From contig JAUIMF010000002.1 in assembly GCA_030433415.1 (NCBI GenBank), forward strand, positions 62,001 to 126,000: a stretch of 64,000 bases of DNA, read 5' to 3'. Origin of the DNA: Gammaproteobacteria bacterium. Lineage in GTDB: Bacteria; Pseudomonadota; Gammaproteobacteria; Pseudomonadales; Halieaceae. The notes under the pieces were generated by a model. That model searched no databases. It was not told where the DNA came from and saw only the letters and a program-made list of their open reading frames with translations. Position numbers and translations under genes: made by a program. This document shows positions 1 to 64,000 of the stretch, one piece after another. Positions within the stretch are counted from its first letter, which is position 1. Each line of letters starts with the position of its first letter.

Positions 1-137
1 ACGCCACGATGTGGCAGCGCCTGCAGCACTGGCAGTCTGGAGGGCGCTTTGCCGAGGTGACTGGAGGTCATCTGTTCCCTTTGGAAAACCCTCACGACAC
101 CGCTAAAGCCATCGAAGGTCTTATTTTTTCGCCTTAG
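1..137 (+). CDS. Alpha/beta-fold hydrolase, C-terminal fragment
   Basis: An open frame enters from the left edge and stops at the TAG at 135-137, giving 44 residues. The segment contains GGHLFPLENP followed by DTAKAI, typical of the last strand and helix of alpha/beta hydrolases, where the His of GGH is the catalytic histidine and the following helix closes the domain. The rest of the enzyme lies outside the window, so the substrate cannot be guessed. The fold is fairly sure from this signature; everything more specific is unknown. Confidence 0.7.
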   Translation, partial: ATMWQRLQHWQSGGRFAEVTGGHLFPLENPHDTAKAIEGLIFSP

Positions 138-173
138 GGCGTCTCGCGCTATTTTGCCGACGCCGCCTATGCC

Positions 174-179
174 TATAAT
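174..179 (+). promoter_or_regulatory. Candidate -10 element for usp
   Basis: A perfect TATAAT lies 26 nt before the usp start codon in the 68-bp spacer after the hydrolase stop. No convincing -35 hexamer is seen at 16-18 bp spacing, so this is only a candidate. It would serve the usp gene and perhaps ppk1. Confidence 0.4.
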
Positions 180-205
180 TACCCTCTGTGCAGAGGAGGG
201 ACGTT

Positions 206-1081
206 ATGGGGAAGATTCTGATCGTCGCAGACCAGGAAGATGGCTGTGTAGCCACTTCGCGGGGTCTGGAATTGGCGCAGCGCCTGGGCCATGACGTTGA
301 AGTGGTGGCGTTTGCCTACGCACCGCTTGATCGCCTGGCTCGGGACAAAGTACAGAAGGCCGAAATGCGCCAGAAACTGCTCGACCGCCGCACGGCACAG
401 GTGCAGGAGCGCATCGACCGCTTTGCTGCCGAGGGCCAGAAGGTGGCGCTGAAGGTGGTCTGGCTCAAAACCATCTACCCCTGGATCATCAAGCGTACCA
501 ACGCCACCAACTTTGACCTTGTGGTCAAGACCGGCGCTTCCACCGGGGGTATGACGCACACATCAACGGATTGGCATTTGCTGCGCGAATGCCCAGCGCC
601 GATCTTCATTGCCGCCGAAGATAAATGGTCGCGCACGCGCCCGGTGCTCGCGGCGGTGGATCTGGATACCCGCAAGCGCTCGAAGAAGCAGCTCAACAGC
701 AAGGTGATACGCCACGCAAAACATTTGGCTGACAGCCTGGGCGTGGAACTGAAGATCATCTCTGCCGTCGTAGTACCGACCTTGCTCGCCGACCTGGATA
801 TCGTCGATCCGGCGACCTATGCCAAAGAACGCAAAGAAGAAATGATGCCGCAGGTGAAGGCTCTGGCGGCGGAGCATGGGTTGCCCCAAAAAGCCTTCGT
901 GCTCAAACGTGGACCCGTCGACAAGGTGATCCATTCTCAGGCCGCCAAGGTGCGTGCCCAGGTGGTAGTAATGGGCACCGTGGCTCGCCGTGGCATCAAG
1001 GCGCAACTGGTGGGCAATACCGCCGAATCCGTACTTCAGGACATGCGTACCGACGTGTTGGCTCTGAAACCGGACAGCTGA
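206..1081 (+). CDS. Tandem universal stress protein (UspE-like)
   Basis: Encodes 291 residues that read as two successive Usp domains, the UspE-like arrangement. Domain one begins GKILIVADQEDG and domain two begins near residue 150 with RPVLAAVDLD. The second domain ends with VVVMGTVARRGIKAQLVGNTAESVL, the usual nucleotide-binding G-x-x-G plus N-T-A-E pattern of the family. I chose the ATG at 206 because a strong GAGGAGGG ribosome site precedes it by 5-6 nt; an upstream in-frame GTG at 188 lacks one. Usp proteins are cytoplasmic ATP-binding stress proteins with no single known reaction. It lies just upstream of ppk1, and a hairpin separates the two. Confidence 0.85.
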   Translation: MGKILIVADQEDGCVATSRGLELAQRLGHDVEVVAFAYAPLDRLARDKVQKAEMRQKLLDRRTAQVQERIDRFAAEGQKVALKVVWLKTIYPWIIKRTNATNFDLVVKTGASTGGMTHTSTDWHLLRECPAPIFIAAEDKWSRTRPVLAAVDLDTRKRSKKQLNSKVIRHAKHLADSLGVELKIISAVVVPTLLADLDIVDPATYAKERKEEMMPQVKALAAEHGLPQKAFVLKRGPVDKVIHSQAAKVRAQVVVMGTVARRGIKAQLVGNTAESVLQDMRTDVLALKPDS

Positions 1082-1099
1082 ACTGACGCAATCACGACT

Positions 1100-1126
1100 C
1101 GGGCCTGCTGGCCCGTTCCTTCTTTT
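1100..1126 (+). terminator. Candidate intrinsic terminator or attenuator between usp and ppk1
   Basis: CGGGCC (1100-1105) and GGCCCG (1110-1115) form a 6-bp GC stem with a TGCT loop, followed by the T-rich run TTCCTTCTTTT. It lies 19 nt after the usp stop and just before the ppk1 ribosome site, so it could end the usp transcript or partly attenuate ppk1 read-through. Confidence 0.55.
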
Positions 1127-1138
1127 GGAGCTACCGTT

Positions 1139-3292
1139 TTGAACAGCCCCATCAAGACTCGCCTCGCCGACCTGGATGAAAGCCTGTTTGTGCCTCGGGA
1201 GCTGAGCTGGCTCTCGTTCAACGCTCGCGTACTACAGGAGGCGGCCGACAACAGCGTCCCCGAGATCCAGCGCCTGCGGTATCTGGGTATTTTCTCGAAC
1301 AACCTGGATGAATTTTTTCGCGTGCGAGTCGCCGAGGTGCGACGCCTGATCTCGGTTTCGCGCGGCGCGCAGCGTCAGCAGGCCAAGGAACTGCTGGCGG
1401 CCATTCAGGCCGAGGTGGTGTCACTCCAGCACGATTTCGAACGGGTGAAAAAGTCCGTCATGAATGCGCTGCAGGACCGCAAAATCTACATGGTCAACGA
1501 ACGGGAGATCGATGAGGGACAGGCCGCATTTGTGCAGAGTTACTTCACCTCGACACTGCTGCCTGAGCTCGAGCCGATTCTTTTCAATGACGGCTCGCTG
1601 ATTCCCGTACTCAATGATGAATCACTCTACCTGGCGGTAGATATCGAGTCCGGAGACGAACACCACGTGGCCGTGGTCGAGGTACCCACGGATCGCCTGC
1701 AGCGATTTCTTGAGATTCCCCGGCCCAAGGGCAAGCGCGGTCGCTACATCATCTCGCTGGATAACATGATCCGTGCCTGCCTGCCGCAGATGTTCCGAGG
1801 TGTGCTGCCCATCGACAAGGCGAGTGCCTACTGCTTCAAGTTTTCCCGCGACGCGGAACTGGAGCTGGATGCCAGCATCATGGAAAGCCTCATCGAGAAG
1901 ATGGCAACGAGCCTCAAGCAACGACGCAAGGCCGACGCGGTGCGTTTTGTCTACGATGCACACATGCCTCAGCGGCTGCTTGATTTTCTCGCCAGTCGCT
2001 TCTCGCTGGGCAAATACGACAGCCTGATTCCCGGTGGGCGCTATCACAACTCCAAGGACTTCATGGGCTTTCCCAGCGTCGGCCCCCGTTACCTTGACCT
2101 GAAGCCTCTCGCACCGATTCCCCTGGCGGACCTGGACTCTGCCGACAACATGCTCGCGGCCCTGCGGGAGCGGGACGTACTGCTTTATTACCCGTACCAC
2201 AGCTTCGACTATGTCATCGATCTGCTGAAGACCGCCGCGGTAGATCCGGCCGTTGAGAGTATCAAAATCTGTCTTTACCGCGTGGCCAAAGAGTCACGAA
2301 TCATCGATGCATTGCTCAACGCGGTACAGAATGGCAAGAAAGTACTGGCGGTCGTGGAACTGGCGGCACGCTTTGACGAAGCGGCGAACATCAGTTGGGC
2401 TCAGCGCCTCACCGAGGGTGGTATCGAGGTGAAGTTTGGTGTTCCGGGCCTCAAGGTCCACAGTAAGCTCCTGCTTATCCAGCGTCGCGAAGACGGGCAA
2501 AAGCGCTACTACAGTCATATCGGCACAGGTAACTTCAACGAAAAAACCGCACGCCTGTACACAGATTTCTCGCTGCTGACCTACGATCAGAAGTTGGGTC
2601 GTGAGGTCCGGGATGTGTTCGAGTTTCTGCAGTACAACTATCGACGCTACGATTACGAGCAGTTGCTGGTGTCACCCCATAGCTCCCGCGATGGCATCAT
2701 CGCCAGGATCGAGCGTGAAATCGCCAATGCGCGCAAGGGTCTGCGGGCAGCCATGACGCTCAAGTGCAACAATCTTGTTGACCGCGAAGTGGCGATGAAA
2801 CTCTACGAAGCCAGCGATGCGGGCGTTGAGATACGCCTGATCGTGCGCGGCATGTGTTCTCTGCAGCCCGGGGTCAAAGGTATTTCCGAGAACATTGAGG
2901 CGATCAGCGTAGTGGATCGGTACCTGGAGCATCCGCGCGTCTATGTTTTCTACAATGCGGGCGATCCCGAGTATTACATCGGCTCAGCCGATCTGATGAC
3001 GCGCAATCTGGATTTTCGCGTTGAGGTGCTGTGTCCCGTGAAGGACAAGGCAAGCCAGGCCATGATCCAGTCGGTGCTGGATATCCAGTGGCATGACAAC
3101 GTCAAAGCCCGGGTGCTGGACCGGGCCCAGAGCAACCGCATGGTGCCGCGCAAGGGCAAAGCCGCCGCCATTCGTTCGCAGGAGGCAATTCACAGCTACC
3201 TGCAATCCGGGCGCAAACCCCGTTTGCCACGCTCGAACATGACACTGCCTGCAAAGCAGCGCAGCAAGACCAAAAAGTCGCGTAAGGACTGA
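1139..3292 (+). CDS. ppk1: Polyphosphate kinase 1
   Basis: A 717-residue PPK1, which reversibly transfers the gamma phosphate of ATP onto inorganic polyphosphate. The N-terminal region (FVPRELSWLSFNARVLQEA) and the phospholipase D-like catalytic core are both present. The core carries the two catalytic histidines, His441 in the VHSKLLLI motif and His460 in HIGTGNFNEKTARLYTDFS. Their 19-residue spacing equals that of His435 and His454 in E. coli. Length is normal for the family. The start is a TTG with TTTGGAG about 8 nt upstream, a weak initiator. The very basic C-terminal tail (RSKTKKSRKD) is typical. No ppx follows; a DUF808 gene does. Confidence 0.95.
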   Translation: MNSPIKTRLADLDESLFVPRELSWLSFNARVLQEAADNSVPEIQRLRYLGIFSNNLDEFFRVRVAEVRRLISVSRGAQRQQAKELLAAIQAEVVSLQHDFERVKKSVMNALQDRKIYMVNEREIDEGQAAFVQSYFTSTLLPELEPILFNDGSLIPVLNDESLYLAVDIESGDEHHVAVVEVPTDRLQRFLEIPRPKGKRGRYIISLDNMIRACLPQMFRGVLPIDKASAYCFKFSRDAELELDASIMESLIEKMATSLKQRRKADAVRFVYDAHMPQRLLDFLASRFSLGKYDSLIPGGRYHNSKDFMGFPSVGPRYLDLKPLAPIPLADLDSADNMLAALRERDVLLYYPYHSFDYVIDLLKTAAVDPAVESIKICLYRVAKESRIIDALLNAVQNGKKVLAVVELAARFDEAANISWAQRLTEGGIEVKFGVPGLKVHSKLLLIQRREDGQKRYYSHIGTGNFNEKTARLYTDFSLLTYDQKLGREVRDVFEFLQYNYRRYDYEQLLVSPHSSRDGIIARIEREIANARKGLRAAMTLKCNNLVDREVAMKLYEASDAGVEIRLIVRGMCSLQPGVKGISENIEAISVVDRYLEHPRVYVFYNAGDPEYYIGSADLMTRNLDFRVEVLCPVKDKASQAMIQSVLDIQWHDNVKARVLDRAQSNRMVPRKGKAAAIRSQEAIHSYLQSGRKPRLPRSNMTLPAKQRSKTKKSRKD

Positions 3293-3297
3293 TTTCA

Positions 3298-4221
3298 ATG
3301 GCTGGAGCCACCCTTCTTTCACTGCTGGATGACATCGCTGCGCTGATGGATGATGTTTCTGTCATGACCAAGGTCGCGGCGCGGAAAACCGCGGGCGTGC
3401 TCGGCGATGATCTGGCGGTGAATGCAGAGAAGGTGACGGGGGTGGCGGCGGACCGGGAGCTGCCCGTGGTGTTTGCCGTATTCCGTGGCTCGCTGCTCAA
3501 CAAGGCGATTCTGGTGCCCGCGGCGATAATCATAGCCCAGGTTGCCGAGTGGCTTATTGCGCCATTACTTATGGCCGGAGGCTTGTATCTCTGCTACGAG
3601 GGCTTTGAGAAAGTCTGGCATTTTCTGAGCCACAGTCGCGAAGAGCGTCACGCCGAGCATGAGGAGTTGCGCGAGCAGCTGGAGGATCCGGATACGGATC
3701 CGGTCAAGCTCGAGCACCGACGCATTCGCGGTGCGATTCGTACCGACTTCATTCTGTCTGCCGAAATCATTGTGATTACGCTGGGTATTGTCGGTGAGGC
3801 GACGCTGGCGGTCCGTGCCACGGTGCTTTCATCGATTGCGCTGATCATGACGTTTGGTGTGTACGGAATCGTGGCGGCGATCGTGAAGGTCGATGACCTG
3901 GGGCTTCACCTTATACAGCGGGATGGAGCAGGGTTACTGACTCGTATTGGGCAGGGTTTGGGGCGGGGTCTGCTGGCCTTCGCGCCCCGTCTCATGCAGT
4001 TTCTGACGATCTTCGGCACCCTGGCCATGTTTCTTGTGGGCGGGGGGATATTGGTCCACGGGATTCCCCAGTTGCACCACGGCGCCCAGTGGGTTGCTCA
4101 GCTTTGGGGTGGTGGCCTCGGCCCGGCGCTTCTGGAGCAGCTTTACAATGCGGTCGCCGGCATGATCGCCGGCGCCGTGGTACTGATGCTGCTCAAACTG
4201 GTGCCCCGACGCTCAGCGTAG
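3298..4221 (+). CDS. DUF808 family inner-membrane protein (YedI-like)
   Basis: A 307-residue protein beginning MAGATLLSLLDDIAALMDDVSVMTKVAARKTAGVLGDDLAVNAEKVTG, the hallmark N-terminus of the DUF808/YedI family. About six hydrophobic segments follow, for example around residues 65-100, 150-170 and 240-300. A charged cytoplasmic stretch rich in E and R (RHAEHEELREQLEDP) lies near 120-140. No biochemical function is established for the family. The start 6 nt after the ppk1 stop uses AAGGA inside the ppk1 end, so the two are probably cotranscribed. Its 3' end overlaps the convergent HerA-like gene by 9 bp. Confidence 0.85.
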   Translation: MAGATLLSLLDDIAALMDDVSVMTKVAARKTAGVLGDDLAVNAEKVTGVAADRELPVVFAVFRGSLLNKAILVPAAIIIAQVAEWLIAPLLMAGGLYLCYEGFEKVWHFLSHSREERHAEHEELREQLEDPDTDPVKLEHRRIRGAIRTDFILSAEIIVITLGIVGEATLAVRATVLSSIALIMTFGVYGIVAAIVKVDDLGLHLIQRDGAGLLTRIGQGLGRGLLAFAPRLMQFLTIFGTLAMFLVGGGILVHGIPQLHHGAQWVAQLWGGGLGPALLEQLYNAVAGMIAGAVVLMLLKLVPRRSA

Positions 4222-5691
4222 CAGCGAGCCCAGAATTCCCCGAAAGAGTTTTTGCCCCAGGGATCGTCCTGCGGCCGACCCGAGGCTGCGCGCCATGCTT
4301 TTTACAAAGGCCTCGCTGCTGCTCTGGCGACTTCTGCCGGTACGCTTGCGCGCTGAGGTTTCGCGACGCTTCATTGCCTTTTCGTCCCGGTCCGCCTGCT
4401 GCTCTTCGGCCCGTTTCAACAGCGCTTCGTGAGCACTCTCGCGATCGATGGATGTGCTGTAGCGACGCAGGTTGGGATCATTGTCCAGCACGGCTTTGCG
4501 TTCGGCAGCCGTGGCTTTACCCATACGAGAGGAGGGCGGGCGAATCAGCGTACGCTGGACCACCGACGGCACGCCCTTTTTCTGCAGCGTAGAGACCAGG
4601 GCTTCACCCACGCCCAGTTCCGAGATGACCGTTTCGGTATCGAGTGCCGGATTGCTGCGAAAACTCTGCGCTGCCACGCGTACCGCTTTGCGCTCCTTGG
4701 GGGTGTAGGCGCGCAGCGCGTGCTGGATGCGATTACCCAGCTGGCCCAGCACGCTGTCGGGAATATCCGCGGGGCTCTGCGTGACAAAGTAGATGCCGAC
4801 TCCTTTGGAGCGGATAAGTCGCACAACCTGCTCGATGGTCTGCAGCAGCACCTTGGGAGTGTCCTGAAACAGCAGATGTGCTTCGTCAAAGAAGAACACC
4901 AGTTCAGGCTTCTCTGGATCGCCGACCTCGGGGAGCTGTTCGAACAGCTCCGACAGCAGCCAGAGCAGAAATGTACTGTACACCTGGGGGCTGCGGATCA
5001 GCGTGTCAGCCGCCAGCACATTGACCACACCGCGTCCGTCGCGGGTACGTTGCATCAGATCGCGCAATTCCAGTGCGGGTTCGCCAAAGAAATGTTTGCC
5101 GCCTTCGCGCTCGAGCATCAGCAGACGGCGAAGAATGGCGTTAACCGAGGCGGTGGCTACGCGGTAGGTACTGCCCAGGTCCTGGCGATTATCGGCCAGG
5201 AACTGCAATGTGGTGCGCAGGTCCGCGAGGTCCAGCATCAACAGACCATTGTCGTCTGCGTACTGAAACACCAGGGTCAGCACGCCTTCCTGAGTTTCGT
5301 TCAGCCCCAGCAGGCGGGACATCAACTGGGGGCCCATTTCTGTCAGGGTCGTACGGATCGGCGTACCTTTTTTACCGAACAGGTCCCAGAAGGCAATGGG
5401 GTACCCCTGTTGACTGTAGTCAGAAATACCGATGCGCTCGATACGCTCGTCGATCTTCGGGTGAGGCTTGCCCGGCTGACTCATGCCCGAGATATCGCCT
5501 TTTACATCGGCGAGAAAAACGGGCACGCCGATATCAGAGAAACCCTCTGCCAGGCACTGCAGCGTAACGGTTTTACCCGTGCCGGTGGCGCCGGCAATCA
5601 GTCCGTGGCGGTTGGCAAAGCCTGCCGCAAGACTTATCTGGCCGGCGTCGGAGCCGCCGATGAGAATACTCTTGGGAGTGGTATCGTTCAT
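4213..5691 (-). CDS. HerA-like ATPase, DUF853/YjgR family
   Basis: A 492-residue cytoplasmic P-loop ATPase. Walker A is GATGTGKT near residue 35, preceded by the family signature N-R-H-G-L-I-A. The Walker B-like segment is FFFDEAHLLF near residue 265, followed by KVLLQTIEQVVRLIRSKGVGIYFVTQSPADIPDSVLGQLGNRIQHALRA, which is highly characteristic of DUF853 (E. coli YjgR). The C-terminal part is rich in K, R and S. The family relates to the HerA/FtsK superfamily, but its physiological role is unproven. It is followed by the acyltransferase gene's coding strand neighbour only 8 bp upstream, suggesting cotranscription on the minus strand. Confidence 0.85.
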   Translation of the reverse strand: MNDTTPKSILIGGSDAGQISLAAGFANRHGLIAGATGTGKTVTLQCLAEGFSDIGVPVFLADVKGDISGMSQPGKPHPKIDERIERIGISDYSQQGYPIAFWDLFGKKGTPIRTTLTEMGPQLMSRLLGLNETQEGVLTLVFQYADDNGLLMLDLADLRTTLQFLADNRQDLGSTYRVATASVNAILRRLLMLEREGGKHFFGEPALELRDLMQRTRDGRGVVNVLAADTLIRSPQVYSTFLLWLLSELFEQLPEVGDPEKPELVFFFDEAHLLFQDTPKVLLQTIEQVVRLIRSKGVGIYFVTQSPADIPDSVLGQLGNRIQHALRAYTPKERKAVRVAAQSFRSNPALDTETVISELGVGEALVSTLQKKGVPSVVQRTLIRPPSSRMGKATAAERKAVLDNDPNLRRYSTSIDRESAHEALLKRAEEQQADRDEKAMKRRETSARKRTGRSRQSSSEAFVKSMARSLGSAAGRSLGQKLFRGILGSLLR

Positions 5692-5699
5692 GGCGTGGG

Positions 5700-7415
5700 T
5701 CAGCTATTACTCAGTTTGGGTTTGACGGTAGTGCCGGTCTTTCGGCGAGCTTTTGCGGCTGCGGGGGCCTTCTTGCGACGCCCTTTGGCCGGTGTTTTTG
5801 CTTTCGGGTTGGCTCCCGTTTTAGCGGTGCTGGTTTTGGCTTTGGCCTTTGCTTTAGTTTTTGCAACGGCCTTCTTTCTGGCAGGTGCCTTCTTTTTCGC
5901 AGGAGCCTTCTTTGCCGGCGGCGCGGCGCCGGCACGAGACGCTGATGCTGGCGAGGTCTCAGCGGGCTTACGTGCACGCACGCCGGATCGACGATCGCTG
6001 GAGCGTCGCTGCGGACCACTGATGCCCGCCACGTCTTCGAGCTCCTGTAGCGCATCCTCCAAGTGATCGATGATGCGCTGGATCTGAGGCATGGAGCGGC
6101 GACAGGCGACAATGCCGAAGTCCAACTGATCGTGGTAGCTCACCAGGGTGATGTTCATGGCAAAGCCATCGAACACAATCGAGGCGGGGTAGATCCCGTC
6201 AAGGCGGGCGCCGTTCCAGTAAAGCGGTTTGCGTGGGCCGGGTACATTCGACACCACCGTGCTGAACGCCGGGAGCTTTGCACCCAGGCCCAGAATCGAT
6301 GTGAGCAGAGCCGGGAGTTGCGTCAGCTGCATAAAGAGCGCGGCCTCGGCCGCCGATAGCTCCTGTAGCAGTTCTTTGCCCGCACGCATGGATTCCTGAA
6401 TTGTGCGAAGACGCTTTTCAGGGTCGTAAACATTGGTCGCCAGATCCGCAGTGATAAAGCCGACGGCATTGGTGGAATCGAGATCATCTTCATTGCGCAG
6501 CGACACCGGTGCCATGGCCTTGAGTGAGTGCACGGGCAACTCGTCCCGCGACAGCAGATAGCGCCTTAAGGCCCCGGCGCACATGGCGAGGACGACATCG
6601 TTCACGGTGCCATCCATTGCCTTGCATACCGCCTTGACGCGATCAAAGGCAAAGGTCTGGGCCACGAACCGCCGGGCACCGGACACGCGGGTATTGATCG
6701 AGGTTCGCGGCACGTTGTGCCAGGGTACGGCGAGGTTGCCGCCACGTCCCACAAACGCCATTCCAAAGCGGCGCATTGCCGTGGCCAGATGCAGGCTGGA
6801 GTCGTATTGCTGCTTGAGGGCTTCGAGCACATTGCGCAGCGTGCGCTTGTCAGGAGTTTTCACCGGCTTGGGCCTGCTGACGTAGCGAGCCTTGTACGCT
6901 TCGTAGGCTTCAAGAGAGAACGGGGCGAAGCCGGTCATCGCCGTCGGATCGTCCGTGCACATACCCTGAGTGATGTGCATGGCACCCACGCCGTCGATCG
7001 CCGCGTGATGGATCTTGTTGTAGACGGCGAACTGCCGGTTCTGCAGCCCTTCGATAACGTGGAGTTCCCACAGGGGGCGAGTGCGGTCCAGCAAAGTGGT
7101 ATGCAGGCGCGAAGCGAGGGCAAACAGCTCGCGATAACGCCCGGGAGCGGGGAGCGCGGAGTGGCGCACGTGGTAATCCATGTCTATGTGCTGGTCCGTG
7201 GCCCAGAACAATCCTGTCTTGCCCGTGACCACGTAGTCGCCGAAGGGCTTGCGTAACTCGCTGCACCCCTGGAGCTGGTCCATGGCGCTGGCGATAAACT
7301 CCTGCTCGTTTACGCCTTCGGGATAGCTGAAAAGATTGATACCGCCCACGTGCATGGGGGTCTCCCGCTTTTCCATCAGCAGGAAGCCGGCGCTTGTCAG
7401 GTCCAGTCGTCGCAT
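5700..7415 (-). CDS. Wax ester synthase / diacylglycerol acyltransferase with basic tail
   Basis: A bifunctional WS/DGAT of 571 residues; the family joins acyl-CoA to fatty alcohols or diacylglycerol to make neutral storage lipid. The active-site motif HHAAIDG sits at about residues 136-142 (consensus HHxxxDG). The C-terminal condensation-like domain carries VSNVPGP and the GIYPASIVFDG segment. The start at 7415 (MRRLDLTSAGFLLME) is preceded by AAGGAGA; an upstream ATG is possible but lacks a ribosome site. After the enzyme domain, roughly residues 470-571 form a Lys/Ala/Pro tail with repeated KKAPA and KAKAK units, like histone H1 or AlgP, which is not usual for the family. The gene lies directly upstream of the HerA-like gene. 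Confidence 0.9.
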   Translation of the reverse strand: MRRLDLTSAGFLLMEKRETPMHVGGINLFSYPEGVNEQEFIASAMDQLQGCSELRKPFGDYVVTGKTGLFWATDQHIDMDYHVRHSALPAPGRYRELFALASRLHTTLLDRTRPLWELHVIEGLQNRQFAVYNKIHHAAIDGVGAMHITQGMCTDDPTAMTGFAPFSLEAYEAYKARYVSRPKPVKTPDKRTLRNVLEALKQQYDSSLHLATAMRRFGMAFVGRGGNLAVPWHNVPRTSINTRVSGARRFVAQTFAFDRVKAVCKAMDGTVNDVVLAMCAGALRRYLLSRDELPVHSLKAMAPVSLRNEDDLDSTNAVGFITADLATNVYDPEKRLRTIQESMRAGKELLQELSAAEAALFMQLTQLPALLTSILGLGAKLPAFSTVVSNVPGPRKPLYWNGARLDGIYPASIVFDGFAMNITLVSYHDQLDFGIVACRRSMPQIQRIIDHLEDALQELEDVAGISGPQRRSSDRRSGVRARKPAETSPASASRAGAAPPAKKAPAKKKAPARKKAVAKTKAKAKAKTSTAKTGANPKAKTPAKGRRKKAPAAAKARRKTGTTVKPKLSNS

Positions 7416-7553
7416 TGTGTGTCTCCTTACTAACCCGTGCATGCTAAATCCTTTGTAGCGGCGATGTAAGAGACCCCGTAAATGTTTCCCCTGGCCCGTG
7501 ACGGGCAGCTCCCATCGCTCTACACTGCGGCTTTGAATTTTTGGGGGTCTCCC

Positions 7554-8954
7554 ATGAAACGAGTTGTCGCGGCGTTAGCCATGTTGGGCTTTTGTGTGGG
7601 GAGTGTCGCTGCAGACATTCGCTCCGAGCATGCGGAAAAGACGTTGGAAATCTATCGCACCATTCTCGAAGTCGACACGTCCAAGAACACGGGCAATACG
7701 CCGCGCGTGGCCCGTTACCTGGCCGACGAATTGATCGCCGCCGGTTTTGCCGAGGAAGATGTTCGCATATTGCCCAAGGGTGACTTCGCCACACTAATCG
7801 CGACCTACCATGGCGATGGCAGCAGCGGTCGCAAACCGATTCTATTCCTTGGGCATATGGACGTGGTGGAGGCGCTGGATGCCGACTGGGAACGACCGCC
7901 GTTCAAGCTGACCCAGGATGACGTGAATTTTTACGCCCGCGGCACCATCGACAACAAGTTCGGCGTGGCGCAGTTGACGAGCACGTTTATCCGCCTGAAA
8001 AAAGAAGGCTTCGTGCCGGACCGTGATCTGATCCTGGCGTTCTCGGGTGACGAAGAGAGTGGCATGACCACCACGCGCATGATGGCCTACGAAACCCCTG
8101 CGTTGGCCGAAGCGGAGTTTGCACTGAACTCCGATGCGGGTGGCGGCGACCTGACCGCTGATGGGGTGGCGGTGAGCTATAACATCCAGGCGGCAGAAAA
8201 GACCTACGCCACCTGGGAGGTCACCATGCGCAACCCCGGGGGCCACAGTAGTCGACCCCGCGATGACAACGCGATCTACGATCTCGCCGATGCGATCAAG
8301 GCCATTGAGGCCCACCGTTTTCCTGTGCAGTGGAGCGAAATGACGCTGTCGTACTTTCAGAAAGTCGGACAGAAGATGGGTGGGGAGCTCGGTGATGCCA
8401 TGCTGCAGTTTGCCTATAACCCCGAAGATGAACATGCAGCGGAGCGCCTGCGGCGGGAACCTTCGTACGTAGGTACAACACGTACGACCTGCGTGGTTAC
8501 CATGCTGCGAGCGGGCCACGCCGAGAACGCGCTGCCCCAATCGGCGACCGCTACCGTGAACTGTCGCATCTTTCCCGGGGTCCCGGTGGAACAGATCGAA
8601 GCGGAGCTGAAGAAAGTTGTGGGTAATGCGGACGCTGAATTCGTGCTGCTCGGCGACCCCACAGAAAGCCCCATCTCAGAAATTCGCCAGGATGTATTGG
8701 CGGCTTTAAGCAAAGCGGTGCACGCGCGCTATCCCGGACTGGACCTCATTACCTACATGGAGTCCGGTGGTACCGATGGCATGCATTTTCGCAAAGCGGG
8801 TATTCCGACCTGGGGTATTTCGGGTGTCTTTATGAACCCCGACGAGATGTTCGCGCACGGATTGAACGAGCGCGTGCCCATCAAGGCGTTCTACGATGGC
8901 CTCGACCACTGGTCCGTGATCATTCGGGAACTCACGGGAGGTGGGGCGCGGTAG
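7554..8954 (+). CDS. Secreted M20 family metallopeptidase
   Basis: A 466-residue M20/M25/M40 peptidase. A signal peptide (MKRVVAALAMLGFCVGSVAA) precedes the mature chain. Metal-binding motifs are visible: FLGHMDVVEA, RGTIDNKFG with the bridging Asp, GDEESGM with the catalytic Glu, and a late GTDGMHFRKAG containing the final His ligand. The insert dimerisation domain shows GGHSSRPRDDNAIYDLADAI. It probably acts in the periplasm as an aminoacylase or carboxypeptidase-type enzyme; the exact substrate is not readable. The start was placed at 7554 because of the signal peptide; the reading frame extends 24 codons further without support. It converges with the DUF3365 gene, leaving 3 bp between stops. 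Confidence 0.85.
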   Translation: MKRVVAALAMLGFCVGSVAADIRSEHAEKTLEIYRTILEVDTSKNTGNTPRVARYLADELIAAGFAEEDVRILPKGDFATLIATYHGDGSSGRKPILFLGHMDVVEALDADWERPPFKLTQDDVNFYARGTIDNKFGVAQLTSTFIRLKKEGFVPDRDLILAFSGDEESGMTTTRMMAYETPALAEAEFALNSDAGGGDLTADGVAVSYNIQAAEKTYATWEVTMRNPGGHSSRPRDDNAIYDLADAIKAIEAHRFPVQWSEMTLSYFQKVGQKMGGELGDAMLQFAYNPEDEHAAERLRREPSYVGTTRTTCVVTMLRAGHAENALPQSATATVNCRIFPGVPVEQIEAELKKVVGNADAEFVLLGDPTESPISEIRQDVLAALSKAVHARYPGLDLITYMESGGTDGMHFRKAGIPTWGISGVFMNPDEMFAHGLNERVPIKAFYDGLDHWSVIIRELTGGGAR

Positions 8955-8957
8955 TCC

Positions 8958-9539
8958 TCAGCGGTCACTCACGGGGCGGCGCAGACTGATAGCGCCGCGC
9001 AATTGACCGGGGGTGTACCCCGTTGCCCGGTCGTGGGGATAGCGGGCGTTGAGCGCCGAGCGCACATCGTCTGCGATGTTTTCTCCGTGGCAGAGCAGGC
9101 AGACACCGCCCACGAGTTGTGCCTGCATGTAGCGATACTCGCCGTCGATGACCTCGCCATGATTGAGCTGCGGTGCTTGCGCGCCATCGTGAAGACGTTG
9201 TTCAAAGTCCCTCAGTACCGATGCCTCCCACTCGTCAGGTATGGCTCGGCGTTCGTTTCGGGGTTTATCACTGACCCGTGTTATGGACCAGCCGGAGGTT
9301 TCGGTCAGGGATTTCGATAACGCCGGGGCCTCGGTGGCACAGACCTCAATTGCTCCAGCGGGGCCCAGTGCCTGCACCTGACTGACCAGTAGCGGCTTCA
9401 TCTGTCCTACAAAGGCTTTGACCGTGGTTCTGGCGTCGGCGGCGATGGGGGCGGGCAGCGGTTGCTGTTGGGCGTTGACGCCCGTAGCCCATAAGATCAG
9501 TGGCACTGCGATCCAGGCAAGCTGTCGGTGTTGTGTCAT
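8958..9539 (-). CDS. Periplasmic haem-binding DUF3365 protein
   Basis: A 193-residue exported protein with signal peptide [24 protein letters not shown] single c-type haem motif, CLLCH, lies at about residues 147-151, within [14 protein letters not shown]. The upstream segment with [11 protein letters not shown] and the [22 protein letters not shown] block match the Tll0287-like DUF3365 fold, which senses or binds haem in the periplasm. Haem attachment would depend on the ccm operon at 34.5-41.5 kb. The family's function is not settled; redox sensing is the usual suggestion. Confidence 0.8.
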
Positions 9540-9681
9540 TGGCGTTACTTCTTCAGCAAACAGGCAGGCAGTTTAGCGTTCTCGCCTAGCGTTGGCCTGT
9601 GACACGGCGTCGCACAGCGGACTCCCTGTCAGCAGGTGCCGCTGGTGTCAGAAGGAACCGATGTTGCCAGAAGAAGTCGAT

Positions 9682-9707
9682 GGACCCAGGCCTGGTGGTC
9701 TGGGTCC
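9682..9707 (-). terminator. Hairpin after the GRPPF-repeat gene
   Basis: GGACCCAG (9682-9689) pairs with CTGGGTCC (9700-9707) around a 10-nt loop, 14 nt beyond the stop of the minus-strand gene at 9721. Only a short T-rich patch (CTTCTT) follows on the minus strand, so it may be an imperfect terminator or a 3' stabilising stem-loop. Confidence 0.45.
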
Positions 9708-9720
9708 GATGGGCAAGCGA

Positions 9721-10080
9721 TTACCGATGGCGACGGAAAGGTGGACGTCCGCGAAAATCCGTGCGCGGTTCCACGGCCTCGACCTCCATCGATGCGGCAT
9801 CAATGACCGGTACTTCGACAGTGCGACGCTTAAAAGGCGGACGACCGCTGTAGTCGCGATCACGGATTGTCACGGTTTCGGTCACCATAGTTTCTATGGC
9901 CGCAACATCCACCGTTTCTACCGGCACGCGTTCGCGCTTGAAGGGCGGACGCCCACGCATGTCTACGCGCCATACGTAGTCGGGGCTGGCGGCTTCGAGC
10001 ACCGAGTCAGCAGCCAGTGCTGGCATTCCCATTTGTGCGCTGGCCACTACCGTTGCGGCAAGTAGCAAAGTTTTTTTCAT
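9721..10080 (-). CDS. Small secreted protein with three GRPPF repeats
   Basis: A 119-residue protein, not recognised. It starts with a clear signal peptide (MKKTLLLAATVVASAQMGMPALAA). The mature part carries RGRPPFKR, SGRPPFKR and RGRPPFRR at roughly residues 42, 79 and 110, the last forming the C-terminus. Valine/threonine/glutamate-rich linkers join them (VPVETVDVAAIETM, VEVPVIDAASMEVEAVE). I place the start at 10080; an in-frame ATG four codons upstream sits too close to AAGG. The alternation of basic Arg-Pro units and acidic linkers suggests a periplasmic or surface polypeptide that binds an anionic partner, but this is conjecture. It sits alone, downstream of an AT-rich spacer. Confidence 0.7.
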   Translation of the reverse strand: MKKTLLLAATVVASAQMGMPALAADSVLEAASPDYVWRVDMRGRPPFKRERVPVETVDVAAIETMVTETVTIRDRDYSGRPPFKRRTVEVPVIDAASMEVEAVEPRTDFRGRPPFRRHR

Positions 10081-10392
10081 AGCAGTGTTCATCCTTGCGG
10101 TTGGTTGAAGTTGGCGGTTATTCGTCCGCCATGGATCAATTCTAGAAGTTTGCAGTGCAGCAGCCCGACAGCGTTTTGAGATACTTTTATATAGAAAATA
10201 GCAATCTAAAAATACAGCAACAAATTCTATTGCTATATGAATAGGAGAAAACGCTCAAAAGTGGTGCAAATAGCGCAATAGATTGGTGCTTTATGCGCTT
10301 AATTTGCGCTTATCTAAGGGCGGCCAGTTTCGAGACTTATTGAATTGATGTAACTTTCCAGTGCGTGGCACAGCTGTTGCTGCTTTCGCAGC
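10081..10392. other. AT-rich intergenic spacer with inverted and direct repeats
   Basis: This 312-bp gap separates two divergent genes and is far more AT-rich than its surroundings between about 10130 and 10320. It holds an inverted repeat, ATAGCAAT (10198-10205) and ATTGCTAT (10229-10236). It also holds a pair of direct repeats, TGCGCTTAA (10294-10302) and TGCGCTTAT (10305-10313), exactly 11 bp apart and so on the same DNA face. I see no ORF of useful length and no tRNA. It is most simply a double promoter region, possibly silenced or activated by a nucleoid or dimeric regulator. Confidence 0.5.
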
Positions 10393-10926
10393 ATGAATAC
10401 TGTTCGCTTCACTGTGGGTTTGCTCGTGGGACTGGCGCTGTCCATGCCGACGCTGGCAGCCCCCGCCGGGTCGACCCGTGCGCCGCTCTTCAGCGGTTCA
10501 GGAGGTGCGCTGGAACTGGATGCCCGGATCGGCGGTGAGACCGTGCGGCTTTTGCTGGACACGGGAGCCGGTATGGTCACCATCAGCAGCGATTTGTTTC
10601 GTCGACTGGAGCGCCACGGTGGGGTAACGCACCTCCGCGAAGTGGGAGTGCGGCTTGCAGATGGTCGCATTCGTCAGATGTCGGTCTACCGGCTGCCCGC
10701 CCTGTCGGTTTCGGGCTGCGACCTGGGGGCTGTAGAGGCCATTGTGGTTCCCGGAGAGGGACGAAATCTACTGGGTATGAACGCCCTCGCTCAGGCCGCA
10801 CCACTGACGCTTAATCTTGCTCCGTCACCCAATCTCGTATTGGGTGGCTGTAGTCATAGCACGGTGGCGCCCGGGGCGTCTTCGGACTTTACGCCGGTCG
10901 CCTTCGCAGCCAGCCCATTACGCTGA
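10393..10926 (+). CDS. Exported retropepsin-like aspartic protease
   Basis: A 177-residue protein with an N-terminal signal peptide (MNTVRFTVGLLVGLALSMPTLA). The core LELDARIGGETVRLLLDTGAGMVTIS contains the D-T-G-A active-site motif with Asp56. The later LLGMNAL is the matching strand seen in clan AA, retroviral-type aspartic proteases such as the TIGR02281 group. Single-lobed members act as dimers. It would work in the periplasm; its substrate is unknown. No good ribosome site is visible before the ATG, so the start is only supported by the signal sequence. It converges with the WYL regulator gene. Confidence 0.75.
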   Translation: MNTVRFTVGLLVGLALSMPTLAAPAGSTRAPLFSGSGGALELDARIGGETVRLLLDTGAGMVTISSDLFRRLERHGGVTHLREVGVRLADGRIRQMSVYRLPALSVSGCDLGAVEAIVVPGEGRNLLGMNALAQAAPLTLNLAPSPNLVLGGCSHSTVAPGASSDFTPVAFAASPLR

Positions 10927-10955
10927 GCCCCGGATTCGCTACCAACACGTCGCCG

Positions 10956-11816
10956 TCAGCCAAATAGCCAAGGCTCGATTTCCGAAAGGTTTTCGATCAC
11001 GACCTGCTGGGCCAGGGGATTGTCGTGCACATGCTGCGCATCCAGCGGCAGCAGGCGCAGAAGATAGTTCACCAGCGTTGCCCGGGTCTGCAGGCTCAAG
11101 ATGCCATTTTCCATACCGTAATCCCGCGCCACGACTTCCTGTTGCGCAGCGCTCAGGCGTGGGTCGGGAGCGACGTTAATCGTCACCGAGGTGTTCCACT
11201 GAACATCGTCATCCGCACTCTGCGATGACTTGTCCAGCAGTTCGCCTTCGCCGCGGAACCGGCTGAGCACAAAATCCCGGTAGTCCCGGTTTTTTTCACA
11301 CCAGGCCCGCACATGCCACCGAAAACCGGTGTAGACCAGGGTGTGCGGCACAATAATGCGACCTTCGCGGTCCGGGTTGTGCAGCGACACGTAGTCGACC
11401 TCAAGGCGCAGTCCCTGCCGGGCAGCCTGGATCATGGGGCGTAGCACCGCCGGGGCGACATCGCGCACAGGTAGCGTAAGTTGCTCGACGCCAGCCGTTG
11501 TCAGGGGGAGGGATTCGAACACACCCATGAGCTGTTCGTCTCGCGTCATCAGGTGCAGGTATTCATCAGCAGTTCCTCGCGTCACGCGAGGCACGAAATC
11601 CGGGGTCGGCCGATAGCCCTTGAGGAACTTGTCGTATTCGATATTGCCGGGTGCGATCTCTCGAGCGTAGAGATTAATGTCTTTACTCGCCTGCTGGCGG
11701 CCGATGCCGAAGCAGCGGGTCAGGTGGCCCGTGGTTAGCCGACCCTCCCACAGACTGATGATTTCGATGTAGCGATAGCGCAGCAGATGATCCCAGCGGA
11801 ACGGCCAGTCGGCCAT
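10956..11816 (-). CDS. WYL-domain transcription regulator, CapW/BrxR-like
   Basis: A 286-residue regulator. An N-terminal winged helix (residues about 5-75) reads RWDHLLRYRYIEIISLWEGRLTTGHL then CFGIGRQQASKDI. This is followed by APGNIEYDKFLKGYRPTPDFVP, a layout strikingly like the CapW/BrxR regulators of CBASS and BREX defence islands. The WYL domain spans about 130-210 (YVSLHNPDREGRIIVPHTLVYTGFRWHVRAWCEKNRDYRDFVLSRF) and a WCX-like C-terminal region follows. The start at 11816 follows CAGGAGAG. No defence genes adjoin it; it is divergent from a diguanylate cyclase across 72 bp. WYL domains sense nucleic-acid or nucleotide ligands in known cases. The CapW/BrxR resemblance is my reading, not a search result. 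Confidence 0.8.
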   Translation of the reverse strand: MADWPFRWDHLLRYRYIEIISLWEGRLTTGHLTRCFGIGRQQASKDINLYAREIAPGNIEYDKFLKGYRPTPDFVPRVTRGTADEYLHLMTRDEQLMGVFESLPLTTAGVEQLTLPVRDVAPAVLRPMIQAARQGLRLEVDYVSLHNPDREGRIIVPHTLVYTGFRWHVRAWCEKNRDYRDFVLSRFRGEGELLDKSSQSADDDVQWNTSVTINVAPDPRLSAAQQEVVARDYGMENGILSLQTRATLVNYLLRLLPLDAQHVHDNPLAQQVVIENLSEIEPWLFG

Positions 11817-11888
11817 GGAGCTCTCCTGAAAAAGTGCACGAGTACGTGACATACTAGCAAGGCTGATGCGATTCGGACGCCTTCGTTG

Positions 11889-13310
11889 ATGGATTCGACT
11901 CCGGGACCACGCAAGATTCTCGACGCCTTCGCGGCCGCAGTGCTGTACGTAGTGCTCGCGCGTCTCGGGCAGCTCTTTGCCATGGAGCCCGGCAATATCA
12001 CCCCGGTTTGGTTGCCGTCCGGCGTATTTCTTGCGCTGGTGGTGCTGCGCGGCCATCACCTGCTGCCCGGAGTTTTTCTTGGTGCGATGCTGGGCAATGG
12101 CTGGGCCTATACCGATCTCGGTTCTCTGACCGCGGCGTTGCCCGGCGTGCTGGCGGCGGTCATGAACGGCGTCGGTGACACGCTGTGCGTGCTGGTCGGT
12201 GTGTGGGCCCTTGATCGCAGCGGCGGCATCGTTGGCGTTTTTCGCTCGATCCGACAATTGGCGACGTTTCTTGGATTCGGTGCACTGGGCGGTTCGGTGA
12301 TCAGCGCGGTATTCGGCATGAGTGGCATGTATCTGGAGGGCGCCGTGCCAGCATCGGCCTTGTTTTCTGGATTTACTTTCTGGGTGCTTGGAGATGCGGT
12401 GGGTGTGATGCTGCTAGCGCCGCTTATGCTGAGCTTTACCGTCAGTGAACAGGAGTTTCCTGAGGGTGGGGCCGGCATTTTGGAGCGCCTGGGTCTGTTG
12501 GTGGTGGTGCTCGCCGTTCCTATGGTGACTCCGCTGCTTCGCACCATCGATATCGAATTTCGAATGGATTTTATGGTGGCGCCACTGCTGTTGGTAGTGC
12601 TGCTGCGTGCGGGTTTGCGTGCGGGTCTGTTAGCGCCGGTTTGCCTTGTTGCGGTCCACCTGATTCTGCTGAATAGACACGAAGCGCTGGGACTGTCGAT
12701 GGATATGACACCCTTCGTGCTGCAATTGCTGATTGCCGTCAACGTCGCGTCTGTTCTGGTCGTGGGGGCTCTGTTGTGGCAGCAGCGCGAGATGCTGCGC
12801 CGGGCAACGGAAGAGGCTACGCATGACGCGCTTACCGGGTTGTGGAACCGGCGCAGTGGCATACCGAGGCTCGAGAAGGAGCTTGCCCGCGCCGTACGCT
12901 ACGCAACACCTCTCTCGGTGGTCCTCTTCGATATCGACCTGTTCAAGGAGGTAAACGACAATCACGGTCACGCGGCGGGGGATGCGGTTTTGCGCGATCT
13001 GTCCTCACTGGCTGACCGGGACCTGCGTGAGACCGACATGTTGGCTCGCTGGGGAGGAGAGGAGTTTTTGCTGATATTGCCGGATACCAATCTGACAGGA
13101 GCAAGAACACGTGCCGAGCGGTTACGCACCAGAATTGCCGAGACCACGCTCGGGGGCAAACATCGCATCACCATCAGCGCTGGCGTAGCGGAGCTGGAGC
13201 GGGGAATGGGCGTAGACGACCTGCTGGCCGCGGCGGATCGAGCGCTTTACACCGCCAAGGAGAACGGAAGAAACCGGACGGAACTGGCGTCCCCAGTCCG
13301 CCCGGCTTGA
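11889..13310 (+). CDS. MASE1-GGDEF diguanylate cyclase
   Basis: A 473-residue membrane protein. Residues about 10-290 form a MASE1 sensor with some eight hydrophobic helices (MEPGNITPVWLPSGVFLALVVLRG is typical). A C-terminal GGDEF domain spans about 305-465. The active-site loop is GGEEF (389-393), and an inhibitory I-site RETD lies five residues before it, so product inhibition by c-di-GMP is expected. It should make c-di-GMP from two GTP at the inner membrane; the MASE1 signal is unknown. An in-frame TTG precedes the ATG by one codon. The divergent WYL regulator shares its upstream region and could control it. Confidence 0.9.
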   Translation: MDSTPGPRKILDAFAAAVLYVVLARLGQLFAMEPGNITPVWLPSGVFLALVVLRGHHLLPGVFLGAMLGNGWAYTDLGSLTAALPGVLAAVMNGVGDTLCVLVGVWALDRSGGIVGVFRSIRQLATFLGFGALGGSVISAVFGMSGMYLEGAVPASALFSGFTFWVLGDAVGVMLLAPLMLSFTVSEQEFPEGGAGILERLGLLVVVLAVPMVTPLLRTIDIEFRMDFMVAPLLLVVLLRAGLRAGLLAPVCLVAVHLILLNRHEALGLSMDMTPFVLQLLIAVNVASVLVVGALLWQQREMLRRATEEATHDALTGLWNRRSGIPRLEKELARAVRYATPLSVVLFDIDLFKEVNDNHGHAAGDAVLRDLSSLADRDLRETDMLARWGGEEFLLILPDTNLTGARTRAERLRTRIAETTLGGKHRITISAGVAELERGMGVDDLLAAADRALYTAKENGRNRTELASPVRPA

Positions 13311-13340
13311 ACGATAGCCGAAGCTAAAAAATGCTGTGGG

Positions 13341-13754
13341 TTACTCGCCCATCTTCTTCATTTTCTTCGCTGCGTCATCGGCAGCATCTTCCGCTTTGCC
13401 TTTCATGTCGTCGGCAGCGTCAGCCGCGTCGTCCATCATGGCGTCGGCTTTGTCGCCCATGGAGTCAGCCATCTCACCTGCTTTGTCCATGGCGTCGTCA
13501 GCCATGTCGCCGGCCTTGTCCATCGCGCCCTTGGCGGCATCACCAACGGAGTCCATCGCTTCACTGGTGGAATCCATGGCGCTGTCGGCCATGTCACCTG
13601 CTTTGTCCATGGCATTTTCGGTCATTTCGGCGGCGGATTTTGCCGCTTCTTCCGCCGAGTTTTTGGCCTGCTCGATATCTTCCTTACTGCAGCCTCCGAG
13701 TGCGGCGAGAAGGGCGGTTGCGGCGACGACGCCGGTCAGTGCTTTCAGTCCCAT
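13341..13754 (-). CDS. Low-complexity Ala/Asp/Met/Lys lipoprotein
   Basis: A 137-residue lipoprotein, not assigned to a named family. The lipobox LAALGGC places the lipidated Cys at about residue 20, and the following Ser predicts outer-membrane sorting. The mature chain is almost entirely an amphipathic low-complexity helix with near-repeats such as MDKAGDMAD and AMDSTSEAMDS, ending in AAKKMKKMGE. It resembles loosely the YtxH/apolipoprotein-like, LEA-like helical proteins. The start was set at 13754 because AAGGACA lies about 9 nt upstream; the frame runs 65 codons further without a lipobox or ribosome site there. It may be a structural or stress-protective envelope protein; this is inference. 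Confidence 0.75.
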   Translation of the reverse strand: MGLKALTGVVAATALLAALGGCSKEDIEQAKNSAEEAAKSAAEMTENAMDKAGDMADSAMDSTSEAMDSVGDAAKGAMDKAGDMADDAMDKAGEMADSMGDKADAMMDDAADAADDMKGKAEDAADDAAKKMKKMGE

Positions 13755-14042
13755 GGGATACCTGTCCTTTACTGAGTTGTCTTGCTGGTACGGTTCGTTA
13801 GTACAGTGCGGGCGCATGACCTGCACGGGTTCAACCAGAGTGTGAGTCTCGCCGCAAAATCGCAATCCTGCTGCGACTTCCTTCACTCTATCGATACCGA
13901 AGTCGAGGCTAACCCCATGAGACGCGCAGGTAAAGGGTAAAGACGCCATTTGTTTATCGCTACGATTAGGCGTTTAGCCACATCTACTAATCCGCGACAC
14001 AGCACAGCGCGTACAATCCGCACATCTGAACAGGAGTCAGCT
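13755..14042. other. Divergent intergenic region upstream of lipoprotein and peroxiredoxin
   Basis: This 288-bp gap contains no supportable gene. A TACAAT at 14012-14017, about 26 nt before the peroxiredoxin ATG, is a possible -10 element, but I see no matching -35. No strong hairpin or repeat was noticed. Confidence 0.35.
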
Positions 14043-14576
14043 ATGGGTCATTTTCGTCGTTCTGGTTTTCTGTGGCTGCTGCTCATGTTGCTGTTTGTCC
14101 CCAGCGTAAAGGCTGAGTTGAATGTCGGCGACAAGGCGCCCGATTTTTCTCTGCAGGGGTCGGACGGGCGTCTTTATTCTCTGGCGGACTACCGGGGCAA
14201 GCAGGCAGTGGTTGTCGCGTGGTTTCCCCGTGCATTCACCTCGGGCTGCACCGTCGAGTGCCGTAGCCTTGCGAAGAACGGAGATCGCATTCGCAGTTTT
14301 GACGTGAGCTACTTTATGGCGAGCACCGATCCCGTTGAAAAGAACGAAGCGTTTGCCCAGGACACAGGAGCCGACTTTCCGCTGCTCAGTGACCCCGAGG
14401 GCCAGGTCGCCAGGGCCTATGGTGTTTACACCATGGGCTTTGCTCGCCGGCATACGTTTTACATCGACCGTGACGGCGTGATCAGTCACATCGACCGTGT
14501 GGTGCGTCCCAGTAGTTCTGCCGAGGACATGATCGAACACCTCAATCGCCTCGGGGTTCCTCGCCGGGACTCTTGA
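14043..14576 (+). CDS. Exported peroxiredoxin (Bcp/PrxQ-type)
   Basis: A 177-residue thioredoxin-fold peroxidase. The N-terminus (HFRRSGFLWLLLMLLFVPSVKA) is a signal peptide or anchor. The mature part begins LNVGDKAPDFSLQGSDGRLYSL, typical of AhpC/TSA proteins. The peroxidatic cysteine is Cys69 in FTSGCTVECRS; Cys73 lies four residues later and could serve as the resolving Cys, slightly closer than the usual PrxQ spacing of five. It would reduce peroxides in the periplasm. The start was set at 14043 by CAGGAG and the signal sequence. Whether it is a client of a thioredoxin such as CcmG is unknown. Confidence 0.85.
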   Translation: MGHFRRSGFLWLLLMLLFVPSVKAELNVGDKAPDFSLQGSDGRLYSLADYRGKQAVVVAWFPRAFTSGCTVECRSLAKNGDRIRSFDVSYFMASTDPVEKNEAFAQDTGADFPLLSDPEGQVARAYGVYTMGFARRHTFYIDRDGVISHIDRVVRPSSSAEDMIEHLNRLGVPRRDS

Positions 14577-14687
14577 GTCAATGCTCTCAGCGGTGCTTCG
14601 CGAGCGCCGACGCAAAAAATTCTTGCTGCCGACACCGCACACGCTGGTCGGTGAGAGTAGAATACGCGCCCCCTTCAGGACGGGCGC

Positions 14688-16052
14688 ATGTGGCTTTCCA
14701 GAACAACGCTGAGCGAACTGTTTCGGCTGGCGCTACCAATGGTAGTGTCCCAGGGCGCGCTCGCCCTGATGTTTTTTGCTGACCGTTTTTTTCTCTCTCG
14801 TATTTCTCCCGTGCACGTTGCCGCCGCCCTCGGCGGGGGCGTGTCGTTCTGGGTGTGCCTGTGCTTTTTTAACGGCATCGCCGCCTATGGCAATGCGTTG
14901 GTGGCCCAGTACTTCGGTCGGCGGGAACTGCATAAGTGCCCACGGGTGGTAAGCCAGGGTGTGATACTCGCGGTTGTTGCCCAGCCTGCGCTGGTGGGTC
15001 TGGCGTGGTGGCTCAAGGACGCGTTCGTCTGGATGGGACACGCACCGGAACAGGTGGCGCTGGAGCGACCCTATTTTCTGATGCTGGTGGCCGGCGGTTT
15101 GTTCTTTCTGATCAAGACGGTGCTGGCATCGTATTTTTCCGGAATCAGCCGTACGCGCGTGGTGATGATTGCTGACGTGATCGGAGTGTTGCTCAACGTC
15201 CCCCTGAGCTATGCCCTGATCTTCGGCCGCTTCGGCCTGCCCGAGCTGGGTATCGTGGGCGCGGCGCTGGGCACCGTGGTTGCGGCGGTGCTGACCATCG
15301 GCGTGTATCTGTTGTTTTACTTCAACGCTATTCATGCGGCGCGTTTCAAGGTGCGGGAGTCCTTTCGCTATGCGCCGGGGATCATGCGGCGGTATTTGCG
15401 CCTTGGCCTGCCTTCGGGTCTTGAGGTCTTTATTGGCATGGGAACGTTCAACGTTTTCCTGCTGTTGTTCCAGTCCTATGGCGTCACTGAGGGTGCCGCC
15501 ATGGCTATTGTCTTTAACTGGGACATGTTGTCGTTCGTGCCGCTGATGGGACTCAATATTGCGATCATGGGCATGATTGGCCGGACCGTGGGTGCCGGCG
15601 ATATGTCTCGCACCAATGAAGTGATTGCGGCCGGATTTTTTATCGGTGGCCTCTACGCGGCTGCCATGGGCGTTCTCTTTGTGGTGTATCGAGAACCGCT
15701 GCTGTTGTTGTTTGCCACGCCGGGACAGGATTTCTCGCCGATTTTGGCGATCGGTGCACCCATGATGGTCGGTATGGCGACGTACGTGGTAGCCGACGCG
15801 TTTATCCTGGTTTGCTCCGGGGTGCTGCGCGGCGCCGGTGATACCCAGTGGTTGATGGTGACGTCGGTGACGATTCACGTGGTGATGTTGGTATTGCAGA
15901 TTCTGGTGATCAGCGTGTGGGAGCTGGGCGCGTTGACCAGCTGGTGGGTGTTTGTTGCGACGCTGATCACCAACGCCCTGATCTACCTGTGGCGCACCTT
16001 CGGCAGTCGTTGGCGTGCTGAGGAGCGCCTGGCGCGGGTGATGGTTGAATAA
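14688..16052 (+). CDS. MATE family efflux transporter
   Basis: A 454-residue integral membrane protein with about twelve hydrophobic helices arranged as two homologous halves, the normal MATE length and layout. Characteristic pieces are LFRLALPMVVSQGALALMFFADRFFLS in helix 1, PEQVALERPYFLMLVAGG before helix 4, and LRLGLPSGLEVFIGMG at the start of the second half. MATE proteins export cationic drugs or metabolites in exchange for Na+ or H+; coupling ion and substrate cannot be read here. It is a single gene, and its stop is 10 bp from that of a convergent acyltransferase. Confidence 0.9.
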   Translation: MWLSRTTLSELFRLALPMVVSQGALALMFFADRFFLSRISPVHVAAALGGGVSFWVCLCFFNGIAAYGNALVAQYFGRRELHKCPRVVSQGVILAVVAQPALVGLAWWLKDAFVWMGHAPEQVALERPYFLMLVAGGLFFLIKTVLASYFSGISRTRVVMIADVIGVLLNVPLSYALIFGRFGLPELGIVGAALGTVVAAVLTIGVYLLFYFNAIHAARFKVRESFRYAPGIMRRYLRLGLPSGLEVFIGMGTFNVFLLLFQSYGVTEGAAMAIVFNWDMLSFVPLMGLNIAIMGMIGRTVGAGDMSRTNEVIAAGFFIGGLYAAAMGVLFVVYREPLLLLFATPGQDFSPILAIGAPMMVGMATYVVADAFILVCSGVLRGAGDTQWLMVTSVTIHVVMLVLQILVISVWELGALTSWWVFVATLITNALIYLWRTFGSRWRAEERLARVMVE

Positions 16053-16062
16053 AAGCGGGTGC

Positions 16063-16956
16063 TCAAAGCGTAGCGATGCGTCGAAGAAGTCCCAATTCGT
16101 GGCGACTCTGCTCGCGCTCAAGCAACATGGCGGCGATCTCTTCGTCGATGCGCTGCGCAACGGTGTCACGCCACGCCATGAGCCGTTTCCTGCTCGGAGC
16201 CCTGCTGGCAGGCGGAAGTTCCAGCGGCTCACCGAAGCTCAGATAGCTGGCCTGGGGACGGGGAATCGGCGTGCCCAGCGCTCCGCGTAACAGCGGCGGA
16301 ACAGCGTCCTTGCGCAGCTTGCCGGACCACAACCCCAGGCGCTGCAACAGGCCGATCACCTCTTCGCTGTCCAGCAGGTATTCATAGAACTCGTCGGGTC
16401 CCACCAGGCCGAAGGGCACAATCGTGTAGCCGAATTCGGCGGCGAGGCGAACAAAGCCCAGTCGATCCTTCCACTGCAGGCGGTAGCGTTCACGGCTGGG
16501 TTTTACTGCTTCGTGGGCGCCGCCGGGAAACACCAGAATGTCCTGGTCATGGGCCATGAGCGCCCGGGCGACTTCCGGGTGTCCCATGGTGGCTCCGCGC
16601 GCGAGCAGGGTTTTTGCCACGGCGTTTTGTGTGAACCGGAACTTGTCGCCCATGGGGCGTAAAAAACGTCCATATTCCTCAAGAAGCACCGGCAGGATCA
16701 CCAGGCCATCGAGACCGAACAGGGCGTGGTTGCCGATGAAGAGGCAGGGCCGATCGGGCAGCCGATCCGCATTGAAGATGCGCGGACGAAACCAGAACTT
16801 GGCCAGCCGATATAACAGTTTTTCTTCGACACCCCGTGGCGGTGAAACCCGCAGCGCGCGATTGATGTGCTCACGCAGCGCGGCCTCGTCGTTCAGGGGG
16901 TCGTTGTTGCTCGACAGCAGGTCGTTGATTGCCATAACGGTAAGGTGCAAAACCAT
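16063..16956 (-). CDS. PlsC/LPLAT-superfamily lipid acyltransferase
   Basis: A 297-residue acyltransferase. The motif GNHALFGLDG holds the catalytic His and Asp, separated by five residues as in MGAT-like members rather than the classic HX4D of PlsC. A second motif, FPGGAHEAVKPSRERYRLQWKDRLGFVRLA, is characteristic of the diacylglycerol/phytyl-ester acyltransferase-like branch. It may acylate a glycerolipid or hydrophobic alcohol, and so may cooperate functionally with the WS/DGAT at 5.7-7.4 kb. The start is uncertain: 16956 is chosen, 16935 is also possible, and the frame stays open upstream through the 15-bp repeats, where it would encode NAGRS units. Confidence 0.75.
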   Translation of the reverse strand: MVLHLTVMAINDLLSSNNDPLNDEAALREHINRALRVSPPRGVEEKLLYRLAKFWFRPRIFNADRLPDRPCLFIGNHALFGLDGLVILPVLLEEYGRFLRPMGDKFRFTQNAVAKTLLARGATMGHPEVARALMAHDQDILVFPGGAHEAVKPSRERYRLQWKDRLGFVRLAAEFGYTIVPFGLVGPDEFYEYLLDSEEVIGLLQRLGLWSGKLRKDAVPPLLRGALGTPIPRPQASYLSFGEPLELPPASRAPSRKRLMAWRDTVAQRIDEEIAAMLLEREQSRHELGLLRRIATL

Positions 16957-16980
16957 GATTATAACCCCGCCAGTCCAGGG

Positions 16981-17055
16981 TCCTGCATTGGAGTGTCTTT
17001 CATTCGACTTTCCTGCATTCGACCTTCCTGCATTCGACCTTCCTGCATTCAACGT
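16981..17055. repeat. Minisatellite of five 15-bp units
   Basis: Five head-to-tail units of consensus TCCTGCATTCGACCT occupy the spacer between two divergent genes. Units three and four (17011-17025, 17026-17040) are identical; the flanking ones have decayed. The unit length is a multiple of three, so copy-number changes keep any overlapping frame open (NAGRS on the minus strand, CIRPS on the plus strand). It lies in the shared promoter region. Confidence 0.85.
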
Positions 17056-17103
17056 TGCTGCGTCGTATACTCCCCGACCAATTACCTGTCCGGAGCATCA
17101 CCG

Positions 17104-18231
17104 ATGAGCACGACTTCTCGCCAGATCCGATCCGAAGTTTCGCAGGACGCCGTTCTGCGCATCTCCCTGGTTGAAACAGACATACCCACGCCTGCGGCCC
17201 ACGAAGTCGTGGTGCGTGTAGAGGCTGCTCCCATCAATCCCTCGGATCTGGGTCTGCTGTTTGGACTGGCCGATATGACCACCGCGCGATTCAGTGGTAC
17301 GCCGGATTCTCCGGTGGTCGAGGCGGATGTGCCGGCCGCGGGGATGCGCCTGATGGAGGGGCGAGTCGGTCAGTCCCTGGCGGTCGGTAACGAGGGTGCC
17401 GGAACCGTGGTCGCGGCCGGTGAGTCCGACGAGGCCCAGGCGTTATTGGGCAAGACCGTTGGCATGTTCGGCGGTGATATGTACGCGGATTACCGCTGTC
17501 TACCCGCCGCGTTTTGCCTGCCCCTGAAAGACGGAACCACAGCGGAGCAGGGCGCGTCCTGCTTCGTCAATCCCATGACGGCGCTAGGTATGACCGAAAC
17601 GATGGATATGGAGGGCCACACGGCTCTGGTGCATACCGCCGCCGCCTCCAATCTGGGGCAGATGCTCAATCGCATCTGCATTGCCGATGGCATCGATCTC
17701 GTGAACATTGTGCGCAAAGATGAGCAGGAAACCCTGCTTCGGGACCTCGGTGCCAAATATGTTGTCAACTCGAGTGCTGAAGGCTTTGGCGACAATCTCG
17801 TCGCCGCGATCGAAGCCACGGGTGCAACGCTTGCCTTCGATGCGATCGGCGGTGGACGCCTGGCCAGCCAGATACTCTCGGCCATGGAAGCCGTTGCCGT
17901 AAGGGGCATGGACGAGTACAGCCGCTACGGTTCCACGGTGCTCAAGCAGGTCTATATCTACGGTGCCCTGGATATCGGTCCGATCACACTGATGCGGAAT
18001 TTCGGTTTTGCCTGGAATGTCAGCGGCTGGCTGCTGCCCAATTTCCTGGCGAAGGCCGGTGGAGAGCGTATGGGACGTATGCGGCAGCGCGTGGCGGACG
18101 AAATCGATACGACCTTTGCCAGCCACTACAGTTCCCGCGTGGGACTGGCCGAGGCATTGACGCCGGCGGCTATGGCTGTCTATGGCCGGCAGGCCACCGG
18201 TGAAAAGTATCTGATTGAGCCGGCGCGCTGA
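17104..18231 (+). CDS. Zinc-independent MDR/quinone-oxidoreductase-like dehydrogenase
   Basis: A 375-residue medium-chain dehydrogenase/reductase. The GroES-like N-terminal domain shows HEVVVRVEAAPINPSDLG and VGNEGAGTVVAAG. The Rossmann part has ALVHTAAASNLGQM, IVRKDEQETLLRDLGAKYVVNSS and FDAIGGG. The zinc-ligand pattern of classical alcohol dehydrogenases is missing, so an NADPH-dependent enoyl or quinone reductase-type reaction is more likely. The ATG at 17104 has CCGGAG about 10 nt upstream. The frame continues upstream through the minisatellite without a better start. Substrate is unknown; it stands alone. Confidence 0.85.
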   Translation: MSTTSRQIRSEVSQDAVLRISLVETDIPTPAAHEVVVRVEAAPINPSDLGLLFGLADMTTARFSGTPDSPVVEADVPAAGMRLMEGRVGQSLAVGNEGAGTVVAAGESDEAQALLGKTVGMFGGDMYADYRCLPAAFCLPLKDGTTAEQGASCFVNPMTALGMTETMDMEGHTALVHTAAASNLGQMLNRICIADGIDLVNIVRKDEQETLLRDLGAKYVVNSSAEGFGDNLVAAIEATGATLAFDAIGGGRLASQILSAMEAVAVRGMDEYSRYGSTVLKQVYIYGALDIGPITLMRNFGFAWNVSGWLLPNFLAKAGGERMGRMRQRVADEIDTTFASHYSSRVGLAEALTPAAMAVYGRQATGEKYLIEPAR

Positions 18232-18260
18232 GGCGACCGCGCACGGCCTTGGCCGAAGGC

Positions 18261-19496
18261 TTAATTGGCGGCAGCAATGCGGGTTTCTTCAGCGTCGACG
18301 TAGTTCAGCCATTGCTTCGCATACTTGCGCGTATCGTCGAAGTCCGCTGCTTTTCTGAAGCGTTTGCGCGCGCCGCCAAACTGCTTGAGGCGGACTTCGG
18401 CCATACCCTGTAGCAGCCAGGCTTGCCCTTCCTGGCGCAGACCGCCTTTCTCGAGCGCCGAGCGCGATGTGTCCCGGGCCTCTTCCCAGCGATAGGCGTC
18501 CATATGCAGGCGGGCCAGGCGCAGGTAGAGCTCTCCACTCTCAGATAGTTCGGCGGCTCGGGCGAGGGGCGCGATCGCCTTTTCGGTTTCGGCGCTCATG
18601 TACCAGGCCTGGCTGAGCAGTTCGAGATTGCGGACCGTGCTCTCAATCCGCCCGGCGGCCATCTCGCGCTCCAGTAGCGTTGCGGCCTTGTAGGGCATGG
18701 CTTCACCCAGAAACAGATTGGCAATCATCTGCAGATGCGTCGGCTGGCGCAGGAGTTCCTTGTCCAACAGGGATTCGATCAGCGCCAACTGGCGTTGGGT
18801 GTCGCCGAGCTGGCCATGGAGCGCCGCGAGGTTCATCAGGTACTGCTCGCGGGTGTAGTGCACGGCCAGTTGTTCCACGACGGCCAGCATCTTGGGGTAG
18901 TCATCGAGTTCGTAGTAAATCGATGAGAGCATCGACAGCCAGTTTTCCCGCGGCACTTCGCCTTCGGTTTCTTTTTCTTTTATCGCGCTGAGCAGGGGCT
19001 CCAGCGCATCCGCATAGCGCTCCTGGCCCACGAGCGCGGCGGCGAGCAGGACCTGATTGCTGGAGGTATTCTGGTCCGGGAGCAGTAGCAGAGCCCGCAG
19101 GTGTTTCTCGGCTTCGACGTAGTCTTCCTTGATCAGGTTGAGTTGGCCCAGCGATAGCCGCAGAGTCACGATCATGGAGTCCGGTAGCTCCTCAAGGGCC
19201 AGCGCGTCGCGGTAGGTGGCCAGGGCCCGCTCCAGGTCATTCTGCTCGTACCAGGTGTAGCCCGTGACATTGAGCATGTGGGCCCGTTCGTAGGACGAGA
19301 GTTTGCGCGTCATCGCCTCGGCCATCACCGCGCGGGCACTGTCGTAGTCTTCGGCATCGATGAATAACTGCGCCTCTTCGAGCACCTTGAATGCCCGCTC
19401 ACTCATGCCCAGCACCTGCTCCTTGGCGGCGCTGGTGTGGAATGCAGCGATGGTGAGCAGCAAGGCGGCGAGCAGGACTTTCAGTGCGCGTTCCAT
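18261..19496 (-). CDS. TPR-repeat periplasmic protein of the TonB2 cluster
   Basis: A 411-residue protein with signal peptide (MERALKVLLAALLLTIAAFHTSAA) and an array of tetratricopeptide-like helix pairs, for example MLNVTGYTWYEQNDLERALATYRDALAL near residue 65. It is the last gene of a six-gene minus-strand operon, and its start overlaps the tonB stop by one base. In Vibrio and related bacteria a TPR protein closes the TtpC-TonB2 locus. It may scaffold the energising complex in the periplasm; direct function is not shown. Confidence 0.8.
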   Translation of the reverse strand: MERALKVLLAALLLTIAAFHTSAAKEQVLGMSERAFKVLEEAQLFIDAEDYDSARAVMAEAMTRKLSSYERAHMLNVTGYTWYEQNDLERALATYRDALALEELPDSMIVTLRLSLGQLNLIKEDYVEAEKHLRALLLLPDQNTSSNQVLLAAALVGQERYADALEPLLSAIKEKETEGEVPRENWLSMLSSIYYELDDYPKMLAVVEQLAVHYTREQYLMNLAALHGQLGDTQRQLALIESLLDKELLRQPTHLQMIANLFLGEAMPYKAATLLEREMAAGRIESTVRNLELLSQAWYMSAETEKAIAPLARAAELSESGELYLRLARLHMDAYRWEEARDTSRSALEKGGLRQEGQAWLLQGMAEVRLKQFGGARKRFRKAADFDDTRKYAKQWLNYVDAEETRIAAAN

Positions 19497-20107
19497 CAGT
19501 TGTCCTGCTCGTAATAGAAGCGGTTGTAGATACCGGTCACCTCAACAGCCTGGCCGTCGATCACCCGCGGCTTGTACTTGAAGCGGTAGGCCGCATCGAT
19601 GGAGGGACGGGCAAACAGGTAGTTCTCACACTGGCCCTCGACCACGGATACATCCTTGACCGTACCGGCAGTGGTAACCGTGTAAGTCACCATGCAGGTG
19701 CCGGTAATACCGCGCTCGGCGGCGCGCCGTGGATAAATGGGCGCTACTTTCACGATGGGCAGATATTCGCCATCGCCCGAGCCCAGGCCTATGCCGCGGC
19801 CAATGCTCAGGTTGGCATCGACGGTCATGGGTGCGCTGACGGCAAGGGTGTTGGCCGAGCTATTGCTCTGGTCGGCGTTAGGCGGTGCGTCGGGTACTTC
19901 GTTGATCTCGGGGCGTTCAGGCTTGCGGTCCTTGCGCTCGGCAACTTCATTGCGCTTGAGGCGCACAAAATCCAGCATCTGCACGCGATCCGTCGCCGAC
20001 AGGCGCATCTCTGAGGAATGGGTCAGAAAATACATGAACCAGGCCAGGGCCAGGGCCATGATGCTGGCCGTGGCAAAGCCCAGTAGCGGTCGAAGCCAGG
20101 TGGTCAC
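19496..20107 (-). CDS. tonB: TonB2-type energy transducer
   Basis: A 203-residue TonB. A single membrane anchor (LLGFATASIMALALAWFMYFLT) is followed by a short charged linker with KRNEVAERKDRKPERPEINEVPDAPP. The C-terminal TonB domain reads VAPIYPRRAAERGITGTCMVTYTVTTAGTVKDV to RFKYKPRVIDGQ. The linker lacks the long Pro-Lys/Pro-Glu rod of E. coli TonB, matching the shorter TonB2 type. It should pass proton-motive energy from ExbB/ExbD to outer-membrane receptors. It is cotranscribed with exbD five bases upstream. Confidence 0.9.
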   Translation of the reverse strand: MTTWLRPLLGFATASIMALALAWFMYFLTHSSEMRLSATDRVQMLDFVRLKRNEVAERKDRKPERPEINEVPDAPPNADQSNSSANTLAVSAPMTVDANLSIGRGIGLGSGDGEYLPIVKVAPIYPRRAAERGITGTCMVTYTVTTAGTVKDVSVVEGQCENYLFARPSIDAAYRFKYKPRVIDGQAVEVTGIYNRFYYEQDN

Positions 20108-20112
20108 GGCGA

Positions 20113-20517
20113 TCAGTTCGCCGCCAGGGCGATGTCGTAGACGCCGGCGCGCCGGGAGGCGTCCATCACCCGCACCAGCGTGTCATTGCGCGACTCCCGA
20201 TCCGCCTGGATCACCACGGTGCCTTTGGGGTTCTCGGCGTGCAGACGCTCGATGATGGAGCGCACGGACCGCACATCCACCTGGCGCCGATTGATCCAGA
20301 CCGCATCGTTCGCGTCTATGGCGATCAGAATGCTGGCTTTTTCCTGTACCACCGCGGTTGCCGCTTCGGGTTTGTCCACGTCGATACCGGCTTCCTTGAT
20401 GAAGGTCGCGGTAACAATGAAGAAGATAAGCATGATGAACACCACGTCGAGCATCGGCGTGATATCCACGCTGCTCTCTTCGTTGTCGGTGTTCAGGTCC
20501 GTCAGAAAATTACGCAC
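20113..20517 (-). CDS. exbD: ExbD/TolR family proton-channel subunit
   Basis: A 134-residue protein with one N-terminal membrane helix, VDITPMLDVVFIMLIFFIVTATF. It contains the family's essential aspartate at about residue 24, in a T-P-M-L-D context. The periplasmic domain includes IDANDAVWINRRQVDV and VVIQADRESRNDTLVRVMDASRRAGV. It forms the proton pathway with ExbB to energise TonB. Its start overlaps the stop of the upstream exbB by 8 bp, indicating translational coupling. Confidence 0.92.
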   Translation of the reverse strand: MRNFLTDLNTDNEESSVDITPMLDVVFIMLIFFIVTATFIKEAGIDVDKPEAATAVVQEKASILIAIDANDAVWINRRQVDVRSVRSIIERLHAENPKGTVVIQADRESRNDTLVRVMDASRRAGVYDIALAAN

Positions 20518-21055
20518 GGCGCGGTCCCTCCGTCTGGGGGAAGTGGGCGGGCAGGCTTTCGCGGATTGCCATGGCGCGGCGCTCGCTCAGCGTGGCTGCC
20601 AGAAGGCCGACGATGGCCACAACCATGCCGGCCAGGGTGGATACGGTGGCCTTGGATACGCCAGCAGCCATGGAGCGGGGGTTGTTGGACCCCGTGGCGG
20701 CGAGGGCGTCAAACACTTCGAGCATGCCCACGACGGTCCCGAGCAGACCCAACAGGGGACAGATCTTGATCAACGTGCCGATCAGCGAAAAGTGTTTGGT
20801 CAGATGGCTCGCGAGACGTCCCGCCAGTTCTGTACGGAACTGCTCGGCATACCAGGACCGATGATCCCCACGAGCCTCCCAGCTTGCCTTGGCCTCTGTG
20901 AGTTCCCGGGGATACTCCCGCAGCAGGTAATTCAGGCGTTCGAACAACAGCCACCACATGATGAAGGCGATGATCAGGATCAGGCCGAGGATGGGGCCAC
21001 CCAGTTCCAACAGGTCCCCCAGCCACGGAAACAGCCTGTCGATGAGCGCACTCAT
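20510..21055 (-). CDS. exbB: ExbB2-like MotA/TolQ/ExbB proton channel protein
   Basis: A 181-residue membrane protein with three hydrophobic helices. The conserved MotA/TolQ/ExbB core is LIGTLIKICPLLGLLGTVVGMLEVFDALAATGSNNPRSMAAGVSKATVSTLAGMVVAI, with the usual G-L-L-G-T-V-x-G-M signature. It is shorter than TolQ/ExbB of E. coli, as expected for ExbB2. It forms a complex with ExbD (20113-20517) and the larger TtpC-like protein upstream, which starts only two bases away. Confidence 0.92.
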   Translation of the reverse strand: MSALIDRLFPWLGDLLELGGPILGLILIIAFIMWWLLFERLNYLLREYPRELTEAKASWEARGDHRSWYAEQFRTELAGRLASHLTKHFSLIGTLIKICPLLGLLGTVVGMLEVFDALAATGSNNPRSMAAGVSKATVSTLAGMVVAIVGLLAATLSERRAMAIRESLPAHFPQTEGPRRA

Positions 21056-21057
21056 AA

Positions 21058-22506
21058 TCAGCTGCTGGCCTGCGCCGCGTCACGTTCACGCTGCAATTCG
21101 GCGCGCTCGGCAACCAGGGCCACGGCGCGTTGCTGCAGAATCTCGGTAATGCCCCGGGCGCGGCCCTGTACAAGGTTGTGCAGCAGCAGCATGGGGATGG
21201 CGACGCACAGGCCCAGCACCGTGGTGATCAGGGCCTGGGAAATACCGCCGGCCATCAGGCGTGGGTCACCGGCACCGAATAACGTGATGGCCTGGAACGT
21301 GACGATCATGCCCGTCACCGTCCCCAGCAGCCCCATCAACGGGGCTACCGCGGCAATGATTTTCAGCAGCGGCAGGTGTTTGTTGATGCGCGGTACTTCC
21401 GCCAGCACCGCTTCGCCCAGGCGCAGCTCCAGGGTTTCTACATCGAGCTTCTCGTCTTCGCGGGCTGCCCAGACGATGCGTCCGACCGCGTTGTCATCGC
21501 GGATGTTGCCCAGATTCTTGAGCTGCCGGCGGATCACATGATCCTCACGGCCAAGAACGAACAGCCGCCACAGTGCCAGCAGCACGCCGGCCACGCCAAG
21601 GGCGATGATCGTGTAGCCGATGGCACCACCCTGGGCGACGCGCTCGCGCAGGTTCGGCGCCTGGGTCAGGATTTCGAGCAGCTGGCCCCGCACGGGGTCG
21701 ATGGCGAAGGGCACCGTGCCCGATCCACCATCGGCCACAGCGGCGGGGCCGGCCATGTAGCGACCCGCCGGTTGGCGTGAGAACTCCACCAGCCGCTGCG
21801 TTTCGGGAATGAACTGCAGGTATTTGCCATCGGCGACGGCATTGAACAGTCCCACACGGGTAACGGGGCGTTGTTCTTCTACACCAGCGCGGCTCACGAC
21901 GGTGTGGTTTGCGCGCACCACGCGCCCGGACTCGGTCATCTCGCGCTGCAGTTCAAACCACAGGCGTTCGATTTCGTTGATGGCGGGAAGGCGGTTGGCC
22001 TGGCCCATGCGTCCGGCAAAGTCGATGAGAAAATCGCTGCGCCCGGGATGTTCCAGCTCTGTAAGGGATACGTGGAACTGGGCCTGGGCATCGCTCGCGA
22101 CCTGCTGCAGTACGCCAAACAGCTCTTTCAGCGAGCCCATGCGTTCCTGCAGGCGCTCTTCGAGTTCACCGATCATCTGATCGTTTTCTTCGTAGGTGGT
22201 CTCGCGGCGGGCGCTGGTGGCCTCAAGCTCCGCGCGGCGGTTGCGGATTTCTGCCAGCAGCTCGTCCTGGCGCTCCCGCTCCTGTTCGAAGCGGCGAATG
22301 CGCTGGGCGTCATCGCGCTGGTCCAGGCTTCGACCCTCGCGTACGGCGTCGAGCAGGGATTGCAGGGTCAGGCCGGGGTCAGTCTCTGAAGCCGTGTCTG
22401 CCGCTTCGTCCTGCGCGAAGGTGGTGGGTGCCAGCGCCAGTAATCCAATGGCGGCCAGGGCGGTAGCGCGGCGGCGAAGTCCGTTCAGGAGTATCACAGC
22501 GTTCAT
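21058..22506 (-). CDS. TtpC-like MotA/TolQ/ExbB protein with periplasmic coiled coil
   Basis: A 482-residue protein. A signal peptide (RATALAAIGLLALAPTTFAQ) is followed by a charged coiled coil (about 45-160, RIRRFEQERERQDELLAEIRNRRAELEATSARR) and a periplasmic domain. Membrane helices near 300-320 and 385-460 carry the MotA/TolQ/ExbB signature PLLKIIAAVAPLMGLLGTVTGMIVTFQAITLFGAGDPRLMAGGISQALITTVLGL. This layout and length match TtpC, the extra component required by Vibrio TonB2 systems. Its start overlaps the DUF3450 stop by 4 bp. Confidence 0.88.
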   Translation of the reverse strand: MNAVILLNGLRRRATALAAIGLLALAPTTFAQDEAADTASETDPGLTLQSLLDAVREGRSLDQRDDAQRIRRFEQERERQDELLAEIRNRRAELEATSARRETTYEENDQMIGELEERLQERMGSLKELFGVLQQVASDAQAQFHVSLTELEHPGRSDFLIDFAGRMGQANRLPAINEIERLWFELQREMTESGRVVRANHTVVSRAGVEEQRPVTRVGLFNAVADGKYLQFIPETQRLVEFSRQPAGRYMAGPAAVADGGSGTVPFAIDPVRGQLLEILTQAPNLRERVAQGGAIGYTIIALGVAGVLLALWRLFVLGREDHVIRRQLKNLGNIRDDNAVGRIVWAAREDEKLDVETLELRLGEAVLAEVPRINKHLPLLKIIAAVAPLMGLLGTVTGMIVTFQAITLFGAGDPRLMAGGISQALITTVLGLCVAIPMLLLHNLVQGRARGITEILQQRAVALVAERAELQRERDAAQASS

Positions 22507-23294
22507 TGTGCGGCCTCCACGTTCGACAGATTGAGCGGGATCGTCAGCAGCTCCGGTGCAATCTCCTGTCGCGCCACCTTGAGACCCTGGTCCATCAGGC
22601 GCCGGTAGGGCGAATTGGGCAGCGACTCCCAGCGCCCCGCTGCCACATCCCAGTAGCCCAGGCGTTCATCACCAACTGTTCGGTACATCAGCGCAACGCG
22701 ACCGATACGGAGAAAATCCGCATCGAAACTGGCGGCGTCGACGTCGAGCTTGGCGCGGTAGGCCTCGATCGTACGACCGTAATCGCTTTCAATCTGGTAG
22801 GCCTCGAATACGCGGCGGGATTTTTCTGCCACCGTGACGTCCGATCGGGACAGCAGTTCGCGCAGGTCATCGATGCGTTTGCCGCGCTCATCGGGAAGGA
22901 AGGGCACGTCCAGGGCAACGAATTTTTCAAGGCCGTCGATCATGCGCGACATCAGCGGCAGAATCTGTCGCTCGATGACCGCGACATCGGTGATGGAGGT
23001 TTGCAGTGTAGCGATCTCGCTCTTCTGGGAGCTGATCTGCTGGTCCAGCATGCGAATGTAGGTTTCCAGGCCCTCCACGATTTTCAGCTCCGCGCGGTAG
23101 TCATCCACCAGGCGTCGCGTTGCTTCGTGCACATCGTCCACCGTGACCTGATTCTCTCGGCGCTCGGCGCTGCGTTCCTGGCCTTCGGTCTCGATGGCGC
23201 GCAGGGTGCTGGTGTCCTGGGCGATGGCCGCAGAGGGCAGGGATATCAGTCCGGCGACGAGCAGGGCGCCCCCGATCCAGGGATGGATGGACAT
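22503..23294 (-). CDS. DUF3450 family exported coiled-coil protein
   Basis: A 263-residue protein with signal peptide (WIGGALLVAGLISLPSAAIAQ). The mature N-terminal half is a long charged coiled coil (about 25-110). The family segments LPLMSRMIDGLEKFVALDVPFLPDERGKRIDDLRELL and RIGRVALMYRTVGDERLGYWD follow. DUF3450 proteins open TtpC-TonB2 operons, and their role is undefined. It is the first gene of the operon. The start at 23294 follows CGGGAGAA; an upstream in-frame ATG lacks a ribosome site. A well-formed FNR/Anr-type promoter lies upstream at 23356-23397. Confidence 0.88.
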   Translation of the reverse strand: MSIHPWIGGALLVAGLISLPSAAIAQDTSTLRAIETEGQERSAERRENQVTVDDVHEATRRLVDDYRAELKIVEGLETYIRMLDQQISSQKSEIATLQTSITDVAVIERQILPLMSRMIDGLEKFVALDVPFLPDERGKRIDDLRELLSRSDVTVAEKSRRVFEAYQIESDYGRTIEAYRAKLDVDAASFDADFLRIGRVALMYRTVGDERLGYWDVAAGRWESLPNSPYRRLMDQGLKVARQEIAPELLTIPLNLSNVEAAQ

Positions 23295-23355
23295 GCGTTT
23301 TCTCCCGTGTGTGGCGAGGTGTCCGGATCGTGCGGGCACTCTTCGGTCACTGTTG

Positions 23356-23397
23356 ATTATTGATCGTCGGCGCGGGAGTCCTGTTGATTTGAATCAA
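23356..23397 (-). promoter_or_regulatory. FNR/Anr-type class II promoter of the TonB2 operon
   Basis: TTGAT-TTGA-ATCAA at 23384-23397 is a perfect match to the FNR/Anr consensus TTGAT-N4-ATCAA. On the minus strand it is followed after exactly 22 nt by AATAAT (23361 to 23356), a five-of-six match to the -10 consensus. That puts the site centre at -41.5 for a start at about 23349, the class II activator position, with a leader of about 55 nt before the DUF3450 gene. No such element lies at the right distance on the plus strand. Confidence 0.7.
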
Positions 23398-23419
23398 GGC
23401 GCGACAGATCGTCGTAATG

Positions 23420-23463
23420 GCGTCATCTCTCTGTCATGTCTTCGCAACGGAACTGTCATCTGG
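23420..23463 (+). promoter_or_regulatory. Tandem PHO-box repeats upstream of the Na/Pi symporter
   Basis: Four consecutive 11-bp units read GCGTCATCTCT, CTGTCATGTCT, TCGCAACGGAA and CTGTCATCTGG. The second and fourth start with the exact PhoB half-site CTGTCAT (23431-23437 and 23453-23459), 22 bp apart; the first is a 5/7 match and the third is weak. This 11-bp phasing is that of PhoB direct repeats. The array ends 43 bp before the symporter ATG. Confidence 0.65.
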
Positions 23464-23505
23464 TGTCAGCAAACTCACGGCTCTAACAGGTCGGGAGCTC
23501 CAGCC

Positions 23506-24759
23506 ATGATCGACAGTCCCAGATCGCCCGTGGATAGCGTAGCCCCGACTTCCTCTCTGGCGTGGCTACAGGTGCTGGCCTTTGTTTACCTGCTTCTTGT
23601 GGGCGTCGCCACGATTGGTGCCGGCTTCAAGTGGATATCCGGTGGTGCCGAGGGAGCGGCGGCGATCTTTGCCTTCGCCAGTAACCCCATAGTGGGCGTG
23701 GTGCTGGGCACGCTTGCGACCGCACTTGTGCAGTCTTCGAGCACTGTCACATCGGTGATCGTTGGCCTCGTCGCGGGCGGTGTACCGGTCAGTATTGCCG
23801 TGCCCATGATCATGGGTGCGAACATGGGCACCACCATCACCAACACCATCGTCAGTCTCGGTAACCTGCGTGAGCGCGGCGCTTTCAGAAAATCCTTCGA
23901 AGCGGCGACGGTGCACGATTTTTTCAATCTCTACAGCATCGTGCTTTTTCTGCCGCTGGAGATCGTCTTTCATCCGCTGGAGAAAAGTGGCGCCTATCTG
24001 GCGGGATTCATGAGCGGCGGGGCCGAGGCATCCATGGGCGGATTCAACGTCGTCTCGGCGCTGACCAAACCCGTCAGCACCACGCTGGTGAGCTTGTTCA
24101 AAGCAATGCCCGATACGCTTGGCGCACTGCTCACCATCGCCGCAGGCATCGCCATGATCATTGTGTCGGTGCTGTCGCTGGGCAAACTACTGCGGGCCGT
24201 AATGACCGGTCGCGCCAAAGGGCTTGTTGATGCCGCGATTGGCCGAGGCCCCTTGGCTGGCATTGCATCAGGCACCGCGGTGACGGTACTGGTGCAGTCC
24301 TCGTCGACCACCACGAGCCTCGTGGTGCCGCTGGCGGGCGCCGGCGTACTTGCCACCCGGCAGATTTATCCCTTTACCCTTGGCGCTAACATTGGTACTT
24401 GCGTGACCGCGCTTCTGGCGGCCACGTCGATCTCGGGGGGCAGTGAGTACGTAGCGTTGCAGATCGCCCTCGTTCACCTGCTGTACAACGTGTTCGGCGT
24501 CGTCCTGTTTATGGCGATTCCGTTCCTTCGGGAGCTGCCGGTGCGTTCAAGCGAATGGCTGGGGGCTCTGGTTGACGTCCATCGCGGGTGGGCTTTCGGT
24601 TATATCGGCGCCGTGTTCTTCGTGCTGCCCGGTGTAGTATTCGGGGGCGAGGCCCTGTTTTCGTCCAGAGACAAGGCTGATCTACTGCAGGCCTGTGAAG
24701 AGGATTCCATGAACTGCGCTATGGATGAAGCCCGGCGCGTGGACCTGCGCCTCGAATAG
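23506..24759 (+). CDS. Na+/phosphate symporter (NptA/PF02690 family)
   Basis: A 417-residue inner-membrane transporter. Two inverted-repeat halves each carry the substrate-site signature QSSS: TLATALVQSSSTVTSVIVG near residue 75 and GTAVTVLVQSSSTTTSLVVPLAGAG near residue 265. About eight to ten membrane segments are visible. The family imports inorganic phosphate with Na+. The ATG at 23506 follows CGGGAG. No C-terminal PhoU-like domain is present. The PHO-box array upstream suggests induction by phosphate starvation. It is divergent from the TonB2 operon across 211 bp. Confidence 0.9.
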   Translation: MIDSPRSPVDSVAPTSSLAWLQVLAFVYLLLVGVATIGAGFKWISGGAEGAAAIFAFASNPIVGVVLGTLATALVQSSSTVTSVIVGLVAGGVPVSIAVPMIMGANMGTTITNTIVSLGNLRERGAFRKSFEAATVHDFFNLYSIVLFLPLEIVFHPLEKSGAYLAGFMSGGAEASMGGFNVVSALTKPVSTTLVSLFKAMPDTLGALLTIAAGIAMIIVSVLSLGKLLRAVMTGRAKGLVDAAIGRGPLAGIASGTAVTVLVQSSSTTTSLVVPLAGAGVLATRQIYPFTLGANIGTCVTALLAATSISGGSEYVALQIALVHLLYNVFGVVLFMAIPFLRELPVRSSEWLGALVDVHRGWAFGYIGAVFFVLPGVVFGGEALFSSRDKADLLQACEEDSMNCAMDEARRVDLRLE

Positions 24760-24767
24760 CGTCGTAG

Positions 24768-25334
24768 TCAGCCTGGCAGCACTGCCATGCCGGTGAACCA
24801 GGGGTGCGCCCAGATCAGGCCGGCGACCACCGCCACGGCGACCACTGCCGTGAAGACATCCGTCGCGAGGGGTGGGGCCTCAGCTCGTACCCACGCACCG
24901 TCGCGCGCATTGAGCAGCATGATCTCCAGCACAGCCCACAGCGCGAGTACACCAAACAGCAACAGCGAGCGTGAATCGCCATTGAGCATGAGATGACCGA
25001 TGGCCCACAGCAGTACCCCCGTGAGCTGCGGATGGCGCAGAACACGTTTGATACGACTGGGGCGCTGGGCGACAACAAACAGGTAAATGGCGACAACAAT
25101 AAGGGTCGTGGCGAAATGGCGCAGCCCTGTCGGCGGCAGGTACAGCCACTGCGGTTGCGTACTCTTCCAGCCGAGCACGATCAGGGTAAGTCCTGCCAAG
25201 CTGAGTATTGAGACCCCAGCCTTCACCACGAGGGGCCCGAAGCGACGGCGAAGTCCCTCGACGCAATCCGATGCCAGGGGCAAAAAGAGGTGGGTTCCCG
25301 TGAAGAGCAACAGCCCCGCAATCATCATGCTCAT
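24768..25334 (-). CDS. NnrU family membrane protein
   Basis: A 188-residue protein with about five to six membrane helices. The segment RHPQLTGVLLWAIGHLMLNGDSRSLLLFG is the family signature, related to isoprenylcysteine methyltransferase-type membrane enzymes. NnrU was named for a link with nitric-oxide metabolism in denitrifiers, but its reaction is unknown and no denitrification genes are in this window. The start ATG overlaps the stop of the HAD gene by four bases, so the two are translationally coupled. Confidence 0.85.
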   Translation of the reverse strand: MSMMIAGLLLFTGTHLFLPLASDCVEGLRRRFGPLVVKAGVSILSLAGLTLIVLGWKSTQPQWLYLPPTGLRHFATTLIVVAIYLFVVAQRPSRIKRVLRHPQLTGVLLWAIGHLMLNGDSRSLLLFGVLALWAVLEIMLLNARDGAWVRAEAPPLATDVFTAVVAVAVVAGLIWAHPWFTGMAVLPG

Positions 25335-26152
25335 AGCTCAAAGCGCTCCCTCAGAAAACGGGCAATCCCGTCTGCATCGTGGTGACCGATTACCGCCGTT
25401 GCCGCGGCTTTGACTTCGTCCTTGGCATTTTCGGGGGCGTAGGCTTCGTCCGCCAGGGCGAACATCGACAGGTCGTTGTCGCTGTCTCCGAAGCAGATGA
25501 CCTGTTCAATACCGAGCTCCTGTTTGAGCGACTCCACGGCGCCGCCCTTACTGCCAGCGCCGTGGTGGATATCGATCCAGCTCAGGCGACGATCCTCAAT
25601 GGCCGTGCCCATGTAGGCGACAAGGTGCTCCTCGTCCCGGATCAAATCCGCTACCGCCCGAACCTCTGATTCCTCACCAACGGCGCTGATATTGGTGATA
25701 TCGGCATCGGCGGGAAGTTCGGCGATGGGCTTGATTGGCAGGTCCCGCTCCCGGCGAAAACTCTTCATAAGCTTGTACTCGACCTTCTGGCGCAGGGGAG
25801 GGTGGTACACCGCGTGACGGTCACCGGGTTCGAGCGTGAAGAAGAACGGTGTGATGTCTCGGGTCATGAAGGCTTCGGCGACATGCCCGACCTCGTCGAC
25901 CGTGAGCAGGTGGCGACTGCTGTAGCAGGACTGGGCCGGATCCCAGATCATGACGCCATTTTTGAAGATCTGGGGCAGGTCAAAACCGTGGCCCTGCAGT
26001 ATGTCTACAGCGCCGTGCAGCGCGCGGCCGGTGGCAACGGTGTAGGCAATGCCGCGCTCGGTGAGTCGACGGAGCGTTTCGCGCGTATAGGGTGTGATTT
26101 TCGACGATCGGTTGAGCAGCGTACCGTCGAGATCGAAGACGATTAATACCAT
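25331..26152 (-). CDS. Cof-type HAD-superfamily phosphatase
   Basis: A 273-residue HAD hydrolase. Motif I is VLIVFDLDGTLLN with nucleophile Asp7 and Asp9; motif IV is CFGDSDNDLSMF near residue 220. The C2-type cap in the middle, and the GGAVESLKQELGI segment preceding motif IV, are typical of the Cof/YidA group, which removes phosphate from sugar phosphates or cofactors. Substrate cannot be assigned. The start at 26152 gives the canonical N-terminus; the frame runs nine codons further upstream. It heads a two-gene unit with the NnrU gene and is divergent from oxyR. Confidence 0.85.
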   Translation of the reverse strand: MVLIVFDLDGTLLNRSSKITPYTRETLRRLTERGIAYTVATGRALHGAVDILQGHGFDLPQIFKNGVMIWDPAQSCYSSRHLLTVDEVGHVAEAFMTRDITPFFFTLEPGDRHAVYHPPLRQKVEYKLMKSFRRERDLPIKPIAELPADADITNISAVGEESEVRAVADLIRDEEHLVAYMGTAIEDRRLSWIDIHHGAGSKGGAVESLKQELGIEQVICFGDSDNDLSMFALADEAYAPENAKDEVKAAATAVIGHHDADGIARFLRERFEL

Positions 26153-26242
26153 GGCGCGAGTATAGCGCCTGCAGCGCATAGCCGGTGCGGGAATTACAGA
26201 GAAGTTCTGCTAAGGTTGAGGCCTGTACTGTACGGTGTGCCG

Positions 26243-27148
26243 ATGAGCCGACATCCTACAATCAAACAGTTGCGCTACCTCTGCGCTGTAGTGGAGCACG
26301 GACATTTTGGCCGCGCGGCCCGCGCCTGTCATGTGTCCCAGTCCACCCTGAGCGCAGGAATTCTTGAACTCGAGGAGGTGCTGAGCGCCTCCCTGCTCGA
26401 GCGCAACAACCGAAACCTCGTTTTGACGGGACTGGGAGAAGAAGTGGTGGCGCGATCGCGGGCGCTTCTCAGGGACGTAGAGGACCTGATGGCTCTTTGT
26501 CAGGCCTCGGCGGAGCCTTTGAGCGGACGCCTGCGTCTGGGTGTGATTCCCACGATCGCTCCATTCCTGCTGCCGGGCTTACTGAAGGCCCTGCGCAAGG
26601 ACTATCCGGACTTCAAACCCTTCATTCGGGAGGATCTGACCGAGGCGTTGATCGAGGCCCTGCATCGTGGCGAACTCGATCTGCTGTTGCTCGCCTTACC
26701 CGTTTCGGCGGATGGGGTCGAGACCATGCACCTCTTTGATGATCCGTTCCTCCTGGCGTCGCCGCCGGATCACCCCCTGGCGAAGGAGCAGGGTTTGTGC
26801 ACGGACGCGCTCAAGGGTCAGGAATTGCTGTTGCTTGAGGACGGACACTGTCTACGCGACCACGCACTGGAAGCCTGCAAGTTGCGGGGCGCCGAATATA
26901 AGGTTCCCTATCAGGCAACCAGCCTGACCACCGTGATCCAGATGGTGGCCAGCGGCATTGGTATCACGCTGCTACCCGGAATGGCGGCAGGCACGACGGC
27001 TATCAGCACTTCGGATGTCACCGTAACCCCATTCAGCGAGAAAGATGTGTCGCGGGAGATCGGCCTGATGTGGCGGCGCAAGACGCCTCGGCTGACCGAG
27101 TTCAGGCTGCTGGGCGATTACATCATCGAGCATCAGAAGTCGTCGTGA
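26243..27148 (+). CDS. oxyR: Peroxide-sensing LysR-type regulator OxyR
   Basis: A 301-residue LysR regulator. The N-terminal HTH (TIKQLRYLCAVVEHGHFGRAARACHVSQSTLSAGILELE) is followed by an effector domain. The redox pair is Cys203 and Cys212 in LLLEDGHCLRDHALEAC, the same nine-residue spacing as E. coli Cys199 and Cys208, which form a disulfide on exposure to hydrogen peroxide. It should activate peroxide-defence genes. The start at 26243 matches the family N-terminus; no strong ribosome site is visible. No catalase or ahpCF adjoins; a peroxiredoxin lies 12 kb away. Confidence 0.92.
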   Translation: MSRHPTIKQLRYLCAVVEHGHFGRAARACHVSQSTLSAGILELEEVLSASLLERNNRNLVLTGLGEEVVARSRALLRDVEDLMALCQASAEPLSGRLRLGVIPTIAPFLLPGLLKALRKDYPDFKPFIREDLTEALIEALHRGELDLLLLALPVSADGVETMHLFDDPFLLASPPDHPLAKEQGLCTDALKGQELLLLEDGHCLRDHALEACKLRGAEYKVPYQATSLTTVIQMVASGIGITLLPGMAAGTTAISTSDVTVTPFSEKDVSREIGLMWRRKTPRLTEFRLLGDYIIEHQKSS

Positions 27149-27206
27149 ACAACTCGTCGCTATCCGGATGTGGTGAAGACGCCAAGGCGTGTATCAGACA
27201 ATCGCT

Positions 27207-28082
27207 TCAGTCGTCTTCGGAAGGGCTTTTCAGTTCAGGGGGCTCCGGCGCACTGCCGGTGTAAAGGGCGGCGCTGCAGAAGCGGCAGTAGATCGCATCC
27301 ACCTCATGGCCCGCGCGGGCACACTGCGGGCAGTTCAGCGCGCTGCGGCGCGTGCGATTCGGTACCGACTGGATCATGTTCGAGGTGAATATGCCCGTCG
27401 GTACAGCGATGATGGCGTAGCCCACGAGCATGGCCATGGCCGAAATCGCGCGGCCCGCCGTGGTGACGGGTACGACGTCGCCGTAGCCGACGGTGGTGAT
27501 TGTCACGATTGCCCAGTAAACGCTGACGGGTATGTTCTCGAAGCCGTTTTCGGGGCCTTCGAGTACGTACATCAGACAGCCAAAGACCACCATGATGGTG
27601 ATAACCATCGAGAAGAACACGAAGATCTGCCGCGCCGATGCGCGCAGCGCTCCGGCGACCTGGTTTGCCTCCTGCAGATAATTGAGCAGGCGCAGTACAC
27701 GAAATACGCGCAGGACGCGAAGCAGGCGCACAATCAACAGCGGCGCGGTCTGAGGTACCAGGATCGCCAGGTAGCTGGGCAGGATCGCCAGCAGATCGAT
27801 AATGCCGTAGACGCTGGTGAGGTAGGCACGACGGTTCTTCGCGATCCAGATACGCATCGCGTATTCAAGGGTGAATAGGGCGGTGAAGCCCCACTCGGCA
27901 TACTTGAGCGCGGTGCCCCAGGTGGCGTGGATCGAGGCCATGGAGTCCATCACGATGACGGCCACACTCACCAGAATTGCCCAGATGAGTAGTATGTCGA
28001 ACCACTTGCCGGATGACGTGTCGGTGCCAAAAACGATGGTGTACAGCCGTTCCTGCAGCGGACTTTGCTGGCGGGGACTCAT
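27207..28082 (-). CDS. Voltage-gated-type potassium channel with C-terminal zinc ribbon
   Basis: A 291-residue ion channel. Helices S1 to S4 occupy about 25-160, with a positively charged S4 (VRLLRVLRVFRVLRLLNYL). The pore loop TITTVGYGD near 200 is the K+ selectivity filter. After S6 comes a short cytoplasmic tail with CPQC (251-254) and CRFC (266-269), spaced as in a zinc ribbon, and an acidic Pro-rich end. Function is presumably K+ flux; the zinc ribbon may regulate assembly or gating, which is inference. The start codon lies in one copy of a short direct repeat shared with the end of tesA upstream. Confidence 0.88.
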   Translation of the reverse strand: MSPRQQSPLQERLYTIVFGTDTSSGKWFDILLIWAILVSVAVIVMDSMASIHATWGTALKYAEWGFTALFTLEYAMRIWIAKNRRAYLTSVYGIIDLLAILPSYLAILVPQTAPLLIVRLLRVLRVFRVLRLLNYLQEANQVAGALRASARQIFVFFSMVITIMVVFGCLMYVLEGPENGFENIPVSVYWAIVTITTVGYGDVVPVTTAGRAISAMAMLVGYAIIAVPTGIFTSNMIQSVPNRTRRSALNCPQCARAGHEVDAIYCRFCSAALYTGSAPEPPELKSPSEDD

Positions 28083-28116
28083 GGGGTATGCCTCAATGCA
28101 GGGGGACTCATGGGGT
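28073..28116. repeat. 15-bp direct repeat at the tesA/channel junction
   Basis: GGGGACTCATGGGGT occurs at 28073-28087 and again at 28102-28116, 29 bp apart. The first copy contains the channel start codon, the second the tesA stop codon overlapping another ATG. It looks like a small tandem duplication. Confidence 0.85.
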
Positions 28117-28767
28117 GGTGTCCAGCAGCGCGCGGAACGAGGGCAGCAGATTCTCTGCGATCAACGTCTGCGCGGCGACCGTCGGGTGAATTCCGTCTTC
28201 CTGCATCAGCGCTGGCTGGGTGGCGATGTTCTCGAGGAGAAAAGGTCCCAGCGTGGCTCCCGTGGTCTGGGCCGCCTCGCGAAAACTGTCGCGAAAGGCG
28301 CTGGTATAGCGCGGTCCGTAGTTCGGCGGAATTTCCATGGGCAGTATCAGCACCTTCGCGCCCTGTTCCTGGGCAAGGGAAGTCATGGATACCAGGTTGT
28401 CGTGGAGCTTACGGGTCGGATAGCCGCGCAGGCCGTCGTTACCACCGAGTTCCAGCACGACCAGTTGCGGCGCATGTTCGTCGAGCAGAGCCGGCAGCCG
28501 ACGCAGACCACCGCCGGAGGTGTCGCCGGATATGCTCGCGTTGACGACCTCGATGGCCGAAAATTCAGCAGCCAATTGTCGCGCGAGGAGGGCAACCCAG
28601 CCCTGTTCCAGCGACATGCCATAGGCTGCGCTGATACTGTCACCGAGCACGAGTACCGTCGGCGGTGACGCCGACGCAGAATCAGTGGAGTTGCCTCTTG
28701 TCGGCGACGCCGCGAGACTCAACAGCAGCACAACAAATAACGGGAATCTGATGATTACGGCAACCAA
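28108..28767 (-). CDS. tesA: Multifunctional acyl-CoA thioesterase I / arylesterase TesA
   Basis: An SGNH-family hydrolase of about 219 residues. The N-terminal AVIIRFPLFVVLLLSLAAS is a signal peptide, so the enzyme is periplasmic as in E. coli. Block I is LVLGDSISAAYG with the nucleophile Ser, block III is ELGGNDGLRG, and block V is EDGIHPT with the catalytic Asp and His. The start is not clean: no ATG is available near the signal peptide, so I propose TTG at 28767 (TTG at 28776 is possible). It would overlap the first 17 bp of divergent ybbA. The tesA / ybbA-ybbP arrangement is the same as in E. coli. Confidence 0.85.
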   Translation of the reverse strand: MVAVIIRFPLFVVLLLSLAASPTRGNSTDSASASPPTVLVLGDSISAAYGMSLEQGWVALLARQLAAEFSAIEVVNASISGDTSGGGLRRLPALLDEHAPQLVVLELGGNDGLRGYPTRKLHDNLVSMTSLAQEQGAKVLILPMEIPPNYGPRYTSAFRDSFREAAQTTGATLGPFLLENIATQPALMQEDGIHPTVAAQTLIAENLLPSFRALLDTTP

Positions 28768-29422
28768 TCTCGGCAAGCGGGTCCCGCTGGTGGACGAGGA
28801 GCTTGCGATACTGAAAGGGATCAACCTCGAAATCAAGTCGGGGGAGACCGTCGCCATTATCGGTGCCTCGGGCTCGGGAAAATCCACCCTGTTGGGGCTG
28901 CTGGCGGGTCTCGATACGGCTTCTGAGGGGTACGTGACCATCGACGGTGTGAATCTTCAGGCCCTGGATGAAGATGGTCGGGCGGCTCTGCGAGGACGTG
29001 AGCTCGGCTTTGTGTTCCAGTCTTTTCAGCTTCTACCCGCACTCACGGCGCTCGAGAACGTGATGTTGCCGATGGAACTTCTGGGTGATGCCAGCGCCCG
29101 CGAGCGCGGCGAGGACTACCTGCAACGCGTCGGTCTGGATGACCGCAGCGGTCACTACCCAAGGCAATTGTCTGGCGGCGAGCAGCAGCGCGTTGCCATC
29201 GCCCGTGCTTTTGCCGGGTCGCCGCGCATCCTGCTGGCAGACGAGCCGACAGGGAATCTGGATAGCGCGACCGGCGAGCGTATTGCGGACCTGTTGTTTG
29301 CCCTCAATCGCGAAGAGGGCACCACGCTGGTGCTGGTGACGCACGATTTGAAACTTGCGGCGCGCTGCCAGCGGCAACTGCACATGGAGCGTGGGGAGCT
29401 CGAGGAAAGGGAGCGTAGCTGA
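28751..29422 (+). CDS. ybbA: ABC transporter ATP-binding protein YbbA
   Basis: A 223-residue ABC ATPase of the MacB/LolD type. Walker A is GASGSGKSTLLG near residue 43, the Q-loop is FVFQSFQLLP, the signature is LSGGEQQRVAIARA, and Walker B is ILLADEPTGNLD. The start at 28751 follows GGGAA by 6 nt. It pairs with the FtsX-type permease whose ATG begins one base after this stop. YbbAP is conserved next to tesA; its substrate is unproven, and a link to lipid or hydrophobic-compound handling is inferred. Confidence 0.92.
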   Translation: MITATNLGKRVPLVDEELAILKGINLEIKSGETVAIIGASGSGKSTLLGLLAGLDTASEGYVTIDGVNLQALDEDGRAALRGRELGFVFQSFQLLPALTALENVMLPMELLGDASARERGEDYLQRVGLDDRSGHYPRQLSGGEQQRVAIARAFAGSPRILLADEPTGNLDSATGERIADLLFALNREEGTTLVLVTHDLKLAARCQRQLHMERGELEERERS

Positions 29423-29423
29423 C

Positions 29424-31892
29424 ATGACGCTTCTTATGCGCATGCTCCTGAGGGACTGGCGGGGCGGAGAGCTCGGCGTACTGCTGGCGGCGCTGGTGCT
29501 GGCGGTGACCATGGTCTCGGGCATCAGTGGTTTTGCCGCTGCCCTCAAGGGCGCACTGCGCCAGGAGAGTCACAGCTTTCTTGCGGCGGACCTGGCGGTG
29601 CGCGACTCGCGGCCCATGCCCGGCGACTGGGTTACTCAGGCCGAGGCTTCGGGCCTGAAAACCGCCCGTATCATGAGCTTTAACTCCATGGTGTTTGCTG
29701 GTGACGAGGGCATGGTGCTGGCATCGGTCAAGGCCGTCAGCGATGCCTACCCACTGCGCGGCCAGCTCCGTCTCAGCGATGAGCCGTTCGGCCCGCTGTA
29801 TACGCACACGGGAGCACCACCGAGAGGCAGCGTGTGGATCGATCCGCGCCTGTTTTCACTGCTCGACATTGCGATTGGCGATAACGTGGCCGTTGGCAAC
29901 CGGGAGTTCACGGTAGCCGCCTCGATTCGGGGCGAACCGGATCGTTCGGGCGGTTTTCTCGGCGTGGGGCCGCGGGTGATGATGCACGTGGACGACGTGC
30001 CGGCGACGGGCGTTGTGCAACCCGGCAGTCGTGTGTCCCATCGGCGATTGTTCGCTGGTGATCCCGATGCCGTCGCCGCTTTCACCGCCGTGCTCGAGTC
30101 CCAGTTGAACGAAGGGCAACGCCTGCAGAGCATCGACGGCAGTCAGCCGGGTATTGGCAACGCACTGGGCCGGGCCGAAGGTTTTCTGTTGTTGGCGGGA
30201 AGCCTGGCCGTGATACTCGCTGGCGTCGCTGTGGCCCTGGCTGCGCGCCGCTATGCGCAGCGGCACCAACGCTATGTCGCGCTGCTCAAAAGCCTGGGGG
30301 CGCGTTCCCCACGCGTGCGCCGACTCTACGCGGCGAGTCTGGCGTTTACCTGGCTCGTGGCCCTGCTGCTCGGCTGGCTGCTGGCTCTTGGGCTGCAATA
30401 TGCGGCATTGCAGGCGTTTGCGGCGCAGCTGGAAGTAGCGCCTTCGCTGTTCTCGCCGCGCCCATATCTCATTGGCGCCGTCACCGCACTGGTCTGCGCT
30501 GTGGTCTTTGCGTGGCCGTCCCTGGGACGTCTGACGATGGTGAGCCCCCTGCAGGTGCTGCGCAGTGACGAACCGATACACAGTGCGCGCGAACCCTTCG
30601 ACTACCTGATCGGGCTGGGAGCGGTGGTGCTGTTGATGTGGTGGTACAGCCAGGATCTGAAGCTCACCCTGGCGGTCCTTCTGGGCCTGGTCGCGGTGGT
30701 ACTGGCGGGCGTCGCCTTTGCCCTGGTTTTGTTGCGTAGCGGACGCAGCCTGGGTATGCAGGCGGGTAGCGTCTGGCGCCTGGCCCTGGCGAGCCTGCAG
30801 CGCCACGGGCTGGGTAATGCGCTGCAACTGGTGGTGTTTGCGGTGGCGATCATGTTGCTGCTACTGCTGACTCTTTTGCGCACATCACTCCTGGATGGCT
30901 GGCAGCAGCAGTTGCCCGATCGCGCCCCCAACCATTTCTTATTGAATATCGCGCCGGAAGAGATCGGCGGTGTGCGCACGCTGCTGGATGATCATGGCGT
31001 GGTGTCCGAGCGCCTGTATCCGATGCTGCGCGGGCGGGTGATCGCGGTTGCCGGTGAGGCATTACCCGTGGAATCTGAAGAGCGTGATGCACCGCGCCAA
31101 CGTGAGGCCAACTTCACCTGGTCCGCGGATCTGCCCGAAGGGAACGAACTCGTCGCCGGACAATGGTGGAGTGGTAGCGGAGCGGCGGAAGTGTCTGTCG
31201 AACAGGAGTTTGCCGAGCGGCTGGGCATGGCGCTGGGAGACCGTCTGTCGTTGCAGATCGGCGCGGCGGAACTGGAGGTGACGGTCAGCAGCCTGCGGAC
31301 TCTGGATTGGCAATCCTTCAAACCCAATTTCTTCATGGTATTCCCACCGGGCCTGCTCGACGCCTATCCCGTGACCTACATGACCAGCTTTCACCTGGAG
31401 CCCCAGCGCAAGGAGTTTCTCAACACACTGCTGCGCAGTCATCCCACGATAACGGTGATCGAGGTCGATGCCATCATGGAGCAGTTGCGAACGACCCTGA
31501 CCCAGGTATCGGCGGCGGTGGAACTTGTGCTGGTCCTGGTGCTGCTTGCCGGGGTGCTCGTGCTGGTGGCCGGCGTGCAGTCGAGTTCAGACCAGCGCCT
31601 GCGCGAGAGCGCGCTGTTGCGGGCCCTCGGCGCGGGGCGTGGCCACATTCTCGGCGCGGTGGCGATTGAGTTTGTGACGCTGGGCCTGCTCGCGGGTGTG
31701 CTTGCCGTGTTCTCCGCCGAGGTGGCCTTCTGGGCCCTGCAGCGCTTTGTCATGGAGCTCGATTACCAGCCGAGTCCCGCAACGTGGTTGCCGGCAATCA
31801 TCGCCGGCGGAGCACTGGTGGGGTTATTGGGGCTGTGGAGTTGTCGCCGGGTGATTGGCGTGCCCCCGGCCAGGGTACTGCGCGAGCTCTAG
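29424..31892 (+). CDS. ybbP: FtsX-like ABC transporter permease YbbP
   Basis: An 822-residue membrane protein. The first helix (GVLLAALVLAVTMVSGISGF) is followed by a large periplasmic domain. Two FtsX permease blocks of four helices follow: RRYAQRHQRYVALLKSLGARSPRVRRLYAASLAF near 280, and SSSDQRLRESALLRALGAGRGHILGAVAIEF near 730. A second periplasmic domain lies between them. This ten-helix layout with duplicated FtsX domain is that of E. coli YbbP. The start at 29424 has GGAAAGGGAG upstream. It overlaps the 3' end of a convergent TetR gene by 4 bp. Confidence 0.9.
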   Translation: MTLLMRMLLRDWRGGELGVLLAALVLAVTMVSGISGFAAALKGALRQESHSFLAADLAVRDSRPMPGDWVTQAEASGLKTARIMSFNSMVFAGDEGMVLASVKAVSDAYPLRGQLRLSDEPFGPLYTHTGAPPRGSVWIDPRLFSLLDIAIGDNVAVGNREFTVAASIRGEPDRSGGFLGVGPRVMMHVDDVPATGVVQPGSRVSHRRLFAGDPDAVAAFTAVLESQLNEGQRLQSIDGSQPGIGNALGRAEGFLLLAGSLAVILAGVAVALAARRYAQRHQRYVALLKSLGARSPRVRRLYAASLAFTWLVALLLGWLLALGLQYAALQAFAAQLEVAPSLFSPRPYLIGAVTALVCAVVFAWPSLGRLTMVSPLQVLRSDEPIHSAREPFDYLIGLGAVVLLMWWYSQDLKLTLAVLLGLVAVVLAGVAFALVLLRSGRSLGMQAGSVWRLALASLQRHGLGNALQLVVFAVAIMLLLLLTLLRTSLLDGWQQQLPDRAPNHFLLNIAPEEIGGVRTLLDDHGVVSERLYPMLRGRVIAVAGEALPVESEERDAPRQREANFTWSADLPEGNELVAGQWWSGSGAAEVSVEQEFAERLGMALGDRLSLQIGAAELEVTVSSLRTLDWQSFKPNFFMVFPPGLLDAYPVTYMTSFHLEPQRKEFLNTLLRSHPTITVIEVDAIMEQLRTTLTQVSAAVELVLVLVLLAGVLVLVAGVQSSSDQRLRESALLRALGAGRGHILGAVAIEFVTLGLLAGVLAVFSAEVAFWALQRFVMELDYQPSPATWLPAIIAGGALVGLLGLWSCRRVIGVPPARVLREL

Positions 31893-32530
31893 GGGGCGCC
31901 GTCCGGCGTTACTGACGGCGGACGAATGCCGGCGATGAAGGTGCCCACCGCAACATCGATCTGTCGCAGCAGATCAATGTGCTTGCGAAACAGGGCTGGT
32001 GCGTCGATGCGCAGTGTGGCCACGCCGTGAATCCCGGCCCAAGCGGCGTTGGCCAGATACAGGGTGTCCTGCTTGGCGAACTCGCCACGTTCCATGCCGT
32101 GCTGAAGAATGGCCTGCACGAGCAGCAGGGTTTCGCGACTCACGTCACGCAGCTCCGGGTAACGCGCACTGGGCTGCACCAGCGGACCGAACATCAGCTT
32201 GAACAGCTGTTCCTCACGCGAGGCAAAATCCACATAGGCGCGGGCCAGACGCTGCAGTTGCCCGGCGGCGCTGCCGCTGGTGTCACCCATGGCCGCGCGC
32301 AGGTTGTCCAGTAACTCGCCGTAGCCGCGCGTGGCGATGGCGGCGAGCAGGGCCTCTTTGTCATTGAAGTGCCGATAGGGCGCGGTCTGTGATACACCCA
32401 GAGCCCGGGCGACGGCGCGCAGGCTGAGCTGCTCGGGACTCGTGTCCCGCAATTGCAGCACTGCCTGCTCGAGGAGTTCGGCACGCAGGTTGCCGTGATG
32501 GTAGGCCCGCTGGCTCTCCGTGGACGTCAT
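31889..32530 (-). CDS. TetR family regulator with WHG domain
   Basis: A 213-residue regulator. The N-terminal HTH is YHHGNLRAELLEQAVLQLRD then LSLRAVARALGVSQTAPYRHFNDKEALLAAIA. The C-terminal half has the WHG-type signature ANAAWAGIHGVATLRID. It is a probable repressor of unknown ligand. It starts 36 bp beyond the mdh stop on the same strand, so it may be cotranscribed with mdh or have its own promoter; no palindromic operator stands out in that gap. Confidence 0.88.
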   Translation of the reverse strand: MTSTESQRAYHHGNLRAELLEQAVLQLRDTSPEQLSLRAVARALGVSQTAPYRHFNDKEALLAAIATRGYGELLDNLRAAMGDTSGSAAGQLQRLARAYVDFASREEQLFKLMFGPLVQPSARYPELRDVSRETLLLVQAILQHGMERGEFAKQDTLYLANAAWAGIHGVATLRIDAPALFRKHIDLLRQIDVAVGTFIAGIRPPSVTPDGAP

Positions 32531-32566
32531 GGGGTCGTCAGTGGGTCTGTGTTGCGCTGAGAGCGA

Positions 32567-33547
32567 TCAGGGCAGCAGGTGGGCTACCGCGTCCCGCTCT
32601 TCCGTGAGTTCCTGCTCCGTCGCGCTCATGCGGCCGCGGCTGAAGTCATTCACATCCAGACCCTGCACGATTTCCCAGTCGCCGTTGCTGCAGCGGCAGG
32701 GGAATGAGTAGATCAGGCCTTCGGCAACGCCGTAGGAACCGTCGGAATACACACCCATGGAGACCCACTCGTCGCCGGGCGTGCCCAGGGCCCAGTCGCG
32801 CATGTGATCGATGGCGGCATTGGCGGCCGAGGCGGCGGAGGAGGCACCGCGGGCCTTGATGATGGCCGCGCCACGCTGCTGCACGGTAGGAATGAACTCG
32901 CCTTCGTACCAGTCCTGCTCCACCTGATCCACGGCAACGGCGCCGCTGACGGTGCAGTGATGCAGATCGGGGTACTGGGTGGCCGAGTGGTTGCCCCACA
33001 CGGTCATGTTGGAAACCGCGGTTACGGGAGTCTCCAGCTTCTGGGCGATCTGGGTTTTGGCGCGGTTGTGGTCCAGGCGCATCATGGCGGTGAAGTTGCG
33101 CGGATCGATATCTGGCGCGTTGCGCTGGGTGATCAGTGCGTTGGTATTGGCGGGGTTGCCCACCACCAGCACTTTGATGTTGCGGCTGGCGTTGTCGTTG
33201 ATCGCCTTGCCCTGCACCGAGAAGATCGCGGCATTGGCTTCGAGCAGGTCCTTGCGCTCCATGCCGGGGCCGCGGGGCCGGGCACCCACGAGCAGTGCAT
33301 AGTCCGCGTCCTTGAAGCCCACATTCGGGTCGTCGGTGCAGACGATGCCCGCGAGCAGCGGGAAGGCGCAGTCATCCAGTTCCATGCGCACGCCCTCAAG
33401 CGCGTCCATGGCGGGAGTGATGTCCAGCAGCTGCAGGATAACGGGCTGATCGTCGCCGAGCATGGCGCCGGAAGCGATGCGGAAAAGGAGTGCGTAGCCG
33501 ATCTGGCCGGCTGCGCCCGTAACGGTGACGCGAACGGGTGCTTTCAT
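32567..33547 (-). CDS. mdh: Malate dehydrogenase (NAD, type 2)
   Basis: A 326-residue TCA-cycle enzyme oxidising malate to oxaloacetate. The Rossmann motif [19 protein letters not shown] opens the protein. The segment [20 protein letters not shown] contains the substrate-binding arginines, [16 protein letters not shown] continues the active-site loop, and [13 protein letters not shown] carries the catalytic His. This pattern matches the cytosolic-type MDH found in Pseudomonas, not the E. coli mitochondrial type. ATG at 33547 is preceded by GAGG. It is divergent from ttcA. Confidence 0.95.
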
Positions 33548-33589
33548 GGAGGTCCTCGCAAAATGTCCAAGTGCTGAAAATCGCCGCGC

Positions 33590-33618
33590 ATTGTCGGCAA
33601 CGGGGGCCCAAAAGACAA
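33590..33618 (-). promoter_or_regulatory. mdh: Candidate sigma-70 promoter of mdh
   Basis: On the minus strand, TTGTCT (33618 to 33613) and GACAAT (33595 to 33590) are separated by 17 bp, 42 bp before the mdh ATG. The match is fair, not strong. Three imperfect copies of a CCT-GGGTCGAAGC-like unit lie just upstream, at about 33624-33671. Confidence 0.4.
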
Positions 33619-33756
33619 GTTGGCCTTAGGTCGAAGCAACCTCGGGTCGAAGCGCCTTGGGTCGGGCAAGCGCCACGGTGATTTGCCCGAACTGGACCTG
33701 CCAAGGTTCCAGCCTTTACCATTCGCGCCTGTTCCCCTAACCAGATCGGCCGTCCC

Positions 33757-34599
33757 ATGAGTCGCGACCCGCGACGGTCCAAGACCGAATTCAACAAACT
33801 GCAGAAACGCCTGCGCCGCCAGGTGGGGCAGGCGATTGCGGATTACGACATGATTCGCGATGGCGAGCGGGTGATGGTGTGCCTGTCGGGAGGCAAGGAT
33901 TCCTACGGCATGCTCGACATTCTGCGCTCGCTGCAGGCCAGCGCTCCGGTCAACTTTGAGCTCGTGGCCGTGCATCTGGACCAGAAGCAGCCCGGCTACC
34001 CGCCGGAGATTCTGCCCGACTACCTCGACAGCCTGGGCATCGAGTACCACATTCTCGAAAAAGACACTTACAGCGTGGTGCGCTCTGTGATTCCCGAGGG
34101 CAAGACCACCTGCGGTCTGTGTTCACGCCTGCGGCGCGGCACGCTCTATGGTTTTGCCCGTGAGATTGGGGCCTCGCGGATTGCGCTCGGACATCACCGC
34201 GATGACATCGTTGAAACGCTGTTTCTGAACATGTTCTTCGGCGGCAGTCTCAAGGCGATGCCGCCGAAGCTGCGCTCGGACGACGGCGAGAATGTGGTGA
34301 TCCGGCCCCTGGCGTATTGTAAGGAGCAAGATCTGGAGCGCTTCGCTGAGGCTCGGCAGTTTCCGATCATTCCCTGCAACCTCTGTGGCTCCCAGGACAA
34401 TCTGCAGCGCCAGGCGATCAAGGCCATGCTGCGGGACTGGGAGCGCGAGTACCCCGGGCGTACCGAAACCATCTTCCGGGCCATTGGCAACGTGGCGCCG
34501 TCGCAGCTGACGGACCGGGAGCTCTTCGACTTTACGGCGCTCAATGCCGACGATCCGCCCAACGCCATCGCGGCGCGCATCAGTGCCATCAACCTCTGA
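33757..34599 (+). CDS. ttcA: tRNA 2-thiocytidine(32) synthetase TtcA
   Basis: A 280-residue tRNA-thiolating enzyme, which converts C32 to 2-thiocytidine using ATP and an Fe-S cluster. The PP-loop SGGKDS lies at 44-49. The Fe-S cysteines are in CGLC (119-122) and CNLC (207-210), two separate CxxC motifs as in Ttc[24 protein letters not shown] follows the family. The ATG at 33757 fits the N-terminus. Its 3' end overlaps the possible start of ccmA. Confidence 0.95.
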
Positions 34600-35203
34600 C
34601 GCCGGTGCCCGGGTACTGCTCGACGCCCGGGGCATGGGTGTTGAGCGCGGAGGACGCCAACTCTTCCATGCCCTCGATATCACCGTGTGTGCCGGCGAGC
34701 TGGTACACCTTCGCGGCGCCAACGGCGCCGGCAAAACGACGCTGATGCGCGTGCTGGCGGGCCTATCTCGTTTTGGCTTCGATGGCGAGGTGGCGCACCG
34801 CGAGCGCTGCCTTTTTCTCGGTCATCACAGCGCTGTGAAGCCCCTGCTGACACCTCGAGAGAACCTGCGTTGGCACCCTGCGGGCGAGCGCTTTGGCGAC
34901 GACGCGACGATCGACGAAGCCCTGGCCGCAGTGGGTCTCTACGGCTACGAAGACACTCCCGCCGCCCAGTTGTCCGCAGGGCAGCAGCGGCGAGTCAATC
35001 TGGCACGGTTATATCTCAGCCGGCAGCCGCTGTGGCTCCTTGATGAGCCTTTTACCGCCATCGATGTGCAGGGCGTGGCCCGTCTCCAGGCCCGCCTGGT
35101 GCAGCATTGTCGCGATGGCGGCGCGGTGCTGTTCACGTCGCATCAGTCGCTGGACGCGGACGTAGCGGTTCGCACCCTCGACCTCGAGGCGGTTGCCTAC
35201 TGA
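34544..35203 (+). CDS. ccmA: Cytochrome c maturation ATPase CcmA
   Basis: The ABC ATPase of the haem-releasing CcmABCD complex. Walker A is [12 protein letters not shown], the signature is [14 protein letters not shown] and Walker B is [12 protein letters not shown]. The start is uncertain: ATG 34544 overlaps ttcA by 56 bp, GTG 34583 is inside that overlap as well, and ATG 34634 would lose the first strand ([14 protein letters not shown]). CcmA drives release of holo-CcmE from CcmC. Its stop overlaps the ccmB start by one base (TGATG). Confidence 0.92.
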
Positions 35204-35880
35204 TGGCGGGGGAGGGCTTTTACCGCGCCATGTTGCGCCGGCAGCTCGCTCTGTCGCTGCGCCGCCCGGTGCAACTGTTCAATGCGCTGCTGTTCTTTGC
35301 GCTGGTAATTGTGCTGTTCCCCCTGGGCCTGGGACCCTCGCCCGAGACTCTGGGCGAGTTCGCGCCGGGAATCCTGTGGATTGTGGCCCTGCTGGCCAAC
35401 ATGCTCGGGGTCGAAACCCTGTTTCGCAGCGACTTTGAGGATGGCTCCGTCGATCAGCTGCTGCTGGCTCCGCAGCCGCTGTACTTTTCGGTGATGCCCT
35501 ATCTGTTGACGCAGTGGCTCCTCGCCGGTGTGTTGCTCGCCCTGGTATCGCCGCTGTTTGGACTCATGCTGGGTCTGCCGGTGGGCGCCATGGGAGCGCT
35601 GGCGGCGTCATTGCTGCTAGGTTCCGGGGTCATGAGCGTGCTTGGCGCCATCGGCGCGGCCCTGACCGTTGGCCTGCGCCGCGGTGGCATGCTGATCGCA
35701 TTGCTGGTCACCCCGTTTTACATGCCCGTGCTCATTTTCGGCAGTGGCGCGGTGCAGGCGGCGGTCACGGGCGTCGATAGCAGCCCCTATCTGGCGCTAC
35801 TGGCGGCGATGCTGTGCCTGGCGGTCGCCCTTGGCCCGCTGGCCATTGCCGCGGCCCTGCGCATCAGTGTGGACAGCTGA
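35203..35880 (+). CDS. ccmB: Haem exporter permease subunit CcmB
   Basis: A 225-residue membrane protein with six hydrophobic helices and the family segments RRPVQLFNALLFFALVIVLFPLGLGPSPETL and DFEDGSVDQLLLAP. It forms the membrane part of CcmABCD. The ATG at 35203 lies within the ccmA stop. Length is normal (about 220). A 76-bp gap containing a promoter-like element separates it from ccmC. Confidence 0.95.
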   Translation: MAGEGFYRAMLRRQLALSLRRPVQLFNALLFFALVIVLFPLGLGPSPETLGEFAPGILWIVALLANMLGVETLFRSDFEDGSVDQLLLAPQPLYFSVMPYLLTQWLLAGVLLALVSPLFGLMLGLPVGAMGALAASLLLGSGVMSVLGAIGAALTVGLRRGGMLIALLVTPFYMPVLIFGSGAVQAAVTGVDSSPYLALLAAMLCLAVALGPLAIAAALRISVDS

Positions 35881-35918
35881 TGAGGATCAACGTCTGTTGT
35901 ACTTTCCCGGCCCGAGCT

Positions 35919-35946
35919 TTGAGCGCTCCGAGACGCCGAGTATAAT
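35919..35946 (+). promoter_or_regulatory. Internal sigma-70-like promoter before ccmC
   Basis: TTGAGC (35919-35924) and a perfect TATAAT (35941-35946) are 16 bp apart in the ccmB-ccmC gap. A start about 7 nt downstream, near 35953, would give a leader of only about 4 nt before the ccmC ATG. Confidence 0.5.
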
Positions 35947-35956
35947 CGCCGCCGCT

Positions 35957-36694
35957 ATGTGGACCTTCTTTCACAAGCTGGGGTCTCCGCCCTGGCTGTA
36001 CACCATCTCCGGTCAGATACTTCGTTGGCTGCTGCCTGCGGCGTTGCTCGCGCTTGTCGTGGGGATGTGCTGGGGTTTGCTCTTTACCGCCCCGGATTTT
36101 CGCCAGGGCAACAGCTATCGCATTATCTACATTCATGTGCCCGCCGCGGTGGTTGCCCTGGGGGGCTACTACATCATGGCCATCGCCGGTGCCATCAGCC
36201 TGATCTGGAAGATGAAGATGGCCGACATCGCCATGTTGGCCGCGGCTCCCGTGGGCGCCGCCCTGACATTCATCGCTTTGGTGACCGGTTCCATATGGGG
36301 CAAGCCCACCTGGGGCACCTGGTGGGTGTGGGATGCCCGTATCACCTCGATGTTGATTCTGTTGTTTTTGTACCTCGGCGTGATGGCGTTGTATGAGGCC
36401 TACGACAACAAGGTGGCGGCGTCGCGAGCGTGTGCCGTGCTGGCGTTGGTGGGTACGGTGAACATTCCTATCATCTACAAGTCCGTGGACTGGTGGTACA
36501 GCCTGCACCAGCCAGCCTCGATCAAGTTCACCGGCGGCAGCACCATCGACCCCAGCATGCTTTATCCGCTGCTGCTGTGCATCGTCGCGTTCTACGCGCT
36601 GTTCGCCTGTGCACTGATGGCAAATATGCGCGTGACAATTCTGGACCGTGAGCGGCGTACGGGCTGGGTCCGTCGTCTGGTCGAGGAATCCTGA
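35957..36694 (+). CDS. ccmC: Haem handling protein CcmC
   Basis: A 245-residue six-helix membrane protein. The tryptophan-rich haem-binding WWD segment reads GKPTWGTWWVWDARITS near residues 113-129. The flanking histidine ligands are in IYIHVPAAV and WWYSLHQPASI. CcmC loads haem onto CcmE in the periplasm. The start at 35957 has no obvious ribosome site, consistent with the promoter close upstream. The ccmD ATG overlaps its stop. Confidence 0.95.
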   Translation: MWTFFHKLGSPPWLYTISGQILRWLLPAALLALVVGMCWGLLFTAPDFRQGNSYRIIYIHVPAAVVALGGYYIMAIAGAISLIWKMKMADIAMLAAAPVGAALTFIALVTGSIWGKPTWGTWWVWDARITSMLILLFLYLGVMALYEAYDNKVAASRACAVLALVGTVNIPIIYKSVDWWYSLHQPASIKFTGGSTIDPSMLYPLLLCIVAFYALFACALMANMRVTILDRERRTGWVRRLVEES

Positions 36695-36894
36695 TGTACT
36701 TTGACAGTGTCGCGGCGGTGCTGGCCATGGACGGGCACGGGCCCTATGTGTGGGCGGCCTATGGCATTACGCTGCTTGTGCTCGCCCAATTGCTGCTCTG
36801 GCCTGCGCGACGCCTCAAGCGACTGCGGCGAGAACTGCGCGGTGAGGTGCGTCGGCGCGAGGCCGTAAAAACGAATTCCGTGGAGACCTCCTGA
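36694..36894 (+). CDS. ccmD: CcmD small membrane subunit
   Basis: A 66-residue protein with one membrane helix (YGITLLVLAQLLLWPAR) preceded by DGHGPYVWAA, a typical CcmD start, and followed by a basic tail (RLKRLRRELRGEVRRREA). It stabilises CcmABC and helps release holo-CcmE. The ATG overlaps the ccmC stop (TGATG). Confidence 0.9.
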   Translation: MYFDSVAAVLAMDGHGPYVWAAYGITLLVLAQLLLWPARRLKRLRRELRGEVRRREAVKTNSVETS

Positions 36895-36897
36895 GCC

Positions 36898-37341
36898 ATG
36901 CATCCCGTTCGTCGTCAGCGCCTGTGGGTTGTGCTGAGTATCGTGATTTTTTCGACCGCCGCCATCGGCCTGGTGGTGTACGCCCTGCGTGGCAACATCA
37001 ACCTGTTCTACCCCCCGATCGAGGTGGCCTCGGGTGCCGCGCCCCTCGATACGCCGATCCGTGTTGGTGGCATGGTGGTCGATGGCAGCGTGAAACGCGC
37101 CGACGACAGCCTCGAAGTGAGCTTCATGGTGACGGATTACCAGGCGACGGTGCCGGTGGTGTACACGGGCATACTGCCGGACCTGTTTGCCGAGGGAGAG
37201 GGCGTCGTTGCCTCCGGGCGCCTGGACGCCAGTGGCACACTGCAGGCCGATGAAGTGCTGGCCAAGCATGACGAAAACTACATGCCTCCCGAGGTTGCCG
37301 AGGCCCTTGAGAACAGCGCTGCGAAGGGAGTCACGCCGTGA
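36898..37341 (+). CDS. ccmE: Haem chaperone CcmE
   Basis: A 147-residue membrane-anchored OB-fold protein. The helix [20 protein letters not shown] is followed by a beta domain. The haem-binding site is His124 in [12 protein letters not shown], the conserved HxxxY motif that forms a covalent bond to the haem vinyl. The [24 protein letters not shown] context is canonical. It passes haem from CcmC to CcmF. The ccmF GTG start overlaps its stop. Confidence 0.95.
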
Positions 37342-39311
37342 TTCCGGAGCTGGGACACTTCGCGCTGGTGCTGGCCCTGGTGCTGGCGGTGGTGCTGGCG
37401 GTGGTGCCCATGGCGGCCAGTTTTCAGGGCCGTTACGCCGCGATGCGTCTGGCGCCAACGCTGGCTACGGCCGTGGCGGTGTTTACCTCAATCAGTTTCG
37501 CGTGCCTGGCCACGGCTTTTTTGCAGGATGATTTTTCTGTACGTGTGGTGGCCGCGAACAGCAACAGCCTGCTGCCACCCATGTACAAGTTCTCTGCTGT
37601 GTGGGGGAATCACGAAGGCTCGCTGCTGCTCTGGGCCCTGATTCTGTCCTACTGGCTGGCGGCGGTGGCCGCCTTCAGCCAGGGGCTACCGACCATCATG
37701 TTGGCGCGGGTGCTGGCGGTGATGGGCGCCATCGCCGTGGGGTTCCTGTCGTTCAGCCTGCTCACGTCCAATCCCTTTGAGCGAATCCTGCCCGGCGTGC
37801 CCGCCGACGGCAACGATCTCAACCCGCTGTTGCAGGACCCGGGATTGATCATCCATCCGCCGCTGCTGTACATGGGGTATGTCGGCTTCAGCGTCGCCTT
37901 TGCCTTTGCCGTCGCCGCGCTGCTGGGAGGGCGACTCGATGCCGCCTGGGCGCGCTGGTCGCGGCCATGGACCAATGTGGCCTGGGCCTTTCTCAGCCTC
38001 GGCATTATGCTCGGCAGTTGGTGGGCCTACTACGAACTGGGCTGGGGTGGCTGGTGGTTCTGGGACCCGGTGGAGAACGCTTCGTTCATGCCCTGGCTGG
38101 CGGGCACGGCCCTGATCCATTCCCTGGCCGTGACCGAAAAGCGAGGCCTGTTTCGTAGCTGGACCGTACTGCTGGCCATATTTGCCTTCTCGCTGAGCCT
38201 GCTGGGTACCTTCCTTGTACGCTCCGGCGTGCTGACCTCGGTGCATGCGTTTGCAGCGGACCCCGCACGCGGTCTGTTTGTGCTGATTTTTCTGGCGATT
38301 GTGGTCGGCGGGTCACTCACGCTCTACGCCCTGCGCGCGCCCGCAGTGCGCAGCCATATCAGCTTTGGCACCGTGTCGCGCGAGTCGCTGTTGCTGCTCA
38401 ATAACGTCGTTTTTCTTGTTGCCACGCTCACGGTGCTCTTCGGCACGCTGTTCCCGCTGCTGATGGATGCCCTGGGGCAGGGCAAGTATTCCGTCGGGCC
38501 GCCGTACTTCAACGCCGTGTTCGTGCCCCTTATGGCACTGCTGGTGCCCTTTATGGGTGTGGGGCCGCTGTCGCGCTGGCGCGATGACAGCCTGCACCGC
38601 TGGAAGAGCCGTATGCTGCTGCCCGGTGTCATCGTTGTGATTCTGGCGGTGGTGCTGCCGTTCATTGCAGATCAGGGATTCAATCTGTGGGTGGCCCTGG
38701 CGATACTGTTGGCGGGCTGGCTGGTTGCGGGACTGTGGCAGGATTTCGCCGAGCGGCGGCGCAATAGTCCCAGTCTACTGCGCAGCCTGCGTCGCCAGTC
38801 ACCGAGTTACTGGGCGATGGTGCTGGCCCATACGGGCTTTGCCGCCGCGATTGTCGGTGTCGTTGCCACCAGTCAGTACAGTATCGAGCGCGATTTGCGC
38901 ATGGCGCCGGGAGACAGCGAAACGCTGGCCGGGTACCGGTTTGTCTTTAATGAGACGGCGCGCGTGCGTGGGCCGAACTACCTGGCGGATGCGGCGCGTT
39001 TCTCGGTGTATCGCAACGACCGCGAGGTCGCGTCACTGCAGGCCGAAAAACGGCGCTATCTCGCGTCGGGCTCGGTCATGACCGAGGCGGCGATTGATCC
39101 GGGGCTGTTTCGAGACCTTTACGTGGCCATGGGTGAGCCCGTCGGCACCGACGGCGCCTGGGCCATACGCCTGCATTACAAACCCATGGTGCGCTGGATG
39201 TGGCTGGGTGCGCTGCTCATGGGGGCCGCCGGTCTGCTGACGACCTTCGATCGACGCTACCGCCGCGAGCCGCGCGTGGCGCAGACGGAGGCTCCCCGTG
39301 CGCCGGCTTAA
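37338..39311 (+). CDS. ccmF: Haem lyase subunit CcmF
   Basis: A 657-residue membrane protein with about 15 helices. The WWD haem motif is [26 protein letters not shown] near residues 230-255. Periplasmic segments carry [20 protein letters not shown] and [19 protein letters not shown] with the axial His. CcmF joins haem to apocytochrome CxxCH thiols with CcmH and CcmI. Starts with GTG 37338, overlapping the ccmE stop; its own end overlaps ccmG by 14 bp. Confidence 0.95.
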
Positions 39312-39837
39312 GCTCTTTTTGCCTCTGGGGATTTTTGCCCTGCTGGCGGTGCTGCTCTTTCGGGGATTGTCTCTGGATCCCCAGGCTTTGCCGTCGGCGC
39401 TGATTGATCGTCCGTTGCCTGCCTTTTCGCTGCCGTCCCTGGCCGGTGACAAGACCCTGACCCCAGATGGACTCATTGGAGAGCCTTTTCTGCTGAACGT
39501 CTGGGCGACCTGGTGCATCTCCTGCCGGGTGGAGCATCCCTATCTGCAGCGTCTTGCCGCAGAAGAGGCGGTGGTGATCTACGGCGTGAATTATAAGGAT
39601 GACAGCGCCGCCGCCCGTGCCTGGCTGGCGGAGCTGGGTGATCCCTATGTGGCGAGCATCGTCGATCGCGAAGGCAGCCTGGGACTGGATCTTGGCGTTT
39701 ACGGCGCACCGGAGACCTATTTTGTCGATGCAGATGGGGTGATCCGTTATCGCCACGTGGGCGTGATTGACGAGCGGATCTGGACCGAGCGTCTGCAGCC
39801 GATCTACCAACAGCTACGCACGGAGGCGGGGCGATGA
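39298..39837 (+). CDS. ccmG: Thiol:disulfide interchange protein CcmG/DsbE
   Basis: A 179-residue membrane-tethered thioredoxin-like protein. An N-terminal anchor (LFLPLGIFALLAVLLFRGL) precedes the fold. The active site is WCISC (Cys73, Cys76) in NVWATWCISCRVEH, and GAPETYFVDADGVIRYRHVG contains the cis-Pro loop. It keeps the CxxCH cysteines of apocytochromes reduced. GTG start at 39298, inside the ccmF end. Confidence 0.94.
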   Translation: MRRLKLFLPLGIFALLAVLLFRGLSLDPQALPSALIDRPLPAFSLPSLAGDKTLTPDGLIGEPFLLNVWATWCISCRVEHPYLQRLAAEEAVVIYGVNYKDDSAAARAWLAELGDPYVASIVDREGSLGLDLGVYGAPETYFVDADGVIRYRHVGVIDERIWTERLQPIYQQLRTEAGR

Positions 39838-40307
39838 GTGCGCTGCGTGCATTGTTTGCCGGTCTGCTGGCATGGACCTTACTGGTTGCACCGGTGTCTG
39901 CGGTGATCGAAACCTACGAATTCAGCTCACCGGAGCTCGAAAAACGCTATCACCGTCTCAGCCAGGAACTGCGCTGTCCCAAATGCCAGAACCAGAACAT
40001 TGCCGACTCCAACGCGCCCATATCCCAGGATTTGCGCCAGTTGGTGTACCAGCAGTTGGAGGCCGGTGCGTCGGACGATGCGATTCTCGACGACATGGTG
40101 CGCCGTTATGGTGAATTCGTCCGTTATCGCCCCGATACCGAGGGTGCAGCCCTGTGGCTGTGGTTGGCACCGGTCGCGTTGCTGGGAACCGGGCTGGTGG
40201 TGCTGGTACTGATGCTGCGCCGCGGCGGTGCCGTGGCCGAGGCGCCGGTTCTGTCCGATGAAGATCGGGAGCGCCTGGACAAGCTGATTGCCGAGGACGA
40301 CCAGTGA
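39834..40307 (+). CDS. ccmH: Cytochrome c maturation protein CcmH
   Basis: A 157-residue protein with signal peptide, the redox motif LRCPKCQNQNIADSNA (Cys48, Cys51) and a C-terminal membrane helix (LWLWLAPVALLGTGLVVLVLML). It is the short CcmH form, with the TPR part encoded separately as CcmI. It hands reduced apocytochrome to CcmF. It overlaps ccmG and ccmI by 4 bp each (ATGA/GTGA). Confidence 0.94.
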   Translation: MSALRALFAGLLAWTLLVAPVSAVIETYEFSSPELEKRYHRLSQELRCPKCQNQNIADSNAPISQDLRQLVYQQLEAGASDDAILDDMVRRYGEFVRYRPDTEGAALWLWLAPVALLGTGLVVLVLMLRRGGAVAEAPVLSDEDRERLDKLIAEDDQ

Positions 40308-41497
40308 GCGTGTTCCTGATCGGTGCCCTTGTGCTACTGGTGTTGGCGGCGGTGCTGCTGTGGCCTCGCGATCGTGCGCCACGGGCGGCGGATGCGGATG
40401 ACCCTAACCTCGGCTGGTACCGGCAACGGCGCGACGAGCTTGCTGACCAAGACCCGGTGCTAATGGAAGAAGCCCGCCTGCGACTGCTGGAGGACGGCAC
40501 TGGCGGCACAAACGCAGCGACTGATACACCTGACGTGCGTTCGACGCGGTGGCCGGGGCTGCTCCTCGTCGCGGTGGTGATTATCTCGGTACCACTGATC
40601 TATCAGCAGACGGGATCCCTGGAAGATGTGCTGATCCATGATGCCCTGGGGCAACTGACACCCGAAGACAGCGAGGAGGCCCGCGATGCCCTGGTCGCGC
40701 GCATCGAGGCCCGCAGCCGGGATCGGGAGGACAACCTGCAGTACCTGGGGCTGCTCGGGCGGCTGTACATGGCCGCCGAGGACTACGCGGGAGCACGCGA
40801 CAGTTTCGGCCGTCTGGCGGTACTGGCTCCCGAGGATCCCCAGGCTCTGGCGCTGGCGGCACAGGCGCGTTTTCTCGCCGCCGGGCGGGTGTTGGATCAG
40901 CAGGCCCAGTTGTTTGCCGAGCAGGCTCTCGCGCTGGACCCGCAGCAGCGCACGGCGCTGGGGCTGCTGGGCATGGCGTCCTTCGAGGCGGGGGCCTACA
41001 GTGCAGCGGTGACCTACTGGGGTCGTCTTCAGGCCATGGAGACACCTGACTCCCCCGGCTATCGCATGCTCGAGGATGTGCTGACGCTGGCGCGCGAGCG
41101 TGCCGGTATACCCGCGCCCGAGGTTGCTGGTAGTGCGCCGGCCGCCGTCGACGGTCCGCGCATCGCCGTTGACCTGCGCCTGGCCGAAGGCCTGAGCGCC
41201 GATCCCCAGGCAACGGTCTACGTTTTCGCCCGCCGGGCGGGAACTGGCGGCATGCCCGTGGCCGTGCGCCGCCTCAGCGCCGGGCAACTGCCCATGAGTT
41301 TTGAACTCAGAGATGCGGACGCTATGGCCGGGCAAAAGCTCAGCGAAGCGGGTCCGGTCACGGTCACGGCACAACTGTCGCGCAATGGTCAGCCGGGTGC
41401 GGCGAACGCCCGGTTCCTCGGTCAGAGTGACCCCGTGGAGGCCTCCGCCAGCGCAGCGGTGAGCATCGAGCTGCGCGAGACCAGCGCCGAAAGCTGA
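40304..41497 (+). CDS. ccmI: Cytochrome c maturation TPR protein CcmI
   Basis: A 397-residue protein. Two membrane helices (FLIGALVLLVLAAVLLWP and WPGLLLVAVVIISVPLIYQ) flank a cytoplasmic loop. A periplasmic TPR domain follows (about 150-260, NLQYLGLLGRLYMAAEDYAGARDSFGRLAVLAPEDPQ), then a C-terminal beta domain. CcmI chaperones apocytochromes to CcmFH. GTG start. It ends the ccm operon; a near-palindrome follows at 41514. Confidence 0.92.
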   Translation: MSVFLIGALVLLVLAAVLLWPRDRAPRAADADDPNLGWYRQRRDELADQDPVLMEEARLRLLEDGTGGTNAATDTPDVRSTRWPGLLLVAVVIISVPLIYQQTGSLEDVLIHDALGQLTPEDSEEARDALVARIEARSRDREDNLQYLGLLGRLYMAAEDYAGARDSFGRLAVLAPEDPQALALAAQARFLAAGRVLDQQAQLFAEQALALDPQQRTALGLLGMASFEAGAYSAAVTYWGRLQAMETPDSPGYRMLEDVLTLARERAGIPAPEVAGSAPAAVDGPRIAVDLRLAEGLSADPQATVYVFARRAGTGGMPVAVRRLSAGQLPMSFELRDADAMAGQKLSEAGPVTVTAQLSRNGQPGAANARFLGQSDPVEASASAAVSIELRETSAES

Positions 41498-41513
41498 AGA
41501 TTTGCGTCGGGCA

Positions 41514-41543
41514 TAGTGTTATCTGTTTAAAGCAGATACACTA
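41514..41543. terminator. Imperfect hairpin after ccmI
   Basis: TAGTGT-T-ATCTG (41514-41525) pairs with CAGATACACTA (41533-41543) with one bulged base and a TTTAAAG loop. There is no T-run, so it may be a processed 3' end of ccm mRNA, or an operator for a dimeric regulator. The 158-bp gap around it is AT-rich. Confidence 0.4.
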
Positions 41544-41609
41544 CATCTTGTGGTCGACAATTTCGGTCGGCAAGGCCAAAAACCTCAGCTAAACCCAAAA
41601 AAACATCTA

Positions 41610-41636
41610 GCAACTTCAATAAAAACAGTAAGTTGC
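41610..41636 (+). promoter_or_regulatory. Leader hairpin directly before the smc ribosome site
   Basis: GCAACTT (41610-41616) and AAGTTGC (41630-41636) form a 7-bp stem with a 13-nt A-rich loop, immediately followed by the GGGAG ribosome-site candidate (41637-41641). This site is 14 nt from the ATG, further than usual. The structure could tune translation of smc; this is inference. Confidence 0.4.
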
Positions 41637-41655
41637 GGGAGATAGTTAAACTCGA

Positions 41656-44600
41656 ATGCGACTTAAGTCAATCAAGCTTGCGGGATTCAAGTCCTTCGTG
41701 GACCCCACGACTGCCCATTTTCCGAGCAATATGAGCGCCGTCGTTGGCCCCAACGGCTGTGGCAAATCCAATATTATCGACGCTGTGCGCTGGGTGATGG
41801 GCGAAAGCTCGGCGAAAAACCTGCGCGGTGAGTCCATGGCCGACGTGATCTTCAATGGCTCGGGCAATCGCCAGCCGGTCGGTCAGGCGTCCATCGAACT
41901 GGTCTTTGACAACAGCGAGGGCAAGATCGGCGGCGAGTACGCCAGCTACAGCGAGATCTCGACCCGTCGCCAGGTCACTCGTGACGGTCAGTCGGAGTAT
42001 TTTCTCAACGGCACCAAATGCCGCCGTCGCGATATCACCGATATTTTCCTCGGCACGGGGCTGGGTCCGCGTAGTTACGCGATCATCGAGCAGGGCATGA
42101 TCTCGCGGCTTATCGAATCCAAGCCCGAAGAGCTGCGGGTATTCATCGAAGAGGCGGCGGGTATCTCCAAGTACAAGGAGCGGCGCCGCGAGACTGAGTC
42201 GCGTATGCGTCGCACCCTCGAAAACCTTGAGCGCCTGACGGACCTGCGTGACGAACTGGGGCGCCAGCTCCAGCACCTGGAGCGCCAGTCCCAGGCCGCC
42301 GAAAAATACCGCACGCTCAAGCGCGAAGAGCGGGAACTGCGCCAGCGGCTCCTGGCCGCCAGGATTCGCGAATTGAGAGCGCGCCAGGAAGTGGCAGCGC
42401 ACGAGGTCCGCGAAGAAGAAGTGCGCCTCGAAGCGGTCTACGCGGAGCAGCAGGCGATCGACACCGCGCTGGAGCAGCACCGCGTCAATTACAGCGAACG
42501 CAACGACGCACTTGTCGAGGTGCAGGGTCGCTTCTATGCCATTGGCGCCGAAGTGAGTCGTATAGAACAGGAGATCCGTTATCAGGGCGAGCGCGCCGAG
42601 CAGCTGTCGAATGATCTGCACAGTACTCGGGCCGGGCTCGAGCAGGCCCAGCGCCATGTGACCGACGATGGTGAGCGTCTGACGGGCTGGGAGCGCGAGC
42701 TGGCGGAACTGACGCCGGCGCTGGAGGCAAACAAGGTGGCCAGCGCCGCCGCGAGCGCGGCGCTCGAAGAGGCAGAAAAGCGCATGCAGTCCTGGCAGTC
42801 GGACTGGGACGAGTTCAACCAGAAGGCGGCGGTGCCCCGTCAGCAGGCCGAGGTGCAGCAGTCCCGTATTCAGCATCTGGAACACTCGCTGGGCCGCTTG
42901 CAGCGACGCAGGGATCAGCTGGTGCAGGAGCGCGATGCGCAGGGCGATGACGCGGCCGTGCAGACCCTAGAAGAACTGCGCCGAACCCTTGCCGAGGCCG
43001 AGTCCGGAGCGACGGCGGCGACGGAGCAGGTTGAAACCATTGAAGGCCGTCTCACCGCGCTTCGCCAGGAGCGTCGCAGCGCGCAGGAATCCCTCAATGA
43101 AGAGCGCTCGCGGCTGCAGGTGAAACGCGGTCGCCAGGCGTCCCTCGAGGCCCTGCAGCAGGCGGCCAAGGAACGCGCCGAAGGCGGCAAGGTAGGGCAG
43201 TGGTTGCGCGAGCGCGGCCTTGCGGATAACCCGCGCCTGCTCGATGAGTTGCAGGTCGAGCCGCGCTGGCAGCGTGCGGTTGAAGTGGTACTGGGCAATG
43301 CACTGCAGGCCATCTGTGTCGATGACCTGCGGGATCTGGATCAGGCCATGGATCACCTCAAGGGTGACATGACGATCATCGAGGCGGGGGCGGCCGTCTC
43401 TACTGCCGAGGATTCCCTGGCCCGACGCCTGCAGGGCACGAGCCGCGCGGCGGCGTTGTTGGCGGGCGTACGCTGCGCTGACAATGCGGAAGAAGCGCAT
43501 CGCCGGCGCCGGGATCTCGCTCCGGGGGAGTCCCTGATAACGCCCGAGGGAGTGTGGTTTGGTCGCAACTGGGTGCGTAGCGTCAATGGTGCCGAGTCCG
43601 AGGAAGGACTCATCGGGCGCCAACGCGAACTCGAGACGCTGCAACGCGAAGTCGAGGAGCTCGCTGAGGCCGAGCGTCGTGCGGTCGCTGCGCTGGGTGA
43701 GCTGGATCGCAACGTCAGTACGGCCGAGAACGAGCTGCGCGAGGCGCGTTCAGCGGCGAACCGCGCCGGCGCCGTGCGTGGCGATGCGCTGGCCAAGCTC
43801 CGCGCCGAAGAAGCCCGTCAGGAGCAGGTACTGAAACGCCGTGAACGTCTTGACGGTGAACTCAACGATACGGCCTCCCAGCTCGAACAGGAGACGGCAG
43901 CCATGAGCGAGGCGCGCTCTCGCCTTGCCGATGCCATCGAATCCATGGACGGTGACGAGACCGCCCGCGAGTCACGCCTGAAGGAGCGCGAGGCGCTGCG
44001 CAGCGCATTGGATGAGGCGCGGTCCCACGCCCACCGCAGTCGCGACGAGGCGCATCAGGGCGCGTTGCGGCACCAGTCCCTGGTCACCCAGAGCGAGACG
44101 ATTCGCGACGCTCTGGCGCGTAGCCGCGAACAGGTGAAGGTCCTTGGCGAACGCCTGGAGTCCCTGGAGAGCGCCCGCACCGAGAATGACGCACCACTGG
44201 CGGGTCTTAAGGACCAGCTTGAGAGCCAGTTGGCCCTGCGCCTCGAGTCCGAGACGCACCTCACCAGCGCCCGCCAGGCCCTGGCCGAAGTGGAGCATGC
44301 CCTGCGCGAGGCGGAGCAGGAACGCCTGCGTGTGGAGCAGAAGGCCGGCTCCCTGCGCGAGCAGCTCGAACGCAAGCGCCTGGCGCTGTCTGGCCTGGAG
44401 CACGAGCAGTCAACGCTCGCCACGCAATTGGTGGACATTCACGGTGACCTGGATGCGCTGCTTGAGGCGCTCGACGAGACGGTGGATATGCAGGCCTGGG
44501 AGCGTGAGCTCGAACGCTATGCCAACCGCATAACGCGCCTGGGGCCCATCAACCTCGCCGCCGTGGACGAGTACAAGCAGCAGTCTGAGCGCAAACACTA

Positions 44601-45153
44601 TCTGGATGCGCAGAACGAGGACCTGGAATCCGCGCTGGAGACGCTCGAATCGGCAATCCGCAAGATCGATCGCGAGACCCGCAGTCGCTTCAAGGACACC
44701 TTCGACCAGGTGAACAGCGGCCTGCAGGAGCTGTTCCCGAAGGTCTTTGGTGGCGGTTCGGCGAGCCTCGAGATGACCGGTGAAGACCTGCTGGATACGG
44801 GTGTATCGATTCTCGCTCGCCCGCCCGGCAAGAAAAACAGCACGATTCACCTGCTCTCGGGCGGTGAGAAGGCTCTGACAGCCATCGCTCTGGTATTCTC
44901 GATCTTCCAGCTCAACCCCGCCCCGTTCTGTATGTTGGACGAGGTGGATGCGCCGCTGGATGACGCCAACGTTGGGCGCTATGCCCGCATGGTCAAAGAG
45001 ATGTCCGAGAAGGTGCAGTTCGTGTTCATCACCCACAACAAGATCACCATGGAAATGGCGGATCAGCTCATGGGTGTGACGATGCATGAACCCGGTGTGT
45101 CACGCCTGGTTACCGTGGACGTAGAGGAAGCCGCAGAACTGGCGGCGAGCTGA
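41656..45153 (+). CDS. smc: Chromosome partition ATPase SMC
   Basis: A 1165-residue SMC protein. The N-terminal ATPase half starts MRLKSIKLAGFKSFVDPTT with Walker A GPNGCGKSN at about 31-39. Long coiled coils (about 170-500 and 660-1000) flank a hinge near 510-650 (GKVGQWLRERGLADNPRLLDELQVEPRWQRAVEVVLGNALQAI). The C-terminal half has LLSGGEKALTAIAL and Walker B PFCMLDEVDAPLDDANV. It compacts and separates chromosomes, usually with ScpA/ScpB, which are not here. It leads the smc-zipA-ligA order common in Pseudomonas-like bacteria. Confidence 0.96.
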   Translation: MRLKSIKLAGFKSFVDPTTAHFPSNMSAVVGPNGCGKSNIIDAVRWVMGESSAKNLRGESMADVIFNGSGNRQPVGQASIELVFDNSEGKIGGEYASYSEISTRRQVTRDGQSEYFLNGTKCRRRDITDIFLGTGLGPRSYAIIEQGMISRLIESKPEELRVFIEEAAGISKYKERRRETESRMRRTLENLERLTDLRDELGRQLQHLERQSQAAEKYRTLKREERELRQRLLAARIRELRARQEVAAHEVREEEVRLEAVYAEQQAIDTALEQHRVNYSERNDALVEVQGRFYAIGAEVSRIEQEIRYQGERAEQLSNDLHSTRAGLEQAQRHVTDDGERLTGWERELAELTPALEANKVASAAASAALEEAEKRMQSWQSDWDEFNQKAAVPRQQAEVQQSRIQHLEHSLGRLQRRRDQLVQERDAQGDDAAVQTLEELRRTLAEAESGATAATEQVETIEGRLTALRQERRSAQESLNEERSRLQVKRGRQASLEALQQAAKERAEGGKVGQWLRERGLADNPRLLDELQVEPRWQRAVEVVLGNALQAICVDDLRDLDQAMDHLKGDMTIIEAGAAVSTAEDSLARRLQGTSRAAALLAGVRCADNAEEAHRRRRDLAPGESLITPEGVWFGRNWVRSVNGAESEEGLIGRQRELETLQREVEELAEAERRAVAALGELDRNVSTAENELREARSAANRAGAVRGDALAKLRAEEARQEQVLKRRERLDGELNDTASQLEQETAAMSEARSRLADAIESMDGDETARESRLKEREALRSALDEARSHAHRSRDEAHQGALRHQSLVTQSETIRDALARSREQVKVLGERLESLESARTENDAPLAGLKDQLESQLALRLESETHLTSARQALAEVEHALREAEQERLRVEQKAGSLREQLERKRLALSGLEHEQSTLATQLVDIHGDLDALLEALDETVDMQAWERELERYANRITRLGPINLAAVDEYKQQSERKHYLDAQNEDLESALETLESAIRKIDRETRSRFKDTFDQVNSGLQELFPKVFGGGSASLEMTGEDLLDTGVSILARPPGKKNSTIHLLSGGEKALTAIALVFSIFQLNPAPFCMLDEVDAPLDDANVGRYARMVKEMSEKVQFVFITHNKITMEMADQLMGVTMHEPGVSRLVTVDVEEAAELAAS

Positions 45154-45171
45154 GCAGGGGAGATTACGGTA

Positions 45172-48766
<3,595 letters not shown>

Positions 48767-48798
48767 TTGTGACGCTTGTGTGTCATTCTTTGCCTGAT

Positions 48799-48816
48799 TT
48801 GTCATGGAAATGTCAT
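48799..48816 (+). promoter_or_regulatory. phoB: PHO box upstream of phoB
   Basis: TTGTCAT-GGAA-ATGTCAT is two 11-bp-spaced PhoB half-sites (consensus CTGTCAT), each a six-of-seven match. It is 47 bp before the phoB ATG and points to autoregulation of the phoBR-pst operon. A further GTGTCAT at 48780-48786 is out of phase. Confidence 0.7.
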
Positions 48817-48863
48817 AAGCCCACTGCACCATGCGCGTGCCCGGTGAGCGCAGTGGAAGTGTT

Positions 48864-49574
48864 ATGAGTGAACGTACGGTACTGATCGTCGACGATGAAT
48901 TTGCAATACGCGATATGTTGCGTATGGCGCTGGAGATCGTTGATTTCAAATGCATGGAAGCCGACAACATCCAGGACGCTCACGCCATCGTGGTCGACAA
49001 GCGACCCGATATTGTCCTGCTGGACTGGATGCTGCCCGGTGGCAGTGGCATCGAGCTGCTGCGTCGCCTCAAGCGTGAAGAGGCCACGCGCGAAATCCCC
49101 GTGATCATGCTCACGGCCAAGACCACGGAAGACAACGTCATCCAGGGGCTGGAGGTCGGTGCTGACGATTACATCACCAAACCATTCGCTCCGCGTGAGC
49201 TGATCGCGCGCATCAAGGCGTTGCTGCGTCGCTCGGGCGGGGGCGAATCCGCCGATCGTATGCAGGTCGCCAAGCTGGTGCTGGACAGCCGCAGTCGCCG
49301 CGTATTCCTGGACGACGAGCCCCTCGATATGGGGCCGACAGAATTCAATCTGCTGCAGTTTTTCATGTCCCACCCGGAGCGCGCCTACAGCCGCAATCAG
49401 TTGCTGGACCAGGTCTGGGGGGCCAACGTGTACGTCGAAGAGCGCACGGTGGACGTGCATATCCGGCGCCTTCGCAAGGCCCTGCAGTCGGGTGAGCTCG
49501 ACTACGCCGGGCTGATCCAGACTGTGCGTGGCACGGGTTATCGCTTTTCCTCCCGCGGGGTCCCCGCGGGGTGA
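48864..49574 (+). CDS. phoB: Phosphate regulon response regulator PhoB
   Basis: A 236-residue OmpR-type regulator. The receiver domain carries Asp54 in IVLLDWMLPGGSGIELLRRLK, preceded by the acidic IVDDE pair, with the switch Lys in MLTAKTTEDNVIQGLEVGADDYITKPFAPRELIARIKALLRR. The C-terminal winged helix includes LDMGPTEFNLLQFFMSHPERAYSRNQLLDQVWGANVYVEERTVDVHIRRLRKAL, closely PhoB-like. The ATG at 48864 follows GGAAG. A PHO box lies upstream, and phoR overlaps its stop. Confidence 0.95.
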   Translation: MSERTVLIVDDEFAIRDMLRMALEIVDFKCMEADNIQDAHAIVVDKRPDIVLLDWMLPGGSGIELLRRLKREEATREIPVIMLTAKTTEDNVIQGLEVGADDYITKPFAPRELIARIKALLRRSGGGESADRMQVAKLVLDSRSRRVFLDDEPLDMGPTEFNLLQFFMSHPERAYSRNQLLDQVWGANVYVEERTVDVHIRRLRKALQSGELDYAGLIQTVRGTGYRFSSRGVPAG

Positions 49575-50851
49575 GTCTGTCCGGCAGTTGGCGCGCCGAA
49601 CTGCGCAAGCTGCTGGCGGTTCTTGCCGCTTCGGCGGTGCTTGGCTGGGCCACGGGGCTCACTATCCATATGCTCTGCCTGGGCCTGGCATTGGTCACGG
49701 GCTTTTGGCTGTTCCAGCTCTGGCGCATGCGACGCTGGCTCGAGCAACCGGATCAAGCACCTCCCGAAAGCTCCGGAATCTGGGGTCTGGTCTACGACAC
49801 GATCTACGGTTTGCAGCGCGAAAACCGCGATGCCCGGGGGCGTCTGCAATCTACCGTGGACTATCTGCGCAGTTCCTTCGCGTCGATGCGCGATGGCGTA
49901 GTTATTCTCACGCAGAGCGGGGCCATCGAATGGTGCAATGCAGCGGCGGGAGGCCTGCTGGGCCTGCAGTATCCCCGGGACCGTGGGCAGCCGCTTCTGA
50001 ACCTGCTCCGCTGGCCGGCGTTTCACGACTATTTTCTTGCCGGTGACTTTCAGCAGCCGCTGCAGATACCCAGTCCCAGCAATCCCCGGCAGATTCTGCA
50101 GGTGGATATCACCACCTTTGCCGGGGGCGATTTTCTGCTCTTTGTGCGGGATGTGACGCGGGTAGTGCAGATGGAACAGATGCGCCGGGATTTCGTCGGC
50201 AACGTGTCCCACGAACTGCGCACGCCCCTGACCGTGTTCAAGGGGTATCTGGACAATCTGGGTCTGAGTCCCGTAATCGCCGAGGAACCGCGCCTGGGCC
50301 GGGCGCTGGAGCAGATGGATTCCCAGGTTGTGCGCATGGAAACGCTGCTGAGCGACCTGCTGTGGCTGAGTCGCATCGAGAGCGTGCGTGAAGAGCGCGA
50401 GACGGTGGCGGTGGATATTGCCGGAATGCTGGAGGAGTTACGCGAAGAACTCAAATCCAGTCACCCGGATCGCCTGCTGGTGCTGGAGCTCGAGACCCGC
50501 GACACGGTGCTGGGGGATTATCGGGAACTGCGCAGTGCGGTGTCGAACCTCGTCATCAATGCGATCAAGTACAGTGACAATCACGAGCCGGTGGTGGCCC
50601 GCTGGGAGCGTGAAGAAGACGCCCTGGTGCTGTCGGTGGTGGATCGCGGAATCGGCATCGAAGAACAGCATCTGACCCGGCTCACGGAGCGTTTTTATCG
50701 CGTGGATGAAAGTCGCAGCGCAGCGACCGGGGGCACGGGTCTGGGTCTGGCGATCGTGAAGCACGTCGCTGCCTCCCATCGCGCAGAACTCCTCATAGAG
50801 AGCGAGCCGGGTCGGGGCAGTTGTTTCCGTTTATTGTTTCCCCAATTGTGA
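49571..50851 (+). CDS. phoR: Phosphate sensor histidine kinase PhoR
   Basis: A 426-residue membrane kinase. Two N-terminal helices (LAASAVLGWATGLTIHMLCLGLALVTGFWLF) lack a periplasmic domain, as in E. coli PhoR. A PAS domain covers about 98-195. The phospho-acceptor His214 is in NVSHELRTPLTVFKGYLDNL, and the ATPase domain follows with LVINAIKYSDNH, VDRGIGIEE and GGTGLGLAIVKHVAASH. It senses phosphate through the Pst complex and PhoU, encoded just downstream. GTG start overlapping phoB; pstS overlaps its stop. Confidence 0.95.
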   Translation: MSLSGSWRAELRKLLAVLAASAVLGWATGLTIHMLCLGLALVTGFWLFQLWRMRRWLEQPDQAPPESSGIWGLVYDTIYGLQRENRDARGRLQSTVDYLRSSFASMRDGVVILTQSGAIEWCNAAAGGLLGLQYPRDRGQPLLNLLRWPAFHDYFLAGDFQQPLQIPSPSNPRQILQVDITTFAGGDFLLFVRDVTRVVQMEQMRRDFVGNVSHELRTPLTVFKGYLDNLGLSPVIAEEPRLGRALEQMDSQVVRMETLLSDLLWLSRIESVREERETVAVDIAGMLEELREELKSSHPDRLLVLELETRDTVLGDYRELRSAVSNLVINAIKYSDNHEPVVARWEREEDALVLSVVDRGIGIEEQHLTRLTERFYRVDESRSAATGGTGLGLAIVKHVAASHRAELLIESEPGRGSCFRLLFPQL

Positions 50852-51771
50852 GCGTAGTGGCGCAGCGTGTTCTGACTGTGTTGATTGTTCTGGGTGCAGT
50901 CTTCGCTGTTCCCGGCACGTCGACAGCCGAGGAGCACGCAACGGTTGAGGGCAAGCTACTCAGCGTTGGCTCGGACACCCTGGGGTCCCTGATGTCGCTT
51001 TGGGCCGAAATGCTGACGCGGCGTCACCCGGATGTGCTGGTGCAGGTACGGGCGATCGGTTCCGCGGCGGCACCCACGGCGCTGATTCAGGGCGCGGCGG
51101 ATATCGGTCCCATGAGTCGTACCATGTCTTCATCAGAGTTGGCGGCGTTTGCGGCGCAGTACGGATATGCGCCCACGGCCGTGGCCGTCGCGCGGGATGA
51201 GGTGGCGGTCTTCGTTCACCGTGACAATCCCCTGGGCAGTATAGGAATCGCGCAGATAGACGCCGCCTTCTCCAGCACGCGGCGCTGCGGCGCGGCTACG
51301 CCTGTGAGGCAGTGGAAAGATCTTGGACTCAGCGGTGCCTGGGGAGAGCGCCCCATCAGTAGCTACGGACGCAGCACGGCATCGGGAACCTACAGCGTGT
51401 TCCGACGCCAGTTTCTGTGCGGTGGAGATTTCTCGCCAAGGCTAAATCGTCTTGTGGGTTCGTCGGCCATCGTGCATGCGGTGGCGCAGGATCGTGGTGC
51501 CATTGGCTACGCCAGTGCCGGTTACCTCAATGCCAACGTTCGTCGCCTGCAGTTGCTGGATGGTCAGGGAGAGCCCGTACAGCTGTCCCGCAGTCTGTAT
51601 CTCTACCTGAACCGGGCGCCGGGTGTGCCGCTCGAGCCGATTGTTGCCGCGTTTATGAACATTGTGCTCAGTCCCGCCGGTCAACGTGAGGTGAGCAAGG
51701 CTGGCTACACCCCCCTGTCAGCCAGTGCTCGCGGCGCGTCCCGCAGCGCTTTGGGGATTGACCGTGATTGA
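50848..51771 (+). CDS. pstS: PstS-like phosphate-binding protein
   Basis: A 307-residue substrate-binding protein with signal peptide (VLTVLIVLGAVFAVPGTSTA). The mature part starts KLLSVGSDTLGSLMSLWAEML; AAADIGPMSRTMSS-type and SSYGRSTASGTYSVFR segments fit the phosphate/tungstate-binding PstS-like fold, with serines lining the ligand site. It is less like the canonical E. coli PstS, so PstS-like is safer. GTG start at 50848 overlaps the phoR stop (GTGA), so expression is coupled to phoR, which is unusual for a normally abundant binding protein. Confidence 0.8.
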   Translation: MSVVAQRVLTVLIVLGAVFAVPGTSTAEEHATVEGKLLSVGSDTLGSLMSLWAEMLTRRHPDVLVQVRAIGSAAAPTALIQGAADIGPMSRTMSSSELAAFAAQYGYAPTAVAVARDEVAVFVHRDNPLGSIGIAQIDAAFSSTRRCGAATPVRQWKDLGLSGAWGERPISSYGRSTASGTYSVFRRQFLCGGDFSPRLNRLVGSSAIVHAVAQDRGAIGYASAGYLNANVRRLQLLDGQGEPVQLSRSLYLYLNRAPGVPLEPIVAAFMNIVLSPAGQREVSKAGYTPLSASARGASRSALGIDRD

Positions 51772-53866
51772 CGCGGTGACGCAGGTAACATCGCGTCGGC
51801 GTCGTGTCCGCGACCGTGCCGTAACGCTGGCGATCAATGTTGGCGGTGGGGGCGTTATCGCCTTGATTGTGCTGATGCTCGCCTACCTGCTCTACGTCGT
51901 CTCACCGTTTGCGGCGAACGCGGAGCTGGGCAAGGTGCTCACGATACCTTCGGGACCGGATCGCCTGCTGGCGCGGGGAGATGGACGACTTTGGATCCTG
52001 CCACGCGCGCCGGATCACGCGGTTAACCAAGAGCAGTGGCATTTGCCCGTTTCGTCGGGCCGTCGAGCGGTGCAGCTTCGTGGTGAGCAGGTGCACCTGT
52101 TCGCGCTGTTCCCCCGTCTTGCTGGTCTGGATGCCGAGTTACCGGGTACCACCGCCGCCCAGTGGTTGAGCGTGGTGGATACACCGGGCATTGAACCGCA
52201 GACCCTGGCTATGGACAGCGCTGATGATCGGGTGATTCTGACCTACGCGGATCGCAGCGGCGTATTGCACGCTCTATCCATCCGATTGACCTCGACTGCG
52301 GTGTCATCCCTGGTACATCACGAGCGACCGGGCCCAGGTGCGACGGCCTTTGCGCTTCCGAACAGCCGCAGTAACAGTGTTCTGATAGTGCATGGCGATC
52401 GCTATCTGCGTTGGCGCCTGGGCGATAGCGGCTCCACCAGACTTTTGGGAGGGCAGTTGTCGGGCCTCGATGAACCGGTGGTCACGGTGGCCTGGGGGCC
52501 AGCCCACGACACGCTGCTGGTCGCTGACAGCCTGGGATTGCTGCATCGTTTCGACGCGGTTCGTGGCAACCTGCCGCGTATGGGACCTGCGCGACAGCTG
52601 GATTTCGTGCCGCGCTGGATCGGTAGTGAGCGGGGGCGCCGGGTGGCATTCGCTGCCAGTGCAGCGGGAGACCTGTCGGTCTTTGTGCCCGGCAGCGACG
52701 AGCGCCTGTATCGCGGCAGTCTCGACGGACTGAAGGACGTCGCAGAACTCTACCTGAGCGAGAATGGCAGGTTCCTGGTGCAGGCGGGGGAGGGGCAACT
52801 GCTGCGCTGGAAGCTGACCAATGTCTATCCCGAAACCGGCTGGCGCAGTCTTTGGCAGAGACAGTGGTTTGCGGCCTACGATGCACCGGCGCACATCTGG
52901 CATCCCGATGGTGATGGTGTGGCGGGGCTGTCAAAGTACTCCCTGAGTCCCCTGTTGTTCGGCACGTTCAAGGCGGCAATCTACGGTATGTTGCTGGCGC
53001 TCCCCATTGCTCTGGGCTGCGCAGTTTATGTCGGCTACTTTCTTGCGCCGCGGCTGCGCAATCGTTTCAAACCCGCCATCGAAATGTTGGAGGCGTTTCC
53101 GACGGTGGTGCTGGGGTTTTTGGCCGGGCTCTGGCTCGCGCCGCTACTGCTGAAGTATCTGACGTTGGTCCTGCTTCTGCCACTGCTACTGATCGGTGCG
53201 CCGCTGCTGCTCGCTGCGTTACATCTGGCGCTACAGTATCTGTCACCCCGTTTCATGCGCCGGCCTCCACGCCTCGCACTCGTGGCGGTGGTGTACCTGG
53301 CGGGTATTGCCGGGCTTTCGCACTACGGTGATGCCCTGACACTCTGGCTGTTTGGCGGGTCTGTGCAGGACTGGATGTGGGAAGCTATTGGCCTGCCTTA
53401 CGACCAGCGTAATGCGCTGCTTGTGGGTATGGCCATGGGCCTTGCGATCATGCCGACGATGTTCACGCTGGTAGAAGACGCGATTCATGCAGTGCCCCGG
53501 GCTCTCAGTGACGGCAGCCTGGCGCTGGGGGCCACGCGCTGGCAGTCCCTGGCACGAGTCGTGCTGCCGGCGGCGGCGCCCGCGGTGCTCTCGGCGGTGC
53601 TGATCGGCTTTGCCCGCGGCCTGGGCGAAACTATGATCGTATTGTTGGCGACGGGTAACACGCCGCTGATGGAACCGGGTATTTTCTCGGGGCTGCAAAG
53701 CCTGAGTGCGGCGGTGGCCGCGGAACTTCCCGAAGCGGCCGTGGGCGGCGTTCATTATCGGCTGCTGTTTTTGGCGGCTTTGGTGTTGTTCGCACTGACC
53801 TTTGTCTTCAATACCATCGCGGAACTCTTCCGCCAGCGCCTGCGGTACACCTATGAAGCCTACTGA
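51764..53866 (+). CDS. pstC: Phosphate ABC transporter permease PstC, long form
   Basis: A 700-residue permease, more than twice the E. coli PstC length, as in Pseudomonas. After the first membrane helix (about 22-48) comes a roughly 330-residue extracytoplasmic insert rich in beta strands. It has WD/propeller-like repeats, for example VTVAWGPAHDTLLVADSLGLLHRFDAVRG and VAFAASAAGDLSVFVPG. The transporter part begins near residue 385 (SPLLFGTFKAAIYGMLLALPIALGCAVYVG) and has the EAA-type loop ALSDGSLALGATRWQSLARVVLPAAAPAVLSAVL. GTG start at 51764 overlaps pstS. Confidence 0.88.
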   Translation: MIDAVTQVTSRRRRVRDRAVTLAINVGGGGVIALIVLMLAYLLYVVSPFAANAELGKVLTIPSGPDRLLARGDGRLWILPRAPDHAVNQEQWHLPVSSGRRAVQLRGEQVHLFALFPRLAGLDAELPGTTAAQWLSVVDTPGIEPQTLAMDSADDRVILTYADRSGVLHALSIRLTSTAVSSLVHHERPGPGATAFALPNSRSNSVLIVHGDRYLRWRLGDSGSTRLLGGQLSGLDEPVVTVAWGPAHDTLLVADSLGLLHRFDAVRGNLPRMGPARQLDFVPRWIGSERGRRVAFAASAAGDLSVFVPGSDERLYRGSLDGLKDVAELYLSENGRFLVQAGEGQLLRWKLTNVYPETGWRSLWQRQWFAAYDAPAHIWHPDGDGVAGLSKYSLSPLLFGTFKAAIYGMLLALPIALGCAVYVGYFLAPRLRNRFKPAIEMLEAFPTVVLGFLAGLWLAPLLLKYLTLVLLLPLLLIGAPLLLAALHLALQYLSPRFMRRPPRLALVAVVYLAGIAGLSHYGDALTLWLFGGSVQDWMWEAIGLPYDQRNALLVGMAMGLAIMPTMFTLVEDAIHAVPRALSDGSLALGATRWQSLARVVLPAAAPAVLSAVLIGFARGLGETMIVLLATGNTPLMEPGIFSGLQSLSAAVAAELPEAAVGGVHYRLLFLAALVLFALTFVFNTIAELFRQRLRYTYEAY

Positions 53867-55283
53867 CGTGCCAGAAATTTCCGGCGCTCTCCGCGCTGGT
53901 GTGCGTCGCGCCGAACCGATGGTCTGGCTCAGCGCCGGCGCGGTAACGCTGGCCCTGATGCTGCTCGTGGGCCTGCTGTTTCTGCTTGCCAGCCGCGGTT
54001 TCAGTCACTTTTGGCCTCAGCCCCTGATATTGCTCGACAACGTCGAATCGAAGGCCCAGCTCGGAATCTTGCTGGACCGCGAACCGGTGCCTTACGCGCA
54101 GGACTATCGCCTGCTCCTGCACCTGGGTGGTGAGGATTTCTTTGACTCACCGCTGGTATGGGTAGAAGAGGCGACGCTGCGTGCACGCAGCACACCGCAG
54201 GCGGCACTGGCGATAGAACGCCGTGATCAGGGGCCACTGTTCGCCTTTGCTGAAGGTGTGGATTACGGCGAGGCGCGCCTGGAATTGAGTGATTGGAACG
54301 TCGCCGACCAGGTGGCTGCGATCCGCAAGGTGCGGGGAACGGCGGGCAGGGTCTATCTGCGCCTGGCTTCCGGGCGACCCGTCACCTTGCCTGCCAGCGA
54401 CCTGATCGAGGTTTCCTCACCCAATGCGATGAGCGGTATGGCGCGTATCCGTCACGCTTTTTCAGCGCTGGGGCGTTTTGTGCGCGAAGCGCCGCGCCGG
54501 GGCAATGTTCAGGGTGGCGTGTTCCCGGCTATTGTCGGTACCGTGCTGCTCGTGCTGTTGATGACAGCGATCGTGGCTCCTCTGGGGGTGTTGGCGGCCG
54601 TGTACCTTCAGGAATACGCCCAGCGAGGTCCGCTGACGCGTATGGTGCGCATCGGTGTAAACAACCTCGCGGGCGTGCCCTCCATCGTCTATGGCGTGTT
54701 CGGCCTGGGCTTCTTCGTCTATGGACTTGGGGGCAGCCTGGACCAACTCTTTTTCTCTGACTCTCTACCCGCGCCAACCCTGGGCGCTCCGGGCCTGCTG
54801 TGGGCGGCGCTTACCATGGCGCTGCTGACGCTGCCGGTGGTCATCGTGTCCACGGAAGAGGGCCTCGCCCGGGTGCCGCGCAATCTTCGCGAGGGTAGCC
54901 TGGCGCTGGGTGCGACGCGTGCCGAAGCCCTGTTTCGCGTGGTGCTGCCAGCGGCGTCCCAGGCCGTGTTAACGGGACTGATCCTGGCCGTGGCCCGGGC
55001 GACGGGGGAGGTCGCGCCCCTGATCCTGGTGGGTGTGGCCAAGTATGCTCCCGGTCTGCCCGTCAGTAGCGAGTTCCCGTTTTTGCACCTCGACCAGCAG
55101 TTCATGCACCTGGGATTCTATATTTACGATCTGGGTTTTCAGAGTCCCTCGATAGAAACAGCCGAGGGTCTCGTTTTTGCGACGGCATTGTTGCTGGTGC
55201 TCATTGTGCTTTTGCTGAACCTGGCGGCTGTTATGCTGCGCAGTCGTTTGCGAAACGCCTTTGGCACCCAGGAGCTGCGTTAG
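53853..55283 (+). CDS. pstA: Phosphate ABC transporter permease PstA, extended form
   Basis: A 476-residue permease, longer than the E. coli protein (296). The first helix (VTLALMLLVGLLFLLASRGF) is followed by about 180 residues of extracytoplasmic sequence (YRLLLHLGGEDFFDSPLVWVEEATLRARS), then the membrane domain. The domain includes GVFPAIVGTVLLVLLMTAIVAPLGVLAAVYLQEYAQ and the EAA loop PRNLREGSLALGATRAEALFRVVLPAASQAVLTGLILAVARATGEVAPLI. It pairs with PstC. I chose ATG 53853 (overlap of 14 bp with pstC) over GTG 53868. Confidence 0.9.
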   Translation: MKPTDVPEISGALRAGVRRAEPMVWLSAGAVTLALMLLVGLLFLLASRGFSHFWPQPLILLDNVESKAQLGILLDREPVPYAQDYRLLLHLGGEDFFDSPLVWVEEATLRARSTPQAALAIERRDQGPLFAFAEGVDYGEARLELSDWNVADQVAAIRKVRGTAGRVYLRLASGRPVTLPASDLIEVSSPNAMSGMARIRHAFSALGRFVREAPRRGNVQGGVFPAIVGTVLLVLLMTAIVAPLGVLAAVYLQEYAQRGPLTRMVRIGVNNLAGVPSIVYGVFGLGFFVYGLGGSLDQLFFSDSLPAPTLGAPGLLWAALTMALLTLPVVIVSTEEGLARVPRNLREGSLALGATRAEALFRVVLPAASQAVLTGLILAVARATGEVAPLILVGVAKYAPGLPVSSEFPFLHLDQQFMHLGFYIYDLGFQSPSIETAEGLVFATALLLVLIVLLLNLAAVMLRSRLRNAFGTQELR

Positions 55284-56105
55284 GTGAAGACCCACAGTAT
55301 TGACGTGCACGCCTTGAAGCGAGCCCCGGCCCGGGCTGGCGATGACGACGTGTGCCTGCGCGTGGAGGAGCTTTCACTGCACTATCTGCGCAGCCAGAAT
55401 GTTGCGCTCGAAAACGTCAGTCTTGAGATCCCCCGGCGACGCGTCACCGCATTTATCGGTCCTTCGGGTTGCGGTAAATCGAGCCTGCTGCGCTGTTTCA
55501 ATCGCATGAATGACTTGATCGAAGGCAGCGTAATCAGCGGGCGTGTGAGTCTCGAGGGTGAGGATATCTATGATCGCGGCGTCGATGTCGCCGCGCTGCG
55601 CCGCCGTGTGGGTATGGTGTTCCAGTCACCGAATCCCTTTCCAAAAAGCATCTACGAGAACGTTGCCTTCGGCCTGCGTATTCAGGGGGTGAACAAGAAG
55701 CGGGTGCTCGATGAGGAAATCGAAAAGGCTCTGCGCAATGCCGCGTTGTGGGACGAGGTCAAGGACCGCCTCGACGGTAGTGCGTTGACGCTGTCTGGCG
55801 GGCAACAGCAGCGCCTGGTGATAGCCCGGGCGATTGCGGTGCAGCCAGAAGTGCTGCTGCTGGACGAACCGGCATCGGCGCTCGATCCCATCTCTACGCT
55901 GCGTATCGAGGAACTGATCTACGAGCTGAAAACCCGCTACACCATCGTGATCGTGACCCATAATATGCAGCAAGCCGCGCGGGTGTCGGATATGACGGCA
56001 TTCATGAACCTTGGGCGATTGGTGGAGTATGGCGAAACCGATACACTCTTCACGAATCCTCGCGAACCCCAGACCGAAGATTACATTACGGGTCGCTACG
56101 GCTGA
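55284..56105 (+). CDS. pstB: Phosphate ABC transporter ATPase PstB
   Basis: A 273-residue ABC ATPase. Walker A is [21 protein letters not shown], the Q-loop [24 protein letters not shown], the signature [36 protein letters not shown]. These sequences are highly PstB-specific. It energises PstCA. GTG start directly after the pstA stop; 22 bp precede phoU. Confidence 0.96.
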
Positions 56106-56127
56106 TCCATCCATAGGGAGACTCGCC

Positions 56128-56871
56128 GTGCAGGGCGATCAGCACAGTCAGTACCGGCAACATATCTCGGGTCAGTTCAACGCTGAGCTCGATGCGATGA
56201 AGAACCATCTGCTCGAAATGGGCGGGTTGGTGGAGCAGCAGCTCAGTCGCGCCATTACGTCAATTCTACAGCGTGACAGTGGCGAGGCAGAGGCGGTGAT
56301 CGCCGCAGATCGCGAAATCAATACTATGGAATTGCAGATCGACGAGGAGTGCCTGCGCATTCTTGCGCGCCGGCAGCCCGCTGCGAGTGACCTGCGCCTG
56401 GTGCTCGCCGTGGCCAAGTCCACCACGGACCTGGAGCGTATCGGTGACGAGGCCTCCAAGGTCGCCCGGCAGGCGATCCACCTGTCTGAATTACCGCCAT
56501 CAGCGTCGGGGGTAAACGAGATTCGTCAGTTGGGTTCGCATGTGGGCGCGATGCTGCGCGACACCCTCGACAGCTTTGCGCGGCTGGATGTCGGGCGGGC
56601 CATTGATGTGGTGTTGGACGACAATCGCGTCGACGAGGAGTATGACGCCGCCATGGCGTCCCTTGAAACGTACATGCGCCAGGACCCGGCCCATATCCGC
56701 TCGGTGCTCTTCGAAATGTGGGCGCTGCGTGGTCTGGAGCGCATAGGGGACCACGCGACAAATATTGCTGAGCACGTGGTCTATCTGGTCGAGGGCGTTG
56801 ATGTTCGCCATATGCGCATGGATGAACTCCGTGCACTGAAGGCGTCGGTAAGCGTGAGGCCAGGGCTATGA
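56128..56871 (+). CDS. phoU: Phosphate signalling regulator PhoU
   Basis: A 247-residue all-helical protein with two PhoU bundles. The first is HISGQFNAELDAMKNHLLEMGGLVEQQLSRAITSILQRDSGEAEAVIAADREINTMELQIDEECLRILARRQP, and metal-binding acidic patches are visible (E/D-rich helices). The second has RALD-type EEYDAAMASLETYMRQDPAHIRSVLFEMWALRGLERIGDHATNIAEHVVYLVEG. It inhibits PhoR signalling when phosphate is ample. GTG start at 56128 follows GGGAG. The hisC ATG overlaps its stop. Confidence 0.94.
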   Translation: MQGDQHSQYRQHISGQFNAELDAMKNHLLEMGGLVEQQLSRAITSILQRDSGEAEAVIAADREINTMELQIDEECLRILARRQPAASDLRLVLAVAKSTTDLERIGDEASKVARQAIHLSELPPSASGVNEIRQLGSHVGAMLRDTLDSFARLDVGRAIDVVLDDNRVDEEYDAAMASLETYMRQDPAHIRSVLFEMWALRGLERIGDHATNIAEHVVYLVEGVDVRHMRMDELRALKASVSVRPGL

Positions 56872-57929
56872 GCCGGCGTTTCTGGAACGAGCTCGTCGAG
56901 CGCCTTGAGCCCTATGTGCCTGGGGAGCAGCCGCAGGTCTCCAATCTGCTCAAGCTCAATACCAATGAGGCGGCGTACGCTCCATCGCCGCGGGTGCTGG
57001 ATGCGCTCGCTTCGGTGGACGGCGATGATTTGCTGCGGTATCCCGACCCCCGGTCGCGGGTGCTCTGCCAATCCATCGCCGCGTACCACGGGCTGCGCGA
57101 GGATCAGGTATTTGTCGGCAACGGATCTGACGAGGTGCTCGCGCACGTTTTTCAGGGGCTGCTCAAGCAGCAGCGTGAACTGTTGTTTCCCGACATCAGT
57201 TACAGTTTTTACCCCGTGTGGGCGCAGTTGTATGGCATTCACTACCGCCAGGTGGCACTGGACGGGGAATTTGCGATCCGTTCTCAGGACTATTCCAGTT
57301 CAGCTGCCGCGGTGATCCTGCCCAATCCCAATGCCCCCACGGGCCGACTGCTGGAGCTGGATGAATTGCGGGAGTTTCTCGCCGCGAAGAATCGTCTTCT
57401 CGTGGTGGATGAGGCCTATATCGATTTTGGTGGCGACACAGCCGTGCCACTGTTGGCGGAGTACGACAATCTTTTGATCGTGCGGACCCTGTCCAAGTCC
57501 CGCTCCCTGGCGGGGCTGCGCGTGGGGTATGCCATGGGTTCGCCCGAACTCATCGAAGCCTTGGTGCGTGTCAAAGACAGCTTTAACTCCTATCCCCTGG
57601 ATGTGGTGGCCCAGCGCGCCGCGGTGGCGTCGTTCGCGGACGATGCCTGGTTCAAGGACTGCTGCCAGCGGGTTATCAACAGCCGTGAAATGCTATGCGC
57701 CGGGTTGGAGAAGCTGGATTTCGAAGTGCTGCCGTCGGGGGCAAATTTTGTTTTCTGTCGCCATCGACGTGTGGCCGGCAAGGCGCTGTTTGACGCATTG
57801 CGTCAGCGCGGCATTATTGTGCGGCGGTGGGACAGGGAACGCATCAACGATTACCTGCGCATCAGTGTAGGTACGGATGCCCAGATGGAGCGACTCCTGC
57901 AGAGTCTCGAGGAAATCCTCGCCAGTTAG
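56868..57929 (+). CDS. hisC: Histidinol-phosphate aminotransferase
   Basis: A 353-residue PLP enzyme converting imidazole-acetol phosphate to histidinol phosphate. LNTNEAAYAPSPRVLDAL starts the fold, LPNPNAPTGRLLELDEL binds PLP phosphate, VVDEAYIDFGG contains the PLP-contacting Asp, and RTLSKSRSLAGLRVGYAMG holds the Schiff-base Lys. It overlaps phoU by 4 bp, so it is the final gene of the phosphate operon, an unexpected place for an amino-acid gene. Another hisC could lie in a his operon elsewhere. Confidence 0.92.
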   Translation: MSRRFWNELVERLEPYVPGEQPQVSNLLKLNTNEAAYAPSPRVLDALASVDGDDLLRYPDPRSRVLCQSIAAYHGLREDQVFVGNGSDEVLAHVFQGLLKQQRELLFPDISYSFYPVWAQLYGIHYRQVALDGEFAIRSQDYSSSAAAVILPNPNAPTGRLLELDELREFLAAKNRLLVVDEAYIDFGGDTAVPLLAEYDNLLIVRTLSKSRSLAGLRVGYAMGSPELIEALVRVKDSFNSYPLDVVAQRAAVASFADDAWFKDCCQRVINSREMLCAGLEKLDFEVLPSGANFVFCRHRRVAGKALFDALRQRGIIVRRWDRERINDYLRISVGTDAQMERLLQSLEEILAS

Positions 57930-59056
57930 ACGCGTTCGAGCAGAACGCTGCCGATGCTGTAACCCGCACCAAAGGAGCAGAGCACCCCGCGCTCTCCCGG
58001 GGCAAAATCATCGTGGTACTTATGGAAGGCGATCACCGAGCCGGCGGAGCTGGTGTTGGCGTACTCATCCAGAATGACCGGCGCTTCGTCGGCCGTGGCG
58101 TCGCGACCGAGTACCCGTTTGGCGATCAGCACATTCATATTGAGATTGGCCTGATGCAGCCACATGCGTTTGAGCTGGTCAGCGGGTATGTCCAGGTCCG
58201 CCAGTTGCTTGGTGATCTGGGAGGCGACCGCCGGGCAGACTTCTTTGAATACCTTGCGTCCCTCCTGCACAAACAGCTTGTCGGGCTGGCCGACACCCTC
58301 TTCATCGCCCCGATTCAGAAAACCGAAGTTGTTGCGGATGTTGTTTGAGAACATGGTCTGCAGGCGGCTGTCGAGAATGCGGAAGTTGCGTTCACCGCTG
58401 GGTTCGGCGCTGAGCACGACGGCGGTGCAGACGTCGCCAAAAATGAAATGCGAATCACGGTCGCGAAAGTTCAGGTGCCCCGTGCAAATCTCGGGATTCA
58501 CCATGAGCACATGGCGTGCGCTACCACTGCGAATCATGTCGCGGCCCTGCTGCACGCCGAAGGTGGCCGAGGAGCAGGCCACGTTCATGTCGAAGGCAAA
58601 GCCGTCGATGCCCAACGCATCCTGGATTTCGACGGCCATGGCGGGGTAGGCGCGCTGCATGTTTGACGCTGCGCACAGTACGGCGTCGATATCACCGGCC
58701 TCGACGCCGGCATTGCTCATGGCCTCGCGGGCGGCGACGATGGCCATCTCGCACATGACTGACGGCTCGTCATTGCGTCGCTCGGGAATCCGCGGAGCCA
58801 TGCGCTGCGGGTCCAGCAGGCCGTCCTTGTTCACCACGTAGCGCGCCTTGATGCCTGAGGCTTTCTGGATGAATTCCGCCGACGAAGGTTGCAGCGCGGG
58901 CATGTCACCGGCGGCGATGGCGTCGGCGTGCTCTGCGTTGTGCAGTTCCACGAAGTCGTTGAAGCTGGCAACGAGTTCCTCGTTGCTGATGGAGTAGGGC
59001 GGGGTGTACAGACCGGTCCCGGTCAAATAAACGTCTTGCATGGCGTCGGCGGGCAT
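57926..59056 (-). CDS. Beta-ketoacyl-ACP synthase III, PA3286-like
   Basis: A 376-residue KAS III-like condensing enzyme. The catalytic triad is Cys161 in NVACSSATFG, His301 in WLHQANLNMN and Asn334 in DEYANTSSAGSV. It is longer than E. coli FabH (317), because of an N-terminal insert near residues 35-75 (FVELHNAEHADAIAAGDMPALQPSSAEFIQKASGI). This form resembles Pseudomonas PA3286, which uses longer acyl-CoA primers and shunts degradation products into synthesis. It converges with hisC, overlapping by 4 bp. ATG at 59056 follows AAAAGG closely. Confidence 0.88.
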   Translation of the reverse strand: MPADAMQDVYLTGTGLYTPPYSISNEELVASFNDFVELHNAEHADAIAAGDMPALQPSSAEFIQKASGIKARYVVNKDGLLDPQRMAPRIPERRNDEPSVMCEMAIVAAREAMSNAGVEAGDIDAVLCAASNMQRAYPAMAVEIQDALGIDGFAFDMNVACSSATFGVQQGRDMIRSGSARHVLMVNPEICTGHLNFRDRDSHFIFGDVCTAVVLSAEPSGERNFRILDSRLQTMFSNNIRNNFGFLNRGDEEGVGQPDKLFVQEGRKVFKEVCPAVASQITKQLADLDIPADQLKRMWLHQANLNMNVLIAKRVLGRDATADEAPVILDEYANTSSAGSVIAFHKYHDDFAPGERGVLCSFGAGYSIGSVLLERV

Positions 59057-59093
59057 GGGCCTTTTCTCTTGTTCAAAAGGGTCTTATACGAAT

Positions 59094-59126
59094 GGGGCCG
59101 CGATGGAATCGATCCGACGCGGCCCC
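59094..59126 (-). terminator. GC-rich hairpin after gltA
   Basis: GGGGCCGCG (59094-59102) and CGCGGCCCC (59118-59126) form a perfect 9-bp stem around a 15-nt loop, 44 bp after the gltA stop on the minus strand. There is no clear U-run after it, so it may be a terminator aided by Rho or a stabilising 3' structure; it also lies in the leader of the next gene. Confidence 0.5.
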
Positions 59127-59169
59127 GCTCAAGTTCTTGTCATGCCGGAGCTCCGCCCCGGCGCGATGA

Positions 59170-60462
59170 TCAGGAACGGTCCTCCAGGGGCACAAAGTCC
59201 CGCTGGGCGTGACCCGTGTACAGCTGGCGGGGCCGGCCGATGCGGTAGCTGCCTGAAATCATTTCGTTCCAGTGAGCGATCCAGCCCACGGTGCGGCCCA
59301 CGGCAAAAATCACCGTGAACATGCTCGTGGGAATACCGATCGCCTTGAGGATGATGCCAGAGTAGAAGTCGACGTTGGGATAGAGTTTTTTCTCGATGAA
59401 ATACTCGTCTTCCAGGGCGATTTCTTCCAGGCGTTTGGCGATGGCCAGCAACGGATCGTCTTCGAGGCCCAGCTCCGCCAATACTTCGTCGGCGGACTCC
59501 TTCATGACTTTTGCTCGCGGGTCGAAGTTCTTGTAGACCCGGTGACCGAAGCCCATCAGGCGGAAGGGATCATTCTTGTCCTTGGCTCGGGCTACGTACT
59601 CGTCGATGCGTGAAACGTCGCCGATTTCCTCCAGCATGTTCAGCACCGCTTCGTTGGCGCCGCCATGTGATGGTCCCCACAGCGCCGCAATACCCGAGGC
59701 GATACAGGCGAAGGGGTTGGCGCCGGAGGAGCCGGCCAGACGCACCGTCGAGGTAGAGGCATTCTGCTCGTGGTCAGCGTGCAGCAGGAAGATTCGATCC
59801 ATGGCCTTGGCAAGCACTGGCGAGATTTTGCTCTCTTCACAGGGGTTGCCAAACATCATGTGCAGGAAATTCTCGGAGTAGTCCAGGGTGTTGTCCGGAT
59901 ACATGAACGGCTGACCGATAGAGAACTTGTAGCTCATGGCGGCCAGCGTGGGCATCTTGGCAATCAGGCGGAACGCAGCGACCTGGCGGTGGTGCTCATC
60001 AGCGATATCGAGGGAGTCGTGGTAGAACGCAGACAATGCACCGACCACGCCACACATGATGGCCATGGGGTGGGCGTCGCGGCGGAAGCCGTTGAAGAAG
60101 GTGCGTATCTGTTCATGCACCATCGTGTGGTTGTGCACGATGCTGACAAAGCGCTCTTTCTGCTCGGCATTGGGAAGCTCGCCGTAGAGCAGCAGGTAGC
60201 AGGTTTCGAGGTAATCCGATTCTGCCGCCAACTGGTCAATGGGGTAGCCCCGGTGTAGGAGCACGCCCTTGCCACCGTCGATGTAGGTAATCTCGGACTC
60301 ACAGGCAGCCGTCGATACGAATCCGGGGTCGTAGGTAAACATTCCCCGGGATGTGAGACCGCCCACATCGACAACGTCGGGGCCGATGGTGCCGGAGTAC
60401 ACAGGCAACTCAATGGAGCCCTCTACGCCATCAATGGTGAGGGTTGCTTTCTTTTCACTCAT
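59170..60462 (-). CDS. gltA: Citrate synthase
   Basis: A 430-residue hexameric-type (II) citrate synthase of Gram-negative bacteria, condensing acetyl-CoA and oxaloacetate. Landmarks are [59 protein letters not shown] with catalytic His residues, and [22 protein letters not shown] with substrate Arg/His. [12 protein letters not shown] carries the catalytic Asp. ATG at 60462 with a strong promoter upstream at 60496-60523. It is divergent from sdhCDAB. Confidence 0.96.
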
Positions 60463-60495
60463 GGGATTTCCCGCTCGTTCTCAGTGGGGTGGCCA

Positions 60496-60523
60496 ACTAT
60501 AGAGAGTGCCGGATGTTTGTCAA
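60496..60523 (-). promoter_or_regulatory. gltA: Strong sigma-70 promoter of gltA
   Basis: On the minus strand a perfect TTGACA (60523 to 60518) and TATAGT (60501 to 60496) are 16 bp apart. A start near 60489 would give a leader of about 27 nt before the gltA ATG. Confidence 0.7.
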
Positions 60524-60574
60524 TTCAGCACGCTCGCGAAGCCAACAGTGTCGCACTTTTACGCACCTGTCTCT

Positions 60575-60588
60575 TTGACCATCGTCAA
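60575..60588 (+). promoter_or_regulatory. FNR/FixK-family-like site at the sdh promoter
   Basis: TTGAC-CATC-GTCAA is a perfect inverted repeat of the CRP/FNR-superfamily type (TTGAY-N4-RTCAA). It directly abuts the -35 of the sdh promoter, and its centre is at about -42.5 from the inferred start, near the class II position. It is at about -92.5 from the gltA start. Confidence 0.5.
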
Positions 60589-60620
60589 TTGTAAAGCGCG
60601 GTGCGAGTATCTATACTCGC
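60589..60620 (+). promoter_or_regulatory. sdhCDAB promoter with palindrome over the -10
   Basis: TTGTAA (60589-60594) and TATACT (60612-60617) are 17 bp apart. The -10 hexamer lies in a perfect 8-bp inverted repeat, GCGAGTAT (60603-60610) and ATACTCGC (60613-60620), with a CT centre. A T-run (TTTTTT) follows at about 60625, so the palindrome could also read as a short terminator. Leader before sdhC is about 130 nt. Confidence 0.55.
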
Positions 60621-60752
60621 GCTGATTTTTTCGGGGTGGCCCTTTCACAGGGGGGCGGTACAGCGGAGACCTGGTCTCGCGCTGGTGCCATGTTGTGACA
60701 GCGCCCAGCGCAGGCGCCCCGGAGTTCTTTACTCGCCAGGAGCTGTCATTTC

Positions 60753-61127
60753 GTGAAAGACAATCGTCCGGTCAACCTAGATATTGGCACCATCAAGCTG
60801 CCGATTACTGCCTACGCATCGATCACTCACCGTGTCTCGGGCGTCATCATGGTGGTGTCGGCTTTTCTGCTTCTTTACGCGCTGGACATGAGCCTGGCCG
60901 GCCCTGAGGGCTTCGCGACCCTGGCTGAGTGCCTCGCCAACCCCATCGTCAAGTTTGTGCAGTGGGGCATCATGGTGGCCCTGATCTACCACAGCCTCGC
61001 GGGCATCAAGCACCTGATCATGGACTTTGGCATTGGTGAATCCATGGAAGGTGGCGTGCTCGGTGCCCGTCTGGTCATTGTCCTGAGCGTTGTCGGGGCT
61101 GTTCTTGCAGGAGTTGTCGTATGGTAA
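60753..61127 (+). CDS. sdhC: Succinate dehydrogenase cytochrome b556 subunit SdhC
   Basis: A 124-residue membrane anchor with three helices. The N-terminal signature RPVNLDIGTIKLPITAYASITHRVSGVIMVV holds the ubiquinone-site residues (ITHRVSG). IYHSLAGIKHLIMDFG carries the haem b His ligand. It docks SdhAB to the membrane with SdhD. GTG start at 60753 with CAGGAG about 12 nt upstream; overlaps sdhD by 7 bp. Confidence 0.94.
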   Translation: MKDNRPVNLDIGTIKLPITAYASITHRVSGVIMVVSAFLLLYALDMSLAGPEGFATLAECLANPIVKFVQWGIMVALIYHSLAGIKHLIMDFGIGESMEGGVLGARLVIVLSVVGAVLAGVVVW

Positions 61128-61480
61128 CCGCGGTTACGAGTCTTTCCCGTTCCGGCCTTTCTGATTGGTTGGTGCAGCGTGTCACTGCCGTTATCCTTCT
61201 GGCGTTTTTCGGGTTCATCGGCTTCAAACTTGCCGGTGGCGTGAGCTACGCCGAATGGTCGGCACTGTTCGCGCAGAGCTGGATGAAAGTGTTTGCCCTG
61301 CTTGCGGCCCTATCCCTGGCCGCCCACGCCTGGATCGGCATGTGGGGAGTGTTCACGGACTACCTGACGGAACGCCTCATGGGAGGCAAGGGCAATGTGC
61401 TGCGCATCGGCCTGCAGCTGCTGACCTCGCTGTCGCTGGTGATCTACGTGATCTGGGCGGTGCAAATCATCTGGCGCTAA
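61121..61480 (+). CDS. sdhD: Succinate dehydrogenase membrane anchor SdhD
   Basis: A 119-residue three-helix membrane protein. The first helix follows GLSDWLVQRVTAVILLAFFGFIG. LSLAAHAWIGMWGVFTDYL carries a conserved His and the quinone-site Tyr/Asp region. It completes the haem b and ubiquinone site with SdhC. A 99-bp gap without visible gene separates it from sdhA. Confidence 0.93.
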   Translation: MVTAVTSLSRSGLSDWLVQRVTAVILLAFFGFIGFKLAGGVSYAEWSALFAQSWMKVFALLAALSLAAHAWIGMWGVFTDYLTERLMGGKGNVLRIGLQLLTSLSLVIYVIWAVQIIWR

Positions 61481-61579
61481 ATCGCCACGGGGCCGATATT
61501 GCGTTGGTCGTGACAGGAAACAGGCGGATGTGCGTGCACACCGCGATCAAAGAGAATTTCAGGGGAGTGTAGACAGGTC

Positions 61580-63343
61580 ATGCGGACCATTTCCTTCGAC
61601 GGTGTAATCGTAGGTGGCGGCGGTGCTGGTATGCGCGCCTCGCTCCAGCTGGCCCAGTCCGGCTACAAGACGGCAGTTATCTCCAAGGTGTTCCCGACGC
61701 GGTCCCACACCGTTTCTGCCCAGGGTGGTATCACCTGCGCTATCGCCAGTGCAGACCCCAACGATGACTGGCGTTGGCATATGTACGACACCGTTAAGGG
61801 CTCTGACTACATCGGAGACCAGGACGCCATTGAGTACATGACTTCTGTGGGTCCCGAGGCGATCTTTGAGCTCGAGCACATGGGCCTGCCGTTCTCGCGT
61901 ACGGAAGAAGGGCGAATCTACCAGCGTCCCTTTGGTGGTCAGTCCAAGAACTTCGGTGAAGGTGGCCAGGCTGCGCGCACCTGCGCGGCGGCGGACCGTA
62001 CCGGCCACGCCCTGCTGCACACGCTCTACCAGAACAACGTCAAGAACAACACGGTGTTCCTTAATGAGTGGTTCGCTATCGATCTGGTGAAAAACCAGGA
62101 TGGCGCGGTCGTCGGGGTGATCGCCATCAGCATGGAAAGTGGCGAAGTTGTGTTCGTGAAGTCCAAGGCCACGGTGTTTGCAACGGGTGGCGCGGGCCGC
62201 ATCTATGCATCGACCACCAACGCGCACATCAATACGGGCGACGGCATCGGCATGGCCCTGCGTGCGGGCTTCCCCATGCAGGACATGGAAATGTGGCAGT
62301 TCCATCCCACGGGTATTCACGGCGCGGGCACCCTGGTGACCGAGGGCTGCCGCGGCGAGGGTGGCTACCTGATCAACAAGGACGGCGAGCGCTTTATGGA
62401 GCGTTACGCGCCGAACGCCAAGGACCTGGCGGGCCGTGATGTTGTGGCGCGCTCGATGGTGCTTGAGATTCTCGAAGGCCGCGGCTGTGGCCCCGAAGGC
62501 GACCACGTCTACCTGAAGCTCGACCATCTTGGCCAGGAGGTTCTCGAAAGCCGCCTGCCGGGTATTCTCGAACTGTCGCGGACCTTTGCCCACGCGGACC
62601 CCGTCAAGGAGCCGATTCCCGTGGTACCGACCTGTCACTACATGATGGGCGGAATTCCCACCAATATTCACGGTCAGGCCCTGTCTGTTGATGCCGAGGG
62701 CAACGACCAGGTCATCCCCGGTCTGTTCGCCTGTGGTGAGGCGGCCTGTGTGTCGGTGCATGGCGCCAACCGCCTCGGCGGCAACTCGCTGCTGGATCTG
62801 GTGGTGTTTGGCCGCGCTACGGGCCTGTTCCTCGAAGAATCCATGCGCTCCGGTATCGAAGTGCGCGATCCCAGCCCGGATGATGTGGACGAGGCCGCTG
62901 CACGCCTCAATCGTCTGGAAGAAGCGCCGGTGCAGGAAGGCGTCGCGGACCTGCGTAAAGAGCTGCAGAACATCATGCAGAACCACTTCGGTGTGTTCCG
63001 CAAGGGCGACTTCATGCGCGATGGCATCGAACTGCTCAAGGCCCTGCGCCCGCGCATCGAGGCGGTGGGCGTCGAGGACAAGACCCGGGCCTTCAACACC
63101 GCGCGCATCGAGGCGCTGGAGCTGCAGAACCTGTTTGAGGTGGCTGAAGCGACGGCGATCTCCGCCGAAGTACGCACCGAAAGTCGGGGCGCCCATGCCC
63201 GCGACGATTATCAGGAGCGTGATGACGAGAATTGGCTCTGCCATTCGCTCTACTTCCCGCAGGAGCAGCGGGTGGGCAAGCGTGACGTGAACTTCACGCC
63301 CAAGACCATGGATACCTTCCAGCCCAAAATCAGGACGTATTGA
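61580..63343 (+). CDS. sdhA: Succinate dehydrogenase flavoprotein SdhA
   Basis: A 587-residue flavoprotein oxidising succinate to fumarate. The FAD-binding [10 protein letters not shown] is near residue 12, covalent-FAD His is in [13 protein letters not shown], and catalytic residues lie in [29 protein letters not shown] and GTHYMMGG-like [36 protein letters not shown] is also typical. Length is normal. ATG at 61580; sdhB starts 32 bp downstream. Confidence 0.96.
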
Positions 63344-63375
63344 TCCCCGCGGGATCAGAGACAGGGAGTCAACAC

Positions 63376-64000
63376 ATGTTGCAGGTGAGCATCTACCGTT
63401 ACAACCCGGAGCAGGACGCAGAGCCGTCCATGCAGGATTTCCAGGTTGATACGGGTGGCAAGGACCTCATGGTCCTGGACGTACTGGAACTCATCAAGGG
63501 CCAGCAGGACACGACGGTCACCTATCGCCGCTCCTGTCGTGAAGGGGTGTGTGGTTCTGATGGCGTGAACATCAATGGCAAGAACGGCCTCGCCTGCATT
63601 ACGCCCTTGTCTGAGTGTGTGAAGGGCAACAAGCTGGTGATCCGGCCTCTGCCGGGGCTGCCTGTGATTCGCGATCTGGTGGTGGACATGAGCCTGTTCT
63701 ACGCCCAGTATGAGAAAGTGCAGCCGTATCTGCAGAATGACACGCCGGCCCCCGCTATCGAGCGCTACCAGTCTCCGGAGGACCGCGAGAAGCTGGATGG
63801 ACTGTACGAGTGTATTCTGTGTGCCTGCTGTTCCACGAGCTGTCCGTCCTTCTGGTGGAACCCGGATCGCTTTATCGGCCCCGCGGGTCTGCTCCAGTCC
63901 TATCGTTTTCTTGCTGACAGCCGCGATACGGCCACTGAAGAGCGCCTGGCACGCCTGGATGATCCCTTCAGCGTATTCCGGTGCCACGGTATCCAGAATT
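63376..64000 (+). CDS. sdhB: Succinate dehydrogenase iron-sulfur subunit SdhB (partial)
   Basis: The frame starts at ATG 63376 after CAGGGAG and runs off the window after about 208 residues. The [2Fe-2S] ligands appear in SCREGVCGSDGVNINGKNGLAC, the [4Fe-4S] cluster in CILCACCSTSCPSFWWN, and the start of the [3Fe-4S] motif in CHGIQN at the edge. It carries electrons from SdhA to the quinone site. The C-terminal end (about 30 residues) lies beyond the window. Confidence 0.96.
   Translation, partial: MLQVSIYRYNPEQDAEPSMQDFQVDTGGKDLMVLDVLELIKGQQDTTVTYRRSCREGVCGSDGVNINGKNGLACITPLSECVKGNKLVIRPLPGLPVIRDLVVDMSLFYAQYEKVQPYLQNDTPAPAIERYQSPEDREKLDGLYECILCACCSTSCPSFWWNPDRFIGPAGLLQSYRFLADSRDTATEERLARLDDPFSVFRCHGIQN

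Follow-up and report, generated by a model that had tools for sequence, protein, structure and literature searches.

In the 64,000-nt stretch of Halieaceae DNA analysed here (the window), a six-gene TonB2 operon is preceded by a perfect FNR-family site placed 22 nt from a -10-like hexamer, and both the site and this spacing are conserved at the orthologous promoters. Judged from sequence, the arrangement is likely to be a class II promoter that depends on an FNR-family regulator and drives an accessory TonB2 operon, and probably a genuine, lineage-specific promoter activated by Anr.

Site, promoter geometry and operon in the window

The features of the locus, given in window coordinates from the divergent gene to the end of the operon, are:

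23506..24759, plus strand: divergent Na/Pi cotransporter gene, outside the operon, same intergenic region (PF02690, E 3e-32)
23420..23459, plus strand: Pho-box-like CTGTCAT repeats (23420-23437 and 23453-23459) facing the Na/Pi gene (12/14 positions, P 0.005)
23384..23397, minus strand: FNR-family site TTGATTCAAATCAA, palindromic consensus (10/10 positions; kept in orthologs)
23356..23361, minus strand: -10-like hexamer AATAAT (5/6), 22 nt from the FNR-type site
23349, minus strand: predicted transcription start (+1), from geometry only
23301..23305, minus strand: GGGAG, likely ribosome-binding site for the gene starting at 23294 (from sequence)
22503..23294, minus strand: ttpB-like gene, DUF3450, type B (Pfam PF11932, E 8e-72; alignment)
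21058..22506, minus strand: ttpC-like gene, MotA/TolQ/ExbB domain, 482 aa (domain match, gene order)
20510..21055, minus strand: exbB (domain match, gene order)
20113..20517, minus strand: exbD (domain match, gene order)
19496..20107, minus strand: tonB, GTG start (TonB_C, E 5.5e-15)
18261..19496, minus strand: TPR protein in the ttpD position (TPR by Pfam; match to TtpD2 by gene order only)

The preliminary description had claimed a perfect TTGAT-N4-ATCAA site, and the sequence at 23384-23397, TTGATTTGAATCAA (TTGATTCAAATCAA on the minus strand), indeed agrees with the consensus at 10/10 positions. The claimed AATAAT was found on the minus strand at 23361-23356, exactly 22 nt downstream, which places the site at -41.5. 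With the centre of the site at 23390.5, this value holds if 23356 is -7 and 23349 is +1, and the predicted +1 leaves a leader of approximately 55 nt before the ATG of the first gene (23294-23292). The locus therefore combines the palindrome of the TTGATN4ATCAA type and the distance of about 22 nt to the -10 that characterize class II FNR/Anr promoters, the start being a predicted one. A generic sigma-70 scan of positions 23200-23600 revealed no promoter, and was uninformative since only 0.2 were expected in shuffled sequences. A CRP site is unlikely here because CRP half-sites follow the consensus TGTGA and the half-site found reads TTGAT.

The gene order, DUF3450, MotA/ExbB-type TtpC, ExbB, ExbD, TonB_C and TPR, matches the DUF3450-ttpC-exbB-exbD-tonB-TPR order proposed earlier, and the genes overlap or lie no more than 5 nt apart.

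The frequency of the site was determined in the window and in the whole assembly. The site is the only perfect match inside the window. When up to one mismatch was allowed, 2 matches were found against 0.76 expected, a number reached by 19 of 100 shuffles, indicating that the site is unremarkable within the window alone. Assembly-wide (3,794,944 bases in 167 contigs), there were 6 perfect sites and none for the reversed control pattern.

Conservation at orthologous promoters and contrast with other DUF3450 loci

Searches of 58 relatives and 140 family genomes yielded a group of DUF3450 loci with an identity of 56% or higher, designated type B. Thirteen such loci, the window included, were found in 10 genomes of six genera, the named relatives being Halieaceae. 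A site agreeing with the consensus at 8-10 of the 10 positions was present upstream of ttpB in all 13 promoters. Both the TTGA and TCAA halves were intact in nine, and one half was imperfect in L027, L028, L029 and L054. At 21-23 nt from the site a -10 matching at least 4/6 positions was present in 9/13 promoters and at least 3/6 in 12/13; the B1 copy of G011 showed 2/6.

Eight type-B representatives were aligned on the site. Pairwise identity was 37% at the four central bases and 83% at the ten core positions, the latter value being inflated because sites were picked as the best consensus match, so that shuffling is the fairer test. Left flank, spacer and right flank showed only 26-29% identity in the same representatives. 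Shuffling of single promoters gave P values from 0.0005 to 0.096, the sites of G022 (P 0.096) and of the B1 copies (P 0.068 for their representative in G034) being individually non-significant. The combined P of 8e-11 rose to 8e-9 when the window was left out and to 2e-7 when its whole genus was, all of them values that kinship makes too small. A spacing of 22 nt (+/-1) ranked first among 42 spacings for the -10 match in these representatives. Conservation of the site upstream of the same operon, which the preliminary description had proposed as a check, was thus observed throughout the type-B promoters despite their diverged flanks, but did not extend to three loci discussed below, L122, L125 and L126, which have no site.

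The gene upstream of the operon differs between loci. It encodes a Na/Pi cotransporter in the window, whereas G009 has PPK2 at this place, G012 has glutamine synthetase III and the B1 copy of G011 has an M48 peptidase; the upstream gene of G022 is unassigned. Since the upstream gene varies while the site stays, the site goes with the operon rather than with the adjacent gene. This bears on the proposal that a working site has another role, either in the control of the divergent Na/Pi gene or as a site of repression rather than activation. The site does lie 109 nt from the Na/Pi start in the window, inside a shared region of 211 nt, but towards that gene no -10 is present at the class II distance (AATGGCGTCATCTC), and site and spacing towards ttpB persist with PPK2 (G009) or glutamine synthetase III (G012) upstream, and also in G022. 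We consider such a role quite improbable, and activation of the TonB2 operon the better reading of the site.

G003 carries the same Pho-box-like element before the Na/Pi gene, in that orientation. In the B1 copies of one genus (L102, L103 and L107) a Pho-box-like sequence, CTGTCATATTTCTCTGTT (P 0.015-0.025), lies downstream of a weak FNR-like site, and no Pho box was found outside the window genus (on the Na/Pi side) and these near-identical B1 copies. In that genus a 9/10 site with TATGCT is kept at the B2 copies, and the weakest type-B sites are those of B1 copies. Control is perhaps split between the B1 and B2 copies. By eye, an extra ExbD-like reading frame is present just upstream of ttpB in B1 copies (L102:10247-10771 and L107:5804-6328). 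In G011, a PhoD gene and the B2 copy are approximately 1.1 kb apart, and the interval may contain another gene. Phosphate genes occur near the type-B operon in 3/6 genera, which is only suggestive.

The specificity of the site for type-B promoters was analyzed in a contrast set of 80 loci, in which the 12 Halieaceae type-B loci were grouped after the data had been seen. With that grouping, a site of at least 8/10 was present in 12/12 type-B loci versus 16/68 others, one of at least 9/10 in 7/12 versus 5/68, and one of at least 8/10 accompanied by a -10 of at least 4/6 in 8/12 versus 2/68. When L122, L125 and L126 were counted as type B, the site was found in 12/15 versus 16/65 loci (P 1e-4) and the site with its -10 in 8/15 versus 2/65 (P 8e-6), P values made too favourable by relatedness among the loci. 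The 29 type-A paralog promoters, from which the type-A loci L057, L062 and L066 were left out, included none at 9/10 and eight at 8/10; in L057, L062 and L066 a looser pattern gave no match. L154, a type-A-like Halieaceae locus of a separate set, showed a 9/10 match without the spacing.

The window protein grouped with UBA6060 and Mangrovimicrobium in a tree built from 81 DUF3450 proteins. The 16-row clade (support 97/91) also contained L122, L125 and L126, all without the site. The L122 genome has one Fnr above the cut-off yet no site at its type-B-clade locus, and no Fnr above the cut-off was found in the L125 and L126 genomes. The bins of L125 and L126 are labelled Pseudomonadales and Myxococcota and carry near-identical type-B genes, suggesting that one of them is probably contaminated. 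L128 (Cellvibrionaceae), just outside the clade, has a 9/10 site, a -10 of 3/6 at 21 nt and an Fnr above the cut-off. A label given to loci whose site reaches at least 8/10 and whose -10 reaches at least 3/6 required 9 changes over the 81 rows, and was also carried by 10 of the 68 non-type-B loci. Four of these are type-A promoters that are nearly identical and contain TTAATTTTTCTCAA or TTAATTTTCTTCAA.

The three clade members without the site, together with the one-mismatch count in the window, are what a chance or relic match without function would lead one to expect. Such a match is very hard to reconcile with the conservation of site and spacing across diverged promoters, and we give this explanation hardly any weight against that of a functional FNR-type promoter.

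Candidate regulators and other putative Anr-type targets

Fnr/Anr proteins above the NCBIfam cut-off were detected in 39 of the 58 genomes, including the three other genomes of the window genus. In the window assembly, which is 89.5% complete, no match to canonical anr exceeded this cut-off. The anr gene lies between the hemN and ccoN genes in 5/6 regions examined, the exception being G022. In the window assembly the first base of contig C36 already lies within ccoN, and the best hemN match is a 33% partial one. Since ccoN is cut at the contig start and hemN is missing, anr likely falls in an assembly gap. The Anr of G003 aligned with solved FNR (5cvr) over 226 residues and keeps its Cys positions and recognition helix.

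The window assembly also encodes several other Crp/Fnr proteins and, on contig C16, a second FNR-like gene (L099:3738-4188) that is truncated at the contig end and encodes CxxC-x5-C plus a fourth Cys. By eye, this gene adjoins a LytTR-like reading frame.

These proteins raise the alternative that the site is functional but bound by another CRP/FNR-family member recognizing the same half-sites, such as an NO-sensing Dnr-type regulator or the FNR-like protein of C16, the signal then not being oxygen via Anr. In the available part of a study of the Pseudomonas regulon, Anr and Dnr have their consensus in common (PMC6588701), and canonical anr was not seen in the window assembly itself. On the other hand, canonical Anr exceeded the cut-off in 7/7 other type-B genomes, although it did so in 19/29 Halieaceae without type B as well, a non-significant co-occurrence (P 0.15) among the 58 genomes searched. 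Moreover, the four complete non-Crp proteins recovered did not show the FNR recognition helix when inspected by eye under the rule for recognizing it. We therefore regard another regulator as unlikely, and an Anr-type protein as the probable activator.

According to the mechanism proposed, when oxygen falls an Anr-type [4Fe-4S] regulator would bind TTGATTCAAATCAA centred at -41.5 and would recruit sigma-70 RNA polymerase to AATAAT, with transcription starting near 23349. The predicted transcript, ttpB-ttpC-exbB-exbD-tonB-TPR, would, at low oxygen, let the cell make additional inner-membrane energisers for the TonB-dependent receptors of the outer membrane.

The same layout was found at other genes, named by Pfam and chosen since a site had been seen there, so that they indicate that the layout occurs and not how frequently: hemN in G001, G003 and G010 (9/10 site, 22 nt, -10 of 3-4/6), the region before the Yip1-ccoN genes in G001, G010 and G012 (9-10/10 site, 21 nt, -10 of 5/6) and ompW of the window genome (8/10 site, 22 nt, -10 of 4/6). 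We take oprG, referred to below, to belong to the OmpW family. The hemN gene of G009 does not fit, its -10 towards hemN being 2/6, and the rsxA-side and globin-side perfect sites of the window genome misfit in spacing. The relaxed pattern TTGAYN4RTCAA occurred at 13 places in the window genome versus none for the control, but some of these lie inside predicted genes (L204 and L206) and hence do not define a clean regulon. In G009 there were 30 occurrences versus 17 for the reversed control, indicating that the relaxed pattern by itself has little specificity there.

Within the window, TTGACCATCGTCAA is present at 60575-60588, in the interval that separates the citrate synthase gene from sdhC. 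On the sdhC side it is followed 23 nt downstream by TATACT, and this may be a second FNR-type promoter.

Comparison with known systems

Class II FNR promoters such as that of Ideonella cld, as described in the available sections of the report (PMC7349173), have a TTGATN4ATCAA site centred near -41.5 and a -10 without a strong -35, as does the promoter analysed here. The hemN and oprG genes, given as core Anr targets in the available part of the Pseudomonas study (PMC6588701), have such sites in Halieaceae too; the main text of that paper makes no mention of TonB.

The TonB2 system of Vibrio vulnificus (ttpB2-ttpC2-exbB2-exbD2-tonB2-ttpD2) has the same six-gene order with the DUF3450 protein first, but in the available part of its description it is iron-regulated with a proposed Fur box (PMC6957404), whereas at the window operon no Fur box exceeds the shuffled level and an FNR-type site lies at -41.5. 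The best Fur-box match in the window promoter had P 0.87, and in the 16 promoters of the type-B list and 29 type-A promoters the lowest P was 0.18, none rising above shuffles. Fur control as in Vibrio was consequently rejected for the 45 promoters scanned.

The tonB and exbB genes of E. coli are of the TonB1 type. FNR ChIP peaks were reported at both, with no FNR-dependent change, and activation was proposed to be masked by Fur (PMC3688515, available sections). FNR occupancy at TonB energiser genes with proposed activation agrees with what is predicted here. The gene set is nevertheless different, since tonB and exbB are in separate operons in E. coli, whereas the window genes form one TonB2 operon with a predicted, conserved class II site. 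Oxygen-linked control of TonB genes, of which the preliminary description knew no earlier account, is thus an idea already published for E. coli. No FNR- or Anr-activated TonB2 operon was found in searches of the available parts of the open-access literature. Neither TonB nor exbB occurs in the main texts of three Fnr-regulon papers (PMC5934665, PMC4263372 and PMC5398030), and in the available parts of two others (PMC2231364 and PMC5387054) no FNR box is assigned to TonB genes.

The reported responses to oxygen, taken from the accessible parts of the respective papers, run in one direction. At low oxygen, exbB is expressed less in Dickeya, Pectobacterium and E. coli (PMC3349551), as are exbB/exbD in gonococcus (PMC3032703) and exbBD/tonB in E. 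coli (PMC8910356), and Rhodobacter capsulatus has higher exbB-exbD-tonB levels when aerobic (PMC5643017). A class II activator site would be expected to act in the other direction.

A doubtful but possible extension is that this Halieaceae group has two TonB2 systems, type A being general and type B an accessory, Anr-wired system turned on when oxygen falls. Since phosphate genes are found beside type B in 3/6 genera (the Na/Pi gene and its Pho box, PPK2, and PhoD at about 1.1 kb), type B may supply the energy for taking up phosphorus compounds where water or sediment is poor in oxygen. If true, the whole TonB energiser, and not only a receptor, would be under oxygen control in a widespread coastal marine family. 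It would become testable whether bacteria devote one set of outer-membrane energisers to oxic conditions and another to oxygen-poor ones, and the promoter would hint at TonB-dependent substrates needed at low oxygen. The new element suggested by these sequences is a class II FNR-type promoter heading a TonB2 operon, with a predicted sign the reverse of that reported for E. coli, Dickeya and gonococcus.
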